Of a DNA stretch of 64,000 nt, positions 1 through 64,000 are shown one piece after another (within the stretch, counting starts at the first letter, position 1; the number at the start of each line of letters is the position of its first letter). Origin of the DNA: Candidatus Bathyarchaeota archaeon (GTDB taxonomy: Archaea; Thermoproteota; Bathyarchaeia; Bathyarchaeales; SOJC01); assembly GCA_023131225.1 (NCBI GenBank), contig JAGLZW010000010.1, forward strand, positions 1 through 64,000, read 5' to 3'. Position numbers and translations under genes: made by a program. The notes below the pieces were generated by a model that was not told where the DNA came from, ran no database searches, and worked only from the letters and a program-made list of their open reading frames with translations.

Positions 1-1980
1 GGCAAATCCAGCATACTTTACGCTATCGATTTCGCTTTGTTTGGCGACCCTTTGACGAGAAGCTATCATTATCTTTTACGTGAAGGGGAAAGTGCGGGAA
101 AGGTGGCTGTCGAGTTTCTATTGAATGGTAGAACCTACCGCATTGAAAGGGGATTGAAGAGACGTGGAAAGGGGATAGGCCAAGACGTGGAGCACCTGAA
201 GTTTTACGAAGAAGACGATTTAATCGCCAGCATGAGAAATGAAGCTGTTGCGGAGCAGTTGAAAAGCATAACGGGGCTAGATAAGGAAATTTTCCGTGAA
301 GTTGTGTGGGTTAGGCAGGAGCATCTTAAGGAATTATTGGATATAGCTCCTCGAGAACGGCAGAAACGGTTAGATCAGCTGTTTGGATTAAGCGACTACG
401 AGGTGGCGTGGAACAACATACGTGGAATCCAAAGAGAATACGAGAGTGAAAAGAAGGCTTACGAGAAGGACTTTGACGTTCTAGGAATAGAGAAGCTTGA
501 GGCTGAGTATCATAAAGCTGTTGAAGAATTCTCAAATCTTGAAAATGAAATTCTTAACTTGACTAACGGGCTGCAAGAAGCAGAAATGGCTTTGCAAGCC
601 GCATCTGTCCAACTTCAGAACCTCGAACAACTTAGAAAACAAACTGAGGAATTATTAAAGAAAGAGGCTGAGCTTCAAACAAACACCGTAAACACCGAAG
701 ACATGTGTGCAAGGCTTGCAAATCAGATTCAAAGAAAAATAACGACTATTGGCGAATTGGAGCAGCGTTTGGAAACTTTCAAAGCAAAGCTGAACTTGCA
801 GAGAAAAAAGCTGCAAGAAATCGGTCTGGCTTCAGATTTGACAATTGAAGAACTAAAACACCAACTAACTTCCTTTGATGAGCAGATGACAAGCATAAGA
901 GCTGAACAGGAAGCGGCAAGAAAAGAAAACCAAGTCTCCAAGCAACGAGTCTCCAACCTCGCAGCCGAAAGCAAGTGCCCACTCTGTCTACAGCCTCTTC
1001 CAGAAAACTACAAAGCACACATGCTAAAACATATCGAAGAAGAGAAGGCGGAAAGAGAAGGAAAACTCGTAGAACTGCAGAAAAACATTCAAGAACTGGA
1101 AAAACTAAGAGACGTTGCAAACAAAGCAGTTTTAGACTTTCAATCATATACTCCCAGAATCCAAGACATAAAAACGCGTGTTCTTGAAGAGATTGAGTCC
1201 AAGGAGAAACTGGAAAAAGAATTTGAAGAACACCAATTGCGAGAAAAAATGTTTAGGACCCAGCTTGAAGAAGCCCGCAAAGAAATCGAAAAATTCGACA
1301 TATCAGAACTGGAAAATGCACGGAACCTCCATGAAACCACATCTGAGCAATATCATACAATCAAAACAAGGCTCGAATTCAGTGAAAGCCGGAAAAAGGA
1401 TATCTCCTTTAGGATTGAAGAGTTTCGCGAACGGGTTATGCACGCTCAGCAAAAGATTGAAAGAGTGAAAAAAATAGAGAAACTGTTGGAAATCCTTGAT
1501 GGAATTCGCGATGCTTATAGAGGCATACAGCCCCAGCTGCGAACGGAGTTTGTCAGAATCCTGGAACGAGTGGTTCAGCAAGTGTTAGACAGTCTTGTAG
1601 GCGAAGAAGACATTGCGTTGATCGCACGCATTGACGAAACCTACACTCCCTCTATTAAAAGCCAAGAAGGCCATGAACGGGAAGTCTCTTATCTTTCCGG
1701 TGGAGAACGCACCCTTCTAGCATTCGCCTACAGGTTTGCTCTGGGTCAGCTTATTATGCAGGCACGAACAGGACACGGCTTGCAAATGCTCTTGTTGGAC
1801 GAACCCACAGAAAGTCTCGGTAGGGAAGACCGTTCCGTTGACCGCTTAGCGGAAGCAATCGCACGTCTCAAAGCTATAGAGCAGATAATCGCAGTCACCC
1901 ACAATGAAGCTTTTGCAGAAAAAGCTGAGCACATAATAAGGTTGGAAAAGGAAGCTGATGTAAGCAAAGTTGTCGCTTAA
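1..1980 (+). CDS. rad50: Rad50 DNA repair ATPase (5' end outside window)
   Basis: ATPase of the Mre11-Rad50 double-strand-break complex. The reading frame is open from base 1, so the start lies outside. The Walker A tail GKSS is at the first visible residues, two long coiled-coil arms follow, and the zinc-hook CPLC lies near visible residue 326. The ABC signature LSGGER is near 565 and Walker B LLLDEPTES near 600. About 659 residues are visible and only some 35 appear to be missing, so the whole protein would be roughly 695 residues. Archaeal Rad50 is commonly around 850-900, so the arms look short. An mre11 gene would be expected just upstream. The identification is confident because hook and ATPase motifs occur in the right order. 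Confidence 0.93.
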   Translation, partial: GKSSILYAIDFALFGDPLTRSYHYLLREGESAGKVAVEFLLNGRTYRIERGLKRRGKGIGQDVEHLKFYEEDDLIASMRNEAVAEQLKSITGLDKEIFREVVWVRQEHLKELLDIAPRERQKRLDQLFGLSDYEVAWNNIRGIQREYESEKKAYEKDFDVLGIEKLEAEYHKAVEEFSNLENEILNLTNGLQEAEMALQAASVQLQNLEQLRKQTEELLKKEAELQTNTVNTEDMCARLANQIQRKITTIGELEQRLETFKAKLNLQRKKLQEIGLASDLTIEELKHQLTSFDEQMTSIRAEQEAARKENQVSKQRVSNLAAESKCPLCLQPLPENYKAHMLKHIEEEKAEREGKLVELQKNIQELEKLRDVANKAVLDFQSYTPRIQDIKTRVLEEIESKEKLEKEFEEHQLREKMFRTQLEEARKEIEKFDISELENARNLHETTSEQYHTIKTRLEFSESRKKDISFRIEEFRERVMHAQQKIERVKKIEKLLEILDGIRDAYRGIQPQLRTEFVRILERVVQQVLDSLVGEEDIALIARIDETYTPSIKSQEGHEREVSYLSGGERTLLAFAYRFALGQLIMQARTGHGLQMLLLDEPTESLGREDRSVDRLAEAIARLKAIEQIIAVTHNEAFAEKAEHIIRLEKEADVSKVVA

Positions 1981-2001
1981 GAATAATCATGGCGTTGTCA
2001 T

Positions 2002-2880
2002 ATGGTAAAAAGAGGTAGACAACTAGCCCTGTTAGAAGGCATTACAGCAGGCACACTTTTCGGCACGGGGGCAATATTCATCCGCCTTTTAACTAACATC
2101 AACGTTTTTTCAATAGCTCTTTGGCGGCTGATGATAGCCTCAGCAGCACTAGCTTTCATAATATTAGCGTTTAGGAGAAAACTCGACACCAGCCTAGTTC
2201 GGAAGAACCTTAAACATTTTCTTGTACTCGGGCTGCTGCTGGGCGTTCATTTCATCCTTTTCGTTTCGGCCGTGAAAAATACAACCATCTTGAATGCAAC
2301 GGTACTTGTGAATACAACGCCTATTTTTTCCATGATAATATCCACATTCCTTTACCGCATAAAACCGTCAAAACTGGCTCTGGCAGGTGTAATATTCTCG
2401 TTCATCGGGGCAGGGTTCATAGCTTATAGAGATGCTATGGCAGGAGATACTGCTAGTTTGATAGGAGATTTAGAAGCCACTTTGGCAGCCGTTGCAGAAG
2501 GTTTCTACCTTAACTATGGCAGAGAAAAACGCAGAAAGCTTCCACTCTTGCCAACCATGCTCTTCATATACTTGGCAGCAGCTCTTACCGTCGGCGCAAC
2601 AACACTCTTGACTGGAACAACTTTTGAAGTCTCAGACAGCTTAGGAATGCTTCTACTACTAGTAGGCTTTGGCATCTTCCCAACTGCAGTAGCTCACACC
2701 CTCTATTTCTCTTCACTATCCAACCTCAAGTCTTTCGAAACTGCCACTATGGCACTTCTTGAACCCTTAGGCGCAGTTCTTCTAGGTATCGCAATCTTTG
2801 CAGAATTCCCCACGCCAGTTTTCGTCTTAGGCGCAGTTCTGGTGCTTGTGGGAATTCTCTCAGTAGTAGCAGGAGAATAA
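2002..2880 (+). CDS. EamA/DMT-family transporter
   Basis: Integral membrane protein of 292 residues with about ten hydrophobic segments in two similar halves of five, the usual layout of the drug/metabolite transporter (EamA) family. An internal repeat is visible: each half ends in a G- and A-rich helix, near LGAVLLGIAIF and LVLVGILSVVAGE in the second. The substrate cannot be told from sequence. It starts at an ATG 21 nt after the rad50 stop and reads in the same direction, so the two may be co-transcribed, although function gives no reason for linkage. Confidence 0.88.
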   Translation: MVKRGRQLALLEGITAGTLFGTGAIFIRLLTNINVFSIALWRLMIASAALAFIILAFRRKLDTSLVRKNLKHFLVLGLLLGVHFILFVSAVKNTTILNATVLVNTTPIFSMIISTFLYRIKPSKLALAGVIFSFIGAGFIAYRDAMAGDTASLIGDLEATLAAVAEGFYLNYGREKRRKLPLLPTMLFIYLAAALTVGATTLLTGTTFEVSDSLGMLLLLVGFGIFPTAVAHTLYFSSLSNLKSFETATMALLEPLGAVLLGIAIFAEFPTPVFVLGAVLVLVGILSVVAGE

Positions 2881-2899
2881 CTAAAAGAATAAGATGAAG

Positions 2900-3190
2900 C
2901 TACTCTTCGATGCGCAGCTTCTTCTCTTTGATAACAAAAGCATTTTCTTTTCCAGCAATTACCCGAAATTCTTTCAATTCTGCCTTGTGTAGAAACTTAC
3001 GAAGAAGAGTTCGCAGATAGGACCGCGAAAACGGCTTCTCTTCCGCTTCATAGCTCAAGATTATTTCGCTGCCAGTCATATCAACTTCTATCTCTTCTAG
3101 CTTTTCTTCAAGGAAGTCGGCTAGTTCTTTCACCGTGTCGCCATCGACACTCTTGCGCAACTCCGAGATTTCAATAGGAATTTTCGTCAT
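2900..3190 (-). CDS. rpl22e: Ribosomal protein eL22-like
   Basis: Small basic protein of 96 residues. Its C-terminal half (FSRSYLRTLLRKFLHKAEL, then FRVIAGKENAFVI) matches from memory the core of eukaryotic ribosomal protein L22e, which reads FSKRYLKYLTKKYLKK followed by RVVA and an acidic tail; this protein also ends in charged residues (RIEE). I chose the ATG at 3190 because GGAGGG precedes it by a normal distance; a longer reading to 3274 adds a leucine-rich stretch that overlaps the upstream gene. It lies 16 nt after the DUF47 gene on the same strand. eL22 is sporadic in archaea, so this is notable. A DUF of the same fold cannot be excluded without a profile search. Confidence 0.7.
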   Translation of the reverse strand: MTKIPIEISELRKSVDGDTVKELADFLEEKLEEIEVDMTGSEIILSYEAEEKPFSRSYLRTLLRKFLHKAELKEFRVIAGKENAFVIKEKKLRIEE

Positions 3191-3206
3191 ATTTTTCTCC
3201 CTCCTG

Positions 3207-3872
3207 TCAACGTCTAACAATAATAATTCTAATTTGATCGCAAGCATCTTCGCAAGAATCAGCCGCAGTTTCAATTGCTTCGAAGAGTTGGCTTGCTAAA
3301 ACGGCTATTCCCGCTTTCAGTTTTGCCTCTTCAACGAGCAGTTGACGAGCATTCTCATGTAGATCATCAACTTTCTCTTCTTGTCGTTCTACTTCATCAG
3401 CTGCCTTCAAAGCATCTTCTGGCTTAATGACCATTTTATTCATGCTTCTTTGAAGCGATAAAGCGCACTCCTTAAGACCGTTAGCCATTTCTATAAAGGC
3501 TTTCTTCAAACTTTGTTGAACCTCCTTCATTGGAAGTACATTTAGCAACCTTGTAGCTTCTCTACACCAATCTACTACCATATCCACTCGCTTCATCAGA
3601 TGCATCAAGTCTTCCCTGTCTGAAGAGGATAACTCGCCCTGAGCCAACTCGTCCATAAAGTTCCTCCTTAGAGTATCTGCTTCTCTTTCAGCGCTTGTAA
3701 TATTGTCAATAAGCGATTTTGATTCTTTTGTCTTGTTCAAGACAGCTGCTTCCACTGCTTTTTCCAAGTCGTCTACAATGGACATTGTTGTTGTAAGGTG
3801 GCGCCGCATTGTATTTAATGCATGAGTCTCTCGGCGTTTTTTGAACCAGTCTAGTAATTCACTCATTAGCAA
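3207..3872 (-). CDS. DUF47 / PhoU-like phosphate-transport accessory protein
   Basis: All-helical protein of 221 residues of the DUF47 (TIGR00153) type. These proteins are PhoU-like and usually sit beside low-affinity phosphate permeases (Pit), where they are thought to regulate uptake. Visible features are the charged amphipathic helices with E/D-x-x-x-D spacing expected for a metal-cluster helical bundle, for example TSAEREAD and AADEVERQEEKVDDLHE. No Pit permease is next to it here; the next gene is the eL22-like protein 16 nt downstream. The ATG at 3872 gives a normal N-terminus (LLDWFKKRRE). Confidence 0.82.
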   Translation of the reverse strand: MLMSELLDWFKKRRETHALNTMRRHLTTTMSIVDDLEKAVEAAVLNKTKESKSLIDNITSAEREADTLRRNFMDELAQGELSSSDREDLMHLMKRVDMVVDWCREATRLLNVLPMKEVQQSLKKAFIEMANGLKECALSLQRSMNKMVIKPEDALKAADEVERQEEKVDDLHENARQLLVEEAKLKAGIAVLASQLFEAIETAADSCEDACDQIRIIIVRR

Positions 3873-4053
3873 GCAATCCTAGACGCTTTTTGCAATCTCT
3901 GAACTATTTCAGCCAGTCCTTATTAACACTTTTTTATTCACAACTGGCTAGTGGCAAAAAATTCGTGTTAGATCGTCCGTCGAGAGCTTTATCACAGCAA
4001 TGCTCATATGACTCTCTTGCTCATCATCCATAGGCAATGAGGTGTTTTCAAGC

Positions 4054-4806
4054 TTAAGGATTTTGCGCTCTGAACTCCAATCGTTCCACGCCTTTTCCCT
4101 TGGAAGAACGCCCCAGAATCTTTATGAAGTCAAGCTCACCAGTGGTTCTAACATGTGTTCCACCGCAAGCACACGCATGTAAACCCTTAACCTCAACAAC
4201 CCGCACTTGTGAAATGTTGGATGGAAGTGTTTTCAAGTTTTCATGAAATTTCTCAACGTATTTTTCGGCTTCATCACGATTCATAATAATTATTTCGACG
4301 GCTCTATTTTCTCTAACCATGCTGTTGGCAACGTCTTCAATTTTTTGAAACATTGGCCTTAACGAACTTGCTAAAGCTAGGTCTAGACGCGCTTTGTCGA
4401 CATCAAGTCCTGAACCTACGATTTCTACAGGACTGCTAAGAACACGTCTTACTGCTTCTGCCATTAAATGAGCTGCGGTGTGGTTTTTCATCAAAGAATA
4501 CCGACGGTTCCAGTCAATGACCCCTTTAATCACTTCACCTTGCTTAATCTCACCAACCACGTTGTCCGCTAGATGCAAAATCCGACCTCTATTCCATTGA
4601 ACTTCTGCAACGTCAGCCCTGCAATTTTCTCCTTCAATCATGCCCTTGTCTGAAGGTTGACCCCCACCAGTCGGATAAAAGGTCGTATTGTCAAAAATTA
4701 TACCTACCGATCCATCGTCTCTGGCAACTTGAAGAATTTTGGCTTCGAACTCACGCAAATAAGCATCACCATAGTAAAGAAGCTTTGTTACTGGAATCTT
4801 TCCCAT
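4054..4806 (-). CDS. alaX: Alanyl-tRNA editing protein AlaX
   Basis: Free-standing editing domain that hydrolyses mischarged Ser- or Gly-tRNA(Ala). The 250-residue protein has the FYPTGGGQPSD box near residues 43-53, the zinc-binding HTAAH at 109-113 and the CACGGTH box at 212-218, which supply the expected histidine and cysteine ligands. It has no alanine-activating or tRNA-recognition domain of full AlaRS, and its length fits the medium AlaX class. The start is the ATG at 4806. It diverges from the small damaged ORF and nitroreductase to the right. Confidence 0.93.
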   Translation of the reverse strand: MGKIPVTKLLYYGDAYLREFEAKILQVARDDGSVGIIFDNTTFYPTGGGQPSDKGMIEGENCRADVAEVQWNRGRILHLADNVVGEIKQGEVIKGVIDWNRRYSLMKNHTAAHLMAEAVRRVLSSPVEIVGSGLDVDKARLDLALASSLRPMFQKIEDVANSMVRENRAVEIIIMNRDEAEKYVEKFHENLKTLPSNISQVRVVEVKGLHACACGGTHVRTTGELDFIKILGRSSKGKGVERLEFRAQNP

Positions 4807-4898
4807 CCGATTTCACCACAAGATTCTCATTTCATTTAGAAAGTAAAATATTCTCCAACTTATATAACATATTCACTCAACTCCAGCGAGGAAAAAAC

Positions 4899-5042
4899 AT
4901 GGAGCTTATGAAAACCCTGGCAAAGGGACTAGATGAAACATTTGGAGACCTTCCTGCAAAAACCATCATTTTAATTATGGGTGAACCCACGCGCGCTAGT
5001 TGTCAAGACAGCCATAAGAATATAGCTTGGCACCGAGGCTGA
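4899..5042 (+). pseudogene. Small ORF, probably frameshifted
   Basis: An ATG with a GAGG SD eight nt upstream opens a 47-codon frame whose first 33 residues look real (KTLAKGLDETFGDLPAKT). At the alternating tract ACGCGCGCTAG the sense shifts: the next frame reads LVVKTAIRI before a TAG, and beyond that LGTEAEND continues in that same frame. This pattern suggests an indel in the CG tract plus a nonsense change in a small gene of about 55-60 residues. I do not recognise the family. It may be a translated leader of the nitroreductase, which starts within or just after it. Confidence 0.4.
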
Positions 5043-5044
5043 AA

Positions 5045-5569
5045 ATGATGGATGTGTTCAAGGCCATAAGAAACAGAAGAAGCATCCGCGCTTTTGAAAG
5101 AAAAATAGTATCCAAAGAAAAAATTGAATGGCTTATTGACGCTGCAAGACATGCACCTTCAGCAGGCAACATTCAACCCTGGGAATTCGTTATAGTGAGA
5201 AACCTTAAAATAAAGAAGCAGCTCTCAGCCGCCGCTTTAAACCAAACTTTCATTGAAGAAGCCCCAGTTGTAATAGTGGTTTGTGCAAATGAAGTGCGTT
5301 CTAGCCAAGGTTATGGACAACGCGGGGCAAACCTTTACTGCATACAAGACACCGCTGCAGCTACAGAAAACCTGTTATTAGCAGCTTATGCCATGGGACT
5401 TGGTGCTTGTTGGGTTGGGGCTTTTCGAGAAGAAAACGTAAGAAAAGCTTTAAACACCCCTGACCACGTGAGACCAGTTGCAATAATTCCAATTGGACAC
5501 CCCTCAGAAAAACCGACACCTCGGAGAAGAAGGCATATCCAAGAGATTGTTCATCTAGAAACGTTTTGA
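5045..5569 (+). CDS. Nitroreductase-family FMN oxidoreductase
   Basis: FMN-dependent NAD(P)H oxidoreductase of about 174 residues. Family signatures are AIRNRRSIRAFERK at the N-terminus (phosphate-binding arginines), APSAGNIQPWEFVIV, the internal AATENLLLAAYAMGLGACWVG helix-strand unit broken over the flavin site, and PIGHPSEKPTPRRRR near the end. I start at the ATG at 5045, six nt after a GAGG; an upstream TTG at 5027 would add six residues and overlap the damaged ORF. The physiological substrate cannot be inferred; archaeal members often act on small quinones or nitro compounds in vitro. Confidence 0.9.
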   Translation: MMDVFKAIRNRRSIRAFERKIVSKEKIEWLIDAARHAPSAGNIQPWEFVIVRNLKIKKQLSAAALNQTFIEEAPVVIVVCANEVRSSQGYGQRGANLYCIQDTAAATENLLLAAYAMGLGACWVGAFREENVRKALNTPDHVRPVAIIPIGHPSEKPTPRRRRHIQEIVHLETF

Positions 5570-5656
5570 ACTGGTCAACTGTGTTTATAGCGTGCATCGT
5601 ACAGAATGGTTTAGATTTAATAGCTTGCCTTGTGAAGTTAACCTGAGGAAGTCTAT

Positions 5657-7423
5657 TTGAAGTTCTCTCAGATAGCGGATTGCTATGAAAAAATTGATGC
5701 CACAACCAAAAGACTTGAGATGACTGATTATCTGGTGGAACTTCTTAAGCTCACCTCGAAAGACATTATAGACAAAGTTGTTTACCTTACACAGGGAAAA
5801 TTATACCCTGACTTTGTTGACATTCAGATAGGCATAGCTGAAAAGCTGGCTATTCAAGCTGTTGCAAAGGCGACAGGCAAAAGTGAGAAAGAAACCGGGG
5901 AAGACCTTGCGAAAACAGGAGACATAGGTGAAACTGCCCAAAAATTTCTTGCAAAAAAAACTCAAGCAACACTCTTCAAAGGAACGCCCTTAACAGTTGA
6001 AGAAGTCTACGATACACTCGACAAGATGGCGAGGGCGTCCGGCACAGGTTCAATGGACAGAAAGCTGAGCCTTCTCGCAGGCCTGTTGACAAGTGCTACT
6101 CCAAAAGAGGCAAAATACATCATAAGGACAGTGACCGGAAGCCTCAGATTAGGAATCGCTGACATGACGGTTTTAGACGCATTGGCAATCGCATATGGAG
6201 GCGGTAAGGAGGCAAGAGACGCATTAGAGAGAGCCTACAACATTTCTCCAGATCTTGGAAAGGTAGCCAAGATAGTTGCAAAGAAAGGGATGAAGGACAT
6301 TGAAAAAATTAAGGTGTCGCTCGGAAAACCTATACGCCCAATGCTCGCAGAACGACTGGGTTCACCTGAAGAAATCTTAGAGAAGCTTAACGGCAAATGT
6401 ATGGCAGAGTTCAAGTATGACGGGGAACGCGTGCAAGCTCACAAACAAGGAGAGCAAGTTACTTTATTTTCACGACGCCTAGATAACATCACAAATCAGT
6501 ATCCCGATGCTGTAGAGCTTTTCAAGAAATATGTCAAGGCAAAAAACGCTATCATTGAGGCGGAATGTGTTGCCGTGGACTCAGACACTGGCGAAATGAA
6601 GCCCTTCCAGGAATTGATGCATCGCAGACGGAAATATGGCATCAAAGAGGCAATGGAAGAATATCCTGTCTCGCTTTTCATGTTTGACATGTTATATGCC
6701 GACGGAGAAGACTATACTTTGAAACCTTATTTAGCCAGGCACAGAAAACTTGAGCAGATAATCAAAGAGAACACCCGCGCGAAAACTGCAGAGTCTCTCA
6801 TCGTAGACAACGCTGAAGATATGGAAAAGTTCTTTGAAAAAGCCGTGGAAAGTGGTTGCGAAGGGCTCATGTGTAAATCAATAGCCAAAGACTCGATCTA
6901 TCAGGCGGGTGCGAGAGGGTGGATGTGGATAAAATACAAGCGGGATTACAAAAGCGAAATGACCGACACCGTGGACCTAGTAGTCGTAGCAGCTTTTCAC
7001 GGTAGAGGAAAACGTGCAGGAACATATGGAGCATTACTCTTAGCGGCTTATAACCCTGACAAAGACACGTTTGAAACAGTAACAAAATGCGGAACCGGCT
7101 TTACCGATGAAGACTTGAAGAGACTACCGAAAATAATGGAGAAGCATAAGATTCCTCACAAGCATCCGAGGGTGCAGTCGATGCTTGAAGCAGATGTATG
7201 GTTTGAACCCGCTGTTGTGATTGAGGTTCTCGGAGCAGAAATCACGTTAAGCCCAGTTCACACATGTGCGATAGATGCGATTCGTAAAGAAAGCGGGTTG
7301 GCTATAAGATTTCCCCGATTCACCGGAAACTACAGATTTGACAAGTCCGCAGAAGATGCGACAACAGATAAGGAAATAGTGAAAACTTATAGAAACCAGT
7401 TAAAGAAACTGGGTGAAAGCTAA
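5657..7423 (+). CDS. lig: ATP-dependent DNA ligase (LigI type)
   Basis: Replicative DNA ligase of 588 residues. The order is an N-terminal DNA-binding helical domain (about 1-225), the adenylation domain with the nucleotidyl-lysine motif EFKYDGERVQ (lysine near 253), motif III-like SLFMFDMLY, motif IV-like EGLMCK, and motif V IKYKRDY, then an OB-fold ending in a lysine-rich tail. Length is normal for archaeal ligases. The start codon is TTG at 5657, chosen because GAGG lies eight nt upstream and the protein begins MKFSQIADCYEKID as in relatives. It stands alone between unrelated genes. Confidence 0.96.
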   Translation: MKFSQIADCYEKIDATTKRLEMTDYLVELLKLTSKDIIDKVVYLTQGKLYPDFVDIQIGIAEKLAIQAVAKATGKSEKETGEDLAKTGDIGETAQKFLAKKTQATLFKGTPLTVEEVYDTLDKMARASGTGSMDRKLSLLAGLLTSATPKEAKYIIRTVTGSLRLGIADMTVLDALAIAYGGGKEARDALERAYNISPDLGKVAKIVAKKGMKDIEKIKVSLGKPIRPMLAERLGSPEEILEKLNGKCMAEFKYDGERVQAHKQGEQVTLFSRRLDNITNQYPDAVELFKKYVKAKNAIIEAECVAVDSDTGEMKPFQELMHRRRKYGIKEAMEEYPVSLFMFDMLYADGEDYTLKPYLARHRKLEQIIKENTRAKTAESLIVDNAEDMEKFFEKAVESGCEGLMCKSIAKDSIYQAGARGWMWIKYKRDYKSEMTDTVDLVVVAAFHGRGKRAGTYGALLLAAYNPDKDTFETVTKCGTGFTDEDLKRLPKIMEKHKIPHKHPRVQSMLEADVWFEPAVVIEVLGAEITLSPVHTCAIDAIRKESGLAIRFPRFTGNYRFDKSAEDATTDKEIVKTYRNQLKKLGES

Positions 7424-7501
7424 AATTTCTATGCGCGTTGGCGAAAGTTAAAGAATTTCGAAAGATATATGATACCTTAGATACTTACCTTTAATTAAGC
7501 T

Positions 7502-8440
7502 GTGGTGTCAATGGCAAATAGACACAATCACAAGACAGGTAAAAAGGGTTTAAACAGAAAACTATTAACCGGTGTTGTTCTGATCACTACTATTCTTTTG
7601 GCTATTTTTGTCGGATATTACCTATTTTTTCAGCATCACACAGAAAATTGGACGGCCGCCATAATAGACCAACTAGTTGTGCAAGAAGAACTGGAAAACC
7701 CAATTTTTAATGCTAATTGCACTTCAATACTGAACGCTTCAGGGTTTGATGTGAAATACTATTCCGGTAGCGATGTCAATGTGACGTTTTACAAAGATCT
7801 TCCTTCTAAAGGCGGCAAAATAACAATTCTGAGGGCTCACTCAGCAGTAAGAGATAACACAGATTGGGTTGATCTGTTCACGTGTGAAAGTTTTAAGGAA
7901 GGACAATATACTGACTTGGCACATGATAGGCAGATCAGTAAGGCTCAGATGTATTCGTCTGATGAATGGTATTTTGCCATTGGTCCTACGTTTATAGATC
8001 TAAGCACGACCGGATTGTTTGACAGCAATTGTGTAATTATTTTGATGGGATGCAATAGTCTTAACGAGACGACTATGGCAGAAGCATTAGTCGGAAGAGG
8101 CGCTAAAGTTGTTATAGGGTGGACTAGTTGGGTGGAAGCGAGCTATACTGACTCCTTTACTATACAACTGCTTCAACGTTTACTCGCTGAGGATCCCGAG
8201 ACCATTAAAGGTGCCGTAAGCAAGATAAATCACCAAATAGAACTCTATCATCCAAATCCTTACAACACAACACTGACTTACTATCCAACATCAGATGAAG
8301 CTGCGAGCCACATTATTCCAACGAGAAACAATGAAATATCTCCGGGCTTTATAGGAGAATTATTCCAAATTTTGCTCTTTACTACTTTGGCAAAACGGAA
8401 ATGTGACGTGCAGATGGCCTCTTTAGTTGAGGCGAAGTGA
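7502..8440 (+). CDS. Membrane-anchored caspase-fold-like protein
   Basis: Protein of 312 residues with one N-terminal membrane helix (about 21-43) and a large outer domain. That domain alternates strands and helices and has a His in ILRAHSA (residue 113) and a Cys in ILMGCNS (residue 184), each at the end of a hydrophobic strand. This His-then-Cys arrangement is the hallmark of caspase-like (clan CD: clostripain, CHAT, gingipain) peptidases. The following GAKVVIGWTSWVE also fits CHAT-like domains. It starts at GTG 7502 or ATG 7511. It stands alone, with a TATA-like stretch near 7465. The peptidase role is inference; no substrate is apparent. Confidence 0.6.
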   Translation: MVSMANRHNHKTGKKGLNRKLLTGVVLITTILLAIFVGYYLFFQHHTENWTAAIIDQLVVQEELENPIFNANCTSILNASGFDVKYYSGSDVNVTFYKDLPSKGGKITILRAHSAVRDNTDWVDLFTCESFKEGQYTDLAHDRQISKAQMYSSDEWYFAIGPTFIDLSTTGLFDSNCVIILMGCNSLNETTMAEALVGRGAKVVIGWTSWVEASYTDSFTIQLLQRLLAEDPETIKGAVSKINHQIELYHPNPYNTTLTYYPTSDEAASHIIPTRNNEISPGFIGELFQILLFTTLAKRKCDVQMASLVEAK

Positions 8441-8445
8441 TCTGT

Positions 8446-8877
8446 TTATTCTTTGACTCGAGTCTCTACAGTTCCTTGCGATTGCGTTTTCCCGAATATT
8501 ATTCGAGTGGGTTTAGGTTTCGTGAAGGTTGCTGGAGTTGAAGGTGGATGTGGGCTTTTGAGGTTTTCGCAATGCTTTGAGACAATTAGGTAAAGTCGGT
8601 CTCTGAGGTCTATTCCTATTGGTTTTAATTCTTTGAGTTGTTTGATTTTGCTGGCTAAATTGTTGTCTTCTAGTGTTTCAGTAATCCACTTTTCAAAATC
8701 CTTTCTGTAAAGGTGAAACTCCAAAGATTTGATGTCTATATCTAGAATTTTCTTGACAAACTCTTCTAAAGACGCGGCACTTTCTCCAGTATAGTTTCCT
8801 ATTGAGGTGAAGAAGTAAAAGGCCTTATCTCTGGGAAGGGGTCTTAGAATTCTGGATGTTTTGGGTTCATTCAACAT
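8446..8877 (-). CDS. DUF5752-like conserved archaeal protein
   Basis: Protein of 143 residues convergent with the caspase-like gene. The N-terminal 95 residues (KAFYFFTSIGNYTGESA, then SLEFHLYRKDFEKWI) recall a small conserved archaeal family that I know as DUF5752; its function is unknown. The last 45 residues are proline- and threonine-rich and probably disordered. The start ATG at 8877 has a GGTGA eight nt upstream. The family name is from memory and should be treated as provisional; that it is a real coding gene is more certain. Confidence 0.7.
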   Translation of the reverse strand: MLNEPKTSRILRPLPRDKAFYFFTSIGNYTGESAASLEEFVKKILDIDIKSLEFHLYRKDFEKWITETLEDNNLASKIKQLKELKPIGIDLRDRLYLIVSKHCENLKSPHPPSTPATFTKPKPTRIIFGKTQSQGTVETRVKE

Positions 8878-9266
8878 AATTTTTCACCATTAATTATTCT
8901 ACTCTATTTATAGATGGGTTTCAAGATTTAAAACTTAGGTTTGCGAAAAGCCGTAACTGCTTATTTTTGAGTCAAAATGTGTTTGTCGTTCTTTTGGAAC
9001 GGTATTGTCACAAGTGTGTATGTGCGATGTTTCTAGTGCTCCAGATTTCATTTTACTCCAAACAGGCAACTAATACACTCCAGATATGAATTGATGATAT
9101 TTAATGCTAGAATTAAAGGTGATTAAGGGTTGTAATAGGAGAATTTGTGACATTTATTGAAGGTTATTGGAGATTAGAACGATGGTGGTTCTTGGTTTGT
9201 ACGTATTTTGCTTATTCGGAAGGCGTAAGTTTTATTAAGTATTGCGACAGACGATAATTTGGAGCC
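8878..9266. other. Intergenic gap, no gene seen
   Basis: About 390 nt of AT-rich sequence between divergent genes. I see no open frame with a ribosome binding site and no tRNA-like fold. It must carry the promoters of both flanking genes, but no single TATA element stands out. Confidence 0.6.
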
Positions 9267-9605
9267 GTGTTAAAGAAAATGGGCAGTACTTCAGAACGAG
9301 AATACAAAAAGAAAATGAACAAAATACAAGAAAAACTGAACAAACGAGCAAAAGACGTCCGCAACAACGTTAGCAAAATTGAAAAAATCAAACTAGATGC
9401 TCTCAAGAAAGCAGAAGAAATGAGACACTCTATAGACAAGGAAATAGACAAAATAGAAAGAGACATCGTAAAATCGAAAGATTTGGCACCAGAATCCAAA
9501 CAAAGATTACACTCAGAAATAGTTCTGCTAAAAAATAAAACTAAAGACAACTACGCCAAACTGAGAAGGAAAATCGCTGAACCCATAGTACCTATCGTGG
9601 CATAA
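9267..9605 (+). CDS. Small highly charged coiled-coil protein
   Basis: Protein of about 108-112 residues made almost entirely of Lys/Glu-rich helix with heptad-like spacing, for example KKKMNKIQEKLNKRAK and KAEEMRHSIDKEIDKIE. It ends in a short hydrophobic tail (EPIVPIVA). I do not recognise it. The start is uncertain: GTG at 9267 is only two nt from a GGAG, while ATG at 9279 is 14 nt away. The composition suggests a soluble filament-like or nucleic-acid-associated helper, but there is no direct evidence for a role. Confidence 0.55.
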   Translation: MLKKMGSTSEREYKKKMNKIQEKLNKRAKDVRNNVSKIEKIKLDALKKAEEMRHSIDKEIDKIERDIVKSKDLAPESKQRLHSEIVLLKNKTKDNYAKLRRKIAEPIVPIVA

Positions 9606-9938
9606 TATTGCCAAATATACCTTCATAAAACAATACTACAATTGCTGTACAAGACAAAACTGTGTCAAGAGGTTTTAGAGGATCTTATTTCGTCAAGTAG
9701 CTTATCCAAGCGTCTGGGTTTTGATATTTTACTTGCAAGTGGTTTTTCCAGAATGCCCTTGCCAAAGTAATGAAATCTTTCGATGATAACTTGTTGCTCA
9801 TATCTTGACACTGGATAAATAATACAATTTTTAGAATTTAAGTCAAGTTGTTGTTTTGCTAATATTACGAAAACTGAAATATGTTGGGGCCAGAACCCGA
9901 AAGCAACGAAATGAATAACAGAGAATTCTTATGGAAAA

Positions 9939-10164
9939 ATGTTTCATGAAGCCTTTATGTATCATTTGATAATTTCGCAGCACACCACCCCAAAGAAAGG
10001 ATGTCAGAGGTATTACGTCAATGAAGACAAACTTCTACAAATTCTAGGCAAGGAACACACTCCGTGCAATGCAGTTAGAGCATTCGAAACAGAACTCGAA
10101 GTTAACTGGTTTTGAATATGTCGTCAATTCTAAAGAATACAAACTCTTTAGAAAACGGAAGTAA
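9939..10164 (+). pseudogene. Decayed gene, recombinase-like tail
   Basis: The frame from ATG 9939 runs 58 codons (QRYYVNEDKLLQILGKEH) to a TGA at 10113. A one-base shift near 10105 continues as TGFEYVVNSKEYKLFRKRK and stops at 10164. That tail is closely similar to the one at 32775-32885 (AAGFEYVTDIDDLKLFRKR). From memory this type of ending is common in archaeal tyrosine recombinases. It is read as a frameshifted remnant; the protein family before the tail is not recognised. Confidence 0.4.
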
Positions 10165-10216
10165 GCCGTTACCCCTAATTGCGGAAAAGTTGATGTAATT
10201 CCTTTAATAGGAGAAA

Positions 10217-12298
10217 ATGTGTTCTACTACTGCTACAAGAAGGCCCACAACAATGTTAATTCATGAAGTAATCCTCGAAAACTTCATGTCCTACGAATAC
10301 GCCAGAATACCCCTTAAATCAGGCGTAAACGTGATTTGTGGGCCAAATGGCGCAGGAAAGTCATCCATACTCTTAGGCATCTCAATAGCATTAGGTCAAT
10401 CTTACACTGAACGCTCGAGAAAACTAAGCAACCTCATAAGATGGGGAAAAGATCAGGCACGAGTAACAATTGTCTTAGATAATTCTCTGAGAAAAGGCAA
10501 GCGCCCAGTTAAGAGATTTAACAAAGACCAAATCTTCCTAACTCGCGGATTAAGGCGTGATGGAAAGTATTGGTTTGAACTCGATAATCGTGCTGCAACA
10601 AAGAAAGAAGTTGAAAGACTGCTGGCGAAATTCAATGTAGAACCCGACAACCTCTTGATTATTATGCATCAAAACATGACTGAACAGTTTACAGTTCTCT
10701 CCCCTCAGGAAAAACTTGGAATAGTTGAAGCAGCTGTTGGCTTAGAACTTTACCGAAGAAACGTCTGGCAAGCAAGAAAAAAGTTAAGCCACATATTAAG
10801 CGAAGAAGAGTCGGTAAGCAAGCTCCTCGAATCGGCTGAACAAACGCTGAACTACTGGCGCGAACAATATGATCGCTACCAGCAAAAAAAACAACTGCAG
10901 ATAAAAAGGCGATTTCTTGAAAGGGAACTTGCATGGACAGAAGCCTTGAAAAAAGAGACGTCCATGGACGAACTGGAAAATCTGCTTAAAACAGAGGAAA
11001 GAGAACTCCAGCAAATCGAAAACAAAACAGAAACATTGCAGATTACACTTGACGAGCTGCAATTAAAGCTGGAACAATCAAAATCACAGTGGCAAAAACT
11101 CTTTCAGGAACGCCTATCAATAGAAACAGAAAAAGTGAAAAACGAAGCTTTCATTTCGTTAAGAACTCAAGCCCTAGAAGAAATGAGCCAACTATTGGAA
11201 AACAACTGCGAAAAAATAAGCGAATGCATAGCCATGGTTGAGCAGCTGGAAACATCAATCAGCACACAACAAAATCCAAACGACTACATGAAAAAACTTG
11301 CAGAGATAAAAATAATATACAAAAATCTTGAAAACATGTGGATCCAACAACATAGTCAAAAGAGCGAAAACCTGAAAGCACAAAAGGAAATCTACGATGA
11401 ACAGCTTGAAAAAACCGACAAACATCTTTTAGAAACACGAATGAAGACAGAATTTGCTACAAAAGAAATTGAACACCTCACTAACCAAATCATAGACTCG
11501 AAAATTGACGCTGCCCTATTAAACTACAGGAAACGAAACATCGAAAAACATCTTCAAAAACTTCGCAGAGAATTGAAAACCAAAACAAGGGAATATAAAG
11601 AAGCTGTAGAAAAAGCAAAAAAAACTGGTTCCAGAATAGCGTCAACAAAACATGTTAATGAAATTCTAGACGAAATTCGGTTGACTGATGGTTATCTTGT
11701 AGCCCTTGGAGACGTTTCAGAAGACATCGAACGCATGTATGAGTCCTACTCCAAACTCTACCTCGACCTAAAAGAAAAAGCACGAACAGTAGCAGAAAAC
11801 AGAGAAAAAACCTTGGAAGAAGTTAATACTCGAATGGAAGCATGGCACACAGTCATGCAAAATCTCCTTGACCACGTAGGTCTTCAGTACCAGAGAATTT
11901 TGTCGCAAGCTCAGGCTACAAGTGAGATTCATTTGATCAATGGGCATGATATAGAAGCCGCTGGGCTAGAAGTGCTTGTAGGCTTTAGAGGCGCCCAACC
12001 AGTCCCCTTAGATGCCTACACCCAGAGCGGAGGGGAAAGAAGCATGGCTACCATGAGCTTTCTCTTAGCTTTACAGCAGCATGTGCAATCTCCTTTCCGC
12101 GCAATTGACGAATATGACGTCCACATGGACCCGAAAAACCGTGAAACAATAGCTAATCTTCTCATAGAATCAGTCAAGGGCTTAAACTCGCAGTATTTAA
12201 TAATAACGCCAAGCCAAATCACCTTTGCAAAACAAGACATCCACATCATAACTGTGCAGAATGTTGAAGGCGCATCTAGAGTGAAAGAGGCTGTCTAG
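10217..12298 (+). CDS. Smc5/6-like SMC-family ATPase
   Basis: Protein of 693 residues with ABC-type ATPase ends and a long coiled coil. Walker A is GPNGAGKSS (about residues 42-50), the signature is QSGGERSMATMSFLLALQ, and Walker B is PFRAIDEYDVHMDPKNRE. The last two fit Smc5/Smc6 rather than Rad50 or condensin SMC: Smc5 has SGGERSVSTMLYLMALQ with FRVVDEINQGMDP, and Smc6 has FRCLDEFDVYMD. The segment HQNMTEQFTVLSPQEKL also resembles Smc5/6. At 693 residues it is short, and I cannot see a 150-residue hinge in the middle. Start is ATG 10217 or, more like relatives, ATG 10253 (MLIHEVILENFMSYE). The next gene begins on the base after its stop. Confidence 0.8.
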   Translation: MCSTTATRRPTTMLIHEVILENFMSYEYARIPLKSGVNVICGPNGAGKSSILLGISIALGQSYTERSRKLSNLIRWGKDQARVTIVLDNSLRKGKRPVKRFNKDQIFLTRGLRRDGKYWFELDNRAATKKEVERLLAKFNVEPDNLLIIMHQNMTEQFTVLSPQEKLGIVEAAVGLELYRRNVWQARKKLSHILSEEESVSKLLESAEQTLNYWREQYDRYQQKKQLQIKRRFLERELAWTEALKKETSMDELENLLKTEERELQQIENKTETLQITLDELQLKLEQSKSQWQKLFQERLSIETEKVKNEAFISLRTQALEEMSQLLENNCEKISECIAMVEQLETSISTQQNPNDYMKKLAEIKIIYKNLENMWIQQHSQKSENLKAQKEIYDEQLEKTDKHLLETRMKTEFATKEIEHLTNQIIDSKIDAALLNYRKRNIEKHLQKLRRELKTKTREYKEAVEKAKKTGSRIASTKHVNEILDEIRLTDGYLVALGDVSEDIERMYESYSKLYLDLKEKARTVAENREKTLEEVNTRMEAWHTVMQNLLDHVGLQYQRILSQAQATSEIHLINGHDIEAAGLEVLVGFRGAQPVPLDAYTQSGGERSMATMSFLLALQQHVQSPFRAIDEYDVHMDPKNRETIANLLIESVKGLNSQYLIITPSQITFAKQDIHIITVQNVEGASRVKEAV

Positions 12299-13117
12299 TT
12301 GTCAACAAAAAGGCAAAAGAAACGGCTGGGCAGAGAGCATCTTCAACGCATCATCGATTCATGCCGCTCAGTTGAAGAGAGGGGTCTAGACCCATTTCTA
12401 GTGGACGTGGACCACATACTTACAATCATCCACGAGTATTTTCCAGAATGGGAAAACCCAGAAGAACTCTGCCTAGACGCAGAGGCTATACACGAATTAG
12501 CCTCGGCCATTAAGCATCAAAGCGAATGGATTAAACACCGCTCAACATCACTTTACACAGACCCCTTCCTAATAGAAGAAAAGCTTCGAAAACTGTCAAA
12601 AGAAGAAATTGGCACAATATTCCTCAAAAGTTGGCATCCAATAGTGGAACTCGAACAAATTTCGCCCCACAGCCTAATGGAGGCAACCAAATACTGGCAA
12701 AATCTAATTCCACTTAACGAAAGATGGCAAGAAACAGCAGGGCTACAGGCAGAAACTGGAACCACAACACACGAAGAACTGCTGAAACAGCAGATCATAA
12801 CTGAAAAAGAGTTTTCCAAAGAACTGGAAATGTTCTGGCAAGAACTCAAACAAAGAACGATGAGTGAAGAGAAAATGGATTACTGGGATTTTATAGGCGC
12901 CAAAACCTATGAAGAAACAGTCAGACGTGCATACATGACAAGTTTTCTCGTTACATATGGTTACGCAACGCTGGAGGTAGACAGGTTAGAAGAAATGGTA
13001 TACATTAGGTCCTACAAAACTCCCATTCCTACAGTGGGCAATAAGCAGGCGATTTCTCTGCCTATCCCAGTAAGCGTTGAAGACTGGAAAAATTGGATGG
13101 AAGGTGTGAAAGATTGA
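12299..13117 (+). CDS. Putative kleisin-like subunit of the SMC operon
   Basis: Helical protein of 272 residues that starts with TTG immediately after the SMC stop (GAGG eight nt upstream). The N-terminal part (DPFLVDVDHILTIIHEYFPEW) and paired helices resemble the region in which kleisins such as ScpA or Nse4 bind the SMC neck. The middle is charged and probably flexible. The C-terminal part (YEETVRRAYMTSFLVTYG, then LEVDRLEEMVYIRSY) could form a small winged helix that touches the SMC cap. No single motif proves this; the call rests mainly on position between an SMC and a kite-like gene and on overall shape. Its stop overlaps the next start. Confidence 0.5.
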   Translation: MSTKRQKKRLGREHLQRIIDSCRSVEERGLDPFLVDVDHILTIIHEYFPEWENPEELCLDAEAIHELASAIKHQSEWIKHRSTSLYTDPFLIEEKLRKLSKEEIGTIFLKSWHPIVELEQISPHSLMEATKYWQNLIPLNERWQETAGLQAETGTTTHEELLKQQIITEKEFSKELEMFWQELKQRTMSEEKMDYWDFIGAKTYEETVRRAYMTSFLVTYGYATLEVDRLEEMVYIRSYKTPIPTVGNKQAISLPIPVSVEDWKNWMEGVKD

Positions 13118-13665
13118 AGAAGAAAACGTATTACGCCACCAAAGTAAAACAAGCTACTCACCTGCTTTTTTTTAAACGTCACAGAAAGCCCGGAGTAAAA
13201 GGCTGGGAGTTAAGGAAAAGATTAGGAGTAGGCTATCCAAAAATCATGGCTTTACTAAATAGCCATCTTGAAAATCTAGACCTGCAGGTGAAGACTGTTT
13301 TCGAAGAAACAAAGCCACCAGAGAAACCAACTAGGACGCAGTTGGATGGAGCACGATTTTACATAACTCTGCGCGGAGGGCTTACTCCAAAGGAGACAAA
13401 GATGATGGGGTGGCGCATTGATGACATAGCAGGCTTGGCTGTAACTATTTCCACAATAATATCGAAGAAAGGGAAGGCCTCCAGAGAGGAGGTGGAGCAG
13501 CTTCTACGGGATAAACTGCCAGGTTGGAGAGTTAATGCTAACATAGACCGTTATATGCGAGCAGGCTACGTAGACCAAGACGAGAAGGGACAGCTTTACC
13601 TAGATTGGCGGACTAGAGCAGAAATAGACGAGAAAACTTTGATAGATTTGCTAATTGCGAAATAA
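13114..13665 (+). CDS. Kite-type winged-helix protein (Nse1/Nse3/MAGE-like)
   Basis: Protein of 183 residues starting at TTG 13114, inside the stop of the previous gene (TTGA overlap), with AAGGTG seven nt upstream. An N-terminal winged helix (GVKGWELRKRLGVGYPKIM) is followed by a second unit with KGKASREEVEQLL and YMRAGYVDQDEKGQ. The end, LYLDWRTRAEIDEKTLIDLL, resembles the MAGE homology domain end (FLWGPRAxAE, then a helix), which Nse3 carries. Kite proteins bind kleisins in ScpAB, MukEF and Nse1/3/4 complexes. With its neighbours it completes the SMC, kleisin and kite set. The family call is by eye and needs structure comparison. Confidence 0.55.
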   Translation: MKKKTYYATKVKQATHLLFFKRHRKPGVKGWELRKRLGVGYPKIMALLNSHLENLDLQVKTVFEETKPPEKPTRTQLDGARFYITLRGGLTPKETKMMGWRIDDIAGLAVTISTIISKKGKASREEVEQLLRDKLPGWRVNANIDRYMRAGYVDQDEKGQLYLDWRTRAEIDEKTLIDLLIAK

Positions 13666-13735
13666 AGTTCTTCTACGCACAATTGAGTTCCATACTATAA
13701 AAAAATGTATAGGTGTTCCTAGAAACAAAGTAGGT

Positions 13736-14047
13736 TTATTGACGGAAAAGAAAGTTGATAGACTCAAAATCACTAATAAAAGTCAAACCTTTTGGAGTTG
13801 TTTTGTATACTCCATTATCGTTAACAATCATGCCACTTCTGTTTAGAAGCTCCAAATAAAGCTTTAGTTGAGAATGGCTCAGCCTTGCTTTATACATTAT
13901 ATGTGTTTTCTTCTCGCCTTCCATAGCAGTCTTCAGAATCTCCGCGATTATATCGTGACGATCTCTTCTAAGCGACAGTTCAAGTGGTCTCGCTCCAAAA
14001 TTTTCTGAAATTAAAGCTTCGTTTTTTCCTCGAAGTTCTTCGACGAT
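13736..14047 (-). CDS. Winged-helix regulator with apparent ATC start
   Basis: Archaeal winged-helix protein of about 103 residues. The core RHDIIAEILKTA, KTHIMYKARLSHSQLKLYLELL and GVYKTTPKGLTFI follows the usual order helix, recognition helix and wing. The only ATG (13924) would remove the first helix, so translation must start upstream. In frame, no ATG/GTG/TTG lies between the stop and the domain, but an ATC at 14045-14047 follows GGAGG with an 8-nt spacer. I therefore place the start there. The alternative is a base-call error in the start codon. It reads convergently to the Smc5/6-like operon. Confidence 0.65.
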   Translation of the reverse strand: MVEELRGKNEALISENFGARPLELSLRRDRHDIIAEILKTAMEGEKKTHIMYKARLSHSQLKLYLELLNRSGMIVNDNGVYKTTPKGLTFISDFESINFLFRQ

Positions 14048-14180
14048 GGAGACAACCTCCTTTCTCTACCACAATTCAGTTTAATGTTCCCAAAAAAAAA
14101 ATCCGCCGAGTGTGTAATAAGGCTTCGTGTCAACTAGTCAAGGTCATCCGTTGAACTGACTATAACTTACGAATTTCCTA

Positions 14181-14195
14181 TGTATTATTAATACA
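14181..14195. promoter_or_regulatory. Perfect 15-nt AT-rich palindrome
   Basis: TGTATTATTAATACA has seven-base arms around a single T. It lies about 135 nt upstream of the winged-helix gene (minus strand), in a gap with no coding sequence. Its size fits an operator for a dimeric winged-helix protein and it also contains a TATA-like core. The function is inferred. Confidence 0.4.
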
Positions 14196-14270
14196 TACAT
14201 GAAAGTGCGAAAGCAGCTACGATTCTTCCAGAAATGACATCAATAGGAACGCACACTGCGTTAGATTGAG

Positions 14271-14346
14271 CCTAGCAATCCTGTCTTATATGCGCGTACA
14301 GGAATAGAAACAAGAACTTAAAATCCCAAACCAAAGGATTGCTAGG
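14271..14346. repeat. 11-bp inverted repeat with nested hairpin
   Basis: CCTAGCAATCC at 14271-14281 is exactly complementary to GGATTGCTAGG at 14336-14346; inside it, CCTGT and ACAGG form a second stem. The right arm overlaps the stop of the membrane-protein gene on the minus strand. It could act as a 3' end structure for that transcript or be a remnant of a small mobile element. Confidence 0.45.
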
Positions 14347-14641
14347 AGAAGAATCCTTCGATGAGTCTCAGCAATTGATATCCAAATAATATTGCAACAA
14401 AATAAGTTGGCCACAACATTATTGGCCAATTTCCAGGGATGTAATGCCAAAGATTCAATGATACAGCGAAGATTTCCATGAGTAATAAAGTAAACAAACC
14501 AGCTAAAGCCAAAACGAGCTGCTCTTTGACCTCCTTTCTACCTTTAGAACTTTTTCTAAAAATCAATAGAATTAACCATGACAATAGGAAAGCAGAGAAC
14601 AACACGTACCAATTTTGATTAAACTGCAGGACGATATCCAT
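14342..14641 (-). CDS. Small integral membrane protein
   Basis: Protein of 99 residues with three hydrophobic segments: residues 12-30, 42-62 and 73-92. The polar stretch LWHYIPGNWPIMLWP lies between helices two and three, and a short basic loop (RKSSKGRKE) follows the first. I do not recognise the family. The start is ATG 14641; an overlapping longer reading upstream has no support. It sits downstream of the truncated Lhr gene on the same strand, 190 nt away. Confidence 0.55.
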   Translation of the reverse strand: MDIVLQFNQNWYVLFSAFLLSWLILLIFRKSSKGRKEVKEQLVLALAGLFTLLLMEIFAVSLNLWHYIPGNWPIMLWPTYFVAILFGYQLLRLIEGFFS

Positions 14642-14828
14642 GCAAATGAACGTATCTTATTTGCCTTAAAAACATATGCACGCACACGCCATTTTAAAAG
14701 GAAATTGCATATGTTTAAACTTGCAAGAAACTGTGCAACCGAAAACAACTGCTCAAAATTCAATTTACCAAACTAAACATACCTTTTCTAATTGCATGGA
14801 TTTTAGCACACAAAGGAAAAAGGGAAGG

Positions 14829-15845
14829 TTACCGATTCTTCTTTTCCGCCCAAAACGGTTTAGTCCGTAAATACTGGATTTTCGCCTTCAGAAGGTCCAT
14901 GTAAAATTCGTCTTCAATTCGCATTCTCGCCTCTCTGGACAATGAACCATGATGCACCGCAATATCATCTGTAAGCAAACTAAACCTATGTCCTAACATT
15001 TCAGCGTTGGTTCGACTGTTTACGAAGATAAGTGTCGATGAATGTTTTCTAACTAGGTCAAGCATATGTCTAATTCTTGCAGCGGCTTCAGGTGCGGTTC
15101 TCAATTTCTGAGCAGAATCATAATCTACATCTGTAGGAGTTGGGTATTCAACAGTGTATATATAGCCTTTAGGTAGCGAAATGCCAAGAACCTTAATAGG
15201 TCTGCCAGTGCCTGCGACGAATTTAGCAGCTTTTTCAGGACTTTCTACAGTTGCTGACAAGCCTATCCGCTGAAAATTCCTTCCAGCGAGCTCAGCAAGT
15301 CTTTCAAGACCTACCGAAAGTTGTGTTCCATGCTTACTTGTTGCTAGCTCGTGTACCTCATCAATTATTATGCAACGTATATGGCTAAGATGTTTTTGCA
15401 TTCGTGAACCAGGTAATATCGCTTGAAGAGTTTCAGGAGTGGTAACCTGAATGTCTGGTGGCTGAATTGCTTGTTTTCTTCGAATTTTGGTTTCGGTGTC
15501 GCCGTGGCGAACTTGTACGGAAAGGTTGAGTTTTAATGCCCAATAAGACAAGCGTTTTATCATGTCACGATTTAGGGCACGAAGGGGAGTAATGTAGAGA
15601 ACTGAAATTCCCTGTCTTTTTGGCTGTTCGAGAATTTTTGAGAATAAGGGAAGAAGAACAGCTTCTGTTTTGCCACTTCCAGTTGGTGCGACTAGGAGGA
15701 TATTTTTACCTTTCAAAACAAAGGGAATAGCTTTGACCTGCGGTTCTGTGGGTTCAGAAAGCCCTAGCTTTTCTAAAATATCTTGAATAGGCTTGGCTAG
15801 CAGTTTGAAAACTTGAGCTTCTTCCTTCAAACTAAAACCTAACAC
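14829..15845 (-). pseudogene. lhr: Truncated Lhr-type DEAD/DEAH helicase
   Basis: The 338-residue product has the start of an Lhr superfamily-2 helicase: motif I APTGSGKTE near residue 53, TPLRALNRDM (Ia), TTPETLQAIL (Ib), motif II DEVH, motif III GLSATV and the Lhr-like HHGSLSREARMRIEDEF of motif IV. The family similarity then ends, and the frame closes 19 residues later. Motifs V and VI and the roughly 500-residue C-terminal Lhr region are absent, and I find no trace of them in the following 190 nt. The gene therefore looks cut by a deletion. An ATPase without the second half of RecA2 is unlikely to unwind DNA. Confidence 0.82.
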
Positions 15846-15958
15846 TAAAAATTAACATACTTGTTCATAATCTTTTGGCAAGGTAAAAGCTGTTTAAATA
15901 GCGAGTCTCTAAGATAAGTTGGAGAAGGAAAATCTCCAAGTTACGGTCTGAGTTGCGT

Positions 15959-16177
15959 TTAAGGTTCCGAAGGAGCAGTTACATAAGCCCAAACCGTTAC
16001 TAATATAACTGTCAGAAAAGCGCCGGCAAATCCTGAAAGAACCCATTCCAATCCTATATTTGGAAAGACCAGCATAGTAAGCCATGGAATAGCGTATTTT
16101 GCTGTGAAGTTAGCGACAATTCCTGCAACGAAGCCTAGTAACCCGAACATGGCAAATACTCTTATTCTATCACCCAC
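15959..16177 (-). CDS. Small two-helix membrane protein
   Basis: Protein of about 72 residues with two hydrophobic helices (FGLLGFVAGIVANF and GAFLTVILVTVWAYV) joined by a loop with proline and tryptophan. I chose the GTG at 16177 because GGTGA lies just upstream; a longer frame to 16300 adds a stretch with no support. The pattern resembles small phage-holin-like or DUF membrane proteins found in many archaea, but I cannot name a family. It is divergent from the Cdv cluster, so the gap to 16411 holds the cluster promoter. Confidence 0.55.
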   Translation of the reverse strand: MGDRIRVFAMFGLLGFVAGIVANFTAKYAIPWLTMLVFPNIGLEWVLSGFAGAFLTVILVTVWAYVTAPSEP

Positions 16178-16410
16178 ATTAATCACCTTGATTAGACATA
16201 CTACGAGAAAGCTCCTTTTTAGATTGACTGACACAAAACTGTCTATAATGGCGAACAAACCGTGCTTCTCTGTTAATGTGGAATTTAAAGCCCAAAACAC
16301 TTTTGAAATAGCCTATGCTGCCACATATATACCTAGGTGTTTAGTGCATAATAACAATGTAATAATACACTTTTAACACTCTTCTTGTCCTTAAGGAGGT
16401 AAATTAAATT

Positions 16411-17067
16411 ATGTCAGAAAGATTTGCTAAACGATGGGAAGAAGCCCCAAATCAGCAACCATTCACAACTAAGATTAAGGAATCTTTGAAACCACCAGGT
16501 CCTCTGAAACCGCGACTTGACACGGCGATCAGACGCATCGAACTTCAAGTTCAAAGGCTTGACCAAGCAGGCGAACGCTTCTCAGAACGAGACAAGAAAA
16601 TCTTCGCCAGAATAGTTGACGCCTACACAAAACATGACATGGCACGTGCAAACGTTTTCGCAAACGAGCTTGCTGAAATACGAAAGATGGAAGAAATGAT
16701 AATGCATGGAAGGCTTGCCTTAGAGCAGATTGTGCTAAGGTTAAGAACAGTTTCTGAACTCGGCGACATTGTAACAACACTTGCTCCTGCAGTTGGAGTA
16801 TTACGCAGTGTGAAGAGTGGCATGTCAGCGATATTTCCTGAAGCCGAAAGAGAGTTAGGACAAATAGGAAACATGTTGAACGGCATAATGATTGATGCTG
16901 GTCAAAGCAGCGGATTGACAATCAACTTTGAATCGGCGAATGAAGACGCTCAGAAAATCCTTGCGGAAGCATCCTCAGTAGCAGAGCAAAAAATCAAAGA
17001 GAAATTCCCAGAGCTACCTGCAGCAATCGCCCAAGTTGGAGAAAAGTCTTCCACCAATACAGCTTAG
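16411..17067 (+). CDS. cdvB1: ESCRT-III-like protein (CdvB paralogue without winged helix)
   Basis: ESCRT-III/Snf7-type helical protein of 218 residues that should assemble into filaments at the division site. The basic first helices (RLDTAIRRIELQVQRLDQ, ERDKKIFARIVDAY) and the ANVFANELAEIRKMEEMI helix pair are the typical CdvB core. The C-terminus carries a longer helix and an ELPAA stretch but no winged-helix domain, as in the CdvB1/B2/B3 paralogues of Sulfolobales. A strong GGAGG lies ten nt before the ATG. It is the first gene of the cluster cdvB1, cdvA, cdvB, cdvC, with 25 nt to cdvA. Confidence 0.88.
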   Translation: MSERFAKRWEEAPNQQPFTTKIKESLKPPGPLKPRLDTAIRRIELQVQRLDQAGERFSERDKKIFARIVDAYTKHDMARANVFANELAEIRKMEEMIMHGRLALEQIVLRLRTVSELGDIVTTLAPAVGVLRSVKSGMSAIFPEAERELGQIGNMLNGIMIDAGQSSGLTINFESANEDAQKILAEASSVAEQKIKEKFPELPAAIAQVGEKSSTNTA

Positions 17068-17092
17068 ACACACAGGGAACAGGTGATTCACT

Positions 17093-17857
17093 ATGTCTGA
17101 ATCGACATCCAACCTTTTTACCTATCTCGGCAAGCCGGTAAAAGACGAATACGGCCACATCATCGGCACAATGGCATCATTCCTGGTTACTCCAGGAGGA
17201 AGAATAAACGGAGTATTCATAGAACACGGGGACGGTGACATCAAACAATATTCAAGCGACCAAATAAAGACAGAGAACGATGAAGTTGTACTATTTGCGC
17301 CACTTAAAATGAAAGCCAACAATTTCTGCAACCAAATCCCGCTTCTTTGGCGGAAAACCCAAGCCATAAAGGACTTGAACGAAAAGAAGAAGATTCCTGA
17401 AGACATGTACAGCGACTTGTACTCCAGCTTTGAAGGTGCGTTGAACCAGTTAAAAACAGAAGCAGAAGACACAATTGCAGGCGTTGAGAAAGAAATCCAA
17501 GATTGCACTCAACGAGTCAAAGAACTCAATTCAGCCCTAATTAATCTGGAAATCGAACGAGAGATAGAACAAATCGATGAAGAATCCTACCAAACTGCTA
17601 TAGAGATGGTGAAAGCAGGACTCAAACGAATTAACGCAGAGAAGAACGACTTTGAAACACTAAAAGGTAAATTATCCAATATGCTTCTAGGCGAAACACA
17701 AAAAGAAACTCTCGAAGAAAAGATCGAAGAAACACTTCCTGTGCCAAGCAGCGAATCCTTAGACACTTCGCTTCCAGAACCACCCGAATCCCCCGAACCT
17801 TCTGGGGAATCCCCCGTCGTAGTGTATGTGAAAAACGTCGACCAACCAAGTCCTTAA
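17093..17857 (+). CDS. cdvA: CdvA-like PRC-barrel/coiled-coil division protein
   Basis: Protein of 254 residues. The N-terminal PRC barrel (about 8-75: YLGKPVKDEYGHIIGTM, then GGRINGVFIE) is followed by a coiled coil (about 105-200) and an acidic, proline-rich linker. It ends with SPVVVYVKNVD, a short beta-like tail. CdvA of Sulfolobus has the same order and uses a C-terminal peptide to bind the winged helix of CdvB, so this tail is the likely counterpart (inference). CdvA recruits ESCRT-III to the membrane at mid-cell. SD GGTGAT lies six nt before the ATG. The next gene follows in the same frame after the stop. Confidence 0.85.
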   Translation: MSESTSNLFTYLGKPVKDEYGHIIGTMASFLVTPGGRINGVFIEHGDGDIKQYSSDQIKTENDEVVLFAPLKMKANNFCNQIPLLWRKTQAIKDLNEKKKIPEDMYSDLYSSFEGALNQLKTEAEDTIAGVEKEIQDCTQRVKELNSALINLEIEREIEQIDEESYQTAIEMVKAGLKRINAEKNDFETLKGKLSNMLLGETQKETLEEKIEETLPVPSSESLDTSLPEPPESPEPSGESPVVVYVKNVDQPSP

Positions 17858-17887
17858 ACACGAAAAGGCGGGCGGAGGGACAGAACT

Positions 17888-18769
17888 ATTCGAAATTTCT
17901 TTCGTTCAGAGCCTCCACCCCTCAACGAAGTTATTGTGAAGTCTATTCGAAAACTTAAAATTCAACATTCAAAGCTGGAACAGGTGTACATAAGACTTCA
18001 TAAAAGAGATAAAACTCTTTTCAGGGCATGTACCTTCGCGTTAGAAAAAAAGAATAATGCACGCGCCGCGATGTGTGCTAACGAACTGGCAGAGGTTAGA
18101 AAGCTCATAAAGCTGCTTTCCCACACGCAAATCGCGATAGAACGCATAATCATCAGATTAGATACTATCAAAGAACTCAGCACCATAATGGTAGACCTCA
18201 AGCCAGCGTTGAACGCTCTCAAAAACGTCACAACCAACCTAGTCAGCATAATGCCTGACATTGCCTCTGAATTGGACAAAGTCAACAATAGCATACAAGA
18301 AACACTCACCGTAACCAAGCTTTCCTCCGAGCCACCAACCATACTAACTAACATGAAAACTGCTGCTGGACAAGAAATCCTCAAGGAAGTCAACATGGCT
18401 TTGCAACAAAAATTAAATGTACAACTGCCCGAACCACCCGTCTCGGAAGTGTTGCCAAAGATCATGCAACCAGAGCGAATCAAGGAAATGGTTGCTTTGG
18501 TTGCTGCATGCCCACAATCGAGTGGAGACAAGCAGAAAGAAACAACTGAAGCTTTTCTTTCGATTAAAGATGTGAAAATGCAAAGCATCTCCCTCAGAAT
18601 TCAACATTCTGAATCCATGCAAGACAAACTGCTCGAGTACGTTAAGCAATGTAATGGCCAAATAGACGTCACTGAATGTGCACTAAAGTTGAAAATCCCA
18701 CCCAAAGAAGTGGAAAAAACATTGAAAGAACTTGATGCTAAAGGAAAAATAATTATCGGAACATGTTAA
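17888..18769 (+). CDS. cdvB: CdvB, ESCRT-III with C-terminal winged helix; apparent ATT start
   Basis: The Snf7-like core (KLKIQHSKLEQ, RDKTLF, ANELAEVRKLIKLL) is followed by a proline-rich QLPEPPVSEVLP stretch like a MIM2 motif for the Vps4 MIT domain, then a C-terminal winged helix (LLEYVKQCNGQIDV, KIPPKEVEKTLKELD), the CdvA-binding part in known CdvB. The first usual start is GTG 17936, but sixteen codons upstream read as real sequence (FFRSEPPPLNEVIVKSIRK) and align with PPGPLKPRLDTAIRR of the paralogue at 16411. The only SD, GGAGGG, is eight nt before an ATT at 17888. I place the start there; GTG 17936 is the conservative choice. Confidence 0.88.
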   Translation: MRNFFRSEPPPLNEVIVKSIRKLKIQHSKLEQVYIRLHKRDKTLFRACTFALEKKNNARAAMCANELAEVRKLIKLLSHTQIAIERIIIRLDTIKELSTIMVDLKPALNALKNVTTNLVSIMPDIASELDKVNNSIQETLTVTKLSSEPPTILTNMKTAAGQEILKEVNMALQQKLNVQLPEPPVSEVLPKIMQPERIKEMVALVAACPQSSGDKQKETTEAFLSIKDVKMQSISLRIQHSESMQDKLLEYVKQCNGQIDVTECALKLKIPPKEVEKTLKELDAKGKIIIGTC

Positions 18770-19932
18770 AAATGAGTGCTTCTCAAGAACTTGAAAAAGC
18801 AGCGACAAACTACGCGTCCGAAGCTGTTAGATTGGACAAACAAGGCTCAAGGGGAATGGCTATCACGATGTACCAGAGAGCCATAGAAACGCTACTAAGA
18901 ATAGTACACTTGTATCCTGACTATGGCTTAAACAAAGTCTACATACAACGTGCAATGGCATATCAAGAAAGAGTCAAAGTGCTACAAGGCGGAATGCCTC
19001 TAAGGCCAGATGTAGAGAAAAGACCTGCCGACACTACAGAACCTCAAGAAGCTGGAAAAGCAAGCTACGATGAACTAATAATGCAGGAAAAACCTAACGT
19101 AAAATGGCCTGATGTCGTCGGTCTGGAACCAGCGAAAAAAGCCATAAAAGAAGCAATCGTTTACCCAGTTCAGAGACCAGATCTGTTCCCCCTAGGATGG
19201 CCCCGAGGAATACTCCTCTTTGGACCACCGGGCTGCGGAAAGACTTTGCTGGCAGCCGCTGTCGCCACAGAAATAGACAGCAACTTCATATCTGTTGACG
19301 CAGCGTCAATAATGTCCAAGTGGTTAGGAGAAGGCGAGAAGAATGTCGCGCAACTTTTTGCATCTGCGAGAAAGTCTGCTAATAATGGGAAACCTTCCAT
19401 CGTGTTCATTGACGAACTAGACTCTTTGATGGGAAGACATTCTAGTGAAGTTGGCGGGGAAGTTCGTGTACGAAACCAATTTCTTAAGGAAATGGACGGT
19501 GTTATTGATAAAGGTAAAAGTCTGCACGCATACGTAATAGGTGCTACGAATCGACCTTGGGATCTGGATTGGCCATTTATCAGAAGATTTCAGAAGAGAA
19601 TCATAGTGCCATTGCCTAACCATCATTCAAGGCTGCAGATGTTTAAACTTTACACCAGTCATTTGAACCTGAACCCAAACATGAGTCTTCACGAATTGGC
19701 CAGGCTTTCAGAAGGGTTTTCAGGAAGTGATATAAAAGACTGTTGTCAGTCAGCCTACTTGAGAGTCATCGGTGAATTCTTCGAGTCTGGACGAGTAAAT
19801 GATAAACGAGCTAAGCCTAGACCCGTAACTATGGACGACTTTCGACAAATACTTGAAGATCGGAAGCCAAGCGTTTCCCTTGACATGGTTGCATCCTACA
19901 CCAAATGGTTTGACGCTTTTAAGGCACTCTAG
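18763..19932 (+). CDS. cdvC: CdvC / Vps4-type AAA ATPase
   Basis: ATPase of 389 residues that remodels ESCRT-III filaments. The N-terminal MIT domain (about 5-75, three helices with QGSRGMAITMYQRAIETLLR) is followed by a linker and one AAA module: Walker A GPPGCGKT (154-161), Walker B IVFIDELDS (213-221), and RPWDLDWPFIRRF with the arginine fingers. A Vps4-like C-terminal helix closes the protein. It overlaps cdvB by seven nt if ATG 18763 is used, or starts at ATG 18772. The overlap indicates coupled translation with its substrate. Confidence 0.95.
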   Translation: MLKMSASQELEKAATNYASEAVRLDKQGSRGMAITMYQRAIETLLRIVHLYPDYGLNKVYIQRAMAYQERVKVLQGGMPLRPDVEKRPADTTEPQEAGKASYDELIMQEKPNVKWPDVVGLEPAKKAIKEAIVYPVQRPDLFPLGWPRGILLFGPPGCGKTLLAAAVATEIDSNFISVDAASIMSKWLGEGEKNVAQLFASARKSANNGKPSIVFIDELDSLMGRHSSEVGGEVRVRNQFLKEMDGVIDKGKSLHAYVIGATNRPWDLDWPFIRRFQKRIIVPLPNHHSRLQMFKLYTSHLNLNPNMSLHELARLSEGFSGSDIKDCCQSAYLRVIGEFFESGRVNDKRAKPRPVTMDDFRQILEDRKPSVSLDMVASYTKWFDAFKAL

Positions 19933-20056
19933 TTTGAAAAAATGGCTTCGGGGAGGCATCGGAAAGATTTGAAGAAATTTGCACCTTACTTATTTAACAG
20001 TAAGCGAAACCTCCTTTCTCCCTTCGGCAAATGTCCTCAGATCCCGGAAAAGCCTC

Positions 20057-20578
20057 TCAAAGCCTAATTTTTTTCTCAACAGCTTCTACAAGTTTTCCTG
20101 GTTCTTCAAGAATATCTACGACAGGTACGCCTAGACTTTTTGCTGCCAAAGCTGCAGAACCCGTAAATGCAATTATTAGTCCAAAACGTTTTAATGCCTC
20201 TATAGCTTCGTCAAATGTTTTGACAGCTACTATTTTGAGCACTGTTGGTTCTTGTTCAACTAAACTTCCAAAACCTTCAAGAATAACAAAATCAGTGCTG
20301 TTTTGGCAGTTTTTAACAATTTCTTTAAGGCTTAGTTTTGCAGTGTCACCTTTCTTGATGATACTCAGTTCTTTAGCAGCGACTATCACTATTGTTTTTG
20401 CGCCTGCTTGTGCGTGCCGCCAAGAGTCTTTCCCCTTAACATCTATTGTGAAGTCTGGTTCAGAAACATGCTTGATAGTGGCAACACGATGCCGATGTCT
20501 TGTTAAGCCTCTGACGAGAGCCTCTATCGTTGTTGTCTTGCCTGATTTTTTGCTTCCAATCACCGCGATAACAATCAT
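20057..20578 (-). CDS. mobB: Molybdopterin-guanine dinucleotide biosynthesis protein MobB
   Basis: P-loop GTPase-like protein of 173 residues with Walker A GSKKSGKTT near residues 8-16, the MobB block HRHRVATIKHVSE, and DFVILEGFGSL. MobB assists MobA in attaching GMP to molybdopterin, so molybdo- or tungsto-enzymes should be present elsewhere in the genome. It is 70 nt downstream of the CitG-like gene on the same strand and convergent with cdvC. The plus-strand frame through the same DNA is an artefact. Confidence 0.9.
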   Translation of the reverse strand: MIVIAVIGSKKSGKTTTIEALVRGLTRHRHRVATIKHVSEPDFTIDVKGKDSWRHAQAGAKTIVIVAAKELSIIKKGDTAKLSLKEIVKNCQNSTDFVILEGFGSLVEQEPTVLKIVAVKTFDEAIEALKRFGLIIAFTGSAALAAKSLGVPVVDILEEPGKLVEAVEKKIRL

Positions 20579-20647
20579 GGGAGAACCAACGTTGTCGATG
20601 CACCTAAAAGAAACGGTTTCAATTAAAATATTCGCTCTTGAAAGGCT

Positions 20648-21670
20648 TCACGGGCGATAACCATCCAGAAGGCTTACGGCTAAAACTGCAGATATAATGT
20701 CAGCAGTTGTACCAGGGTTATATTGATTAGTTGGCCCACGCAGCTTCTTATCGAAGCCAGAAAGCTTTTCTCTACCAAGAGTTGTTGCTAAACCGCCCGA
20801 AATCAACACTTCATTTGCTTGTTCAGAAATTTCTTTCGCTCTCTCTAAGCCAACTTTTCGGGCGACAAGTGTATCAGGAACCATTGAAAGTATTTTGAGG
20901 AAAGTTTGAACTATTGCAGTGTTTAAATTATTTGCCTCCTTGAGTTGCTGAGTGAAATATGGCAAGCCGGCTTCAAAGGTTATAGGATAATTTTCTACCC
21001 ATTCTCTTGAAACAGAGTCGTAGGGTGCTGAAATTCTGAAAATATCATAGAGAGTTATGTTCTCTTCTAGGATTCTTTCCTTTGAGTATGGGTCGTTCAC
21101 GTCGAGAGTTGGCGCTTCACCAACTAAACCATTCGGATTGGCTATGTTTATTGCTTCATAGACCGCCACTGCATCTAATGACGTGGTTGACTCTACGACT
21201 AGTTTTATGTTTTCTCTCAGTCGGGAAATAGAAAGTTCGTCTCTTTCAGCCAACGTCATTCCGGCTGCTGCAGCGATTGGGGAAAGCAGAAGAACTGTGC
21301 CTAGCAACGTGTTGTTCCCATGTTGCCAAGCATTAATACTCACCACCGATTCCTTTATAATTTTTCCAATGCCCATTTCGTTTAGGTCATTTTTTTTATC
21401 GAAAATCATGATTCCCTGTTGAGCAGCTCGTGCAAAACTAGGTTCAACGGCTACGGCGGAAGCCAAAAAATGTTCATACCGTGTGCTTTTAAAATTTGCT
21501 GTTTTATTAACGTTTCCAGGCTTGTTTGCACTAACTTCTAAGAGGACAGCCAGTTGAAGACAGCTGGAAATGTACTTTGTTGTTTTACAAATGTCTCGCT
21601 GCAAGGGACAGGCCTTTCTAAAACGTGGTGCAGAAGTTTTATTAACGTTGTGCAAAAATCTACAAAGCAA
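20648..21670 (-). CDS. CitG-like triphosphoribosyl-dephospho-CoA synthase family protein
   Basis: Protein of the CitG/MdcB family. Family hallmarks are EVSANKPGNVNK near the N-terminus, the middle GNNTLLGTVLLLSPIAAAAG, and the end GPTNQYNPGTTADIISA. Bacterial CitG makes the prosthetic-group precursor of citrate lyase; archaeal members usually lie outside such operons and their substrate is unsettled. The first 30 residues to 21670 look unlike family members; a TTG at 21604 or a later start near the KYISSCLQLA helix may be right. It runs divergently from the ECF-like gene and precedes mobB. Confidence 0.82.
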   Translation of the reverse strand: MLCRFLHNVNKTSAPRFRKACPLQRDICKTTKYISSCLQLAVLLEVSANKPGNVNKTANFKSTRYEHFLASAVAVEPSFARAAQQGIMIFDKKNDLNEMGIGKIIKESVVSINAWQHGNNTLLGTVLLLSPIAAAAGMTLAERDELSISRLRENIKLVVESTTSLDAVAVYEAINIANPNGLVGEAPTLDVNDPYSKERILEENITLYDIFRISAPYDSVSREWVENYPITFEAGLPYFTQQLKEANNLNTAIVQTFLKILSMVPDTLVARKVGLERAKEISEQANEVLISGGLATTLGREKLSGFDKKLRGPTNQYNPGTTADIISAVLAVSLLDGYRP

Positions 21671-21674
21671 GGTA

Positions 21675-22394
21675 ATGGTCTACACTGGGTTGTTTAGCAT
21701 GAGACTGTCAACTGTTAATATCGCTTTAATAGCCACTTTTGCGGCTTTGCAAGCTCTTCTCACAAGTTTTCCCTTTACAATCACAATAGGTGTTTCGGGT
21801 CAAATAACGCTTGGCATTGTAGGGGGTTCTCTTATCGGTATTTTGCTTGGCCCAATTATCGGCGGGTCAGCTGTGTCAATAGGGTCTCTTGTCGGCGTTT
21901 TTCTAAATCCTGCAGGTGCGATTTTCGGCATTTTCACAGTGATTCCTCCGTTTTTTGGGGCATTTGGAGCTGGTTGCATCAAAATCAAGAGAGGATACGT
22001 AGTTGGGGCAGTTATCCTCGCTTCACTTTTGGTGTTCTATGCACATCCCTTTGGCAGGGAAGCTTTCATGTACCCTTGGCTCCATATTGTCGCTATGATA
22101 GTTGCCTTCTCGCCCTTTGCATATCTGGCTGGATCAACTTTTAGTTCGTCTAAATCTGCAAAGTTGATATTCGGTGTTGCGGTTGCTGCGTTCGTCGGTG
22201 TTTTAACTGATAATATAACGGGCAGTGCCTTAGCAATGTGGTATTTTTCGCCGATTTTAACACCAGAAATATGGCTTTCAGTAATGTTTGTTTATCCCGT
22301 GGAGAGAATGGTTGCCCTAATTCTGGTGACAATCATTACCACGCCAGTTTACCACAGCCTGAGAAAAGCTGGGTTTATTGATCTACTCGAATAG
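21675..22394 (+). CDS. ECF-transporter S-component-like membrane protein
   Basis: Membrane protein of about 240 residues with six or seven hydrophobic segments. The first helix (NIALIATFAALQALLTSF) followed by a glycine-rich segment (GIVGGSLIGILLGPIIGG, GSLVGVFLNPAGAIFG) resembles substrate-binding S components of energy-coupling-factor vitamin transporters. No ATPase or T subunit is adjacent, as is usual where S components share one energising module. ATG 21675 or ATG 21699 can be the start; frames further upstream overlap the CitG-like gene. The substrate is unknown. Confidence 0.68.
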   Translation: MVYTGLFSMRLSTVNIALIATFAALQALLTSFPFTITIGVSGQITLGIVGGSLIGILLGPIIGGSAVSIGSLVGVFLNPAGAIFGIFTVIPPFFGAFGAGCIKIKRGYVVGAVILASLLVFYAHPFGREAFMYPWLHIVAMIVAFSPFAYLAGSTFSSSKSAKLIFGVAVAAFVGVLTDNITGSALAMWYFSPILTPEIWLSVMFVYPVERMVALILVTIITTPVYHSLRKAGFIDLLE

Positions 22395-22524
22395 AGATTT
22401 TACTATGATCTTTATGGTTTCCTTTTGGAGAAGGTTCTGCAACAACTCGAAAACAGTTCTCAATTCCAAAGGGAATCAAATATAGCTTTAATTGTTTTCA
22501 GTTATTTTCTAACGGAGAGTAGAA

Positions 22525-23538
22525 ATGAAAGCCCGAGAAGGTGACTTGCTTGAAACGCCAGACGGAATTGTCTTTGATGTTAAGGGGATAATTCATCCTC
22601 CCGACAGAATTATTGCTTTTCCCCGTTTCATTCCAGACCCTCATGGAAACCGCAAACGAGGAGATAGAATTTACAGAAAAGTTTATGCTCTTTCCGAACG
22701 CTACGAGCTTCTCAAAGAACGGTTTCCTCAATATTTAGTCTCTGACCTTGTTTTTGGTGAACGCCTTAGTGAAATCCCAAAAGAAGACATAAGATGTTAT
22801 TATAATCCAGTTGATCGCCTACGGGAATTTCGTGATTGTGGCGAGTTGGATGAATTAGAAGCTGATGCTTTGTGTTTTGCTGAGCTTTTGCAGAACCACT
22901 CAGATATTCGTAGGAATAAATTGGGCATTTCCGGCTCTCTTCTAGTTCAGTTGCATACTCTCAAATCAGATATCGACCTAATAGTCTATGGAAAGAGAAG
23001 CTGCTTTAAAGTGTATGAAGCACTACAATCAATGATGAAAGAAAAGAAAAGCCTAGTGAAAGCGTATACACAAGAAGAGCTAAGAAACCTCTATGGTTTC
23101 CGTTCAAAGGACACAGAAATGTCCTTTGACGATTTTGTCACGATAGAGTGCAGAAAGGTTTTGCAGGGCAAGTTTCTGCAACACGACTTTTACATACGAT
23201 GTGTAAAGGATTGGAACGAAATAGAAGAACGCTACGGTGATGTTGTTTACAAAAGAGTCGGCTACGCGAAAATTAAGGCAACGATTTCAGATGATTCAGA
23301 AGCCATATTTACCCCCTGTCGCTATTCGGTGGACCACGTGCAGCTGCTGAAAGGAACGTGTGAAGAAGTAGTGTCAGAGGTTGCGTCTTTTCGAGGAAGA
23401 TTTTGCGAGCAGGCAGGAGAAGGGGAAACTGTGATTGCTCAAGGGAAAGTTGAAAGAGTGCAAAAGAAAAATAGTGATACATTTTTTAGGCTTCTTCTGG
23501 GAGGCAAACCATCAGACTTCATGGTGCTAGAAAGGTGA
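22525..23538 (+). CDS. Predicted nucleotidyltransferase, first of a tandem pair
   Basis: Protein of 337 residues of a family widespread in archaea. The N-terminal 90 residues (REGDLLETPDGIVFDVKG, PPDRIIAFPRF) form a family-specific domain. A polymerase-beta-like core then shows GISGSLLVQLHTLKSDIDL (about 132-150), the GS and DxD signature of this fold. The C-terminus (YRVDHVQLL and beta-rich part) is also family-specific. No target RNA or protein is known to me. SD GGAGAG precedes the ATG. Its stop overlaps the start of its paralogue by four nt, so the pair is translated together. Confidence 0.8.
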   Translation: MKAREGDLLETPDGIVFDVKGIIHPPDRIIAFPRFIPDPHGNRKRGDRIYRKVYALSERYELLKERFPQYLVSDLVFGERLSEIPKEDIRCYYNPVDRLREFRDCGELDELEADALCFAELLQNHSDIRRNKLGISGSLLVQLHTLKSDIDLIVYGKRSCFKVYEALQSMMKEKKSLVKAYTQEELRNLYGFRSKDTEMSFDDFVTIECRKVLQGKFLQHDFYIRCVKDWNEIEERYGDVVYKRVGYAKIKATISDDSEAIFTPCRYSVDHVQLLKGTCEEVVSEVASFRGRFCEQAGEGETVIAQGKVERVQKKNSDTFFRLLLGGKPSDFMVLER

Positions 23539-24590
23539 TTTTAAAAGAACGGGACCTCAGAGACCGCGATTTTATAAGCACAAAAGAAGACCTCCTCTTC
23601 TGCGTTGTAGGCCCATACCATCCCGCTGACCGCGTGATTAGCTATTTGAAATACTTGCCCGATCTAGAGGGTAAATGGCGGAAGGGAAAGGACCGGTTTA
23701 AACGCATAATGCGGGCATACACAATTCCAAGTTTGCTGGAAACTTTTGACTTTTTGAAAGTCTCCTACCCCAAATACTTGTTTTTCTCTTCGGTCTATAA
23801 CATTACGATGACTGCTGTTCCACGAGAATATATAACGAAACACTTCAAACCTGAAGAGAAGCTAGCAAGGCTTTTCAGAAAGTCGCGCCTTGACTCTTTG
23901 CAAAGGAAAGTTGTTCGTTTTGTGTCTTTGCTATCTGAACTAAGCGGTATTTCAGTTGACGATTTTGGCGTCACAGGCTCGATACTGTTGGGCATTCACA
24001 ATCCAGTCTTTTCAGACATGGACATCACTATGTATGGAGTGGAGAGTAGCTACGCAGTGAAGGGCGCCTTAACTGGAGTGTGCTCAACTGGGAACTTCGG
24101 TGTTGGACGTTTTGAAGAAGAAAAACTTAGGAATTGGTATATAAACAAGACACGTAATCACTCAATTAGTTTAGCTGAAGCTGAACGAATCTACAAGCGA
24201 AAATGGAACATTGGTGTATTTGAAGGAACTCTTTTCTCTGTACATCCCGTAAAGACGGAACAAGAGCTTACGGAGAAGTATGGCGATAAAACATATCATC
24301 CCGTTAAAACAGTGACTATACAAGCGGTTGTTGTTGACAGCAAGGACAGCATATTCCTTCCAGCCTTTTATCGAGTTAGAGAGGTTGAGGTTAAAGAAGA
24401 TGTTGAGGCGGATATTGAAGAAGTGGTTTCCTATGAGGGGCTTTATGACAGTCTTGCAGAGAAAGGTGAGGAAATTGAAGTTAAGGGAAAACTTGAACAC
24501 GTTATTGATAATCGAACTGGAAGGGAATATGACAGGGTTCTGGTGGGTTCACCTGAAGGAAAAGGCGGAGAATATATAAAACCGCTTTAG
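23535..24590 (+). CDS. Predicted nucleotidyltransferase, second of a tandem pair
   Basis: Paralogue of the preceding gene, 351 residues, with the same blocks in the same order: KEDLLFCVVGPYHPADRVI near the start, FGVTGSILLGIHNPVFSDMDI in the middle (GS then DxD-type acidic pair), and a similar beta-rich end. The two differ at most other positions, so the duplication is old. GTG start overlaps the previous stop. A heterodimer in which the two copies have split roles is plausible but is only inference. Confidence 0.8.
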   Translation: MILKERDLRDRDFISTKEDLLFCVVGPYHPADRVISYLKYLPDLEGKWRKGKDRFKRIMRAYTIPSLLETFDFLKVSYPKYLFFSSVYNITMTAVPREYITKHFKPEEKLARLFRKSRLDSLQRKVVRFVSLLSELSGISVDDFGVTGSILLGIHNPVFSDMDITMYGVESSYAVKGALTGVCSTGNFGVGRFEEEKLRNWYINKTRNHSISLAEAERIYKRKWNIGVFEGTLFSVHPVKTEQELTEKYGDKTYHPVKTVTIQAVVVDSKDSIFLPAFYRVREVEVKEDVEADIEEVVSYEGLYDSLAEKGEEIEVKGKLEHVIDNRTGREYDRVLVGSPEGKGGEYIKPL

Positions 24591-24618
24591 ACCTACTGCC
24601 GCATTGTTGCCAGGGAAA

Positions 24619-24644
24619 ACCTTAAATACGCTGTAATATCACAG
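24619..24644 (+). promoter_or_regulatory. TATA-like box with adjacent palindromic operator
   Basis: CCTTAAATA (24620-24628) is a good archaeal TATA-type box and is directly followed by CTGTAATATCACAG (24631-24644), a palindrome with 12 of 14 matching positions. Overlap with the start-site region fits repression by the dimeric winged-helix protein encoded at 24885. Confidence 0.5.
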
Positions 24645-24682
24645 TATTTTTAATAATATTGCCAAAAGAGGTGCATGAATGT

Positions 24683-24838
24683 ATGTGTAAGGAAGAGAAA
24701 AAATGCGAATTCAAAGATGACCTTAAAGGCTGTGCATTGAAACATATAAGCGAAGCACGGAAGCTTATCTCAAACGGCAAACTCGAAGACGCTGATACCG
24801 AACTGTCTCATGTTGAGAAGCATTTAGAAGAGACGTAG
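24683..24838 (+). CDS. Small acidic/basic helical protein, 51 residues
   Basis: Short gene starting at ATG 24683 with GAGGTG nine nt upstream (a GTG at 24671 is also in frame). The product has a cysteine-containing start (MCKEEKKCEFKDDLKGC) and two helices (ALKHISEARKLIS, DADTELSHVEKHLEE). Similar tiny proteins occur beside archaeal ArsR-type regulators as I remember, but I cannot name the family. It is the first gene after the palindromic promoter and 46 nt before the regulator, so it is probably in the same operon. Confidence 0.65.
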   Translation: MCKEEKKCEFKDDLKGCALKHISEARKLISNGKLEDADTELSHVEKHLEET

Positions 24839-24884
24839 AAACACCATTACAGATACCTCAGACGAATCTCCACAGGTGACTTTG

Positions 24885-25232
24885 ATGTGCAGTGGTAAAT
24901 GCAATAGTTGCGACTTTAAGGTGTTCAACAGGCTTCAAAAGTACTTCAGAGCTCTTCACTGTCCCACTCGGTGGATTATTATTCGCCTTTTAGGAGATGA
25001 AGCTCGCAGCACAAATGAAATTTTTGAAGGTTTAAAGGAAGCTGGAGAACGACTTTCAAGGTCAGGACTTTATTACCATCTCTCTGAGTTGGAAGAAGCT
25101 GGCATCGTTGAATTTGCTGAATACCGAGAGGTTGGAGGAGGCGCTCCCGAAAAGGTGTGGCGACTAAAAACAAAAGAAATCAAGATTAACCTCTTAACTG
25201 ACTTGCCAGAGGTGTCGGGTCACGACCAGTGA
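24885..25232 (+). CDS. Winged-helix regulator with N-terminal cysteine cluster
   Basis: Transcription factor of 115 residues. It begins MCSGKCNSCDF, with cysteines 2, 6 and 9 placed like a metal or redox site, then the winged helix: ALHCPTRWIIIRLLGDE, STNEIFEGLKEAG, SRSGLYYHLSELEEAG and a wing. ATG 24885 is preferred because GGTGA is five nt upstream. Next to an ABC exporter and behind a palindromic operator it is likely the local repressor. Metal sensing is inferred from the cysteines only. Confidence 0.8.
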   Translation: MCSGKCNSCDFKVFNRLQKYFRALHCPTRWIIIRLLGDEARSTNEIFEGLKEAGERLSRSGLYYHLSELEEAGIVEFAEYREVGGGAPEKVWRLKTKEIKINLLTDLPEVSGHDQ

Positions 25233-26151
25233 GAACGCTGTAGAGGTTTCAAATCTGACAAAATGCTTCGGTGAGCTGCTGGCTGTTGACAACATTAGTT
25301 TTCAGGTTAAAAGGGGCGAGTTTTTTGGCTTCTTGGGGCCTAATGCTGCAGGTAAAACCACTACAATCCGAATGCTCACTGGTGTAATCAAGCCAGATGA
25401 AGGTACCGCTTCAATATTAAGTTATGACATTCTAAGAGAAGGCCTTAAAACTAAGCAGTTGATGGGAATCGTCCCTGAAATGGCAAATGCCTATGTGGAC
25501 CTTTCAGCCTGGAACAACCTCATGCTAGTTGGAGAATTGTATGGAGTTTCTAAGCTGCAAAGACAGGAAAGGGCCAGCAAACTTTTGAAGGAATTTAAAT
25601 TATATGAGCGGAGGAAGCACCTTGTCCGAGGTTTTTCTAGGGGAATGAAACAGAAACTACTGCTGTGTATGGCATTGATTAATGAGCCTAAAATCCTTTT
25701 CTTGGACGAGCCGACCTCTGGCTTAGATGTGGGGAGTCAACGCTTAATGAGAGACATGATTCGAGAACTTAATAGAAATGGCATTACCATATTTTTGACA
25801 ACACACAATATGGAAGAGGCCAATCAACTTTGCGATAGGATAGCAATTATCAACCATGGCAAAATTGCAGCAATTGACAACCCAGAGAAGCTTCGGTTGC
25901 GAAGTAGTGGATTGCAGTCGATTGAAGTTAGCTTTGATAAGGCTGTGAGCATTGAGGAGTTGTCGAAGATTCGCGGTGTCAGTGAAGCAAAAAAGACGGG
26001 AGATAAAATACGGCTCTATGTAGACGAGACAAGTGATGTATTAGACAAGCTGATTGATTTTGCACGCTTAAAAAGACTCAAAATAATTTCCCTCAACACT
26101 CTCGCACCAACCTTAGAAGACGTTTTTCTTAAACTCGTGAAGGAAAGTTAA
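25222..26151 (+). CDS. ABC exporter ATPase, apparent ACG start
   Basis: ATP-binding subunit with the full ABC order: VEVSNLTKCFGELLAV, Walker A GPNAAGKTT, signature SRGMKQKL, Walker B ILFLDEPTSGLD and H-loop LTTHN, plus a C-terminal extension typical of drug or natA-type exporters. The first usual start (TTG 25333) would cut away the beta strands before Walker A. Back to the in-frame stop at 25195 there is no ATG, GTG or TTG. An ACG at 25222 lies eight nt after GAGGTG and gives the expected N-terminus; CTG 25198 has no SD. It overlaps the regulator end by 11 nt. Confidence 0.85.
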   Translation, partial: TTSENAVEVSNLTKCFGELLAVDNISFQVKRGEFFGFLGPNAAGKTTTIRMLTGVIKPDEGTASILSYDILREGLKTKQLMGIVPEMANAYVDLSAWNNLMLVGELYGVSKLQRQERASKLLKEFKLYERRKHLVRGFSRGMKQKLLLCMALINEPKILFLDEPTSGLDVGSQRLMRDMIRELNRNGITIFLTTHNMEEANQLCDRIAIINHGKIAAIDNPEKLRLRSSGLQSIEVSFDKAVSIEELSKIRGVSEAKKTGDKIRLYVDETSDVLDKLIDFARLKRLKIISLNTLAPTLEDVFLKLVKES

Positions 26152-26152
26152 G

Positions 26153-26923
26153 ATGGTGACCTTTTCAATGGAAAGCAATCTTTATTTAGAGCAGTTCAAG
26201 CGGTCCATTGCAATTGCCAAAAAGAACATTCGCATATACTACTCCAAAGGGCCTGTGGTCATATTTGGAATCATAACACCGCTCTTTCTTTTCCTATCAT
26301 TCTACATCGGGCGAAACATGCCTGCTGAAACTCTCGTACCGGGATTAATTGGAATGACAGCTTTTTTCACGGCTACATCAGTTGGGCCCGCCATTGTTCC
26401 GTGGGAGGCAAGAGCAAAAACCTTAGAGAGGCTCATATCTTCTCCTATTTCCATCTGGACAATCTTTCTTGGCGATGTGCTTTCCTCGTTCCTTTTCGGA
26501 GCTGTCGTTTCCATATTTCCTGTGATCTTTGGCGTGCTCATCGGTGTCAAGATGGTCAGTCCATTAATTCTTGGATTTGGAATTGTTCTGGCAACATTCT
26601 GTTTTGCATCTTTCAGCATACTACTATCCGCCTATCCCCCAACGAACAGTCCAGCTAGTGTAATGATGCTATCGTCCATGGTCAAGTTCCCACTAGTTTT
26701 CATAAGCGGAATCTTCATTCCTATTGAAGATCTGCCCGCATGGGGTAGGACAGTTTCCTTAATTTCTCCATTGACATATTTCACCGATCTGGCAAGATAC
26801 TCTATACAAGGGCGCAGCTTCTATCCTTTCGAGTTGGACTTTATACTCCTTGTGGCATTTGCAGTCATCTTTCTGGTTGTAGCAATAAAAATTCACGAAC
26901 GCACCATACAGAAAAGGCTTTAG
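26153..26923 (+). CDS. ABC-2 type exporter permease
   Basis: Membrane subunit of 256 residues with six hydrophobic helices, starting one base after the ATPase stop. The ABC-2 signature region is visible near the end of the fifth helix (FISGIFIPIEDLPAWGRTVSLISPLTY). With the ATPase it forms an exporter of the NodJ/DrrB type. The substrate is unknown, but control by a cysteine-containing winged-helix protein suggests metal or toxic-compound efflux. Confidence 0.88.
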   Translation: MVTFSMESNLYLEQFKRSIAIAKKNIRIYYSKGPVVIFGIITPLFLFLSFYIGRNMPAETLVPGLIGMTAFFTATSVGPAIVPWEARAKTLERLISSPISIWTIFLGDVLSSFLFGAVVSIFPVIFGVLIGVKMVSPLILGFGIVLATFCFASFSILLSAYPPTNSPASVMMLSSMVKFPLVFISGIFIPIEDLPAWGRTVSLISPLTYFTDLARYSIQGRSFYPFELDFILLVAFAVIFLVVAIKIHERTIQKRL

Positions 26924-26933
26924 ATATTTCGCT

Positions 26934-27971
26934 CTAATCTAACTCAAGAACTTCTTTAAGGTAAGCGTGGTAAGGACCAAGCTTTCCACCATAATTTCCA
27001 GCAGAAATTCTAGCCACGCCGGGCACTCTCACAGCCGCTTTTATCCCTTCAGCCATCGCTTCTTTCACACAATCTAGATTAAGACCATTGATGACGATTT
27101 CGTAAACACACTTGACATCTTTAGGTATCTGCGAGTCTGCCACTAGCTCTTTAAGTTTTGGACAGAAGGGATGGTTAGTAGACGCTTTAAGCTTGTACTT
27201 AATCGAGCCTGCTTTAGAGCCTGACCTGCAGATGCCCCCTGGAAATGGCATTATCACGCCTTTGACTTTGCTGCTGATAGCTTCTGCAGCCTTCTCTGCC
27301 GCCTGCAAACCAGCTGCACCACTCTGAGCCATGATTATGAAATTCCCTCCTGCAATCGCTTTTACAGCTCCAAACTTGTCTTCTACCATAAACTCGCCTT
27401 CCATAACTGGAATTCGCCAGACTTTCCTATTCGCCAAAGTGTCTTTTTTTTGGAATCCGTCTCCGAAAAGTCGAAGGCTCCGCCCCACCTTCAATCTTCT
27501 TTTCGCTTCTGGCAACGCGTCAAAAGCCGCAGCTGTAGGACAAGTCATTATACACTGTCCGATTCTAAGGATCATTTGAGCCTTTAAATCAAACCGTGTT
27601 CTATGATAAAGCTGAATCAATACACCTGCACGTCCATCTGGCGTGTCCTGTCTTTGTACAGATCCTTCTATTCCAGCTTCTACTGGAGACATAATAATTG
27701 AAGAAGCAAAGCCAATTGCCGTCTTGGCTGCTGTGTTCGCCCATTTCTCGTTTTCTGCAGTAATTAAGATCCGCCCCACCCACATTCCAAACATTTCAGC
27801 AAATGTGTTCTGAATCTCTACTGAATGTGTTGGGAAACTCAAAGTGTAGAAGTCGGGATCCTTCCCAGTTTTATCCAAATATTGAGATAGTTCTTCGGTC
27901 AAGTCATATACACCTCTTTCTGTAGAGCCTAACTCCGTCAACTTCAGCAAACGATTCATGTCATACCGCAC
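26934..27971 (-). CDS. ftr: Formylmethanofuran:tetrahydromethanopterin formyltransferase
   Basis: Cytosolic enzyme that moves the formyl group from formyl-methanofuran to tetrahydromethanopterin, an early step of the archaeal C1 (Wood-Ljungdahl methyl) branch. Ftr hallmarks are TFAEMFGMWVGRILITA, GQCIMTCPTAAAFDALP, VEDKFGAVKAIAGGNF, and the end [18 protein letters not shown]. About 45 extra N-terminal residues precede the usual start of Ftr and read as helix; the true start may be internal. It is divergent from the MtdB-like gene, which works two steps later in the same pathway. Confidence 0.93.
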   Translation of the reverse strand: MRYDMNRLLKLTELGSTERGVYDLTEELSQYLDKTGKDPDFYTLSFPTHSVEIQNTFAEMFGMWVGRILITAENEKWANTAAKTAIGFASSIIMSPVEAGIEGSVQRQDTPDGRAGVLIQLYHRTRFDLKAQMILRIGQCIMTCPTAAAFDALPEAKRRLKVGRSLRLFGDGFQKKDTLANRKVWRIPVMEGEFMVEDKFGAVKAIAGGNFIIMAQSGAAGLQAAEKAAEAISSKVKGVIMPFPGGICRSGSKAGSIKYKLKASTNHPFCPKLKELVADSQIPKDVKCVYEIVINGLNLDCVKEAMAEGIKAAVRVPGVARISAGNYGGKLGPYHAYLKEVLELD

Positions 27972-28192
27972 TTAATCTTATAGACTCTTCTATTGAGACA
28001 CCGCTTTGATGGCATGTTACCAGACCCGCGCACGACTAAATTAGAGGTTGGACATCTCCCCAGATCTGTTGCACGCGCAGAATTAGTCACGATTTCTAGT
28101 CAGATGTGAGTATATACCGTATTTACTAACATATAAAACACTACGACTAAGTATATATTCACTCGGCAGGGTCTAAAGTTAGGCGAAACAAG
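27972..28192. promoter_or_regulatory. Divergent promoter region between ftr and the mtdB-like gene
   Basis: Contains two similar TATA-like stretches, GAGTATATACC near 28109 and AAGTATATATTC near 28149, about 40 nt apart. The second is suitably placed for the MtdB-like gene at 28193. No ORF is present. Shared control of two pathway enzymes is a reasonable inference. Confidence 0.45.
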
Positions 28193-29914
28193 TTGAAATC
28201 TCTTGAAATCACACCTTTAGAAAACAAAAAACTGACCGTATATTTAATTGAAAAAGAGTATAACGAGCCCTTCTGGCTCATCGAACCGCCCTCCAACGGG
28301 ACACCCTCCAAAACCCTCACTCACCTATTCAGACCATCAATAGCCTTCTGCGAATTCTTAAAAAAACTAACCAAGAAAGTTAATCCTGACTTGGCAACCG
28401 AAGAGCTAGGGATGCGGTCTTCAAAGGAGTTCCACGAAAACAATGTCTTAGCACAACTGTTCCAGGAGAAAGACATCTCCTTCTTTTCAGTTGACATAGA
28501 TGAAAATGCTCGTGGATACCTATCAGCGAACATCGAGGAAAAGGTTCAAGCCCGAGATCAAGTGCTTGAAGCACTGTCTAAACTATCCAAAAAAGCAGGT
28601 GAGAGCGTTGACAGAGAATACTTGGTAGCCTACGGTCAATGTCTGCAACTGGAACTCGAAGAAAAACAGCGTGAAGCAAGTTTCCCAATACGAGAAAACT
28701 GGATAGTTATGAGCATTATGGATTATGCAAGAGAAATTGACAAAGAAGAGATTACCTGCATTCACATAGGCAGTCCAGAGCATGTTGTCAGAATCAAGAA
28801 ACTTCTTGAATCCTTAGATGTCGACGTTGAGGCCCTCAAGCTTTCAAAGAAGGTAGTTTTAGCGCATACTAACACTTCCAGTTCTGAAGAGATAGCAGAT
28901 TTGCTGCAATCAATGCGAATTTTAGCGAAACCAGTTGTCAAGAAATCTTCAGAAGAGACGCCTTACATTCTGTTTTACTTGGACACCGATAAGAGAGCTA
29001 GCTCTTTTGACATTTGCATGGCATACGACGCAGGATTCAAAGCAGTCGTTCCCTACGAGAACGTTACAGTTGAGGACGCAAAAAAAATCGTTCAAGATGC
29101 TATGTTTTCCCGAGGCCCAAAAGGAATCAAACACACAACTTTTTTTATTGGAGGAAGAGACGCAGAAAAAGCAGAGGAAATCCTAGAGATGGTAAAAAAT
29201 ACAATGTTTCCTCCTTTTGAAGCAGGCATTATAATTGATCCTTGTGGCGCGTATACTACTGCCGCGGCAGCGGTAGCTAAGGTCGAAGATGCATTATCAT
29301 CTCGTAAACTTGGAAATCTGGGAGATAAGACCTGTGCTGTTTTTGGAACAGGTCCAGTAGGAAAAATCATTGCAGTCCTTTTAACGCGAATCGGCTGCGA
29401 TGTGATGATAATAAGTCTTAACCCAAAACGTACAGACGGAGACGAATATGTTGAAGACCTCGCAAGACTGCTCGGCAGCAAGTACGGAGCGAATGTAGAG
29501 GGAGTTTTTGCTCCTACAGCAATGAAAAAGTCCAAGGTTCTACGCAAGGCTGATGTGATATTCTGTGCTTCCACAGAAGGAGCTCGAGTTATTAAGAGCG
29601 AACTATTGAAAGGTCTTAAGCTGTTAAAAGTGATGGCAGACATAAACGCTGTTCCGCCCTTAGGGATAGAAGGAATAAAGCTAGAAGATAATATGAGAGA
29701 AATAGCACCCGGAATTTTCGGAATTGGCGCCCTCACTATTGGCAAGTTGAAGTACCAATTAGAGAAGGAGATTCTAAGAGGTGTACGAAGAAACGGGAAG
29801 GAAGTCCACAACTATAGTTATTCTCTGCGACTCGCGCGAAAACTGCTTCGAAAGAAAATATCTGTCAGCAAGCTTGCAGTAACCCTAAACTATTCACATA
29901 TGCAAAAAGAATAA
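28193..29914 (+). CDS. MtdB-like methylene-tetrahydromethanopterin dehydrogenase with extra N-terminal domain
   Basis: Protein of 573 residues. The C-terminal part (about 255-560) is methylene-tetrahydromethanopterin dehydrogenase of MtdB type: LFYLDTDKRASSFDICMAYDAG, DAMFSRGPKGIKHTTFFIGG, FPPFEAGIIIDPCGAYTTAAA, and the Rossmann GTGPVGK (about 385). The first 250 residues form another domain with KENWIVMSIMDYARE-type helices and a CIHIGSPEHVVRIKKLL strand-helix, which I do not recognise. MtdB is about 290 residues in methylotrophic bacteria, so this is a fusion. TTG start. The enzyme would interconvert methylene and methenyl forms using NAD(P). Confidence 0.78.
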   Translation: MKSLEITPLENKKLTVYLIEKEYNEPFWLIEPPSNGTPSKTLTHLFRPSIAFCEFLKKLTKKVNPDLATEELGMRSSKEFHENNVLAQLFQEKDISFFSVDIDENARGYLSANIEEKVQARDQVLEALSKLSKKAGESVDREYLVAYGQCLQLELEEKQREASFPIRENWIVMSIMDYAREIDKEEITCIHIGSPEHVVRIKKLLESLDVDVEALKLSKKVVLAHTNTSSSEEIADLLQSMRILAKPVVKKSSEETPYILFYLDTDKRASSFDICMAYDAGFKAVVPYENVTVEDAKKIVQDAMFSRGPKGIKHTTFFIGGRDAEKAEEILEMVKNTMFPPFEAGIIIDPCGAYTTAAAAVAKVEDALSSRKLGNLGDKTCAVFGTGPVGKIIAVLLTRIGCDVMIISLNPKRTDGDEYVEDLARLLGSKYGANVEGVFAPTAMKKSKVLRKADVIFCASTEGARVIKSELLKGLKLLKVMADINAVPPLGIEGIKLEDNMREIAPGIFGIGALTIGKLKYQLEKEILRGVRRNGKEVHNYSYSLRLARKLLRKKISVSKLAVTLNYSHMQKE

Positions 29915-29950
29915 CTAGACACTCAGGCGCACGCATTCTCTGGATTGAGC

Positions 29951-30964
29951 CTAATAAGGCGCTTTAAAAGAGCGGTTAATCGTAATTTCAGCGATATCTG
30001 CAGCATATTCGGAAATTCGCTTTATGCTGTCCCGTATGGAACATGTTGCGCAAATTATCGAAGCATTCTTTTCAGTTAGGCGCGCGCGCGCAATGTCAAG
30101 GTCTATTTTTTCAATCCTCTTCTGCTCTTCGATTATTTGGTCGGAGCTCTCTACATTCTTGGAAAAGAACGAATTAACTGCACTATTATATGAGTCAAGG
30201 GCGGCGTTTCCAGAGGTCAGTATGAGTTTAAGCAAAGAATCGGTTATTCTTTGACGTCTTCCATTTAGCATTATTATGTTCTTTGCGATGTTGGTAGCAT
30301 GGTCTGCGACGTGTTCAATTCTATGCACAAGGGTTTGATAATCCAGGCAATCAATTGGCTCGAGTTCAAGTTTATTTGCCAGGGTTGGGTCAAGAGCGGC
30401 GCTGCGAAGGAGGCGGAGAAGAAAGAAAGAAAAGTGATCGACATCATCGTCCAGAGTGTAAACAGCTCTCGCCAACTTTGCGTCTCGATTCTTTAATGAT
30501 TCTAAAGCGTCTCGGTACATAGATTTGGCGATTAAGTGCATCCTACGGATGCCAGACATGACTGAGGCTTTCGACTCGTCTATTAATGTTTGGATATACA
30601 TGCTCTTAGCCTCAGACTCCATAATGCGCATATAAAGCACCCTAACTATGCGGCGGATTGCCCTTTGTTGCGCGACAGAAAATATCTTTTTTGAAACGAG
30701 TTTAATGGAGGAATAGCCATTAAGATAGCAAGCGATAATACTGCGAACAACCATGACCTCCTTCTCTTTTGGATCAACGGAGAGAGTTATCCTTTTAGAC
30801 TCTTTCTTCTTCTCAGCGCCAGCGAAAAGGACTAGAGAACGGTCGCGTTGAACAGCCATAGAGACGACATCACCCTTGTTCAGTTCATTCAATTTCACCC
30901 AATGTTTTGGCAGAGAAACTACAAGAGATGATCTTCCCAAGGACATAATTTTGCGTTGCTCCAT
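29951..30964 (-). CDS. AbrB-like/PhoU-domain regulator
   Basis: Protein of 337 residues. The N-terminal AbrB/SpoVT-like DNA-binding domain (about 1-45: RKIMSLGRSSLVVSLPKHWV) is followed by a PhoU-type bundle with DHFSFFLLRLLRSAALDP and RIEHVADHATNIAKNI. Archaeal proteins of this layout are thought to control phosphate uptake or related genes. It is convergent with the MtdB-like gene. Its upstream gap (30965-31103) holds two ATATAT-type boxes near 31010 and 31030. A GC-alternating tract lies in the coding sequence near 30081. Confidence 0.85.
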   Translation of the reverse strand: MEQRKIMSLGRSSLVVSLPKHWVKLNELNKGDVVSMAVQRDRSLVLFAGAEKKKESKRITLSVDPKEKEVMVVRSIIACYLNGYSSIKLVSKKIFSVAQQRAIRRIVRVLYMRIMESEAKSMYIQTLIDESKASVMSGIRRMHLIAKSMYRDALESLKNRDAKLARAVYTLDDDVDHFSFFLLRLLRSAALDPTLANKLELEPIDCLDYQTLVHRIEHVADHATNIAKNIIMLNGRRQRITDSLLKLILTSGNAALDSYNSAVNSFFSKNVESSDQIIEEQKRIEKIDLDIARARLTEKNASIICATCSIRDSIKRISEYAADIAEITINRSFKAPY

Positions 30965-31103
30965 TATCTACTACCATCCACAACATAGATTATCTGTTCT
31001 TTAGCAATATATACATACTGCACAGGTATATATCGCAACCACCTAATACTTGATGACAATAGACACGCAACATAGCTGCACATGTGCCCAAATACTGTAT
31101 GCG

Positions 31104-31292
31104 TTAGTCGTATCTTCCGCCAGCTCTGACGCATTCTGCTTTCAGCCTTTTTGGTTTTGGTGTTGTTCGTTGTTTCTTATGCCTTAGGCATTCTCTCAAT
31201 CTTATGAGCATCCAACCATGGTCTTCATATTCGCATCCACATTTGAGTTTGACCGTTTTTGGGGATTTCGCCCCCTCGTTCTTCTGTGTCAA
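31104..31292 (-). CDS. Small basic protein with CxC motif
   Basis: Protein of 62 residues, TTG start with GAGGAGA nine nt upstream. It contains KLKCGCEYEDHGWMLIRLREC followed by a lysine/arginine-rich tail (RHKKQRTTPKPKRLK). Cysteines and histidine (CGC, HGW, C, H) could bind one zinc ion. The family is not recognised. It stands alone in a sparse region. Confidence 0.5.
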   Translation of the reverse strand: MTQKNEGAKSPKTVKLKCGCEYEDHGWMLIRLRECLRHKKQRTTPKPKRLKAECVRAGGRYD

Positions 31293-31508
31293 TTAAAGTC
31301 TCCTCTTACTGTCTGTGATCTTGATTGTAGCTCTTTCGGTGCTTTTTTGCGCGCATCGTTACATAGATTGGAAAACTATGGAAAAAACTGTCAAAAAAGC
31401 CATCGAAATCCTGTCATTCCCTAAAAATCAGAAAATGGAAAAAACGCAATAATCAAGATAGACTATGTATGCATAAAACCGTGTTATCTAAAGCAATTTA
31501 TTGAAGAA

Positions 31509-31664
31509 TTACTCCTCTACGACTTTGACACTTTCTATTTCTTTGCACCATGGAATTAAGTCTGCCGAAAGTTCTTGGAGAATCTCACCTTCTATCTCTT
31601 CGTTTGTTTTTTCGCGACTTTCTTCAACAAGAGAAATAAGAATCATTACTTTCTTTGTTTTCAT
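31509..31664 (-). CDS. Small protein of unknown function, 51 residues
   Basis: Starts at ATG 31664 with a GGTG seven nt upstream (a longer frame to 31721 has less support). The product (KKVMILISLVEESREK, then LQELSADLIPWCKEI) has a strand-helix-strand look. It follows the ribbon-helix-helix gene by 53 nt on the same strand, so the pair could be an operon; a toxin-antitoxin role is possible but the protein does not resemble a known toxin. Confidence 0.5.
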   Translation of the reverse strand: MKTKKVMILISLVEESREKTNEEIEGEILQELSADLIPWCKEIESVKVVEE

Positions 31665-31717
31665 TAAAACACCATTGTGAAACGATGTACTAGTCCTTTT
31701 CAGAAAAGTCTTGGGAT

Positions 31718-31921
31718 TCACCTATGACTCAAACAGGGTTCAGAACTTCTTTTCTTTTCAGATTTGATACCGTGAATATACCAACAGTAATGTTGTCTGA
31801 TGGAGTCTTTGACAAAGTCTGCGATGCTGACATATCCGTATTCGGGATGTTCTTTCATTAATTGTTCTATGGCTTCTATCATTTCTTTGGGCAGTTTGAT
31901 GGTTCTGTAATGTCTGCGCAT
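31718..31921 (-). CDS. Ribbon-helix-helix DNA-binding protein
   Basis: Protein of 67 residues with the CopG/Arc-type pattern: basic beta strand HYRTIKLPKEM, helix IEAIEQLMKEHPEY, turn GYVSIADFVKDSIRQHY. Such proteins bind DNA as dimers and often regulate their own operon. The C-terminal 20 residues are basic and unstructured. The next gene downstream is a small unknown protein. Confidence 0.72.
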   Translation of the reverse strand: MRRHYRTIKLPKEMIEAIEQLMKEHPEYGYVSIADFVKDSIRQHYCWYIHGIKSEKKRSSEPCLSHR

Positions 31922-32699
31922 TCTAGTTCACTCAGAGATTTTTGGTTTTTTCTTCAAAGCTAAGAACATGATAATGAGTCTAAAAATCTTGTGAAAAGAT
32001 ACTAAATATTCTTAAACTCTTATATTCAGACTCGGAAAAGAAACAGTTCACGTTTTTTCAACAACGAATCAATACATGAGGCTTGATGTGCGTGCGTCTA
32101 CGACTATTATCGTTTATGGCAGCCCGCAGGCGTGCAAAAACTAGAGCTTTCCGGCTCTAATCAACACCCTCTTTTTTTGTTAGATTCTGAATAGAAGATA
32201 AATTTTTTAGCTGTAACGTGTCAGTAAAAAACTGATGGATTTCCTCTGAAGAATCAGAACATGGATGTGGTATGGGAAAACATTGAAACGAGTAGAGAAA
32301 AGATGACAAAGTCGCCTTAGCCAACACCCTCCTCTCTTTTTGTTTTCTTGTCCATTTTGTCGTAGCATCAAAGTCTTCTTGTGTTACGAAAAATCGTCCA
32401 CCTTTTCCCTAACAACTTCGTTTACCTAGAAGACTTACGCAGGGAAATAGAGAAATAGTGTGCGCACTTGGAAAATCTCAGAACCCTAAAACGACCCCCC
32501 TCTTTTTTCCTATTCCGAACCCGACCTTCCAACAAATCTTTTATTGGCAATAGAAAACAAGAAGTAAGGGAGCCTTCGTTGCCGGTTGACGATTTCTTTG
32601 CAGAGTTGCTGCTGGAGGAATTCAACGGACAATGAGCGACAGAGACGACGTGAAGCCAGAAAACAAGAAGGATAATTCTGCTCCAGAGCCGGAGAGCTG
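31922..32699. other. Gap with no intact gene
   Basis: Several short frames exist but none has a ribosome binding site together with plausible composition. It contains the hairpin and T tract at 32142-32177 and a second T-rich stretch near 32320 with a similar CAACACCCTC lead. Low coding content and the remnants just downstream suggest a decayed integrated segment. Confidence 0.5.
32142..32178 (+). terminator. Hairpin followed by T tract
   Basis: TAGAGC (32142-32147) pairs with GCTCTA (32154-32159) and is followed by CTCTTTTTTTG. This is a good terminator candidate although no gene ends just before it; it may close an unseen small RNA. Confidence 0.35.
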
Positions 32700-32885
32700 A
32701 ACAAGTTGGACACGACGGAGCAGGTGCAAGCTCTTTTCCCTTCTGAACTGAAGAATCCGCTGCTGGATGAATAAGAGTCAGAGAGATTAGCTAAAACAGT
32801 GAAGGAAGCCAGAGCCTTATTAGCTGCTGGCTTCGAATACGTCACGGACATCGATGACCTTAAGCTATTTCGCAAACGAATTTAG
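32700..32885 (+). pseudogene. Recombinase-like C-terminal remnant
   Basis: Reading frame with one internal stop at 32772-32774: LFPSELKNPLLDE, stop, then LAKTVKEARALLAAGFEYV and DIDDLKLFRKRI. The last part matches the tail of the decayed gene at 9939-10164. I recall similar endings in archaeal tyrosine recombinases, so this is read as the last 50-60 residues of a dead integrase. The N-terminal catalytic part is missing. Confidence 0.42.
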
Positions 32886-32914
32886 TATCGCCACTAAGCA
32901 GATTTATCCAAAAC

Positions 32915-32941
32915 TCAACAAATAGGGATTCTTCCATAAGA
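32915..32941 (-). pseudogene. Displaced copy of the 3' end of the S-adenosylmethionine synthetase gene
   Basis: On the minus strand this reads S-Y-G-R-I-P-I-C-stop, the same seven residues and stop (YGRIPIC) that end the intact gene at 36637-37845. Sixteen bases (32925-32940 and 36647-36662) are identical, and the remaining three differences are synonymous. It looks like an attachment-type duplication or an old recombination scar. Confidence 0.55.
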
Positions 32942-32960
32942 AGTGGAGACATCTCCCGCA
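32942..32960. repeat. Dispersed near-palindromic repeat, copy 1
   Basis: AGTGGAGACATCTCCCGCA; the core GGAGACATCTCC is an exact palindrome except for its centre. It adjoins the displaced gene tail. Related copies are at 54967, 55046 and 55925. Confidence 0.55.
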
Positions 32961-33108
32961 ACTTCCATCTTTTTGTGGATTCTAGGCTATACTGTTACTT
33001 ATAGGATGGAAGCAGCGCATGCTACCTATTTGGTATAATTTTTTTCTGACTCTATTATTTTTAAGGTGAAACAAGAGGAGTGATAAACTGTAAGGATCGG
33101 GATAAGTT

Positions 33109-33429
33109 ATGAAGGATCAATGGAGAATAAAAGTGGACATGATAATTAATGGTGTATCTGAAAAAGAGGGGGTAGACTGGAGCCAAGCTAGAGCGATTGT
33201 TCACAAATATGTCTGCGGCGGGAAATGTGGTTGGTACAAAACCAACAGCAGGAAAGCAGGCTTCAACAGGCACGATTTATCAGATAAGCAGAAAAAACTG
33301 ATAAAAGAAACAGTTAAACAGGTCATGAAAGACTTGACAGTTGAAGAGGCAAAATGGCAAATACATGAAATTCTATGTCCTGGTCACCCTAAACCTCCTC
33401 CAAAACGAAACATTAGCCAGTCAACTTAG
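33109..33429 (+). CDS. Hypothetical protein with cysteine pairs
   Basis: Protein of 106 residues, ATG start with a weak SD (GGGATAAG). It contains YVCGGKCGWY, a CxxxC unit, and later CPGHPKPPPK, so a zinc-binding site is possible. Helical stretches (SDKQKKLIKETVKQVMKDL) lie between. No family recognised. It sits alone between the remnant region and the subtilase. Confidence 0.5.
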   Translation: MKDQWRIKVDMIINGVSEKEGVDWSQARAIVHKYVCGGKCGWYKTNSRKAGFNRHDLSDKQKKLIKETVKQVMKDLTVEEAKWQIHEILCPGHPKPPPKRNISQST

Positions 33430-33605
33430 AACTTAATCGACGAAAAGCGTACGGCCAAGGTAAGGCATAAAATATGAGGGTTACAGCTGACCTGCATGGA
33501 CTTGGTTATGTCTCCCATATCTTCCCTATTTTTCTCTTCGTAAATAGAAGACTATTTCACAAATGATAAAAACTTAGTGTCTATATTGTTGTTGGAGGAA
33601 AAGTA

Positions 33606-36600
33606 GTGAAAAAAACAGCCTTTATGATAATGCTACAACTGCTTTTAATCAGCGTATTCACATTTGCAGTAAACATCCAACCGATAAAGACTGAGACCAT
33701 AAGATGGGCTAGAAACTACGATACAGTAGCGGATTCACACACACATACGGAATTGATGAATATTTCTCAGCTGCTTTTTTCGCAGATTGACAATTGGAAC
33801 CTCAATACTATGCGTGTGTTAGGGGCGAAATGGGAAGATATTATGTCTGTCAACCATGATTCTGGAGAGCTTATTATCGGGGTCGATGGAATTAGCTCAG
33901 ACAGTTACTCGGAGCTCATCGAGCTAATTAGAAGTAGTGGTGGTGAACTCGTTAACAGAGTTTCTATGCGTGGCCGTATTAGTGCTGTTGTTGCCGATAT
34001 TCCTCAGTTGGAAATGTCTACTTTCGTAATGAAGGCTCATGCTGCAGGGCTGTCAAGATATGTAGAGCCTAATGTGAGATTAAAAGCTGACTTTATACCA
34101 AACGATCCGGGCTGGCAGATGCAATGGGGGCCACCTGCAATAGAGGCAGACTTTGCTTGGAATACAACGGTGGGAGATTCTTCCATTATCGTTGCCGTTA
34201 TTGATTCCGGGATTGATTTGAATCATGAGGATCTAGATGCGAATATTGTTCCATTGGGATTCGATTGGGTAAACAATGATACCAACCCTTGGGATGACTA
34301 TGGGCATGGAACCCACTGTGCTGGCATCATTGCGGCAATGCTAAACAACAGCTTTGGGATAGCTGGCCTGGCTCAAGTACGATTAATGGCTGAAAAAGTG
34401 CTTAACCAGAGGGGTGAGGGATCAGCAGATGATGTTGCGAATGCGATAGTTCACGCGGTGGATCAAGGAGCGGACATTTTGAGCATGAGTCTCGGAAGTC
34501 TCGTGGAAAGCACGATAATTCATGCGGCCATAAAATATGCTGATGAGCAGGGTGTGTTGATAATTGGGTCGGCGGGAAATGACGCTTCGGAATGGTATCA
34601 TTGGCCAGCATCATATAAGGAAGTGATAGCCGTTACGGCCACTAGTGAAAGTGATGATCCAGCTGAATTCACTAATCATGGAGATTGGGTTGAAGTTGCG
34701 GCGCCAGGTGTCAACATATACTCAACCTGGCTAGGTGATGAATACAAAAGCTTGAGTGGGACATCCATGTCAGCTCCTCACGTGACAGGTGTCGTAGCAT
34801 TAATCTGGAGCCAATTCCCTAACATGACCAGAGACCAAGTGCGAGCTCAGCTACGTTACACAGCTGATGACTTGGGCGACCCCACATTTGATGAATATTA
34901 CGGATATGGCTTGATCAACGCAAGAAGAGCTGTTGAACAGGACCCGCCTGTACACGACGTTGTCTTGCTGCACTGGAAGGCTCCTTACGTCTTGAAGCCA
35001 TTTGATACCGCTATTTTCAACAGCACTCTGCTGAACTTCGGAACTGCTAACGAAGACAACTTGACAGTGCAGTTGTTGGTTAACGGAACTGTTGAAGCTT
35101 CTAAACTCGTTAACAATTTGACAGGTGGTGCATCAATCATGACTAGTCACCTATGGAGTCCAATAGCTGAAGGAACTTACAACGTCACAATACAAGTAAT
35201 CCCAGTGAACGGAGAAACAGCAACGCAAAACAACGTGTTGTCTGAAAACCTTATAGTCAGAATCTCAAAAACCTTTGAAGTACCCAATGATTTTCCAAGA
35301 ATACAGAATGCCATAAACAAAGTTGACAATGGATCCACGATTCAAGTTGAACCAGGAACTTACTATGAACATATTATCGTACCAAAATCAATGACTATTC
35401 ATGGAGAGAACTCCAACACTACGATTATTGACGGAAGCGGTATCAAGTCCGTAATCAAGATATTCGCCAACAATGTGAGTATCAACGGGTTTACCATTCA
35501 AAACAGCGGCTCAAAACCGTTGCATGGCGACAGCGGGATTGTCTTATACAGCTTGCACAATAACATCAGCTCAAACATAATTTGGGACAATTACTACGGA
35601 ATTAGACTTCTTTCTAAGCAAAACACGATTGTCGGAAATATAGTTGCAAATTCTGCAAGGGGCATAAGTCTGGAGGGATCAAATGAAAACATTCTCAGAG
35701 ATAATCATATGATTGGTAACACCCGCAATCTTGACATAGATTTTCATGGAGGAACACTTTCAGATTACATGAATGATATAGATGATTCAAACACTGTAGA
35801 CGGAAAGCCTGTTTACTACTGGGTGAACCAACACAATAAATCGATCCCAAGTGACGCGGGATATGTAGCCATCTTGAACTCTACTCAGATTATAGTGAAA
35901 GACTTGAACCTCTCAAACAATGGCCAAGGCTTGCTATTTGTCTCTACAACCAACTCCACAGTAGCAAACGTGCAAGCCTTCGACAACTCAATTGGCATCT
36001 ACATGGTCAAGTCGGACGACAACACAATACACAATTGCATGGTTACAGACAACTTGGTTGGAATTTGGCTAAGTTATTGCAGTGGCAACATAGTCGAAGC
36101 CAACACAGCGTCGAAGGGGATGTTAGGCATAGCCCTATATGAATCGAGCTACAACAGCATTTTAGGAAACACACTATTGAATAATACGCTATTACTGGGT
36201 ATAGGATTCAGTTTGGAGTCAAACTCCAACTGTAACAGTTTTTTCCGAAATAACCTCATCAGCAACTCAATTCAGGTCAATATCATTTACAACTCAGTGA
36301 ATAATACCTTTGATAATGGTTATGAAGGAAACTATTGGAGTAATTATGTTGGGTTGGACTCTGACGGTGATGGAATAGGTGATTCACCTTATGCTATTGA
36401 TGAAAATAATACCGATAATTATCCACTAATGAATCTTTACTGGAACCCAGCAGACATCAACCACAATTTGAAAGTTGACATTTACGATGTCGTTTTAGCC
36501 TGTAACGCCTATAGCTCCACTCCTTCAGACCCGCACTGGAACCCACACTGTGACATAGCTGAACCCTACGGCTTCATAGACATTTACGATGTAGTAATGA

Positions 36601-36635
36601 TCTGTTCAAGCTACGGAGAAGAATACTTACCATAA
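33606..36635 (+). CDS. Secreted subtilisin-like protease with beta-helix and dockerin-like ends
   Basis: Protein of 1009 residues exported by an N-terminal signal peptide (about 1-22). A propeptide-like region is followed by a peptidase S8 domain with the triad Asp in AVIDSGIDLNHEDLD (200), His in YGHGTHCAGI (234) and Ser in LSGTSMSAPHV (387). A CARDB-like beta domain follows (about 455-555), then a NosD-type right-handed beta-helix (about 560-930; repeats such as SIGIYMVKSDDNTIHNC). The end has two dockerin-like segments (VDIYDVV and IDIYDVV). GTG start with GGAGG. It probably works at the cell surface. Confidence 0.9.
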   Translation: MKKTAFMIMLQLLLISVFTFAVNIQPIKTETIRWARNYDTVADSHTHTELMNISQLLFSQIDNWNLNTMRVLGAKWEDIMSVNHDSGELIIGVDGISSDSYSELIELIRSSGGELVNRVSMRGRISAVVADIPQLEMSTFVMKAHAAGLSRYVEPNVRLKADFIPNDPGWQMQWGPPAIEADFAWNTTVGDSSIIVAVIDSGIDLNHEDLDANIVPLGFDWVNNDTNPWDDYGHGTHCAGIIAAMLNNSFGIAGLAQVRLMAEKVLNQRGEGSADDVANAIVHAVDQGADILSMSLGSLVESTIIHAAIKYADEQGVLIIGSAGNDASEWYHWPASYKEVIAVTATSESDDPAEFTNHGDWVEVAAPGVNIYSTWLGDEYKSLSGTSMSAPHVTGVVALIWSQFPNMTRDQVRAQLRYTADDLGDPTFDEYYGYGLINARRAVEQDPPVHDVVLLHWKAPYVLKPFDTAIFNSTLLNFGTANEDNLTVQLLVNGTVEASKLVNNLTGGASIMTSHLWSPIAEGTYNVTIQVIPVNGETATQNNVLSENLIVRISKTFEVPNDFPRIQNAINKVDNGSTIQVEPGTYYEHIIVPKSMTIHGENSNTTIIDGSGIKSVIKIFANNVSINGFTIQNSGSKPLHGDSGIVLYSLHNNISSNIIWDNYYGIRLLSKQNTIVGNIVANSARGISLEGSNENILRDNHMIGNTRNLDIDFHGGTLSDYMNDIDDSNTVDGKPVYYWVNQHNKSIPSDAGYVAILNSTQIIVKDLNLSNNGQGLLFVSTTNSTVANVQAFDNSIGIYMVKSDDNTIHNCMVTDNLVGIWLSYCSGNIVEANTASKGMLGIALYESSYNSILGNTLLNNTLLLGIGFSLESNSNCNSFFRNNLISNSIQVNIIYNSVNNTFDNGYEGNYWSNYVGLDSDGDGIGDSPYAIDENNTDNYPLMNLYWNPADINHNLKVDIYDVVLACNAYSSTPSDPHWNPHCDIAEPYGFIDIYDVVMICSSYGEEYLP

Positions 36636-36636
36636 T

Positions 36637-37845
36637 TCAGCAGATTGGGATTCTTCCATAAGCTAGGTCTATGGTGAACTTGTCAATGTTTGCTAACTCT
36701 GCGTTTACAACTTCCTCTATGCTTTTCTGAAGGCTTTCCAAGGAATTACCAGATTGTAGAACAACCTGCGCGGCAGCAATTGCTGGTTGGTCGATAGGCT
36801 TGCCAATTTGGCTAAGTAACCATATGTAAACCTCTTCTAGCCCGGGCACCTGTTCATGTACGCTGTTGGCAATGCGATGCGTCAAGAGATTGTATATTTT
36901 TCCAACGTGGCTAACAGGATTTTTGCCTGCAGCGGCTTCGGAGCATGTTGGGCGGTTTAAGGGTATTACTCCATTAACGCGGTTTCCTCTTCCTACCTCG
37001 CCTGAGTCGGCGCTCTCCGCGCTCGTGCCAAGCACCGTCAAGTAGACGCCTCCAACGCCTCTGCCTTCGACATCCAACGTGTTTAAGTTAACGTCAACTT
37101 CGTCGAATGTCACGTTCGTTTTCACGAACATTTGAACATCTTCAAGAATCTCGCTTTTCTTTCTAAAGTAGTCTCTCTCATTTTTCACATATTGATCAAC
37201 AAAAGCTATTGAAATCGTCAAATCAAGCGCGTTGTTCTTTCTTAACCCCATAACCTTCACGTCTTCTCCAGCTTCGGGAAACTTCTTTTTAAACAATGGA
37301 GAGTTGATATACCGCTCTGTTTTCAGGACAATTCTTTCAAGTTGGGTCATGGGCGCGTATCCCACAGCGGCCGAAGTGTCATTTGCTCCGAGCACTTTGC
37401 CTTTTCGCTTGAAAATGTCGACGAGTTCAGGAGAACCTGGTTTCAACTCAACTTGATATCGAACATGTTTTTCTGGATCAACGAAGCGTAGGTTGTTTTT
37501 TATCCATTCTTTTGCTGCTTGAAGAGCCAATTCTTTGACTGGTATTGTAACGCCGTTCGCTTCGGTAGTGGCTCTGTCGCCTAGTATAAGAAGCATGGAT
37601 TCCTTCACTTTTCCTCCGCCAAATTTAGGCTCTACGTCGCCTGCCACTAATAGAGACTTATCCGCGTTATGATGCAGAATAAAGCCGACTTTTTCTAAAT
37701 ATTCCCTGCATAGTCTGACAGAGACATTGTCCATAATAGCGTCACATATCGAATCTGGATGCCCAAGTCCCTTTCTTTCCACAATTTCAAATTTCTGCTG
37801 CTCTATAGGTACATGCTTAGAATGATCAACGAGTATGTTCCTCAA
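36637..37845 (-). CDS. mat: S-adenosylmethionine synthetase (archaeal type)
   Basis: Makes S-adenosylmethionine from ATP and methionine. The 402-residue protein is the archaeal class, which shares little with bacterial MetK: EIVERKGLGHPDSICDAIMD near the start, LLVAGDVEPKFGGGKV, and SRVNGVIPLNRPTCSEAAAGKNPV-like segment in the middle (GRGNRVNGVIPLNRP). It ends in AYGRIPIC, the segment duplicated at 32915. ATG start; a TATA box lies 20-30 nt upstream (37865-37876), fitting a leaderless transcript. It is divergent from the HTH-CBS gene. Confidence 0.95.
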   Translation of the reverse strand: MRNILVDHSKHVPIEQQKFEIVERKGLGHPDSICDAIMDNVSVRLCREYLEKVGFILHHNADKSLLVAGDVEPKFGGGKVKESMLLILGDRATTEANGVTIPVKELALQAAKEWIKNNLRFVDPEKHVRYQVELKPGSPELVDIFKRKGKVLGANDTSAAVGYAPMTQLERIVLKTERYINSPLFKKKFPEAGEDVKVMGLRKNNALDLTISIAFVDQYVKNERDYFRKKSEILEDVQMFVKTNVTFDEVDVNLNTLDVEGRGVGGVYLTVLGTSAESADSGEVGRGNRVNGVIPLNRPTCSEAAAGKNPVSHVGKIYNLLTHRIANSVHEQVPGLEEVYIWLLSQIGKPIDQPAIAAAQVVLQSGNSLESLQKSIEEVVNAELANIDKFTIDLAYGRIPIC

Positions 37846-37864
37846 CGAGAGTTCACCTTGGCAA

Positions 37865-37876
37865 GGCTTATAAAAT
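37865..37876 (-). promoter_or_regulatory. TATA box for mat
   Basis: On the minus strand the sequence reads ATTTTATAAGCC, 20-31 nt upstream of the ATG, the right distance for a leaderless archaeal transcript. The AT-rich AATAAAAAATAAC near 37909 may play the same role for the divergent gene. Confidence 0.5.
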
Positions 37877-37938
37877 GCTTGAGAATATATATCTTGCGAT
37901 ATCTGCCACGAATAAAAAATAACTGTCGGTTATCAAAT

Positions 37939-38481
37939 ATGATCTTAACAGGTTCACAGTTTAAAAAACTCAGAATCGACGCAGGACTTACTCAACGACA
38001 ACTAGCGCAGCTAATCGGAATTTCCCAAGCACACATCGCAAAAATAGAAAATGGAAAAGTAGACCCCAGACTATCAACCGTCAACAAAATTCTTCAAGTA
38101 CTGACTGAAGGCGAAGGGAGGAAATGTGAAGACATAATGACCCGAAACTTAATTTTCGCCAAACCAAACGATAAGATTTTAAAAGTAAGCGAAGTCATGA
38201 TGAAAAAAGCAATCTCCCAACTACCTATAATGCAAAATGGCAAAATTATTGGCACGGTAACCGAAGAAAGCATAATAAAAAATCTGCACATTAACATAGC
38301 TGATGAAACAGCAAAAAAAATAATGGACCCGCCGCTACCGTGTCTTCCACAGGACACCAGCATAAGCATGATTCGCCCATTGCTAGAAGATTATCCAGGG
38401 GTCTTAGTTATGCGGAAAGGCGATGTGGTGGGCATAATAACGCGTTCTGACCTGCTGAAAACGGTTTCTAAGACTGTGTAG
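37939..38481 (+). CDS. HTH (XRE) and CBS-pair regulator
   Basis: Protein of 180 residues. The N-terminal XRE helix-turn-helix (FKKLRIDAGLTQRQLAQLIG, SQAHIAKIENGKVDP; about 5-55) is followed by two CBS units (IMTRNLIFAKPNDKI and KIMDPPLPCLPQDTSI), a module that binds adenine nucleotides. The start is ATG 37939; a longer frame upstream overlaps the mat promoter. Placement beside mat and the purine genes suggests control by adenylate or S-adenosylmethionine, which is inference. Confidence 0.88.
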   Translation: MILTGSQFKKLRIDAGLTQRQLAQLIGISQAHIAKIENGKVDPRLSTVNKILQVLTEGEGRKCEDIMTRNLIFAKPNDKILKVSEVMMKKAISQLPIMQNGKIIGTVTEESIIKNLHINIADETAKKIMDPPLPCLPQDTSISMIRPLLEDYPGVLVMRKGDVVGIITRSDLLKTVSKTV

Positions 38482-38566
38482 CAGCTTTCCTTCTACAGTT
38501 TACTGTCAATTTTTGTTTTTGAACATGTACAAAATTGATAAATACTTGCACTTGTAACTGAGAGAC

Positions 38567-40066
38567 ATGGATGACTCCGTCGGAATGGAATGCGGCGTAT
38601 TCAGCGCCATTGATTTCGAACGAAAGCCCATCTTTCCACATGTCTACTGGGGTATGCGCGCCCAGAACCATAGGGGCCACCAGTCCCATGGTTTTTTGAC
38701 TTTCGACGGAAAATTCAACGTCTACCGCGGTTTAGACCTTATTCCAAAAGTGAAGAAGAAAGAAATTCAAGAGTGGTTAGTTCGGTTGCCGGGGCATGTT
38801 GGTATCGGGAATGTGCGGTATACGACGTCTGGGCGGTTGGATGAGGAGGCGTTGATTCGAGGAACTCAACCTGTTACAGTGGAGACAAAGAAGTTAGAAT
38901 TGGCTATCTCGTTCAATGGGAACATCGTCAATACTGTAGGGCTAAGAAAGGAACTCTGCCGGACTTTCCCCAACTTTTCTTATGAATGTGATGCTGAATT
39001 GATTTGTAGAAAACTTGCTGTCGAACTCATGAATGGGCGTGATTTGCAGTCTGCGGTTAAAACTTGCATGGAGGAGGTCGAAGGGGCCTTTTCGGTAAGT
39101 GGGATAACTCAAGAAGGCGACTTGTTTGCCTTCAAAGACCCTTATGGGCTGCGTCCTCTTTGCACTGGTCGTAGCTCTAATGGAAGTATTTGTGCTTTTT
39201 CTTCTGAGACTGTGGGTCTTGACATCAATGGCTTTAGCCACGCCTTTGAAGTAGAGCCCGGTGAGTTTGTTACAGCTACTGGAGAAGGGTTTAAGCGTGA
39301 GCAACTTGTGGCTAAGAGGAGAAAGGCTCTTTGCGCATTTGAGTTTGCTTATTTTGCTCGTCCAGATTCGAAGCTTAATGGCAGATATGTGTATGAGGTT
39401 AGAGAGGAATTTGGAAGAAATCTGGGAAGAGAGTACTCAGACATAGTTAAAGATGCTGATTTAATCGTGTCTTTGCCTGAAACAAGCGATGATGCGGCTT
39501 TTGGTCTTCATGAAGAGACTGGATTGCGCTGGGAGAGATGTACAAGAAGACATCGCTATGTGACTGACCGAGCTTTCATTTTATTGTCGCAAGAGCGTTA
39601 TTCAACCATAGATCGAAAAATCAATATTGTAGACCACAAGCTTGCTGGCAAGAACCTCATAGTTATCGATGATAGTATAGTGAGAGGCGACACAACAAGA
39701 GTCGTCATTGAAAAGATGCGGAAACTAGGCGTCAAAAAAGTACATTTGTTCATTACGTTTCCCCGCATCATAGGCCCTTGCTTCTATGGCATTGACATGG
39801 CAACGTATGGTGAGTTGATAGGTTCTACACGGGAAACTGAGGAAATAGCGCAGGTAGTAGGAGCAGACTCGTTGAGCTACCAATCTGTAGACCGGTTTGT
39901 AAAAGCTACTGGCATGCGGAAAGATGAATTGTGCTTTGGCTGCGTTACGGGTAAGTATCCGACACCTCTTGCGCAGAGACTGGCAAACTGGATGCGGAGA
40001 AAATTTGATAGCGGACACAAAGAAACAGGGAGAATTTACGAAATAGATGTTGAAAATCTTGTCTAA
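38567..40066 (+). CDS. purF: Amidophosphoribosyltransferase PurF
   Basis: First committed step of purine synthesis: phosphoribosyl-pyrophosphate plus glutamine gives phosphoribosylamine. The 499-residue protein has an eight-residue propeptide before the catalytic Cys9 (GMECGVFSAID), the class II amidotransferase blocks HRGHQSHG and GNVRYTTSGR, and a phosphoribosyltransferase domain with VIDDSIVRGDTT. The end includes GCVTGKYP. TATA-like sequence GATAAATAC is about 30 nt upstream. It opens the plus-strand group purF, purD, HAD, ftr-like, pfkB-like. Confidence 0.95.
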   Translation: MDDSVGMECGVFSAIDFERKPIFPHVYWGMRAQNHRGHQSHGFLTFDGKFNVYRGLDLIPKVKKKEIQEWLVRLPGHVGIGNVRYTTSGRLDEEALIRGTQPVTVETKKLELAISFNGNIVNTVGLRKELCRTFPNFSYECDAELICRKLAVELMNGRDLQSAVKTCMEEVEGAFSVSGITQEGDLFAFKDPYGLRPLCTGRSSNGSICAFSSETVGLDINGFSHAFEVEPGEFVTATGEGFKREQLVAKRRKALCAFEFAYFARPDSKLNGRYVYEVREEFGRNLGREYSDIVKDADLIVSLPETSDDAAFGLHEETGLRWERCTRRHRYVTDRAFILLSQERYSTIDRKINIVDHKLAGKNLIVIDDSIVRGDTTRVVIEKMRKLGVKKVHLFITFPRIIGPCFYGIDMATYGELIGSTRETEEIAQVVGADSLSYQSVDRFVKATGMRKDELCFGCVTGKYPTPLAQRLANWMRRKFDSGHKETGRIYEIDVENLV

Positions 40067-40110
40067 AGATAAATAATCCCAGTCTACAAAAGAGCCGAGG
40101 GGCAAAATTT

Positions 40111-41514
40111 ATGGAAAGGGTGGGCATTTTAGTCGTTTCCTATGGCGCTCGAGAAGCAGCCATGATAGATGCATTCCAACGAAGTTTAGAGTATAGAACA
40201 GAAATCTATGTTGTGGATAAGCAAAAAAACCCTTTCAACATAAAAAGAGCGGCAGAACATGTTGTTGTTCCAGATTTTGATGTAAACAAGATTTGCAGGT
40301 TTGCTGCAAGACGACAGAACAAAATTGACTTTGGAATAGTTGGACCAGAAAAACCGATAATAAACGGTCTAAGAGATGTCGTGGAAAAGGAAACAGATAT
40401 ACCTATGATATGCCCAACAAAACGATACGCCATCGAAGCAAGCAAGGTGGCGCAAAGATGTCTTTTTGAAGAGGCTGCGCCAGCGGTTAACCCTAGATTT
40501 AGGGTTTTCAACCCGAAAGAATACAAAACTGAAATTGATGTAAAAAAAGCTGTTTATGCATGGTTGGATGAGTTGGGCAACCAAGCAGTGGTGAAGCCAG
40601 ATGTTCCAGCAGCAGGAAAAGGAGTAGGTGTTTGGGGAGATCACTTTAACACGCGCGAGCAACTGTTCAACCACTTTCTAGCTAATTATCAACATGGGCA
40701 AGTAATAGTTGAAGAGAAGATTGAGGGCGAAGAATCGAGTTTTCAAGCTTTCTGCGACGGGAAAAACCTTGTAGCCTTGCCTGAAACCCGTGACTACAAG
40801 AGAGCCTTTGACGGAGACAAAGGTCCAAACACGGGTGGAATGGGCTCTTACAAAGACGAAGGCAACCTTTTGCCTTTCATGTCAACTGAAGATCGAGAGA
40901 AACAAGTTGAAATCGTAAACAGAATCTTCAACCTAATGAAGAAGCGGGGAAGCGGTGATGAATTGAGAGGTGTCCCCTTTTATGTTGCCTTCAGTCACAC
41001 CGCAAATGGACTGAAAATACTGGAAAATAACAGTCGACCAGGCGATCCTGAAATAATAAACATACTACCACTTCTAAAGGACGACTTCGTCGATATTTGC
41101 TTCAAAATGGTAGAAGGCAACTTAACGAAGGTGGAGATTGAGAGAAAAGCTTCTGTAGTAACCTATAAGGTACCGCCCTCTTATGGCGGATACATGAACA
41201 TGTTTCCGAACAAGGTGAATCATGAAGAAATCAGTAAGCCTGTGAGATTGAAAGAAGCCTACGAGTTGGGAGATGATGTTCGGGTTTATCCCGCTTCTAT
41301 GGAGCTCAGAGACAACGAAGTTTACGTTCTCTCTTCAAGAGCTGTCGCCGTTGTCGGCATCGCTGATACGATCAAAGATGCTCGCGAACTCTCTTTAAAA
41401 GGTATAAGTGCCATTGAAGGCGGTGCCCTTTGGAACAGAAACGACATAGCCTCTAGCGAACACGTTCAAAAAAGCGTAGAGCACATGGAGAGATTGAGGC
41501 GTAAGAGCAGGTGA
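40111..41514 (+). CDS. purD: Phosphoribosylamine-glycine ligase PurD
   Basis: ATP-grasp enzyme that makes glycinamide ribonucleotide, the step after PurF. The 467-residue protein shows the N-terminal Rossmann-like part (ILVVSYGAREAAMIDAF), the ATP-grasp VVKPDVPAAGKGVGVWGD, EEKIEGEESSFQAFCDG, GPNTGGMGSY and NNSRPGDPE. It lies 44 nt after purF; its stop overlaps the next start by four nt. Confidence 0.93.
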   Translation: MERVGILVVSYGAREAAMIDAFQRSLEYRTEIYVVDKQKNPFNIKRAAEHVVVPDFDVNKICRFAARRQNKIDFGIVGPEKPIINGLRDVVEKETDIPMICPTKRYAIEASKVAQRCLFEEAAPAVNPRFRVFNPKEYKTEIDVKKAVYAWLDELGNQAVVKPDVPAAGKGVGVWGDHFNTREQLFNHFLANYQHGQVIVEEKIEGEESSFQAFCDGKNLVALPETRDYKRAFDGDKGPNTGGMGSYKDEGNLLPFMSTEDREKQVEIVNRIFNLMKKRGSGDELRGVPFYVAFSHTANGLKILENNSRPGDPEIINILPLLKDDFVDICFKMVEGNLTKVEIERKASVVTYKVPPSYGGYMNMFPNKVNHEEISKPVRLKEAYELGDDVRVYPASMELRDNEVYVLSSRAVAVVGIADTIKDARELSLKGISAIEGGALWNRNDIASSEHVQKSVEHMERLRRKSR

Positions 41515-42602
41515 AGAAGGCGAAAAGAGTTTTCATAACAGACTGTGAAGGCCCTATTTCAAAAAACGACAACGCTTTCGAGTTAGCCTGCCATTTCATT
41601 CCAGAAGGCGACAAATTTTTCACTCAAATCAGCACGTATGACGATGTTTTAGCAGACGTTGTCAAACGCGACGGATACAAGGCGGGCGATACTTTGAAAC
41701 TCATTGTTCCTTTTCTTAAAGCATGCGAGGTTACGAATAGAAAGATGATGGAGTTTTCCGCTCAAAACATTTTGTTGATACCAGATGCAAAGGATATGCT
41801 GCGATTTGTGAAAGGTAGGATGCCAAGTTTTATTGTAAGTACCAGTTACGAGCATTACATCCAGGTTTTATGTCGCACATTAGATTTTCCTTATAAAAAC
41901 ACGTATTGTACCGCGCTAGACATTGACGCTTATCAAATGGGTAGAGAAGAAAAGGAGAAACTTGACCAGTTTAGACGAGAGATATGCTCGATGCCTTTAA
42001 TTGAAATCCCTAAAAATGCAACGTCACTGCAAGATTTTTCAGAGAGAGATCAACAGACGATGAAGCGGCTAGACAAGATTTTCTGGAGAGAGATCATGCA
42101 GATGGAGTCAGGTACTATGCTGAAGGAGATTAACCCAGTAGGAGGGGTAGAGAAGGCGAAGGCAGTTAGAAGCATCGTTGATGAAGCCGGAAGCAATTTG
42201 AGTAGTGTGATGTATATTGGTGACAGTATTACAGATGTTGACTGTTTCCGACTAGTTAGAGAAAACGGTGGTGCGACAGTTTCCTTCAATGGCAACGCTT
42301 ACGCTATTCGCGAAGCCGAAATCGCAGTTCTTTCAACAAACGCCCTTGTAGTCGCGACTATTGCTGATGTTTTTGAAAGACTTGGCAAGGAGGTCGTTTA
42401 CGATTTAGTAGATAATTGGGGATACAAGGCATTAGAAAAGTATGGCAGCGACTCGTTATTGCAGGAGAAACTTCAGAACTTGTTCCCAAAAATGTTGCCT
42501 AAAGTGAGCAAAATTACCGCACGTAACGTGGAGGAACTTGCCGCTGAAAGTAGCGTTTTCAGGAAGCTTGTGAGGGGAGAGAATGTGGGACGGCTGGGCT
42601 GA
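41511..42602 (+). CDS. HAD-superfamily hydrolase, EhaR-like
   Basis: Protein of 363 residues. HAD motif I is ITDCEGPISKNDNAFEL near residue 10 (the usual DxDG is DCEG here, so the second acid is changed), motif II is IVSTS, and motif IV is YIGDSITDVDCF. The family resembles the EhaR-like group (COG4030) of methanogen hydrogenase loci, whose role is unknown. It overlaps purD by four nt; location in a purine group hints at a nucleotide or cofactor phosphate as substrate, without proof. Confidence 0.75.
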   Translation: MKKAKRVFITDCEGPISKNDNAFELACHFIPEGDKFFTQISTYDDVLADVVKRDGYKAGDTLKLIVPFLKACEVTNRKMMEFSAQNILLIPDAKDMLRFVKGRMPSFIVSTSYEHYIQVLCRTLDFPYKNTYCTALDIDAYQMGREEKEKLDQFRREICSMPLIEIPKNATSLQDFSERDQQTMKRLDKIFWREIMQMESGTMLKEINPVGGVEKAKAVRSIVDEAGSNLSSVMYIGDSITDVDCFRLVRENGGATVSFNGNAYAIREAEIAVLSTNALVVATIADVFERLGKEVVYDLVDNWGYKALEKYGSDSLLQEKLQNLFPKMLPKVSKITARNVEELAAESSVFRKLVRGENVGRLG

Positions 42603-42646
42603 GATGCGGCTAAGTTTTATTTATCTTCCTTTCAGAGGTATGTACC

Positions 42647-43552
42647 ATGAAAACAGAGGTTGAAAACACGTATGCAGAGGCTTTCGAAGGACTCTATTGC
42701 AGAGTTATTGTCACAGCTGACGATGAAGAGGTTTTGCATAGTGCTTCTGAAGACGCAACGGCGACGCCTTCAATAGTTGTAGGCAGAGTTGAGGGTGGAA
42801 TCGAAAAATGGTTGATTCCAAAAGAAACGCCAGATGGTCGCATGGGGGCAATTTTGCAGTTTTGGGGTGGCATAGATAATAGAAAGCCTGTGCAAAGTTC
42901 ATTAGAAAAGTTTGAAACTGAACTGTCCTACCGAATCAGACAAGACATCCTCGTAAAACCCTTCACAGCCCTTTTCGACGCCTTGCCAAACGCCATAGGA
43001 AAACTGGATATGATGGAAAGAGTTGGTCATTGTGGAGATGGGTTTGAATGGGAAGAAAAACGTTATGACCGCCGCGTTATTGTTGTTCCTTTAATGGTGC
43101 CAAACTTTCTCATAGAAAGACAGCTGGGCTATGCGAAGGGAGTTATGGGTGCTAATTTCTGGTACCTGTGTGAAACCAAAGAGGCCGTTATGACTGTGGG
43201 AAGAAAAGCTCTTGAAGCAATTGACGAAGTTGAAGGAGTTATAGCTCCCTTTGGTATATGTTCTGCCGGATCAAAACTTGAAACCAAATTTCCGTCGATA
43301 GGTCCCACGACTAATCATCCTTATTGCCCATCGCTAAGAAACAAACTTGGGGCAGCATCTAAAGTTCCTGAATGCGTCCATTTCATTCCAGAAATTGTAA
43401 TTAACGGTGTTTCTCTAAGTGCTGTGAAGGTAGCTATGAAAGCTGGAATCGAAGCCACATGTAGCATAGAAGGGGTCCACGTTATTTCCGCAGGTAACTA
43501 TGGGGGCAAACTGGGCAATTATAAAATTTATCTACGAGAGTTGTTTTTATGA
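42647..43552 (+). CDS. Divergent Ftr-like formyltransferase paralogue
   Basis: Protein of 301 residues that keeps the Ftr frame: [69 protein letters not shown] and the end [17 protein letters not shown]. It lacks the CP(A/V)EAGI stretch of the first third that the copy at 26934 has (MSPVEAGIEG). SD GAGGT is before the ATG. Its start is 44 nt after the HAD gene and its stop overlaps the PfkB-like gene by four. The changed segment suggests a different substrate or activity. Confidence 0.82.
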
Positions 43553-44454
43553 CTAAATTTGACGTTGTCGGTTTTGGCGCTTTAAACATTGATAGGCTCT
43601 TTAAGGTAAATAAGATAGCTGGAAGAGATGAGGAGAGTTTTGTTGTCGAATCCAAAGAATCTTGCGGTGGCTCAGCTGCCAACACCATTGTAGGTTTGGC
43701 GCGTTTGGGGTTAAAAACTGGATACATCGGCAAAGTTTCAGATGATCGTGAAGGGCAACTCTTGCTTGACGACTTTAATAAAGAGAACGTTGATACAAAG
43801 GGCATTGTTATTGCAAAGAGTGGACGAAGCGGTGTTGTTATGGGTTTTGTTGACGAACATGGTGAACGATCGCTTTATGTGGCTCCGGGGGTCAATGACA
43901 CCGTAGAGTTGAGAGAAATTAACAAAAATTATGTGAGAAAGGCTGGGTTTCTACATTTGACTTCTTTTGTGGGTGAAAAATCATTTGAAAGCCAGAAAGA
44001 AATTGTTGAACAGCTTCCAGAACGTGTCAGAGTGAGTTTTGATCCAGGTATGTTGTATGCTCAGAGGGGTTTGTCTTCGTTAAGACCTATTTTGAGACGA
44101 ACTTTCGTCATGCTTCCTAACGAAGTCGAGATGAAGCTGCTTACAGGCGAAGAATATGAAGATGGTGCTGAAATGTTGATAGCTGAAGGAGTTAAAGTTG
44201 TGGCAGTTAAACTAGGCAGGAAAGGGTGCTTTGTAACTGATGGCGAAGAAAGTCATGTAGTAGAGCCCTTTAAGGTAAGAGTTGTCGATACTACAGGTGC
44301 AGGTGACGCGTGGAATGCAGGTTTTCTTTATGGCTTACTTGGAGAAAATAGTTTGCTGGAGTGTGGGCGGCTTGGGAATTTTGTGGCGTCTAGGTGCATA
44401 ATGAAAATGGGAGCGAGAACTGGGCTTCCTCAACTCGCTGACTTGCATTTTTGA
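43549..44454 (+). CDS. PfkB/ribokinase-family sugar kinase
   Basis: Kinase of 301 residues. The N-terminal [15 protein letters not shown] block and the C-terminal [13 protein letters not shown] anion-hole motif with catalytic aspartate (near 258) are both intact. These enzymes phosphorylate sugars or nucleosides; no more specific motif is visible. It overlaps the Ftr-like gene by four nt (ATGA), so the two products are made together. A nucleoside substrate fits the purine surroundings. Confidence 0.87.
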
Positions 44455-44504
44455 AAAGTCTAAAATAGATAAGAATTGGCTAATTGTAACTTGTTGGGCT
44501 CAAT

Positions 44505-45647
44505 ATGAGGATACTCGTTTTAGGTTGTGGAAATATCGGTTCTGTTATAGCGACCGATCTTGCTGAAAGTATGCTTTCAACTGAGATTGTTATTGCTGAT
44601 AAATGTCGAAGTAGGGCTGAGAAGGTAGCTGCTCTTATCCAAGAAAGGAATGTTGCTGGAATTCAATTGGATGCTTGTAATTACCGTGAACTGGTCGACA
44701 ACATGAAAATGTTCGATGTAGTAGTGGGGGCTTTACCAGGGGACATTGGTTATCAATCTGTCAAAGCTGCTATTGATGCAAACGTAGACTTCGTAGATGT
44801 TTCGTATATGCCAGAGAATCCTCTTACGCTAAATAAAGATGCAACAAAAGCCGGTGTGACGATCATACCTGACTGTGGAGTGGCACCCGGGATAAGCAAT
44901 GTGTTTATAGGCCATGCTATCAGCAAGCTCGATAATGTTGAAAGTGTTCATGTAATGGTTGGTGGTCTTCCAGAGGAATCAGTTCCCCCTCTGGGCTATA
45001 CGCTAACGTGGTCCACAGAAGGCCTTATCGACGAGTACACTAGAAAGGCGAAAATAGTTGAGAATGGTGAAGTGAAGGAAGTAGAGGCATTAACTGGACT
45101 GGAAGAAGTTGAATTTCCAGGCGCTGGCAAACTTGAGGCGTTTTATACTGATGGACTTAGGACACTGCTTCATACGATAGAAGATGTTAAGACAATGTGG
45201 GAGAAAACTCTCAGGTATCCAGGGCATGTTGAGAAGATAAGATTGCTGAAGGCTTTGGGCTTTTTTGATGAACGTCCTATAGAAGTCGAGAATGCTCGTC
45301 TGTCACCGCGAAAAATTACTGTTAAGCTCTTTGAGGCGAAGCTTCGGAGACCTGAGATTAAAGATATTCTGGCTATGAAAGTGGAAATAAGCGGAATGAA
45401 AGAGGGATTAAAAAAACGCTACATTTACCATCTTCTAGATCGTTACGATGAAAAACGTGGAGTGACGGCTATGGCAAGAACAACGGCGTACCCTGCCTCC
45501 ATCTTAGCTCAATTGACAGCTCAAGAAATCATAGAAGAAAAGGGTGTTGTCCCCTTAGAAAAGCTATGTGTTGAAGAAGAAATTTTCAATAAAATCCTAG
45601 CTGAACTGGAGAAACGGCATATTAAAATTGTGGAGAGCCCAGGCTAG
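44505..45647 (+). CDS. Saccharopine-dehydrogenase-family oxidoreductase
   Basis: Protein of 380 residues. It begins with the Rossmann GCGNIGSVIATDLAES and has VDVSYMPENPLTLN and DCGVAPGISNVFIGH, typical of the saccharopine dehydrogenase/carboxynorspermidine family. The exact reaction cannot be read from sequence; amino-acid dehydrogenase or lysine 6-dehydrogenase-like are options. It follows the PfkB-like gene by 50 nt and is convergent with purQ. Confidence 0.87.
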   Translation: MRILVLGCGNIGSVIATDLAESMLSTEIVIADKCRSRAEKVAALIQERNVAGIQLDACNYRELVDNMKMFDVVVGALPGDIGYQSVKAAIDANVDFVDVSYMPENPLTLNKDATKAGVTIIPDCGVAPGISNVFIGHAISKLDNVESVHVMVGGLPEESVPPLGYTLTWSTEGLIDEYTRKAKIVENGEVKEVEALTGLEEVEFPGAGKLEAFYTDGLRTLLHTIEDVKTMWEKTLRYPGHVEKIRLLKALGFFDERPIEVENARLSPRKITVKLFEAKLRRPEIKDILAMKVEISGMKEGLKKRYIYHLLDRYDEKRGVTAMARTTAYPASILAQLTAQEIIEEKGVVPLEKLCVEEEIFNKILAELEKRHIKIVESPG

Positions 45648-45655
45648 GTGTCTGG

Positions 45656-46474
45656 CTAAAATTTTTTTGTTAAATATTCAGCAACTGATTCAAAGATTAT
45701 TTTTCCATCACCAAAAGATAGCACAGTCTCATTTCTTGTCCAGTCGGGTAATTGCCATCCAAAATACGCTCGTTCAGGATGAGGCATCAAACCGAAAATT
45801 GTTCCTGAAGAATCGCAGATGCCTGCAATGTCGTGGAAAGATCCGTTTGGATTTGACGGATATTTCCCATCAGCGTATTCACCGTTACAGTGGCAGTATC
45901 TGAATACCAGTTGATCATTGTCCAGCAACTTTTCCAAATATTTTTTCTCGTTTTCTTTTGCAAACATGAAACGACCTTCTGAATGTGCTACAGGAATTCT
46001 AACAACAGAACCGGAGGGAAGCCCCTTTGTGAAGACACAGTGGCCTCTGCTTTCATTCTTAAGATAGGCCCATCGGCAATTGTAGCCTGAGGGTATGTTA
46101 GTTCCCAGAGCCGCTTCTGGAAATGGGCTAACGCCGTCAAATTGGGGCAGCAAGCCTGCTTCAACTAGAACTTGAAAGCCATTACATATTCCGAGAATCG
46201 GCCGTTCCCCATCCACAAACTTGTTAATATCTTCCCCCAGCTTTGCCATAATCCGTTTCGCCCAAATAGCGCCAGCGCGAACATAATCGCCATGGGAAAA
46301 ACCGCCTGGAATAACAAGAACGTTATAGTCAAGCAGGTTCTGTTGTTTGGCAAGCTGATTGAAATGGACAACTTCCGCTTTCATCCCAGAATCTTTGAAG
46401 GCTCGTTTAGTTTCGGCATCACAATTTGTTCCACCGACACGTAAAACACAGACACGAATTTCTTTACGCTTCAC
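45656..46474 (-). CDS. purQ: Phosphoribosylformylglycinamidine synthase subunit PurQ
   Basis: Glutaminase subunit of FGAM synthase, with a class I amidotransferase triad: Cys in LGICNGFQ, His in PHPERA and nearby Glu. The start is GTG 46474 within the purL stop (GTGA overlap) and GGAGG lies seven nt upstream; a longer frame to 46501 is not needed. About 272 residues. Last gene of purM, purS, purL, purQ. Confidence 0.93.
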   Translation of the reverse strand: MKRKEIRVCVLRVGGTNCDAETKRAFKDSGMKAEVVHFNQLAKQQNLLDYNVLVIPGGFSHGDYVRAGAIWAKRIMAKLGEDINKFVDGERPILGICNGFQVLVEAGLLPQFDGVSPFPEAALGTNIPSGYNCRWAYLKNESRGHCVFTKGLPSGSVVRIPVAHSEGRFMFAKENEKKYLEKLLDNDQLVFRYCHCNGEYADGKYPSNPNGSFHDIAGICDSSGTIFGLMPHPERAYFGWQLPDWTRNETVLSFGDGKIIFESVAEYLTKKF

Positions 46475-48849
46475 GTCTCTGCCTCCAAACCATGTTTCCA
46501 AACGTTTAAAAGTTCGTTTAAATCGGCATCTAATACCCTTTCATCTCTCAGACCATAGACACATAGGCAGCGTTCATCTGTTACTTCGCCTACGACAGCG
46601 CGAGAAATACCTCTCGTTATAGATTCAAAGTGGCCTGCTTGCCCTTTCAGCACCTCTACTAGAAATCTACTGTTCGACTCGGAAAAAAGCACAAAATCAT
46701 TTCTACCAGCATCTTCGGTTACTGGGACATTCTTTAACCAAATGTCCACACCATAGCCGCCGCTAAAAGCCATTTCAGCAGCAGCAACTGCAAGCCCACC
46801 CTCTGAAATGTCATGACAAGCCCTAACACAACCACCATCAATCGCCTCAACCATTACTTCCATTACGCGTTTCGCCTGAGGAACTCTAACTTTCGGAACC
46901 GACCTGCCCATAAAACCTTTCAGTCCATAATATTCTGAACCGCCCAACTCTGCAAAAGTTTGACCAACCACATAAAGCAAATTGCCAGGACACTTCAAGT
47001 CAAGTGAAACAGTTTTTCTAATATCAGGTATGATGCCTACGGCGGTGATCAGAAGCGTAGGTGTCACAGGACCTAATGGTGATTCGTTATAGAGACTGTC
47101 TTTTCCAGAGATAAAAGGAGTTCCGAATCCCTTTGCGAATTCGTAGCAGGCTTCACATGCCCTGACAAGGCTTCCCAACCTATCTGGCTTTTCTGGACTC
47201 CCCCAGACAAAGTTATCCAGCAAAGCAACTCGTCGCCCACCCACTGCAATGTTGTTTCTGATGGCTTCGTCAATAGCTGAGGCTGCCATCCAGTAGGGGT
47301 CTATTCTGCCATAGCAGGGGTTCATGCCGCATGAAATGGCGATTCCTTTCCAGCTCTCTTCTAGTGGCTTGATGACTGCTGCGTCGTTGGGTCCGCCAAA
47401 TTTTCCGTGTAAAGGTTTTAGGACGGTGTTTCCTTTTACCTCGTGATCGTAAGTGCGTACTACTTTTTCTCTGCTGGTGATGTTTGATGAAGCTAATAGT
47501 TTTAGAATGTATGGGTTTAGGTTACTTGGCTCTGGGAAAGTGGGTTCTTTGAATGTTACTTCATTCCATTTTGCAGTTCTTTCTGTTTTTGGTGGAGCAA
47601 ACAAGAAGTCTATGTTTAGATTTGCAACTTCATGATCTTCATAGTAAATCCTCAAAGCGTTGTCATCGGTAAACTCGCCGATAGGAGTGGCTTTGACGTC
47701 TTCTTCCCTGAATATTTCTATAACTTGTTCCAAGTTCTTTTTTGGAACGAGAAGTAGCATTCTTTCTTGCGATTCAGAAACATAAATCTCCCAAGGAGCC
47801 AACCCTTCATATTTCAAAGGAACTTTTTCCAACTCAACACGGGCACCACAGCCAAATCTACGTGCCATCTCTCCCACTGCACTTGACAAACCCCCTCCGC
47901 CTAGGTCGGTTATGGCTGAGCCAAGTCGTCTATCGCGAACCTCGATTATAGCTCGTTTCAGTTTTTCTTCTTCAATCGGATTGGCTATTTGAACTGCAGG
48001 ACGAGAAACCTCCTCCGACTCTTTGGTGAGTTCAGCGGAGGCAAAAGTCACGCCGTGAATTCCGTCTCGACCAGTTTTACCACCTGCAAGGAGAATTATG
48101 TCGCTTGGTTTCGCGTTTTTAACAAATTTGTCCTTTGGAAGCAATCCTATGCATCCGCAGTAGACCACAACGTTGCCCACGTAGCTTTCGTCAAAAAATA
48201 TTGCTCCGTTTACGGTGGGGATTCCCATGTTGTTGCCGTAGCATCCTATGCCTGCCACTACCCCTCTGAAGAGATATTTTGGATGTTTGACGCCTTGTGG
48301 AAGCTTATCGTAGTCGTAGTCTAGAGGACCGAATCCCAGAACGTCGGTGCAGGCAATGGGGTCAGCCCACACGCCTAATATATCTCTAATAACGCCTCCA
48401 GTGCCTGTTGCGGCGCCGCCGAAGGGTTCTATGGCGGAAGGGTGGTTGTGGGTTTCCACTTTCGCAGCGATTGCATAGTTTTCGTCAAATTCTATGATGC
48501 CTGCGTTGTCTTCGAATACAGAAATGCACCATGGTTGGTTCAGTTCGCTTGTTGCTTTAGCTATGTAGGTTTTAAACAAGTTTTGGATTTTGCCTTTGTC
48601 GGTGATTATGTTTCCTTTGAAGGTTTTGTGGAAGCAGTGTTCTGACCATGTTTGTCCGATTGTTTGGAGTTCTATGTCTGTTGGATTTCTGCCTTTCTTG
48701 GAGAAGTATTTTTTTACTGCCTTCATTTCTTCTAGGTTTAAGCCTATGCTGAGTTCTTGGCTGATTCTTAGCAGTTGTTTATCGTTTGTGTCTAGGATTT
48801 TTATTTCGTGGATTTCGAAAGGTGTTTTGTGACGAGTGAAGAGGGTCAT
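46471..48849 (-). CDS. purL: Phosphoribosylformylglycinamidine synthase subunit PurL
   Basis: Catalytic ATP-dependent subunit, 792 residues, of the small PurL type that works with PurS and PurQ. Typical blocks are TWSEHCFHKTFKG-like (GQTWSEHCFHKTF), KVETHNHPSAIEPFGGAATG, GKTGRDGIHG and GPLGPVTPTLL-like end. ATG start overlaps the purS stop by four nt and its stop overlaps the purQ start by four. The reaction turns FGAR into FGAM. Confidence 0.95.
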   Translation of the reverse strand: MTLFTRHKTPFEIHEIKILDTNDKQLLRISQELSIGLNLEEMKAVKKYFSKKGRNPTDIELQTIGQTWSEHCFHKTFKGNIITDKGKIQNLFKTYIAKATSELNQPWCISVFEDNAGIIEFDENYAIAAKVETHNHPSAIEPFGGAATGTGGVIRDILGVWADPIACTDVLGFGPLDYDYDKLPQGVKHPKYLFRGVVAGIGCYGNNMGIPTVNGAIFFDESYVGNVVVYCGCIGLLPKDKFVKNAKPSDIILLAGGKTGRDGIHGVTFASAELTKESEEVSRPAVQIANPIEEEKLKRAIIEVRDRRLGSAITDLGGGGLSSAVGEMARRFGCGARVELEKVPLKYEGLAPWEIYVSESQERMLLLVPKKNLEQVIEIFREEDVKATPIGEFTDDNALRIYYEDHEVANLNIDFLFAPPKTERTAKWNEVTFKEPTFPEPSNLNPYILKLLASSNITSREKVVRTYDHEVKGNTVLKPLHGKFGGPNDAAVIKPLEESWKGIAISCGMNPCYGRIDPYWMAASAIDEAIRNNIAVGGRRVALLDNFVWGSPEKPDRLGSLVRACEACYEFAKGFGTPFISGKDSLYNESPLGPVTPTLLITAVGIIPDIRKTVSLDLKCPGNLLYVVGQTFAELGGSEYYGLKGFMGRSVPKVRVPQAKRVMEVMVEAIDGGCVRACHDISEGGLAVAAAEMAFSGGYGVDIWLKNVPVTEDAGRNDFVLFSESNSRFLVEVLKGQAGHFESITRGISRAVVGEVTDERCLCVYGLRDERVLDADLNELLNVWKHGLEAET

Positions 48850-49097
48850 TTAGCTTCTTCAACCTGAAAAGTGTAGTTATCTTTAGTGGGATTGGCCAAC
48901 AGTTTTTTGCACATGTTTTCTACTTTGGTTTCTGCGTCGTTTCTGGAGTTTGCTTCTAGGGTTATTGTGTACATTTTGCTTACTCCGACGATTCTAACAA
49001 GGTAGGCGAGTTCTTTTAGAGAGCGTGTAGTTGTTTCTCCCTCTGGGTCAGAGTGGCCTGGTTTAAGGCTTACTTCCACTCGAGCTTTGTATAGCAT
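48846..49097 (-). CDS. purS: PurS, small subunit of FGAM synthase
   Basis: Protein of 83 residues that bridges PurL and PurQ. It shows the PurS pattern YKARVEVSLKPGHSDPEG and the helix DAETKVENMCKKLLANP. It begins 67 nt after purM and overlaps purL by four nt. Complete purS, purL and purQ confirm the three-subunit FGAM synthase. Confidence 0.92.
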   Translation of the reverse strand: MLYKARVEVSLKPGHSDPEGETTTRSLKELAYLVRIVGVSKMYTITLEANSRNDAETKVENMCKKLLANPTKDNYTFQVEEAK

Positions 49098-49164
49098 GAA
49101 ATATAGTTAAACAGTTAAAAATTTAAATCTTGTGTAAGCTAGATTTATATAAAAGTATAAAATG

Positions 49165-50238
49165 CTATTTGAGCACCAACTTTTTCCTTTTGTAAAGCGC
49201 TATGATTTTTTCCGTGGAGGTCGCCTTTCCAATGGGTTCTGCTTCAACTTTGCTTTTGTCCAGAACATCTAACACATCATCCTGCTTTCTTCTGTCTACA
49301 ACTATGGCGAATCCCCATCCCATGTTAAATGTTTTCAGCATTTCTTCATCACTAATGCCGCCTGATGTTTCTGCTGTTTTTTGCAGTAACCTAAAGATGG
49401 GTTGTGGCTTGAAATTGTTGAATTCGAATCCTACTCCCTTGGAGAACTTCATGAGCCTGTTAAATTTCAGATAGGCATCGCCAGTTATGTGGACGGCGCC
49501 TTTAATTTCGTGTTGCCTTACAACTTCCTGTAGCGATTTTACGTAGATTTTTGTGGGCTCTAAAGCCTCATAAATGAGCTCTTTCTCTAAGCCTTCTGGA
49601 ACATCATAAGGGTCGAATTTGCCGCCCCACTTCTTGAACAAAACTTTCCTAGCTAATGTGATGCCGTTGCTGTGAATGCCAGAGCTTCTGATACCTATAA
49701 CAACGTCTTCTGGTTTGATTTCGGTACCAAGTATTATGTTGTCCTTGTCCACCTCACCGATGCACGCAACTATCATGTCGAAACCTTTGCCTTCTTTAAG
49801 TCCCTTTATGATTTCCGCAACATCACCAATTTCGCCCCCTGCCACGATACATTGGGACTCGACGGCGCCTTCCACTATGCCCTTCATCCACTCCTCCACC
49901 AGAAACGGATCAGATATTTGAGCGTGAATGTTGTCAGCAATGGCTAGTGGATTAGCGCCAGATCTGATCACATCGTTTACAACCATCGCCACGCCGTCAA
50001 TGCCTATCGTATCGTATTTATCAGCTAGTTGCGCCAAGAGGACTTTAGTGCCAACTCCTTCTATGGCGAGGTCGAGGTATCTATCGCTTATTGGAAAAAC
50101 ATTGCCATAAGGAAGCTGCAAAACTTCTCCGTAAATACTAAACTTGTAGGTTCGCCTTAGCATTTTCAAAGCCGTCTTTGACTTTGCCCTCAGTTCTCTG
50201 TCAACACCAGATTCGGCATAAGTTAACTTCTTTGACAT
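49165..50238 (-). CDS. purM: Phosphoribosylformylglycinamidine cyclo-ligase PurM
   Basis: Makes AIR from FGAM, the step after PurL. The 357-residue protein has MSKKLTYAESGVDRE, the GVGTKVLLAQ block, VNDVIRSGANPLAIAD, and ITGDAYLKFNRL. I start at ATG 50238 because GGTGG is five nt upstream; ATG 50247 is in frame but without SD. First gene of the minus-strand purine operon; its promoter lies in the gap to 50347. Confidence 0.95.
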   Translation of the reverse strand: MSKKLTYAESGVDRELRAKSKTALKMLRRTYKFSIYGEVLQLPYGNVFPISDRYLDLAIEGVGTKVLLAQLADKYDTIGIDGVAMVVNDVIRSGANPLAIADNIHAQISDPFLVEEWMKGIVEGAVESQCIVAGGEIGDVAEIIKGLKEGKGFDMIVACIGEVDKDNIILGTEIKPEDVVIGIRSSGIHSNGITLARKVLFKKWGGKFDPYDVPEGLEKELIYEALEPTKIYVKSLQEVVRQHEIKGAVHITGDAYLKFNRLMKFSKGVGFEFNNFKPQPIFRLLQKTAETSGGISDEEMLKTFNMGWGFAIVVDRRKQDDVLDVLDKSKVEAEPIGKATSTEKIIALYKRKKLVLK

Positions 50239-50347
50239 GCGGTCCACCCATCACAAGAGCAACAGCTATCTCGTTTGATTATTCTAAGCCTAACATTAAA
50301 AACTTTAAACTAGCCTTTTCCTATTTGATGTATGAAGGGTATGTTAT

Positions 50348-51007
50348 TTGAAAATCTTGGCGGCTACAGACTTTCATGGCGATGTTGAGGCATTTCAAAA
50401 AGTTTCTTTGAAGGCAAAGCGGAACCATGTGAATATGATTGCTGTGTGCGGGGATGTGACGCATTTTGGTTCTGTGCAACAAGCCAAAAAACTACTTTCC
50501 TCTTTACTTGCCACAAAGTCTTCAGTATTGTTTGTGCCAGGAAACTGTGACCCCCCTACATTGGCAGAAGAAAAAATAGAGACAATAGAGTCCATCCACG
50601 GAAAATGCAAGCAAATTGGCAACACCAATTTCTTTGGTGTAGGAGGTTCTTCGCCAAGTCCTTTCGATACACCCTTCGAACTTACAGAAACAGAGATTGC
50701 CAATATTCTGGAACAAGGCTATAACTCTTGCCAAGCCAATCACAGAACCATTTTGATTTCACACCCTCCACCTAAAGACACAAAGGTAGATGTAACATCT
50801 GCAGGCGAACATGCAGGAAGCTTCAGCGTAAGAGAATTCATAGAAAAAACAAACCTGAATCTAGTGCTATGCGGTCACATCCATGAAGCAACTGGAATAG
50901 ACAGAATAAATGATACCATCATAGTTAACCCAGGACCTGCAAGACACGGAAAATGCGCATTGATTGACTTTGGCGAAAGCATAAATGTCAGACTAGAATC
51001 CCTATAA
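50348..51007 (+). CDS. YfcE-type metallophosphoesterase
   Basis: Calcineurin-like phosphoesterase of 219 residues. Metal-binding motifs are ATDFHGD (D, H), GDVTHFG, GNCD, SHPPP and GHIH, all in order. TTG start. Such enzymes cleave phosphodiesters of small nucleotides in vitro; the physiological substrate is unknown. It is divergent from purM and 104 nt before hypF. Confidence 0.92.
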   Translation: MKILAATDFHGDVEAFQKVSLKAKRNHVNMIAVCGDVTHFGSVQQAKKLLSSLLATKSSVLFVPGNCDPPTLAEEKIETIESIHGKCKQIGNTNFFGVGGSSPSPFDTPFELTETEIANILEQGYNSCQANHRTILISHPPPKDTKVDVTSAGEHAGSFSVREFIEKTNLNLVLCGHIHEATGIDRINDTIIVNPGPARHGKCALIDFGESINVRLESL

Positions 51008-51111
51008 CAGCCCAAAACCATCCTCTATTATTAGATTTCCAACATCACGAAACAAAAAGCGTAAAGTATTTTGGGTTCCCAAGACTGCAAATTGAAAAGG
51101 AGCACAAACCA

Positions 51112-53388
51112 GTGCGTGCAGAAATCAAAGCCCTCGGCATCGTTCAAGGAGTAGGATTTCGTCCTTTCATCTACCGGATAGCCACCGCAAACAACCTTAA
51201 AGGCTACGTTAGGAACCGTGGCGATGCAGGTGTAGAAATTGTTGCAGAGGGCAGAGAACTCGACATAAATCATTTTCTGAATGACTTGGAAAAGAAGAGA
51301 CCGCCCCTCGCCTGCATTTACAAAACACTCATACGTTATAAGAAAGACACAGGAAGCTTCAACGAGTTCACCATCCTCAAAAGCTCTGAAGCAAAGGAAC
51401 TAGCAGGCTCAGCAATTCCACCAGACATCGCCATATGCAACGAATGTCTAAAAGAACTTCGTAACCATTCAGATCCGAGACACGATTACTTCTTTATCAC
51501 ATGCACCAACTGCGGTCCACGCTACACAACAATCCGCAAACTGCCCTACGACAGGCAAAACACCACAATGCAAGATTTCAAAATGTGCGAGTTCTGCAAA
51601 ACAGAGTACACAAACCCCGCTAACAGAAGATTCCACGCCCAAACAGTGGCCTGCCCCAAATGCGGACCACAAGCATACCTAACGACAAACAAAGGCGAAC
51701 CTGTACCCCTTAAAGACCCAATACGTGAAGCAGGGTGTCTGCTAGAGGAAGGACATGTACTCGCAATCAAAGGCTACGGCGGTTTTCACGTAGCAACCGC
51801 GACAACCAAAGACGACCCCATACGCAGACTTAGAAAGGTTAAGCACAGAACCCAAAAGCCCTTCGCCATCATGGCACGAAACCTACAAACAGTTCGCACC
51901 TTTGCAAACGTTAGCCAAAAAAAGGCAGAGATATTATCTTCACATGCAAGGCCAATAGTGCTCCTAGACAAAGCAGAAAACTACTATCTTTCAGAACTAG
52001 TCGCACCGAGCCTACATAACGTCGGTGTAATGCTGCCATACACCGGATTGCATGTAATGCTGTTTGATCAAGTAAAAGAACCGGCATTTGTTATGACCAG
52101 TGCAAATCCTCCAAGCCAACCAATAATCGCAGAAAATGTCGAAGCTTTGAAGACGCTGGGCTCTACAGTTGACTATTTCTTGTTTCACAACAGAGCAATT
52201 GCCCAAAGATGCGACGACTCGGTCATCCGTCTGCACAACACAAAAATGAGCTTCATCCGAAGATCGCGAGGATACGCCCCCACGCCTATCAATCTCAAAC
52301 ATTCATTCAGCAAGTGTGTTTTGGGTGTAGGTGCAGAAGAAAATGTAACCTCTTGTATCCTGTGGCATGATAAGGCTTTCATGTCCCAATACGTAGGTGA
52401 TGTAGAAAACCTTGAAACTTTCACTTTCTTAAAAAGGACAATTCGCCACTTGATGCTACTGACAAATGCGAAAATCGACGCAGTAGCCTGTGACTTACAT
52501 CCAAAATTCGCCACGACAAGACTAGCTCAAGAAATAGCAGACCAAGTAGATTGCTCAGTTACACCTGTTCAACATCATCATGCGCACATGCTTTCCTTGA
52601 TGGGAGAACACGGTTTGGACGAGATTGTCGGAATCGTCTGCGATGGCTATGGCTATGGAGAGAACGGAAAACCTTGGGGAGGCGAAGTTCTCCATTGTAC
52701 CCAAGACTGTTTTAAACGAGTTGGCCATCTTCAGGAACAACTCCTAGTTGGAGGCGACTTAGCAGCCCGCTATCCCCTTCGAATGGCAGCGGGAATACTA
52801 GACGACGTAGTAAACATTGGAAACTGGCTTCTAAAAAGAAGCAAATATCTCCCTCATGGAAGAGAAGAAGCGCAAGCAATAATTAGCCAACTTAACAGCA
52901 AACACCCCCCCTTAGCCACCACAAGCTGTGGACGAGTTTTAGACGCTGTCTCAGCAATCTTAGACATTTGTCATGAAAGGACATATCAGGGGGAACCAGC
53001 GATGAAGCTGGAAGCAGCAGCAACACATGGTCAGGATGTGCTTAAGCTGCAACCAGAGATTGAAAATGAGGTTCTTGACACGACTGGCATTGTATGGGCT
53101 GTTTTCGAGGCAAAAGACGAGTTTTCAGCTGCAGATTTGGCGTACTCCACCCAGTCTTACTTGGCAAAGGGCCTGGCTCAACTTGCAGTTGGAGCAGCGC
53201 AGAAAATGGGAATAAAGGCAATAGGATTCTCCGGCGGCGTAGCCTACAACAAACACATAACATCTGCCATAAAGAAGCTTGTGGAAAAAAACGGGATTGG
53301 ATTTTATGTGCACGAATCGCTCCCAGCTGGCGATGGTGGAATTTCCTTCGGGCAAGCTCTCGCAGCCGTAATTTGCGCTAGCGGCTGA
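51112..53388 (+). CDS. hypF: Carbamoyltransferase HypF (NiFe hydrogenase maturation)
   Basis: Makes the cyanide ligand precursor of NiFe hydrogenase: transfers carbamoyl phosphate through carbamoyl-AMP to HypE. Domains in order are acylphosphatase (GIVQGVGFRPFIYR), two zinc-finger-like CNECLKEL and CTNCGPRYT units, YrdC-like, and Kae1-like (HHHAHM and GFSGGVAYN). 758 residues is the normal length. GTG start with GGAG. hypC and hypD lie 5 kb downstream, beyond the accessory stretch. Confidence 0.95.
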   Translation: MRAEIKALGIVQGVGFRPFIYRIATANNLKGYVRNRGDAGVEIVAEGRELDINHFLNDLEKKRPPLACIYKTLIRYKKDTGSFNEFTILKSSEAKELAGSAIPPDIAICNECLKELRNHSDPRHDYFFITCTNCGPRYTTIRKLPYDRQNTTMQDFKMCEFCKTEYTNPANRRFHAQTVACPKCGPQAYLTTNKGEPVPLKDPIREAGCLLEEGHVLAIKGYGGFHVATATTKDDPIRRLRKVKHRTQKPFAIMARNLQTVRTFANVSQKKAEILSSHARPIVLLDKAENYYLSELVAPSLHNVGVMLPYTGLHVMLFDQVKEPAFVMTSANPPSQPIIAENVEALKTLGSTVDYFLFHNRAIAQRCDDSVIRLHNTKMSFIRRSRGYAPTPINLKHSFSKCVLGVGAEENVTSCILWHDKAFMSQYVGDVENLETFTFLKRTIRHLMLLTNAKIDAVACDLHPKFATTRLAQEIADQVDCSVTPVQHHHAHMLSLMGEHGLDEIVGIVCDGYGYGENGKPWGGEVLHCTQDCFKRVGHLQEQLLVGGDLAARYPLRMAAGILDDVVNIGNWLLKRSKYLPHGREEAQAIISQLNSKHPPLATTSCGRVLDAVSAILDICHERTYQGEPAMKLEAAATHGQDVLKLQPEIENEVLDTTGIVWAVFEAKDEFSAADLAYSTQSYLAKGLAQLAVGAAQKMGIKAIGFSGGVAYNKHITSAIKKLVEKNGIGFYVHESLPAGDGGISFGQALAAVICASG

Positions 53389-53533
53389 TTTGAGTCAACA
53401 TGCACATCCATTAGAACATGAGGAAAACTGTCACACCACAGAAACCGCACGCCCTTTTTTCACATATTTGTGTATGTAATAAGAAAGAGTTAATTTGAGG
53501 ATTGTATTCTTCTCCATGGCTTCCTGTCATCAT

Positions 53534-54805
53534 CTACTTTTCAGTGCATTGTGGTTGCTTAATGAATAGTGCAGTTAGAATAAAACATAGCATAATGACA
53601 ACCGATGCCATGACGAAGGACAATTCAGGATTAACTCGCTCGTAAACGAATCCTCCTAGAAGACTTGCTGGAACGCTGAATGCTGACCAAGCAACGCCGA
53701 AAGCAGCGAACACTCTTCCTCTTCTTTCCTTTGGAATCAGGTCTGCTTCCAAAGATGAGTATGTTGGCTCATAAAAAGACCATATGAAGGAACTTGCGGT
53801 CCAGAGAGCTAGAACTTGTATGAACATGCCGCAGCGGATAAAGAGAAGGTAGGTGAATATGTCTAAGGCTGTTGTTGCTAACAGAATTTTTCTTCGACTG
53901 AATTTGTCTAGCAGTTTGCCAACTATAAGTATCTTCGACGCGATGCTGATTGCACTGCCTATGCTTATGACGATGCCCCATTGTGTAGATGTGACGCCGA
54001 TTATTTCTTCGGCGTAGACTATCCAGTAGGGTTCGACTAGGCCGTATTCGAATGCCCATAAAATGTAGATGGCTGTTAGGGCGAGGGCTGAGTGGGGCAT
54101 CCATGACCATGTTTGTAAGTGTCCTTTGAAGGCGTCTTTTACGAGTTTGCTTAATCCTTTAAGGCTGTATTGCTCATCAGTTTGTCTGTTCTGAGGAGAA
54201 ATGGTTTCTGTGAGCATTGATAGTCGTATTATTCCTGCAGTTATGCCTATTATTGCCAGGCCAACGTAAGCCCATCTCATTGGGGCTAGAATGCCGTGGA
54301 TGTCGATTAGGTAGCCGCCGATGGAGGGCATTATGGCCCATGGTAGGAAGCTTAGGCAGCTGTAGAATGCGAAGGCTGTTCCTCTTTTTTGTTCGTTTAT
54401 GGAGTCTGCTAGTATGGCCCAGAATGCGGGTTCGAATATCCAGCACATGTTTGTTAGTATTATGGCTAGGATTAGGAATTGCCAGTTGGGTGCGATTGCT
54501 ACGAGGAATTGGCTTAACCCAAGGATTATGGTCATTAAGCCGATTAGTTTCTTTCTGCCATACAGATCTGCTATGTGGCCGCCTATGATCGAGAATATGA
54601 CATAAGTAGTGCTTCCCAAGGCTGCGATTAGGCCTATTGTTATCTCTGTTCCGCCTAGTCCGAAGACGTATAGGGAGAAGTAGGTGTTACAGATGCTTGT
54701 GGGGATTCCACATAGTGTGGATGTGAGGGTTAGCACTAAGTAGTTGCGTGTCATGAAGCCAAAGCGTGGCTTGTCCTCTTTTTGGTTCAATTTTTTCACC
54801 CTCAC
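53534..54805 (-). CDS. Major facilitator superfamily transporter
   Basis: Transporter of 423 residues with about twelve helices. The MFS loop signature GGHIADLYGRKKLIG lies between helices two and three, and a second copy-like segment (GKLLDKFSRRKILL) lies in the other half. Substrate unknown. It is convergent with hypF and divergent from the surface-protein region. Confidence 0.9.
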   Translation of the reverse strand: MRVKKLNQKEDKPRFGFMTRNYLVLTLTSTLCGIPTSICNTYFSLYVFGLGGTEITIGLIAALGSTTYVIFSIIGGHIADLYGRKKLIGLMTIILGLSQFLVAIAPNWQFLILAIILTNMCWIFEPAFWAILADSINEQKRGTAFAFYSCLSFLPWAIMPSIGGYLIDIHGILAPMRWAYVGLAIIGITAGIIRLSMLTETISPQNRQTDEQYSLKGLSKLVKDAFKGHLQTWSWMPHSALALTAIYILWAFEYGLVEPYWIVYAEEIIGVTSTQWGIVISIGSAISIASKILIVGKLLDKFSRRKILLATTALDIFTYLLFIRCGMFIQVLALWTASSFIWSFYEPTYSSLEADLIPKERRGRVFAAFGVAWSAFSVPASLLGGFVYERVNPELSFVMASVVIMLCFILTALFIKQPQCTEK

Positions 54806-54966
54806 AGGTTAGGTTATGTTCTGCTTTCAGATACATGTGAATTCTCTTCCACGATAGCAGTTCACCCTTAAAAAACTAACGCCTTGACATACAAAGCCAC
54901 ATGAAAAAACGCAAATAGAATCGCGGGCTTGTCTGTTGCGTTGCTGGTAGAACGCGAACCAGCAAC

Positions 54967-54985
54967 CAGTGGAGATATCACCCGA
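54967..54985. repeat. Dispersed near-palindromic repeat, degenerate copy
   Basis: CAGTGGAGATATCACCCGA differs from the other copies by a few bases and directly abuts the hairpin at 54940-54966. Confidence 0.4.
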
Positions 54986-55045
54986 TATGAGGCTCTAAAT
55001 GTCTGTTATCTTCCATTCTATATCATGTATTTCGCAGCACAGAAT

Positions 55046-55080
55046 ACAGTGGAGATGTCTCCCGCATTTACCCATTTTTC
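55046..55080. repeat. Dispersed near-palindromic repeat, copy 2
   Basis: ACAGTGGAGATGTCTCCCGCA followed by a CCCATTTTT segment. The first 21 bases equal copy 3 at 55926-55946, exactly 880 nt away, in the same orientation. Confidence 0.6.
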
Positions 55081-55264
55081 CAGAATATTCATGCATGTTC
55101 TATATCAAACACGTGAAACCAGTTAGACGCATGTAGAAACATTATAGAAAAATCTTTCACAAGTCATTTATTCGCCTAAAACAAAAGATTTGTGTAGAGT
55201 TGAAGGGGGATTGCTGATTTGCCAATTCCCCAAGTAAAAAAATGGTAAGGGAGGTGAAAAAAGA

Positions 55265-55873
55265 ATGAAGTTGAACAAGAAAATTGTTACTCTGACCTCA
55301 GTCATTGCAATTATATCCTTTCTAATTGGAACTGCACTGGTAGCTGCTGGACCAGAAGACCCTCTCACTGAAATGTGGGAAGCCATCTTTGGCATTCAGG
55401 ACGACGTGGAAGACCTGCAAACTCAGATTGATTTACAGGCTCAAATAGCAGATTTGCAGAGTGAAGTAGATGTGTTGAAGGCTCAGATGGAGTTTCTTGA
55501 AGACCCATGGATAGTAGGACCACCAGGACCACAAGGAGAAACAGGACCACAGGGAGCACTAGGGGGATTTGATGCACCAGATTACGACAGCGGATGGGTA
55601 TCCGCTGCTGGTTGGGTTAACGATAGAAAGTCATTTGATCACGGTCTCGGGACAACCGATTTATTCGTTTACGTTTATGGGCGCCTAATTGAGGGAGGCG
55701 ATTGGGTTTACCATCAAATTGGAATCGGTTGGGATACGACCATAGACGGCGTGGACATTGCTTTCACTGGAATGAGATGGCTCCTAGTAGATGAGAACAC
55801 AGTAGATCTCTTAAGAGGATATGAAGATTGGCAATGGGAAGAGGCTCGAGTACTCATCTGGGTAATATCATAA
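55265..55873 (+). CDS. Secreted coiled-coil protein with short collagen-like repeat
   Basis: Protein of 202 residues with a signal peptide (about 1-27, LVAAG), a coiled coil (about 45-80, with DLQTQIDLQAQIADLQSEV) and five G-x-y triplets (GPPGPQGETGPQG), then a C-terminal domain rich in W, G and D (VYGRLIEGGDWVY). The coiled coil and triplets suggest trimer formation at the cell surface. SD GGGAGGTGA precedes ATG 55265. It is flanked by copies 2 and 3 of the repeat. No family recognised. Confidence 0.75.
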   Translation: MKLNKKIVTLTSVIAIISFLIGTALVAAGPEDPLTEMWEAIFGIQDDVEDLQTQIDLQAQIADLQSEVDVLKAQMEFLEDPWIVGPPGPQGETGPQGALGGFDAPDYDSGWVSAAGWVNDRKSFDHGLGTTDLFVYVYGRLIEGGDWVYHQIGIGWDTTIDGVDIAFTGMRWLLVDENTVDLLRGYEDWQWEEARVLIWVIS

Positions 55874-55924
55874 ACTCCAATAGCACTACACAAAGAAAAG
55901 CGATCGAGGTGAGGTATTTCAGGT

Positions 55925-55960
55925 CACAGTGGAGATGTCTCCCGCAAACCCCCATTTTTG
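55925..55960. repeat. Dispersed near-palindromic repeat, copy 3
   Basis: CACAGTGGAGATGTCTCCCGCA then a CCCATTTTTG segment, just downstream of the collagen-like gene. With copy 2 it brackets that gene. Confidence 0.6.
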
Positions 55961-56136
55961 GGTAACAACCAATCATTTGCATAGAACATTCTTCCATAAA
56001 TGTTATTTGGAAACAGAATGATATAACTTTTGAAGTTGGGGAGCAATCTGAGGGAAACAGCTTCTTGAATATTGTAGGTATAACACTGTTGCCAACAACT
56101 TTTGCTGTCCATTAAGAAAGCGTTTAAAAGAACAAA

Positions 56137-57183
56137 ATGGAGGTGAATAAAATCAAGAAAATAATAATGATGTTCACAATGGTTGCGTTCTTAACACTTC
56201 TGCCATTTGCAGTTCCAACAAGTGCAGTTATAAACGAACAACCTAACGAACAACAAATACAACAACCAAGTAGTTTTAGTTATATCGTCATTAACCCTGA
56301 TGGTTCAGTAACAGGAAATTCACCACACGTTCATAGGCTTTATCATGTTCCTTTTACCGAAACATACGGGTTTATAGGTAACATACATGCCGAGATTTAT
56401 GTGCAAAGAAGTGGAGTAACAATCGATGGTGACGGATGGACTCTCAATGCCACAGCATTTGACTTTGGAAGTGGATGGTGGGACAATCTAGAATATGGAT
56501 TCACTCTGAACTCTGTTGACGACGTAACTATCAAAAACGTGCAGGTTGTGAACTTTTTGTGGGCCTTTACTCTGGTAAATACCATTGACATCACAATTGA
56601 AGAAAATGTTGTGTTCACTATTTTAGGCACATTAGTACTCAATTCAACATATACTAACGTCTACAAAAACAGCTTCTCAAACTGGTTCGGTATCTTCAAC
56701 CTTAACTCAAACCATAGCACCTACGCGGTGAACAGCATAACCTGTTACGGTGGCTTCGAACTTGTAGGTATAGTCTTCGAGAACAGTCACTTCAATACCA
56801 TCCGAGAAAACTACATCCAACACTGGAGGTTTTTAGGTCTAGGAATTGCACCAGATTCTAACAACAATAAAGTTTATCAAAACACGTTCTTCAACAATAG
56901 CAAAGGACTCTCAGTTACAGGTAGGGACAATAGGATTTATCGAAACGATTTCCAAAACAACACTATTCACTGCTCGGCTGGAGAATCGCAGAACTACTGG
57001 AATAAAAACTACTGGGACACCTACAACGGCACTGACAGTGACGGCGACAAAATAGGAGACACACCATACGTCATTGGTGAAAACAACATAGACTACCAGC
57101 CGTTGATGATTCCTTTTGAAGACTACCTCAACTATCCCCAAAAAACAGGTGGTCTTGGTTGGCAACGGAACCTGATGAGATAA
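56137..57183 (+). CDS. Secreted NosD-type beta-helix protein
   Basis: Protein of 348 residues with signal peptide (KKIIMMFTMVAFLTLLPF) and beta-helix repeats (NITIEENVVFTI-like, SNHSTYAVNSITCYG, NNNKVYQNTF). It ends with the Y-rich NYWNKNYWDTYNGTDSDGD also found in the subtilase. ATG 56137 lies inside the SD itself (ATGGAGGTGA); the codon best spaced from GGAGGTGA is ATC 56152, which would start the protein as (M)KKIIMM. The SD position makes an ATC start possible but this case is weaker than others. Confidence 0.85.
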   Translation: MEVNKIKKIIMMFTMVAFLTLLPFAVPTSAVINEQPNEQQIQQPSSFSYIVINPDGSVTGNSPHVHRLYHVPFTETYGFIGNIHAEIYVQRSGVTIDGDGWTLNATAFDFGSGWWDNLEYGFTLNSVDDVTIKNVQVVNFLWAFTLVNTIDITIEENVVFTILGTLVLNSTYTNVYKNSFSNWFGIFNLNSNHSTYAVNSITCYGGFELVGIVFENSHFNTIRENYIQHWRFLGLGIAPDSNNNKVYQNTFFNNSKGLSVTGRDNRIYRNDFQNNTIHCSAGESQNYWNKNYWDTYNGTDSDGDKIGDTPYVIGENNIDYQPLMIPFEDYLNYPQKTGGLGWQRNLMR

Positions 57184-57304
57184 GGCAGAAACTGCTAACC
57201 GACTTCAAACAACAACTCCCATCTTTTTTGAGGTGTGAGCGGAATCCTCGAAAGGGGACGCACCACAAAAAGATGTGTAAAAGACAAAAAAGGAGAAATC
57301 AAAA

Positions 57305-57715
57305 CTGAACAAAAAAATAGCAACTTTGACAATTCTAGTGATGGCATTGTTTCTAAGCATCAATGTGACAAACATTCAACCAGTTAGAGCAAGTGGAACC
57401 ATTTACATTAGGGCTGATAGCAGCATTGACCCTCCAACAGCACCAATTTTAACTATTGACAACATAACCTATACCCTTACTGATAACTTCATCACTGATG
57501 CAGATGGAATCGTTGTTGAGAGGGACAACATCGTAGTTGATGGAGCAGGTTACGCGCTTCAAGGATCAGGGCCGGCATGCCTGCATGGAATAGACCTTTC
57601 TGGAAGAAGCAACGTGACAATAATGAACGCACACATCAAACTCTTCGATAGTGGCATTTGGCTCTATAATTCTTCAACTCTTTTTAAATACTTCTGCGGT
57701 TCCGCAAAGTACTGA
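57305..57715 (+). pseudogene. Truncated secreted beta-helix protein, apparent CTG start
   Basis: The first 110 residues are a signal peptide (NKKIATLTILVMALFLSI, cleaved near RASGT) and the beginning of a beta-helix protein of the NosD kind (DNIVVDGAGYALQGSG, GIWLYNSS). At about 57680 the reading departs from the family and stops at 57715, at a hairpin and a tRNA-like fragment, so the gene is cut by a rearrangement. In the expected place the start codon is CTG 57305, eight nt after AGGAGA; TTG 57326 would remove the positive N-terminus of the signal peptide. Confidence 0.7.
57689..57711 (+). other. Strong hairpin with bulge
   Basis: TACTT-C-TGCGG and CCGCA-AAGTA pair over ten bases around a TT loop with a single bulged C. 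A TATA-like TTTTTAAATA (57681-57690) lies immediately before. It sits between the truncated gene and the tRNA fragment. Confidence 0.5.
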
Positions 57716-57723
57716 AAAATGTG

Positions 57724-57753
57724 TGTGTGGGGGTTCGAATCCCACCCCTGCAC
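57724..57753 (+). other. tRNA 3'-end fragment (B box and acceptor end)
   Basis: GGTTCGAATCC (57732-57742) is a perfect tRNA B-box/T-loop consensus and is followed by CACCCCTGCA, which looks like a tRNA acceptor 3' strand. No D arm or anticodon arm precedes it, and the T stem has a mismatch. It is best read as an attachment-site scar left by an element integrated into a tRNA gene. Confidence 0.5.
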
Positions 57754-58250
57754 TTTGGGCAACTCGCCTAGTTTGTGCATATTGGTTTAACTTCTCCAGA
57801 GTAGAAATTTGAGTAAGAATCCAATTTCTTGAAATTTGTCAGGAGTTTTATTGTTTTCTCCATCAGTTCACTCCTCTGTTCTGAACAGGTTCATCATGAG
57901 TTCGAGCAAAACTATGGTAAATTCATGGTTGATGCAACTCTTGAAAAACCGTTGTGCAGCCTTTTAACTCATGCGTTCAAGCTAAATTCAGAAAAAAAGC
58001 CTAAAATGAGCTGTTCATGGGCAAATTCAAGAAGCCTAAAAAATGCAAGGTTTGTTCAAACCTTTTTCAAAGTTAGGTATTGTCTTTTCAGGTTTTTGTG
58101 ATTTTTGGGGATTGATAGGATTTTGACAGCCTTTTTGACAGGATTTCCCATGACCTCTCCATCATCCTAGAAATGCGCGCATTTGTGTTGTCATCTACGT
58201 AAACCGAAACTGATTTATGGGCGATGAAGATTCTCGACAGAGGATAAGAA
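57754..58250. other. Gap after the tRNA fragment
   Basis: A 90-codon frame at 57829-58101 has no SD and an unlikely composition, so I do not call it. The last part holds the hypC promoter region; GAGGATAA is the hypC ribosome binding site. Confidence 0.5.
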
Positions 58251-58487
58251 ATGTGTTTGGCAATTCCTGCAAAAGTTGTGAAGGTTCATGGTGATGTAGC
58301 TGAGGTGGACTTTGGGGGAGGTGTCCTTAGAGAAGTAAACGTTGTTCTGGTAGAGGCGAAGGTTGATGAGTATGTTTTGGTTCACGCAGGCTATGCTATC
58401 CAAGTAATTGACAGAAAAGAGGCTGAGGAGACGCTTAGGTTGTGGAATGAAATTTTGAAAATGGAAGAGCCAATGCCTAAGCCATAG
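58251..58487 (+). CDS. hypC: Hydrogenase maturation chaperone HypC
   Basis: Protein of 78 residues beginning MCLAIPAKVVK, the HypC signature whose Cys2 carries the iron-ligand intermediate together with HypD. The remaining beta-barrel (VDFGGGVLREVNVVL) is normal. ATG with GAGG upstream. hypD follows 75 nt later. Confidence 0.95.
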   Translation: MCLAIPAKVVKVHGDVAEVDFGGGVLREVNVVLVEAKVDEYVLVHAGYAIQVIDRKEAEETLRLWNEILKMEEPMPKP

Positions 58488-58561
58488 GAACTTTTGCATA
58501 TGCAGGAAATTTTTGGGCACTACTTAATAAGAGGCGTTGAAACGCGGACTTGTGATTTGGT

Positions 58562-59644
58562 TTGAAAGAGTTAGCGGGGTTTCGTAATCCAGAATTGGCG
58601 AGGCGGGTTACGAAGCACATTCTTGAGCTTACGCCAGACTACTTGGTGAAGTTTTGCCACGTTTGCGGAACTCATGAGTGGACGGTGACTCATTTTGGGC
58701 TGCGCAGTTTCTTTCCGAAGAATGTGGAGGTGATTGCGGGGCCTGGATGTCCTGTCTGTGTTTTACCGGCAGCAGAAATTGATGAGGCGGTTAAGTTGGC
58801 ATTGAAGGGGGTTACAGTTGCAACTTTTGGGGATGTTCTGCGGGTTCCCGGCTCGGACTTGTCTTTGGCTGAGGCGAGGGCTAAGGGAGGTGATGTGCGT
58901 GTTGTTTACGGTGTCGGTGATGCTGTGAAGATGGCGAAGGAAGAACCGGGTAGAGATTTTGCTTTTTTTGCGATTGGTTTTGAGACAACTGCGCCTACGA
59001 CGGCGAATGAAGTGTTAAAGGGGCCGCCTGAGAATCTTAGTTTTCTTGTTTCGCATCGTTTGATCCCGCCGGCTATGGAGCTGTTGTTGGGGATTGGAGA
59101 TTTGCATATTGACGGATTTATTGCACCGGGTCATGTTTCAACCATTATTGGTTTGAAGCCTTACGAAGTGTTTACGAGTGCTTATCATATGCCTGTTGTA
59201 GTGGCTGGTTTTGAGCCTTTAGATGTACTGTTTGCAGTTGACTTATTATTGCGACAATTGAGGGACGGGGTGGCTAGGTTGGAGAACGAGTATGGGCGGG
59301 CTGTGAAACGGGAGGGAAATGTAAAGGCGTTAAAGCTTGTTAGTCGTGTTTTCGATGTTGTTAAAGGTGGTTGGAGAGGTCTAGGAATGTTGCCTTCCTC
59401 AGCGTTTGCCTTGAAAGACGAGTTTGAAGAGTGGGATGCTCGAAAGAAGCACGGTGTGAAAGTAAAAGTTGGCAGAGATCTTTTACCTGGATGCCAATGT
59501 CATTTAGTAATGATTGGAAAAATTAAGCCCAGCGAATGTCAATTGTTCATGGATGCTTGCAGGCCCGAGTCGCCGAAGGGAGCTTGCATGGTTTCAATGG
59601 AAGGCACTTGTCGCATCTGGGCGAAGCATGGTGTAAAGCAGTAG
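58562..59644 (+). CDS. hypD: Hydrogenase maturation protein HypD
   Basis: Iron-sulfur protein of 360 residues on which the Fe(CN)2CO unit is built with HypC. Family motifs are FCHVCGTHEWTVTHFGLR, GPGCPVCVLP, GFETTAPTTA and the C-terminal cysteines GCQCHLVMIGKIKPSEC and CMVSMEGTCRIW that bind the 4Fe-4S cluster. TTG start. hypE, hypA and hypB are not in the window. Confidence 0.96.
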   Translation: MKELAGFRNPELARRVTKHILELTPDYLVKFCHVCGTHEWTVTHFGLRSFFPKNVEVIAGPGCPVCVLPAAEIDEAVKLALKGVTVATFGDVLRVPGSDLSLAEARAKGGDVRVVYGVGDAVKMAKEEPGRDFAFFAIGFETTAPTTANEVLKGPPENLSFLVSHRLIPPAMELLLGIGDLHIDGFIAPGHVSTIIGLKPYEVFTSAYHMPVVVAGFEPLDVLFAVDLLLRQLRDGVARLENEYGRAVKREGNVKALKLVSRVFDVVKGGWRGLGMLPSSAFALKDEFEEWDARKKHGVKVKVGRDLLPGCQCHLVMIGKIKPSECQLFMDACRPESPKGACMVSMEGTCRIWAKHGVKQ

Positions 59645-59903
59645 AAGTTGTTCGTGGCATCTTGGCTAGGCTGTTCTATTAGATTCAAATTTTTATAGAT
59701 TACTCACTCGGTAGCCTCGAAAAAGACCGATTTGACGTATTAACCGCATAGAAGAGGCTCTAAATAGGCTACTTTTCTTGTGTAACATGGTAAAACAAGC
59801 TTCTTTTAGCCGTGAAGCGCAACCACGTAACAAGCATGATGTATCATAAGTAAAAAACGTCTAAAGAAAAAATGAAAAGGGAATGCGCGCGCGCGCGTTT
59901 GGC

Positions 59904-60449
59904 TTATGCAGCTGGTGTTCTCACCTTTAGGTTCACCGTTACTGAGTGCGATAGTGTGGCTGTTGATTTCCATTTGATTTCCCATTGGAACTTCCATTCA
60001 GTGTTTCCAGTTATCGTGAGGGATGTTAAGTCGCTTCCTTGTGAGCCGCCGCTCCAAACGGTCAGGTTGCCCATGCTGGCTGAGTTAGTTACGTTGTATA
60101 GTCTTACGATTATTGAATCCATTTCGGCTGTGTCGCTGGTGACTTGGTCTATCAAGAGATCGAAGGTAATGGAGGATGCTCCTGTGTTGTTTAATCTTAC
60201 TGGGTCGGGGTATTCTCTAGTTCCGTTGGGTGGCCCTTTTAGTTGCGTGAGAGTACACGTGACTCCGTTGATTTGTGTGCCTGCGTCGGTGCTGTCCGTC
60301 CCGTTAATCCACGCCAATGGCAAACCTTCTACGCCGATTGTTGCATCTTGGTACATGTAGTTGTAGACTGTTGCGCTTACTGTGGCTATGAGTAGCGATG
60401 ATATTAGTAGTATTATGAGTTTTGCTGATTTCTTGTAGTTTATGTTCAT
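59904..60449 (-). CDS. Secreted beta-rich protein
   Basis: Protein of 181 residues with an N-terminal membrane or signal segment (KLIILLISSLLIATVSATVY) and an Asn/Thr-rich beta domain (LYNVTNSASMGNL, HSVTVNLKVR). It resembles small surface or pilin-like proteins but I cannot name a family. It starts at ATG 60449 with GGAGGTGA, overlapping the membrane-protein gene by four nt, so the two may be made together. A GC-alternating tract lies near 59884, just after its stop. Confidence 0.68.
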   Translation of the reverse strand: MNINYKKSAKLIILLISSLLIATVSATVYNYMYQDATIGVEGLPLAWINGTDSTDAGTQINGVTCTLTQLKGPPNGTREYPDPVRLNNTGASSITFDLLIDQVTSDTAEMDSIIVRLYNVTNSASMGNLTVWSGGSQGSDLTSLTITGNTEWKFQWEIKWKSTATLSHSVTVNLKVRTPAA

Positions 60450-61150
60450 TTTGTTATTTCACCTCCTTTCGCTTTTTGTTTTTCCCGCCATAATCTTAGG
60501 AGTACGTAGAGGCTTGCCCCTAAAACTCCGACGCATGCAATCCCCAAAATTATGTAGATGTATATGGCGCCTGCTATGAAGGCGACTTCGCCCATTGTTG
60601 GCTTAATAGACACGAAGGCTGTTGCACCTATCAAAAGGGCTATCGTGGGAGTCGCAATTTGCCACCATTTTGGTTTTATGAGGGCGTAGATGCTTGCGCT
60701 GACCACTAGCGTGTCGAAGGCGAAGACGCTGATGAACATGAGATCTAAGGAGATTTGTGGAAGTGGGATGATTGGGTGCGGGGCTTCGGTGGCGTAGTTG
60801 TATAGGAACATTGTTGATATGATGAAAGTGGGGGCTGTGGCGATGATTGAGAAAAGCTTTGCGATGGTTTTCTTTTTCTTGTAGAAGAATAGATAGGCGT
60901 TAAGGGAGGCGATATTGGCTACTGCAATGATTAGGTAGATGAAGCTGTACCAGAAGCGCATATAATCTGCAAAGGAACCCATGAATTCTTGGGTGACGAG
61001 GAGTTGGCCGAAACCCGCTAGAGCTATTAGTTGGTAGAGGTAGGCGAGTTTGTCTGGGAAGTGTTTGTCGAATGTGCATGTTAGTAGGCTTGTGGCTAAG
61101 AAGAAGTCAATTCCCAGTAGCATGAAGAACTCTGGCATCAGGGATTGCAT
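60446..61150 (-). CDS. Seven-helix membrane protein
   Basis: Protein of 234 residues with six or seven hydrophobic helices and short loops; the C-terminus is basic (RLWREKQKAKGG). I do not recognise the family. It precedes the secreted protein gene and overlaps it, which suggests linked export or assembly. Confidence 0.7.
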   Translation of the reverse strand: MQSLMPEFFMLLGIDFFLATSLLTCTFDKHFPDKLAYLYQLIALAGFGQLLVTQEFMGSFADYMRFWYSFIYLIIAVANIASLNAYLFFYKKKKTIAKLFSIIATAPTFIISTMFLYNYATEAPHPIIPLPQISLDLMFISVFAFDTLVVSASIYALIKPKWWQIATPTIALLIGATAFVSIKPTMGEVAFIAGAIYIYIILGIACVGVLGASLYVLLRLWREKQKAKGGEITK

Positions 61151-61501
61151 TTTCTTTGTCTTTCCGCGGGGATGAAAAGAATTGTTTTGGTTTGTAACAT
61201 TTAAGATGTATGAATTCTGAATATTAATCAGAATCCGATACTAATCTGGAAGTGTGTTCACTTTAGTTTAGAAATAGAATCATTTTTGAAATGAAATGTA
61301 TATGCTCCAGATTCCTGTGCGATAAACTCAAAAGTTGTTCCTTGACTGACTCTACCCAAATTGACAACAGTGTTAGGTACTTTTTTCTAGGAAAAGAAGG
61401 TGCGCTTGAAACTGACTTTGAGCACAACTACAAAAATAATGTCTAGTGTGTGGGAAAATCTTTTTTTGGCTGGACTGGTTTGAATTAGTCGTGATGTAGA
61501 A

Positions 61502-62050
61502 TTGTCAAAGGAAAGGAAGAGTAGAGTTTCTGGTTCACCGTTAAGATATCTATTTCCAATAGCAATGCTGATCTCAATAGTTCTGGCCTTAACAGGTGGT
61601 TTATACTTAATCTATTTAGAGCCTTCTCCTTCGATCTATACGCACCTAGGAGTAATAGCCCTAATTATAGCCGGTGTTTCAATGAAATCTTTCTTCGATC
61701 ATCTTATAGTTAAGAGAAAGGAGAAAAAGAAGCAAATGAAGGCCCTGAAGGATTTGCTGATGGAATGCGAAGGAAACTTGGAGTTAATCAGGAACAAAAA
61801 GATACAATGGCCTCAGGTCCATTTCAGCATAATTTCGTATAATATAGTAAAGGAAAAGGCAATGCTTAGCGGTTTTTCATCCAAGCTTCATAAGCAAATT
61901 GAAGAGTCTTACCAACTAGTTTCAGAGATAGAAAAACGAAAATTCCGTGCCTTCGACCAAAAAACCGACATGATGCTTGAGAAACTTGCGCAAACACTTG
62001 CAGAAGTTATAGAAGAACTAAAGCGAGAAATCTATCGCCATCGCTCATAG
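61502..62050 (+). CDS. Membrane protein with coiled-coil tail
   Basis: Protein of 182 residues with two N-terminal helices (about 16-36 and 46-62), then a basic stretch (VKRKEKKKQMK) and a long helical, coiled-coil cytoplasmic part ending near REIYRHRS. TTG start. No family recognised. Confidence 0.6.
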   Translation: MSKERKSRVSGSPLRYLFPIAMLISIVLALTGGLYLIYLEPSPSIYTHLGVIALIIAGVSMKSFFDHLIVKRKEKKKQMKALKDLLMECEGNLELIRNKKIQWPQVHFSIISYNIVKEKAMLSGFSSKLHKQIEESYQLVSEIEKRKFRAFDQKTDMMLEKLAQTLAEVIEELKREIYRHRS

Positions 62051-62105
62051 TAAATGCTCGAACAGAGATTGGAAAACATTAGAGAAATATCACGACAATC
62101 GTGTG

Positions 62106-64000
62106 TTAGTAGTATTCGGAGAGGGATTGTTGCTCAGGAGTCTCTTCGCTTCCCAGCTTCTTCCATTGCTCTGACTTCACAAACCCGCCAACTTGCTCCT
62201 TAATCTTCTTAGCAACCCTTGATCCAATAAGAGGTAACCCTACAAGCCTTTCCGCCGGCGCACGCTTTAGGTCATCCACCGTTTTTAAGCCGGAGTTGAA
62301 AAGAATGCGGGCGCGTGCTCTGCCTACGCCTTTCAGACGAACAAGAGGTAACAGCTCGACCTTTACACCATTAGCACTTCGCTCCATCAACTTGTTCAAC
62401 TTTGACGCCAAGTCTTTCTGTTTAAGCAAGCCCGCGAGTTCTCTAGAGGCATAAAGCAGCCATTTTGCAGAGTTAATAAGCCTATACAAGTCTCCGGGCT
62501 GCACTCGAAAGCGCTCAATCATCTGATCCTCAGTGACCTCTTCAATCCACGACTGCATTACCCACGCCAATTTCGCCTCACCCATGAATTCTTCAAAATC
62601 AAAATGATCATCAAACTCGCTGGGCGGTTCAAACATAAACTCGTCCCTGTGCTTATCCACAAACAACGCGAGCTCATCAACCTCGCTAGAGTAAGGACGC
62701 AGTTTCGGGTACATGTCCGGAGTATGAGCTATCATGTGGAGAAAGCTAATGTCAGTTATCACGGGCGCACGAGCACGCAACGCGTCGCGAATAAAAACAG
62801 CTGAAATTGGGTCAATGTAGAGATCTGAAACCCGGCGACCAAACTTCGTAGCAAAAAGGTTCTTACCACCTGCGTCAATCATCTCTTCATCATAGAGAAA
62901 CTTGAGAATCTTAGTTATAACCAGCTTAATAGCCTTAGGATCATACTGATAGGCATAGAAGGTTTTGCCGAAGAAATCGTAAACACCTTGTTCAGTCTGT
63001 GCATATTGAGCAGCAATGGTTGACAGGACGTGGGGGCGTAAGATTCGTTCCACCGCAAGCTTTGACCAGATACGCTCAGGCTCCGCTAAAACATAATTTT
63101 CCATCAGATAATCCTGCTCGTCATCCGTCTTGGCTATAAGAATCGCTTCACCAACATTGTCATACTTTGGCCTTCCAGCCCTACCGGCCATCTGCTTATA
63201 CTCCAGAACAGGTATGGGATAGTAACCATAACCCACCTCGTAACGCCTATAATCATGAATTACCACCATTCTCGCCGGCAAGTTAACGCCGAAAGCTAGA
63301 GTCGGCGTAGCAGTTAAGACCTTGATTTTGCCTTCTCGGAAAGCCTCTTCCAGCAGCCTTCGGTGACCACTCCCCAATCCAGCGTGATGAAAAGCTGCTC
63401 CATGTTTGACAAAGTTGGCAAGAAGCTCGCTTATTCTCGTTCGCTCGCCGGTTGCCAGCATCCGTTCACTAAGTAGGTTCAAAGAACGTTTAGCGGGTTT
63501 TGAGAGGAAATTGTCCAGTTCAGCGGCCATTTTTTTTGCCAGAGAAACTGAGTTCTTCCGTGTTGATGCGAAGATGAGTGCTTGACCGCCAGACTTAACA
63601 ATGTGGAGGGCGAGGTTCAAAGCGGGGTTTCTGGCGTGTTTTCCTATTTTCGTAGCCCCGCCGTCTTTGAATTGTATTTCCTGATGAAGAAGAACTCCTT
63701 CCTTCAGCTTAACGGGTCTCCACTGGGTTGTAACATATTGAGCTTTAAGCCAGTCCGCCAGTTCTTCAACGTTCTTTATCGTGGCGCTCAGAGCTAAGAC
63801 TTGAATTTCTGGGTTAATCTGCATCAGCCTCGCCAACACAACTTCAAGCGTCGGTCCCCGTTCAGAATCGTTGAGCAAATGAACTTCATCAGCAACCACA
63901 AGCGATATCTCATCCACCCACTTAGACCGGTGCCTCAAAAGCGAATCAGCCTTCTCGTTAGTGGAGATTATTATATCATATCTTCCAAGCCACGGGTCAC
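62106..64000 (-). CDS. hel308: Hel308/Ski2-like DNA helicase (N-terminal part outside window)
   Basis: Helicase of stalled forks. The frame stays open past 64000, where WLGRYDIIISTNEKADSLLRHR reads, so the N-terminus with motif I is beyond the edge. Visible are motif II ADEVHLLND, SATIKN, GVNLPARMVVI (V), QMAGRAGRP (VI), the winged helix/ratchet part, and a terminal helix-hairpin-helix (KGVGRARARILFNSG, LPLIGSRVAKKI). Over 610 residues are visible; full Hel308 is about 700-750. Confidence 0.94.
   Translation of the reverse strand, partial: DPWLGRYDIIISTNEKADSLLRHRSKWVDEISLVVADEVHLLNDSERGPTLEVVLARLMQINPEIQVLALSATIKNVEELADWLKAQYVTTQWRPVKLKEGVLLHQEIQFKDGGATKIGKHARNPALNLALHIVKSGGQALIFASTRKNSVSLAKKMAAELDNFLSKPAKRSLNLLSERMLATGERTRISELLANFVKHGAAFHHAGLGSGHRRLLEEAFREGKIKVLTATPTLAFGVNLPARMVVIHDYRRYEVGYGYYPIPVLEYKQMAGRAGRPKYDNVGEAILIAKTDDEQDYLMENYVLAEPERIWSKLAVERILRPHVLSTIAAQYAQTEQGVYDFFGKTFYAYQYDPKAIKLVITKILKFLYDEEMIDAGGKNLFATKFGRRVSDLYIDPISAVFIRDALRARAPVITDISFLHMIAHTPDMYPKLRPYSSEVDELALFVDKHRDEFMFEPPSEFDDHFDFEEFMGEAKLAWVMQSWIEEVTEDQMIERFRVQPGDLYRLINSAKWLLYASRELAGLLKQKDLASKLNKLMERSANGVKVELLPLVRLKGVGRARARILFNSGLKTVDDLKRAPAERLVGLPLIGSRVAKKIKEQVGGFVKSEQWKKLGSEETPEQQSLSEYY

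Follow-up and report, generated by a model that had tools for sequence, protein, structure and literature searches.

A bathyarchaeal operon predicted to encode an Smc5/6-type SMC-kleisin-KITE complex

Within a 64,000-nucleotide stretch of a Candidatus Bathyarchaeota genome (the window), three consecutive genes very probably specify the subunits of a single ATP-driven SMC-kleisin-KITE machine that belongs to the Smc5/6 type. An earlier note, made from the sequence alone, had read the segment 10217-13665 as a three-gene operon for such a complex, and this interpretation is supported by the analysis presented here. In all three proteins the likeness to Smc5/6 exceeds that to canonical Smc-ScpAB. 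As the ATPase has no detectable hinge and the one KITE resembles both Nse1 and Nse3, the operon is an Smc5/6-type variant that lies outside the eukaryotic complex proper. Archaeal relatives of the ATPase have already been published; no paper on the kleisin and KITE partners was found in the literature searched.

The three open reading frames were recovered as claimed, all on the + strand and either abutting or overlapping. An SMC-type ATPase of 693 aa (10217..12298, +; Pfam SMC_N, 4.2e-32) is followed by a 272-aa kleisin (12299..13117, +), assigned to the Nse4 type by Pfam, profile and fold searches, whose TTG start codon lies immediately 3' of the SMC stop codon. The kleisin frame in turn overlaps by 25 bases the only KITE gene of the operon (13093..13665, +), the 190-aa product of which is modelled by AF2 as a tandem winged-helix protein of the MAGE/Nse3 and Nse1 type, without a RING. 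The ATG at 10253 is a likelier start for the SMC gene than position 10217, because M13 is nearly invariant in 30 orthologs. The window holds no Rfam match and no tRNA, and no Nse2, Nse5 or Nse6 was found among the annotated neighbours of the operon. The set is kept at 32 of 32 fetched loci in relatives of the same order (three of them with a partial SMC) and at 36 of 40 across the phylum, and dN/dS is 0.09-0.22 across all three genes (two comparisons per gene); this conservation and these low ratios make the set more than a chance association. Five Asgard genomes also have ATPase, kleisin and KITE together. For a second phylum, the ATPase was found in 18 of 22 genomes, located apart from the kleisin gene, and 28 of 50 kleisin matches there were weak.

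The ATPase head carries a Walker A motif, GPNGAGKS, at residues 42-49 (10340..10363, +), an ABC signature, SGGERS (12026..12043, +), within TQSGGERSMATM, and a Walker B motif, FRAIDEYDVHMDP, with the arginine typical of Smc5/6 (12095..12133, +); the signature and Walker B strings quoted in support of the original claim, TQSGGERSMATM and SPFRAIDEYDVHMDP, are both present. This arginine occurs in all 25 family members compared, in both eukaryotic Smc5/6 sequences and in none of 25 others, and again in a further 21 of 21 family ATPases. When the PDB was searched with an ATPase profile (A6), the first ten ranks among the best 60 of 79 matches were ten distinct Smc5/Smc6 sequences at 192-236 bits, followed by an SMC at 184 bits, which we take to be that of Pyrococcus, and at lower scores by Smc2 (146), Smc3 (133), Smc1 (119), Smc4 (111) and Rad50 (54). 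In the reverse control, the heads of one canonical Asgard SMC found Smc1-4 at up to 163 bits, Smc5 at 30-33 bits and no Smc6 at 1e-5.

A tree of 53 heads, which did not include RecN and from which L238 and L231 were excluded for want of a recognisable Walker A, recovered the operon ATPase family at 99.4/100 and joined it with Smc5, Smc6, the short Asgard SMCs and L234 at 100/100; the canonical SMCs form a separate group (99/100), and the family also stands apart from Rad50. By these computations the head belongs with Smc5 and Smc6. With constrained trees on a reduced set of 34 rows, from which L234, L233, L242, L239 and 15 of the 25 family rows had been dropped, the AU test rejected a grouping of the family with canonical SMCs (p 0.014; SH 0.062), retained one with two Rad50s (p 0.142) and did not decide the inner branching order. 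The placement with Rad50 that was to count against the claim does not appear in the tree, an outcome in favour of the claim, although the AU test by itself does not reject that placement.

The kleisin, by computed profiles and a predicted fold, comes out closest to Nse4. Its AF2 model (pTM 0.44) shows an N-terminal helical domain at residues 4-85 (12308..12553, +), a putative neck binder with a weak ScpA-N match (E 0.23), and the match to Pfam Nse4_C at residues 199-268 (12893..13102, +) lies in a C-terminal winged helix that would bind the head cap. The Nse4_C score of the window kleisin, 20.6, is under the Pfam cut-off of 26, and no more than 3 of 61 genomes score above that threshold; 35 of 51 kleisins match the family when E values up to 1 are admitted, the best at 3.3e-7. 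Profile searches returned Nse4 first (3.2e-6), then EID3 (1.2e-4) and then ScpA (0.012), and a Foldseek search of 350,542 chains with the kleisin model had 7qcd_F and 7tve_G, both named Nse4, as its top two. A Pfam scan of 33 kleisins gave matches to 22 families, ScpA not being one of them, and the genome's own canonical kleisin, as a positive control, was recognised as Pfam ScpA at 1.6e-6.

The KITE is closest to Nse3 and Nse1 by fold, as judged from its model. That model (VIA) reached a Z of 13.3 with 7dg2_C, a MAGE-domain protein in an Nse1-Nse3-Nse4 complex, MAGE/Nse3 and Nse1 ranking ahead of ScpB, and generic winged-helix regulators reached up to Z 9.4. Sequence comparison is suggestive of the same type: MAGE (12 of 51) and SMC_Nse1 (10 of 51) are the commonest Pfam families in the KITEs at E up to 1. 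Searches of the PDB with KITE profiles A2, A5 and A7 gave no significant KITE match, the top places going to a designed repeat protein or to an antigen of no relation. With A7, two Nse1 sequences and one MAGE-domain protein did come within the best seven (E 0.09-0.23). A RING-like CxxC was found in none of 51 KITEs. The fold check proposed earlier turned out well for both partners, and the MAGE/Nse3 likeness claimed for the second of them holds at the level of fold, but the single KITE is as close to Nse1 as it is to Nse3.

It could be argued that the operon encodes a divergent archaeal complex like Smc-ScpAB, with which it has in common the SMC-kleisin(-KITE) plan and the fold of the ScpA C-domain, and that the likeness of its partners to Smc5/6 reflects the shared ancestry of KITE-type SMC complexes. 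In accordance with this view, the ScpA C-domain ranks after Nse4 in both sequence and fold searches with the kleisin, its Z of 8.9 being nearly equal to the 9.9 of Nse4, ScpB entries reach Z 8.2-8.7 with the KITE model, and the SH value for the canonical grouping is the 0.062 given above. Canonical complexes differ, however, in having canonical heads, a hinge and a ScpA kleisin, and the genome already possesses a separate set of this kind, namely a canonical SMC with a hinge, adjoined by a Pfam ScpA kleisin; an archaeal Smc-ScpA without a kite has been described (PMC7055376). Moreover, the heads join Smc5/6 with full support, the AU test rejects the canonical alternative, and none of 13 sampled SMCs of canonical type from archaea and bacteria has the Walker B arginine or the Q-loop asparagine. 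This reading is therefore improbable.

The same SMC-kleisin-KITE plan is found in MukBEF, MksBEF and Wadjet (JetABCD), and a defence complex of this sort would cut or exclude foreign DNA. The ATPase matches JetC (4e-13) and mad3 (3e-24) in PADLOC, a neighbouring gene at 8446-8877 (Pfam DUF5752) weakly resembles JetA (0.0078 over 46 residues), and a JetABC chain scores Z 8.5 with the KITE model; the kleisin and the KITE, however, find nothing in PADLOC at E up to 10, and JetD is absent among the matches listed for seven window proteins. Defence systems would also not usually be conserved throughout an order and a phylum, as this set is, so that such a role is very unlikely.

The Smc5/6-type ATPase found here has a short coiled coil. 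The middle of the protein (residues 241-470; 10937..11626, +) contains one proline and no glycine, with neither a hinge nor a CxxC hook, and the tip is weakly conserved and rich in gaps. The Pfam hinge PF06470 gave no match in the window ATPase at E up to 10, nor in three others (L050, L135, L136) at E up to 1, and a custom hinge profile matched 0 of 67 and 0 of 21 family ATPases (0 of 88 together) and 16 of 20 controls; two cut pieces of the canonical SMC of G209 failed as a control (E 0.13). By these searches the family is without a detectable hinge, whereas its Asgard relatives retain one. Archaea have other SMC-like ATPases, ASRP (coalescin ClsN, Sph) and arcadin-4, and most ASRPs have a zinc hook according to PMC9389158. 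That the protein is a repair ATPase akin to these or to Rad50, standing beside two unrelated winged-helix proteins, is hardly credible: the missing hinge, the AU result and weak NCBIfam matches speak for it, but these matches (Rad50 77.6, ASRP 47.8 and arcadin-4 37 bits) are far under their cut-offs of 700, 300 and 860, a CxxC occurs in the middle region of 0 of 43 family ATPases, and the partners resemble a kleisin and a KITE.

What the operon has in common with eukaryotic Smc5/6 is the head type, the Walker B arginine, an Nse4-type kleisin and a KITE of MAGE/Nse3 and Nse1 type. In contrast to the eukaryotic complex, with its two ATPase genes and a core with two KITEs, one such ATPase gene was found in the genome and one KITE gene in the operon, the ATPase has short arms and no hinge, the KITE has no RING-like CxxC, and the operon has no Nse2, Nse5 or Nse6. 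The genome search yielded one Smc5/6-type ATPase besides the canonical SMC and no Smc5 plus Smc6 pair, which fits the homodimer that had been expected. SMC dimers normally form via the hinge, and it is this usual dimerising element that is missing.

By analogy with the structures of ScpAB and Smc5/6, ATP would be sandwiched between the heads of two ATPase copies. The kleisin would grip the first copy at the neck with its N-terminal helices and the second at the cap with its C-terminal winged helix. On the middle of the kleisin would sit the KITE, probably dimeric, pushing DNA against the upper side of the heads once these are engaged. As there would be no arm ring closed by a hinge, the working compartments would be a head-kleisin-KITE ring and a DNA clamp, and any contacts between arm tips would be of a non-hinge kind. 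The machine may act in chromosome organisation or repair, alongside the canonical Smc-ScpA complex of the genome.

Archaeal 'SMC5/6-related' SMC ATPases were already known from phylogeny (Yoshinaga and Inagaki 2021, as cited in PMC9389158), in the same position as the window ATPase; the passages of PMC9389158 on them describe the ATPases alone, with partners unnamed. No archaeal Nse4, Nse1 or Nse3 appeared among the matches listed from the literature searched. One possibility, which we advance tentatively as short of probable, is that the set represents a single-copy precursor of Smc5/6, in which the ATPase and Nse4 each occur once and a single KITE is ancestral to both Nse1 and Nse3, the doubling having come later in eukaryotes. 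If most archaea found with the set indeed operate it without a hinge, then the clamp of heads, kleisin and KITE would be essential and the large hinge-closed ring dispensable. The complete set would open the pre-duplication state to phylogeny and biochemistry, and it bears on the origin of eukaryotic Smc5/6 and on which parts are needed; through the absence of a hinge, nature provides a test of the need of SMC machines for a closed arm ring, a central issue for loop-extrusion models. The three proteins together have 1,155 residues and so are a compact target for reconstitution.

The Asgard operons (L231, L232, L233, L236 and L275) have the three genes in identical order. Asgard genomes gave five ATPase matches at 1e-45, one of them the 1158-aa protein of G547. 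The ATPases of the operons are of about 850 aa (that of L231 is cut by the contig start) as against 693 aa in the window, and their hinges, which the window ATPase lacks, were recognised by Pfam in L232 and L236 and by the custom profile in L231, L233 and L275. The Walker B arginine is missing from the three aligned Asgard ATPases, unlike the window family. No Nse4_C match was obtained for the kleisins of L232 and L236, and the KITEs of L231, L232 and L236 have chiefly generic winged-helix matches, with MAGE (0.098) as well in L231. Kleisin matches were also seen in G509 and G539; the weak Asgard kleisin matches are in part ScpA, as in L237, where the neighbours are Pfam ScpA and ScpB. A long ORF precedes the operon in L232, L233 and L236, and Pfam identifies it as AAA+ in L232 and L233.

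The operon lies on the forward strand of a 1.9 Mb genome in 50 contigs and consists of an SMC-type ATPase ORF (10217-12298), a kleisin ORF (12299-13117) that starts directly after the ATPase stop, and a KITE ORF (13093-13665) that overlaps the kleisin ORF by 25 bases. In comparisons with two relatives, dN/dS was 0.18 and 0.10 (ATPase), 0.17 and 0.19 (kleisin), and 0.22 and 0.09 (KITE). The kleisin is present in 32 of 41 genomes (its own and those of relatives), and at each of the 32 further places listed for it in relatives, all of which were fetched, it occurs with the KITE and an adjoining ATPase, the latter being a partial ORF at three loci (L036, at a contig edge, L041, and L049). There is patchy loss of the kleisin within the order, as it is missing from all four sampled genomes of genus g20 (G024, G030, G033, G039; 95-97% complete) and from some of genus g25. 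Locus L041 (5471-7308, genome G010) carries a second kleisin-KITE copy, with just a 136-aa C-terminal fragment of an SMC upstream.

Phylum-wide, the kleisin was found in 123 of 299 genomes, representing 62 of 128 genera. At 40 places picked to span families, the KITE profile matched 40 times and the ATPase profile 36 times, including two ATPases cut by contig edges (L109, L111) and one about 2 kb off on the opposite strand (L124); at L108 it is the KITE that stands apart, some 2 kb from the kleisin. In three of the four genomes without an ATPase nearby the gene is located elsewhere, the exception being G307. The full set was also recovered from a Thermofilales, a Thaumarchaeota UBA160, and a Bathyarchaeota record. 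The kleisin matches in five genomes (G067, G101, G111, G163, G358) span one in-frame TGA, which may be no more than the natural stop close to the C-terminus.

Of 196 genomes from a second phylum, the one to which Natronococcus belongs, 22 match the kleisin at an E-value of 1e-51 or better, and 28 others match weakly. Kleisin and KITE are adjacent in all 11 of the 22 loci that were fetched, with no ATPase within the fetched stretch, and whole-genome searches showed that 18 of these 22 genomes do have a full-length ATPase (706-742 bits): 17 on a contig other than that of the kleisin, and G660 some 5 kb away from it. Two more genomes have ATPase fragments at contig edges (in G703 beside the kleisin), and the remaining two yielded no ATPase. 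Since the genes keep company even when unlinked, ATPase, kleisin, and KITE most likely act together. No second SMC match at 1e-10 was obtained in any of these 22 genomes, G727 and G779 included, and in a control the ATPase profile detected the canonical SMC of G209 at 7e-29; the hinge-less ATPase may be the sole SMC of these genomes.

With a single sequence as query, the ATPase is nearly level between Smc5 (107 bits), Smc6 (105), and an archaeal canonical SMC (105). A 43-member profile searched against the PDB placed ten distinct Smc5 and Smc6 sequences at ranks 1-10 (192-236 bits), with canonical SMCs below them among the best 60 of 79 matches; in the reverse control, with Asgard canonical SMC heads as the query, Smc5 fell at the bottom of 59 matches and no Smc6 appeared at 1e-5. 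In a tree of 53 heads (410 columns, IQ-TREE, LG+F+R4), the family of ATPases orthologous to that of the window forms a clade (99.4/100) and joins one Smc5, two Smc6, the short Asgard SMCs, and Asgard locus L234 at 100/100; the long Asgard SMCs join this Smc5/6 group at 96.3/99, and canonical SMCs form a separate clade (99/100). Branching order inside the group is supported only at 68-73 (UFBoot), with the long-branch L234 beside Smc5. With the set cut to 34 sequences, L234 not among them, a grouping of the family with canonical SMCs was rejected by the AU test (p 0.014; SH 0.062), a grouping with Rad50 was not (p 0.142), nor were the alternative inner orders that were tried. Walker B is preceded by an Arg in 25/25 family members, 2/2 eukaryotic sequences, and 0/25 others, and again in 21/21 further family ATPases. 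In the Q-loop region, 25/25 family, 3/3 eukaryotic, and 7/10 Asgard sequences have an Asn, as do 0/15 canonical, bacterial, or Rad50 sequences.

Eukaryotic Smc5/6 has a hinge. In 43 family members the conserved arm bases are separated by 110-233 residues (median 130), a stretch that shows low conservation and occupancy at its tip and never contains CxxC. In the window ATPase it holds one Pro and zero Gly, unlike the similar stretch of L054 and L060, with 15-16 Gly plus Pro. The Pfam hinge model has no match in the ATPases of the window, L050, L135, and L136, and matches the source genome's canonical SMC (3e-19) and the Asgard relatives. A profile built from five hinges of that kind matched, at 0.01, none of 67 family ATPases (among them that of the window) and 16 of 20 controls; the controls without a match were L234, a bacterial SMC, and two Rad50s. 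It likewise matched none of 21 further family ATPases (18 from the second phylum), in a run in which two truncated pieces of one canonical SMC also went undetected. Because the Asgard relatives keep the hinge, as does eukaryotic Smc5/6 (PMC5290277), the simplest reading is that it was lost in the ancestor of the family.

The kleisin points to Nse4. Pfam Nse4_C matches that of the window at 5.6e-4, under the cut-off, and, with E up to 1, 32/33 close and 35/51 diverse kleisins (best 3.3e-7); class-wide the model has matches in 29/61 genomes at 0.01, three of them over the cut-off, and in control genomes 1/14, below it. Against 177,635 PDB sequences, the diverse kleisin profile ranked Nse4 (3.2e-6) and EID3 (1.2e-4) before ScpA (0.012), and a wider profile gave Nse4 1.7e-5, EID3 1.1e-4, 4i99_C 0.0048, and ScpA 0.0087. 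The AF2 model (pLDDT 82.5, pTM 0.44) shows a helical domain at the N-terminus and a winged helix at the C-terminus, and its top two Foldseek hits among 350,542 chains are Nse4 (6.5e-5, 8.9e-4), followed by ScpA-C and then, from 0.05, by chains of condensin and cohesin structures. The VIA Z-score was 9.9 for 7tve_G (Nse4) and also for 8t8f_G, from an entry containing Nse4 (98 residues, rmsd 2.8), and 8.9 for ScpA-C; a gap of about 1 would place Nse4 only weakly above ScpA-C for this predicted structure.

The KITE model (pLDDT 84.6, pTM 0.69; range of five models 55-85) comprises two winged helices. The four Foldseek rows below 0.001 are two chains of one MAGE-G1:NSE1 entry, 7dg2_C, and MAGE-A4. 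VIA scored Z 13.3 to 7dg2_C, a MAGE-domain protein (167/190 residues, rmsd 3.6), 10.9 to the Nse1 chain 5hvq_C, and 9.8-11.0 to other Smc5/6-entry chains, with generic winged-helix regulators reaching 9.4, a MukBEF chain 9.0, a Wadjet JetABC chain 8.5, and ScpB entries 8.2-8.7. The two commonest Pfam families among 51 KITEs, with E up to 1, are MAGE (12, best 0.0016) and SMC_Nse1 (10, best 1.2e-4); CxxC occurs in none of the 51. A single KITE gene resembling both Nse1 and Nse3 would fit a state before the two split.

The kleisin profile at 0.01 matched 14 of 195 Asgard genomes, and four of the 12 loci fetched (L231, L232, L233, L236) have ATPase, kleisin, and KITE in order. A fifth set, in genome G585 (fetched as L275), was found by the ATPase profile, which matched 5 of 227 genomes at 1e-45. 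A Pfam AAA+ gene precedes the operon in L232 (8572-9996) and L233 (2368-3810), where it overlaps the SMC ORF, and likewise in the long-type loci L235 (1871-2983) and L241 (1411-2529); it is possible that this AAA+ ATPase is a fourth subunit or loader. The Asgard locus L234 holds a four-gene cluster (5824-11563) encoding the SMC whose head lies next to Smc5 on a long branch (1057 aa, degenerate signature HSSGQK), a 323-aa protein without a Pfam match at 0.01, a 322-aa kleisin (Nse4_C at 0.0014), and a 191-aa protein.

The source genome also encodes a separate canonical SMC with an adjoining ScpA-type kleisin, and the neighbours of the operon include a Rad50-like ORF, an ATP-dependent DNA ligase, a DEAD helicase, and a CdvA/ESCRT-III/Vps4 cluster; for both reasons the operon probably encodes an additional machine of Smc5/6-like type that serves chromosome maintenance. 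By analogy, its clamp mechanism would be that of the Smc5/6 and MukBEF structures, which are treated in passages of the review PMC10512200. That archaea possess SMC5/6-related ATPases is stated in passages of PMC9389158 and PMC10003631, both citing Yoshinaga and Inagaki 2021. Among the papers searched, none combined Asgard, Smc5, and kleisin. A 2024 preprint by van Hooff reportedly concerns the prokaryotic roots of SMC complexes and may report partners.

The contig opens with the Rad50-like ORF (37-1980), which has an SbcC/RAD50 Walker B match. The DEAD-box helicase gene (14829-15845; 338 aa) has BrxHI as its top PADLOC match (1.8e-63, positions 13-295 of 698) and is perhaps shortened or broken. 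About 3 kb downstream of the operon, positions 16411-19932 hold an archaeal cell-division cluster with genes for CdvA, two ESCRT-III (Snf7) proteins, and a Vps4-like AAA protein that carries an MIT domain.
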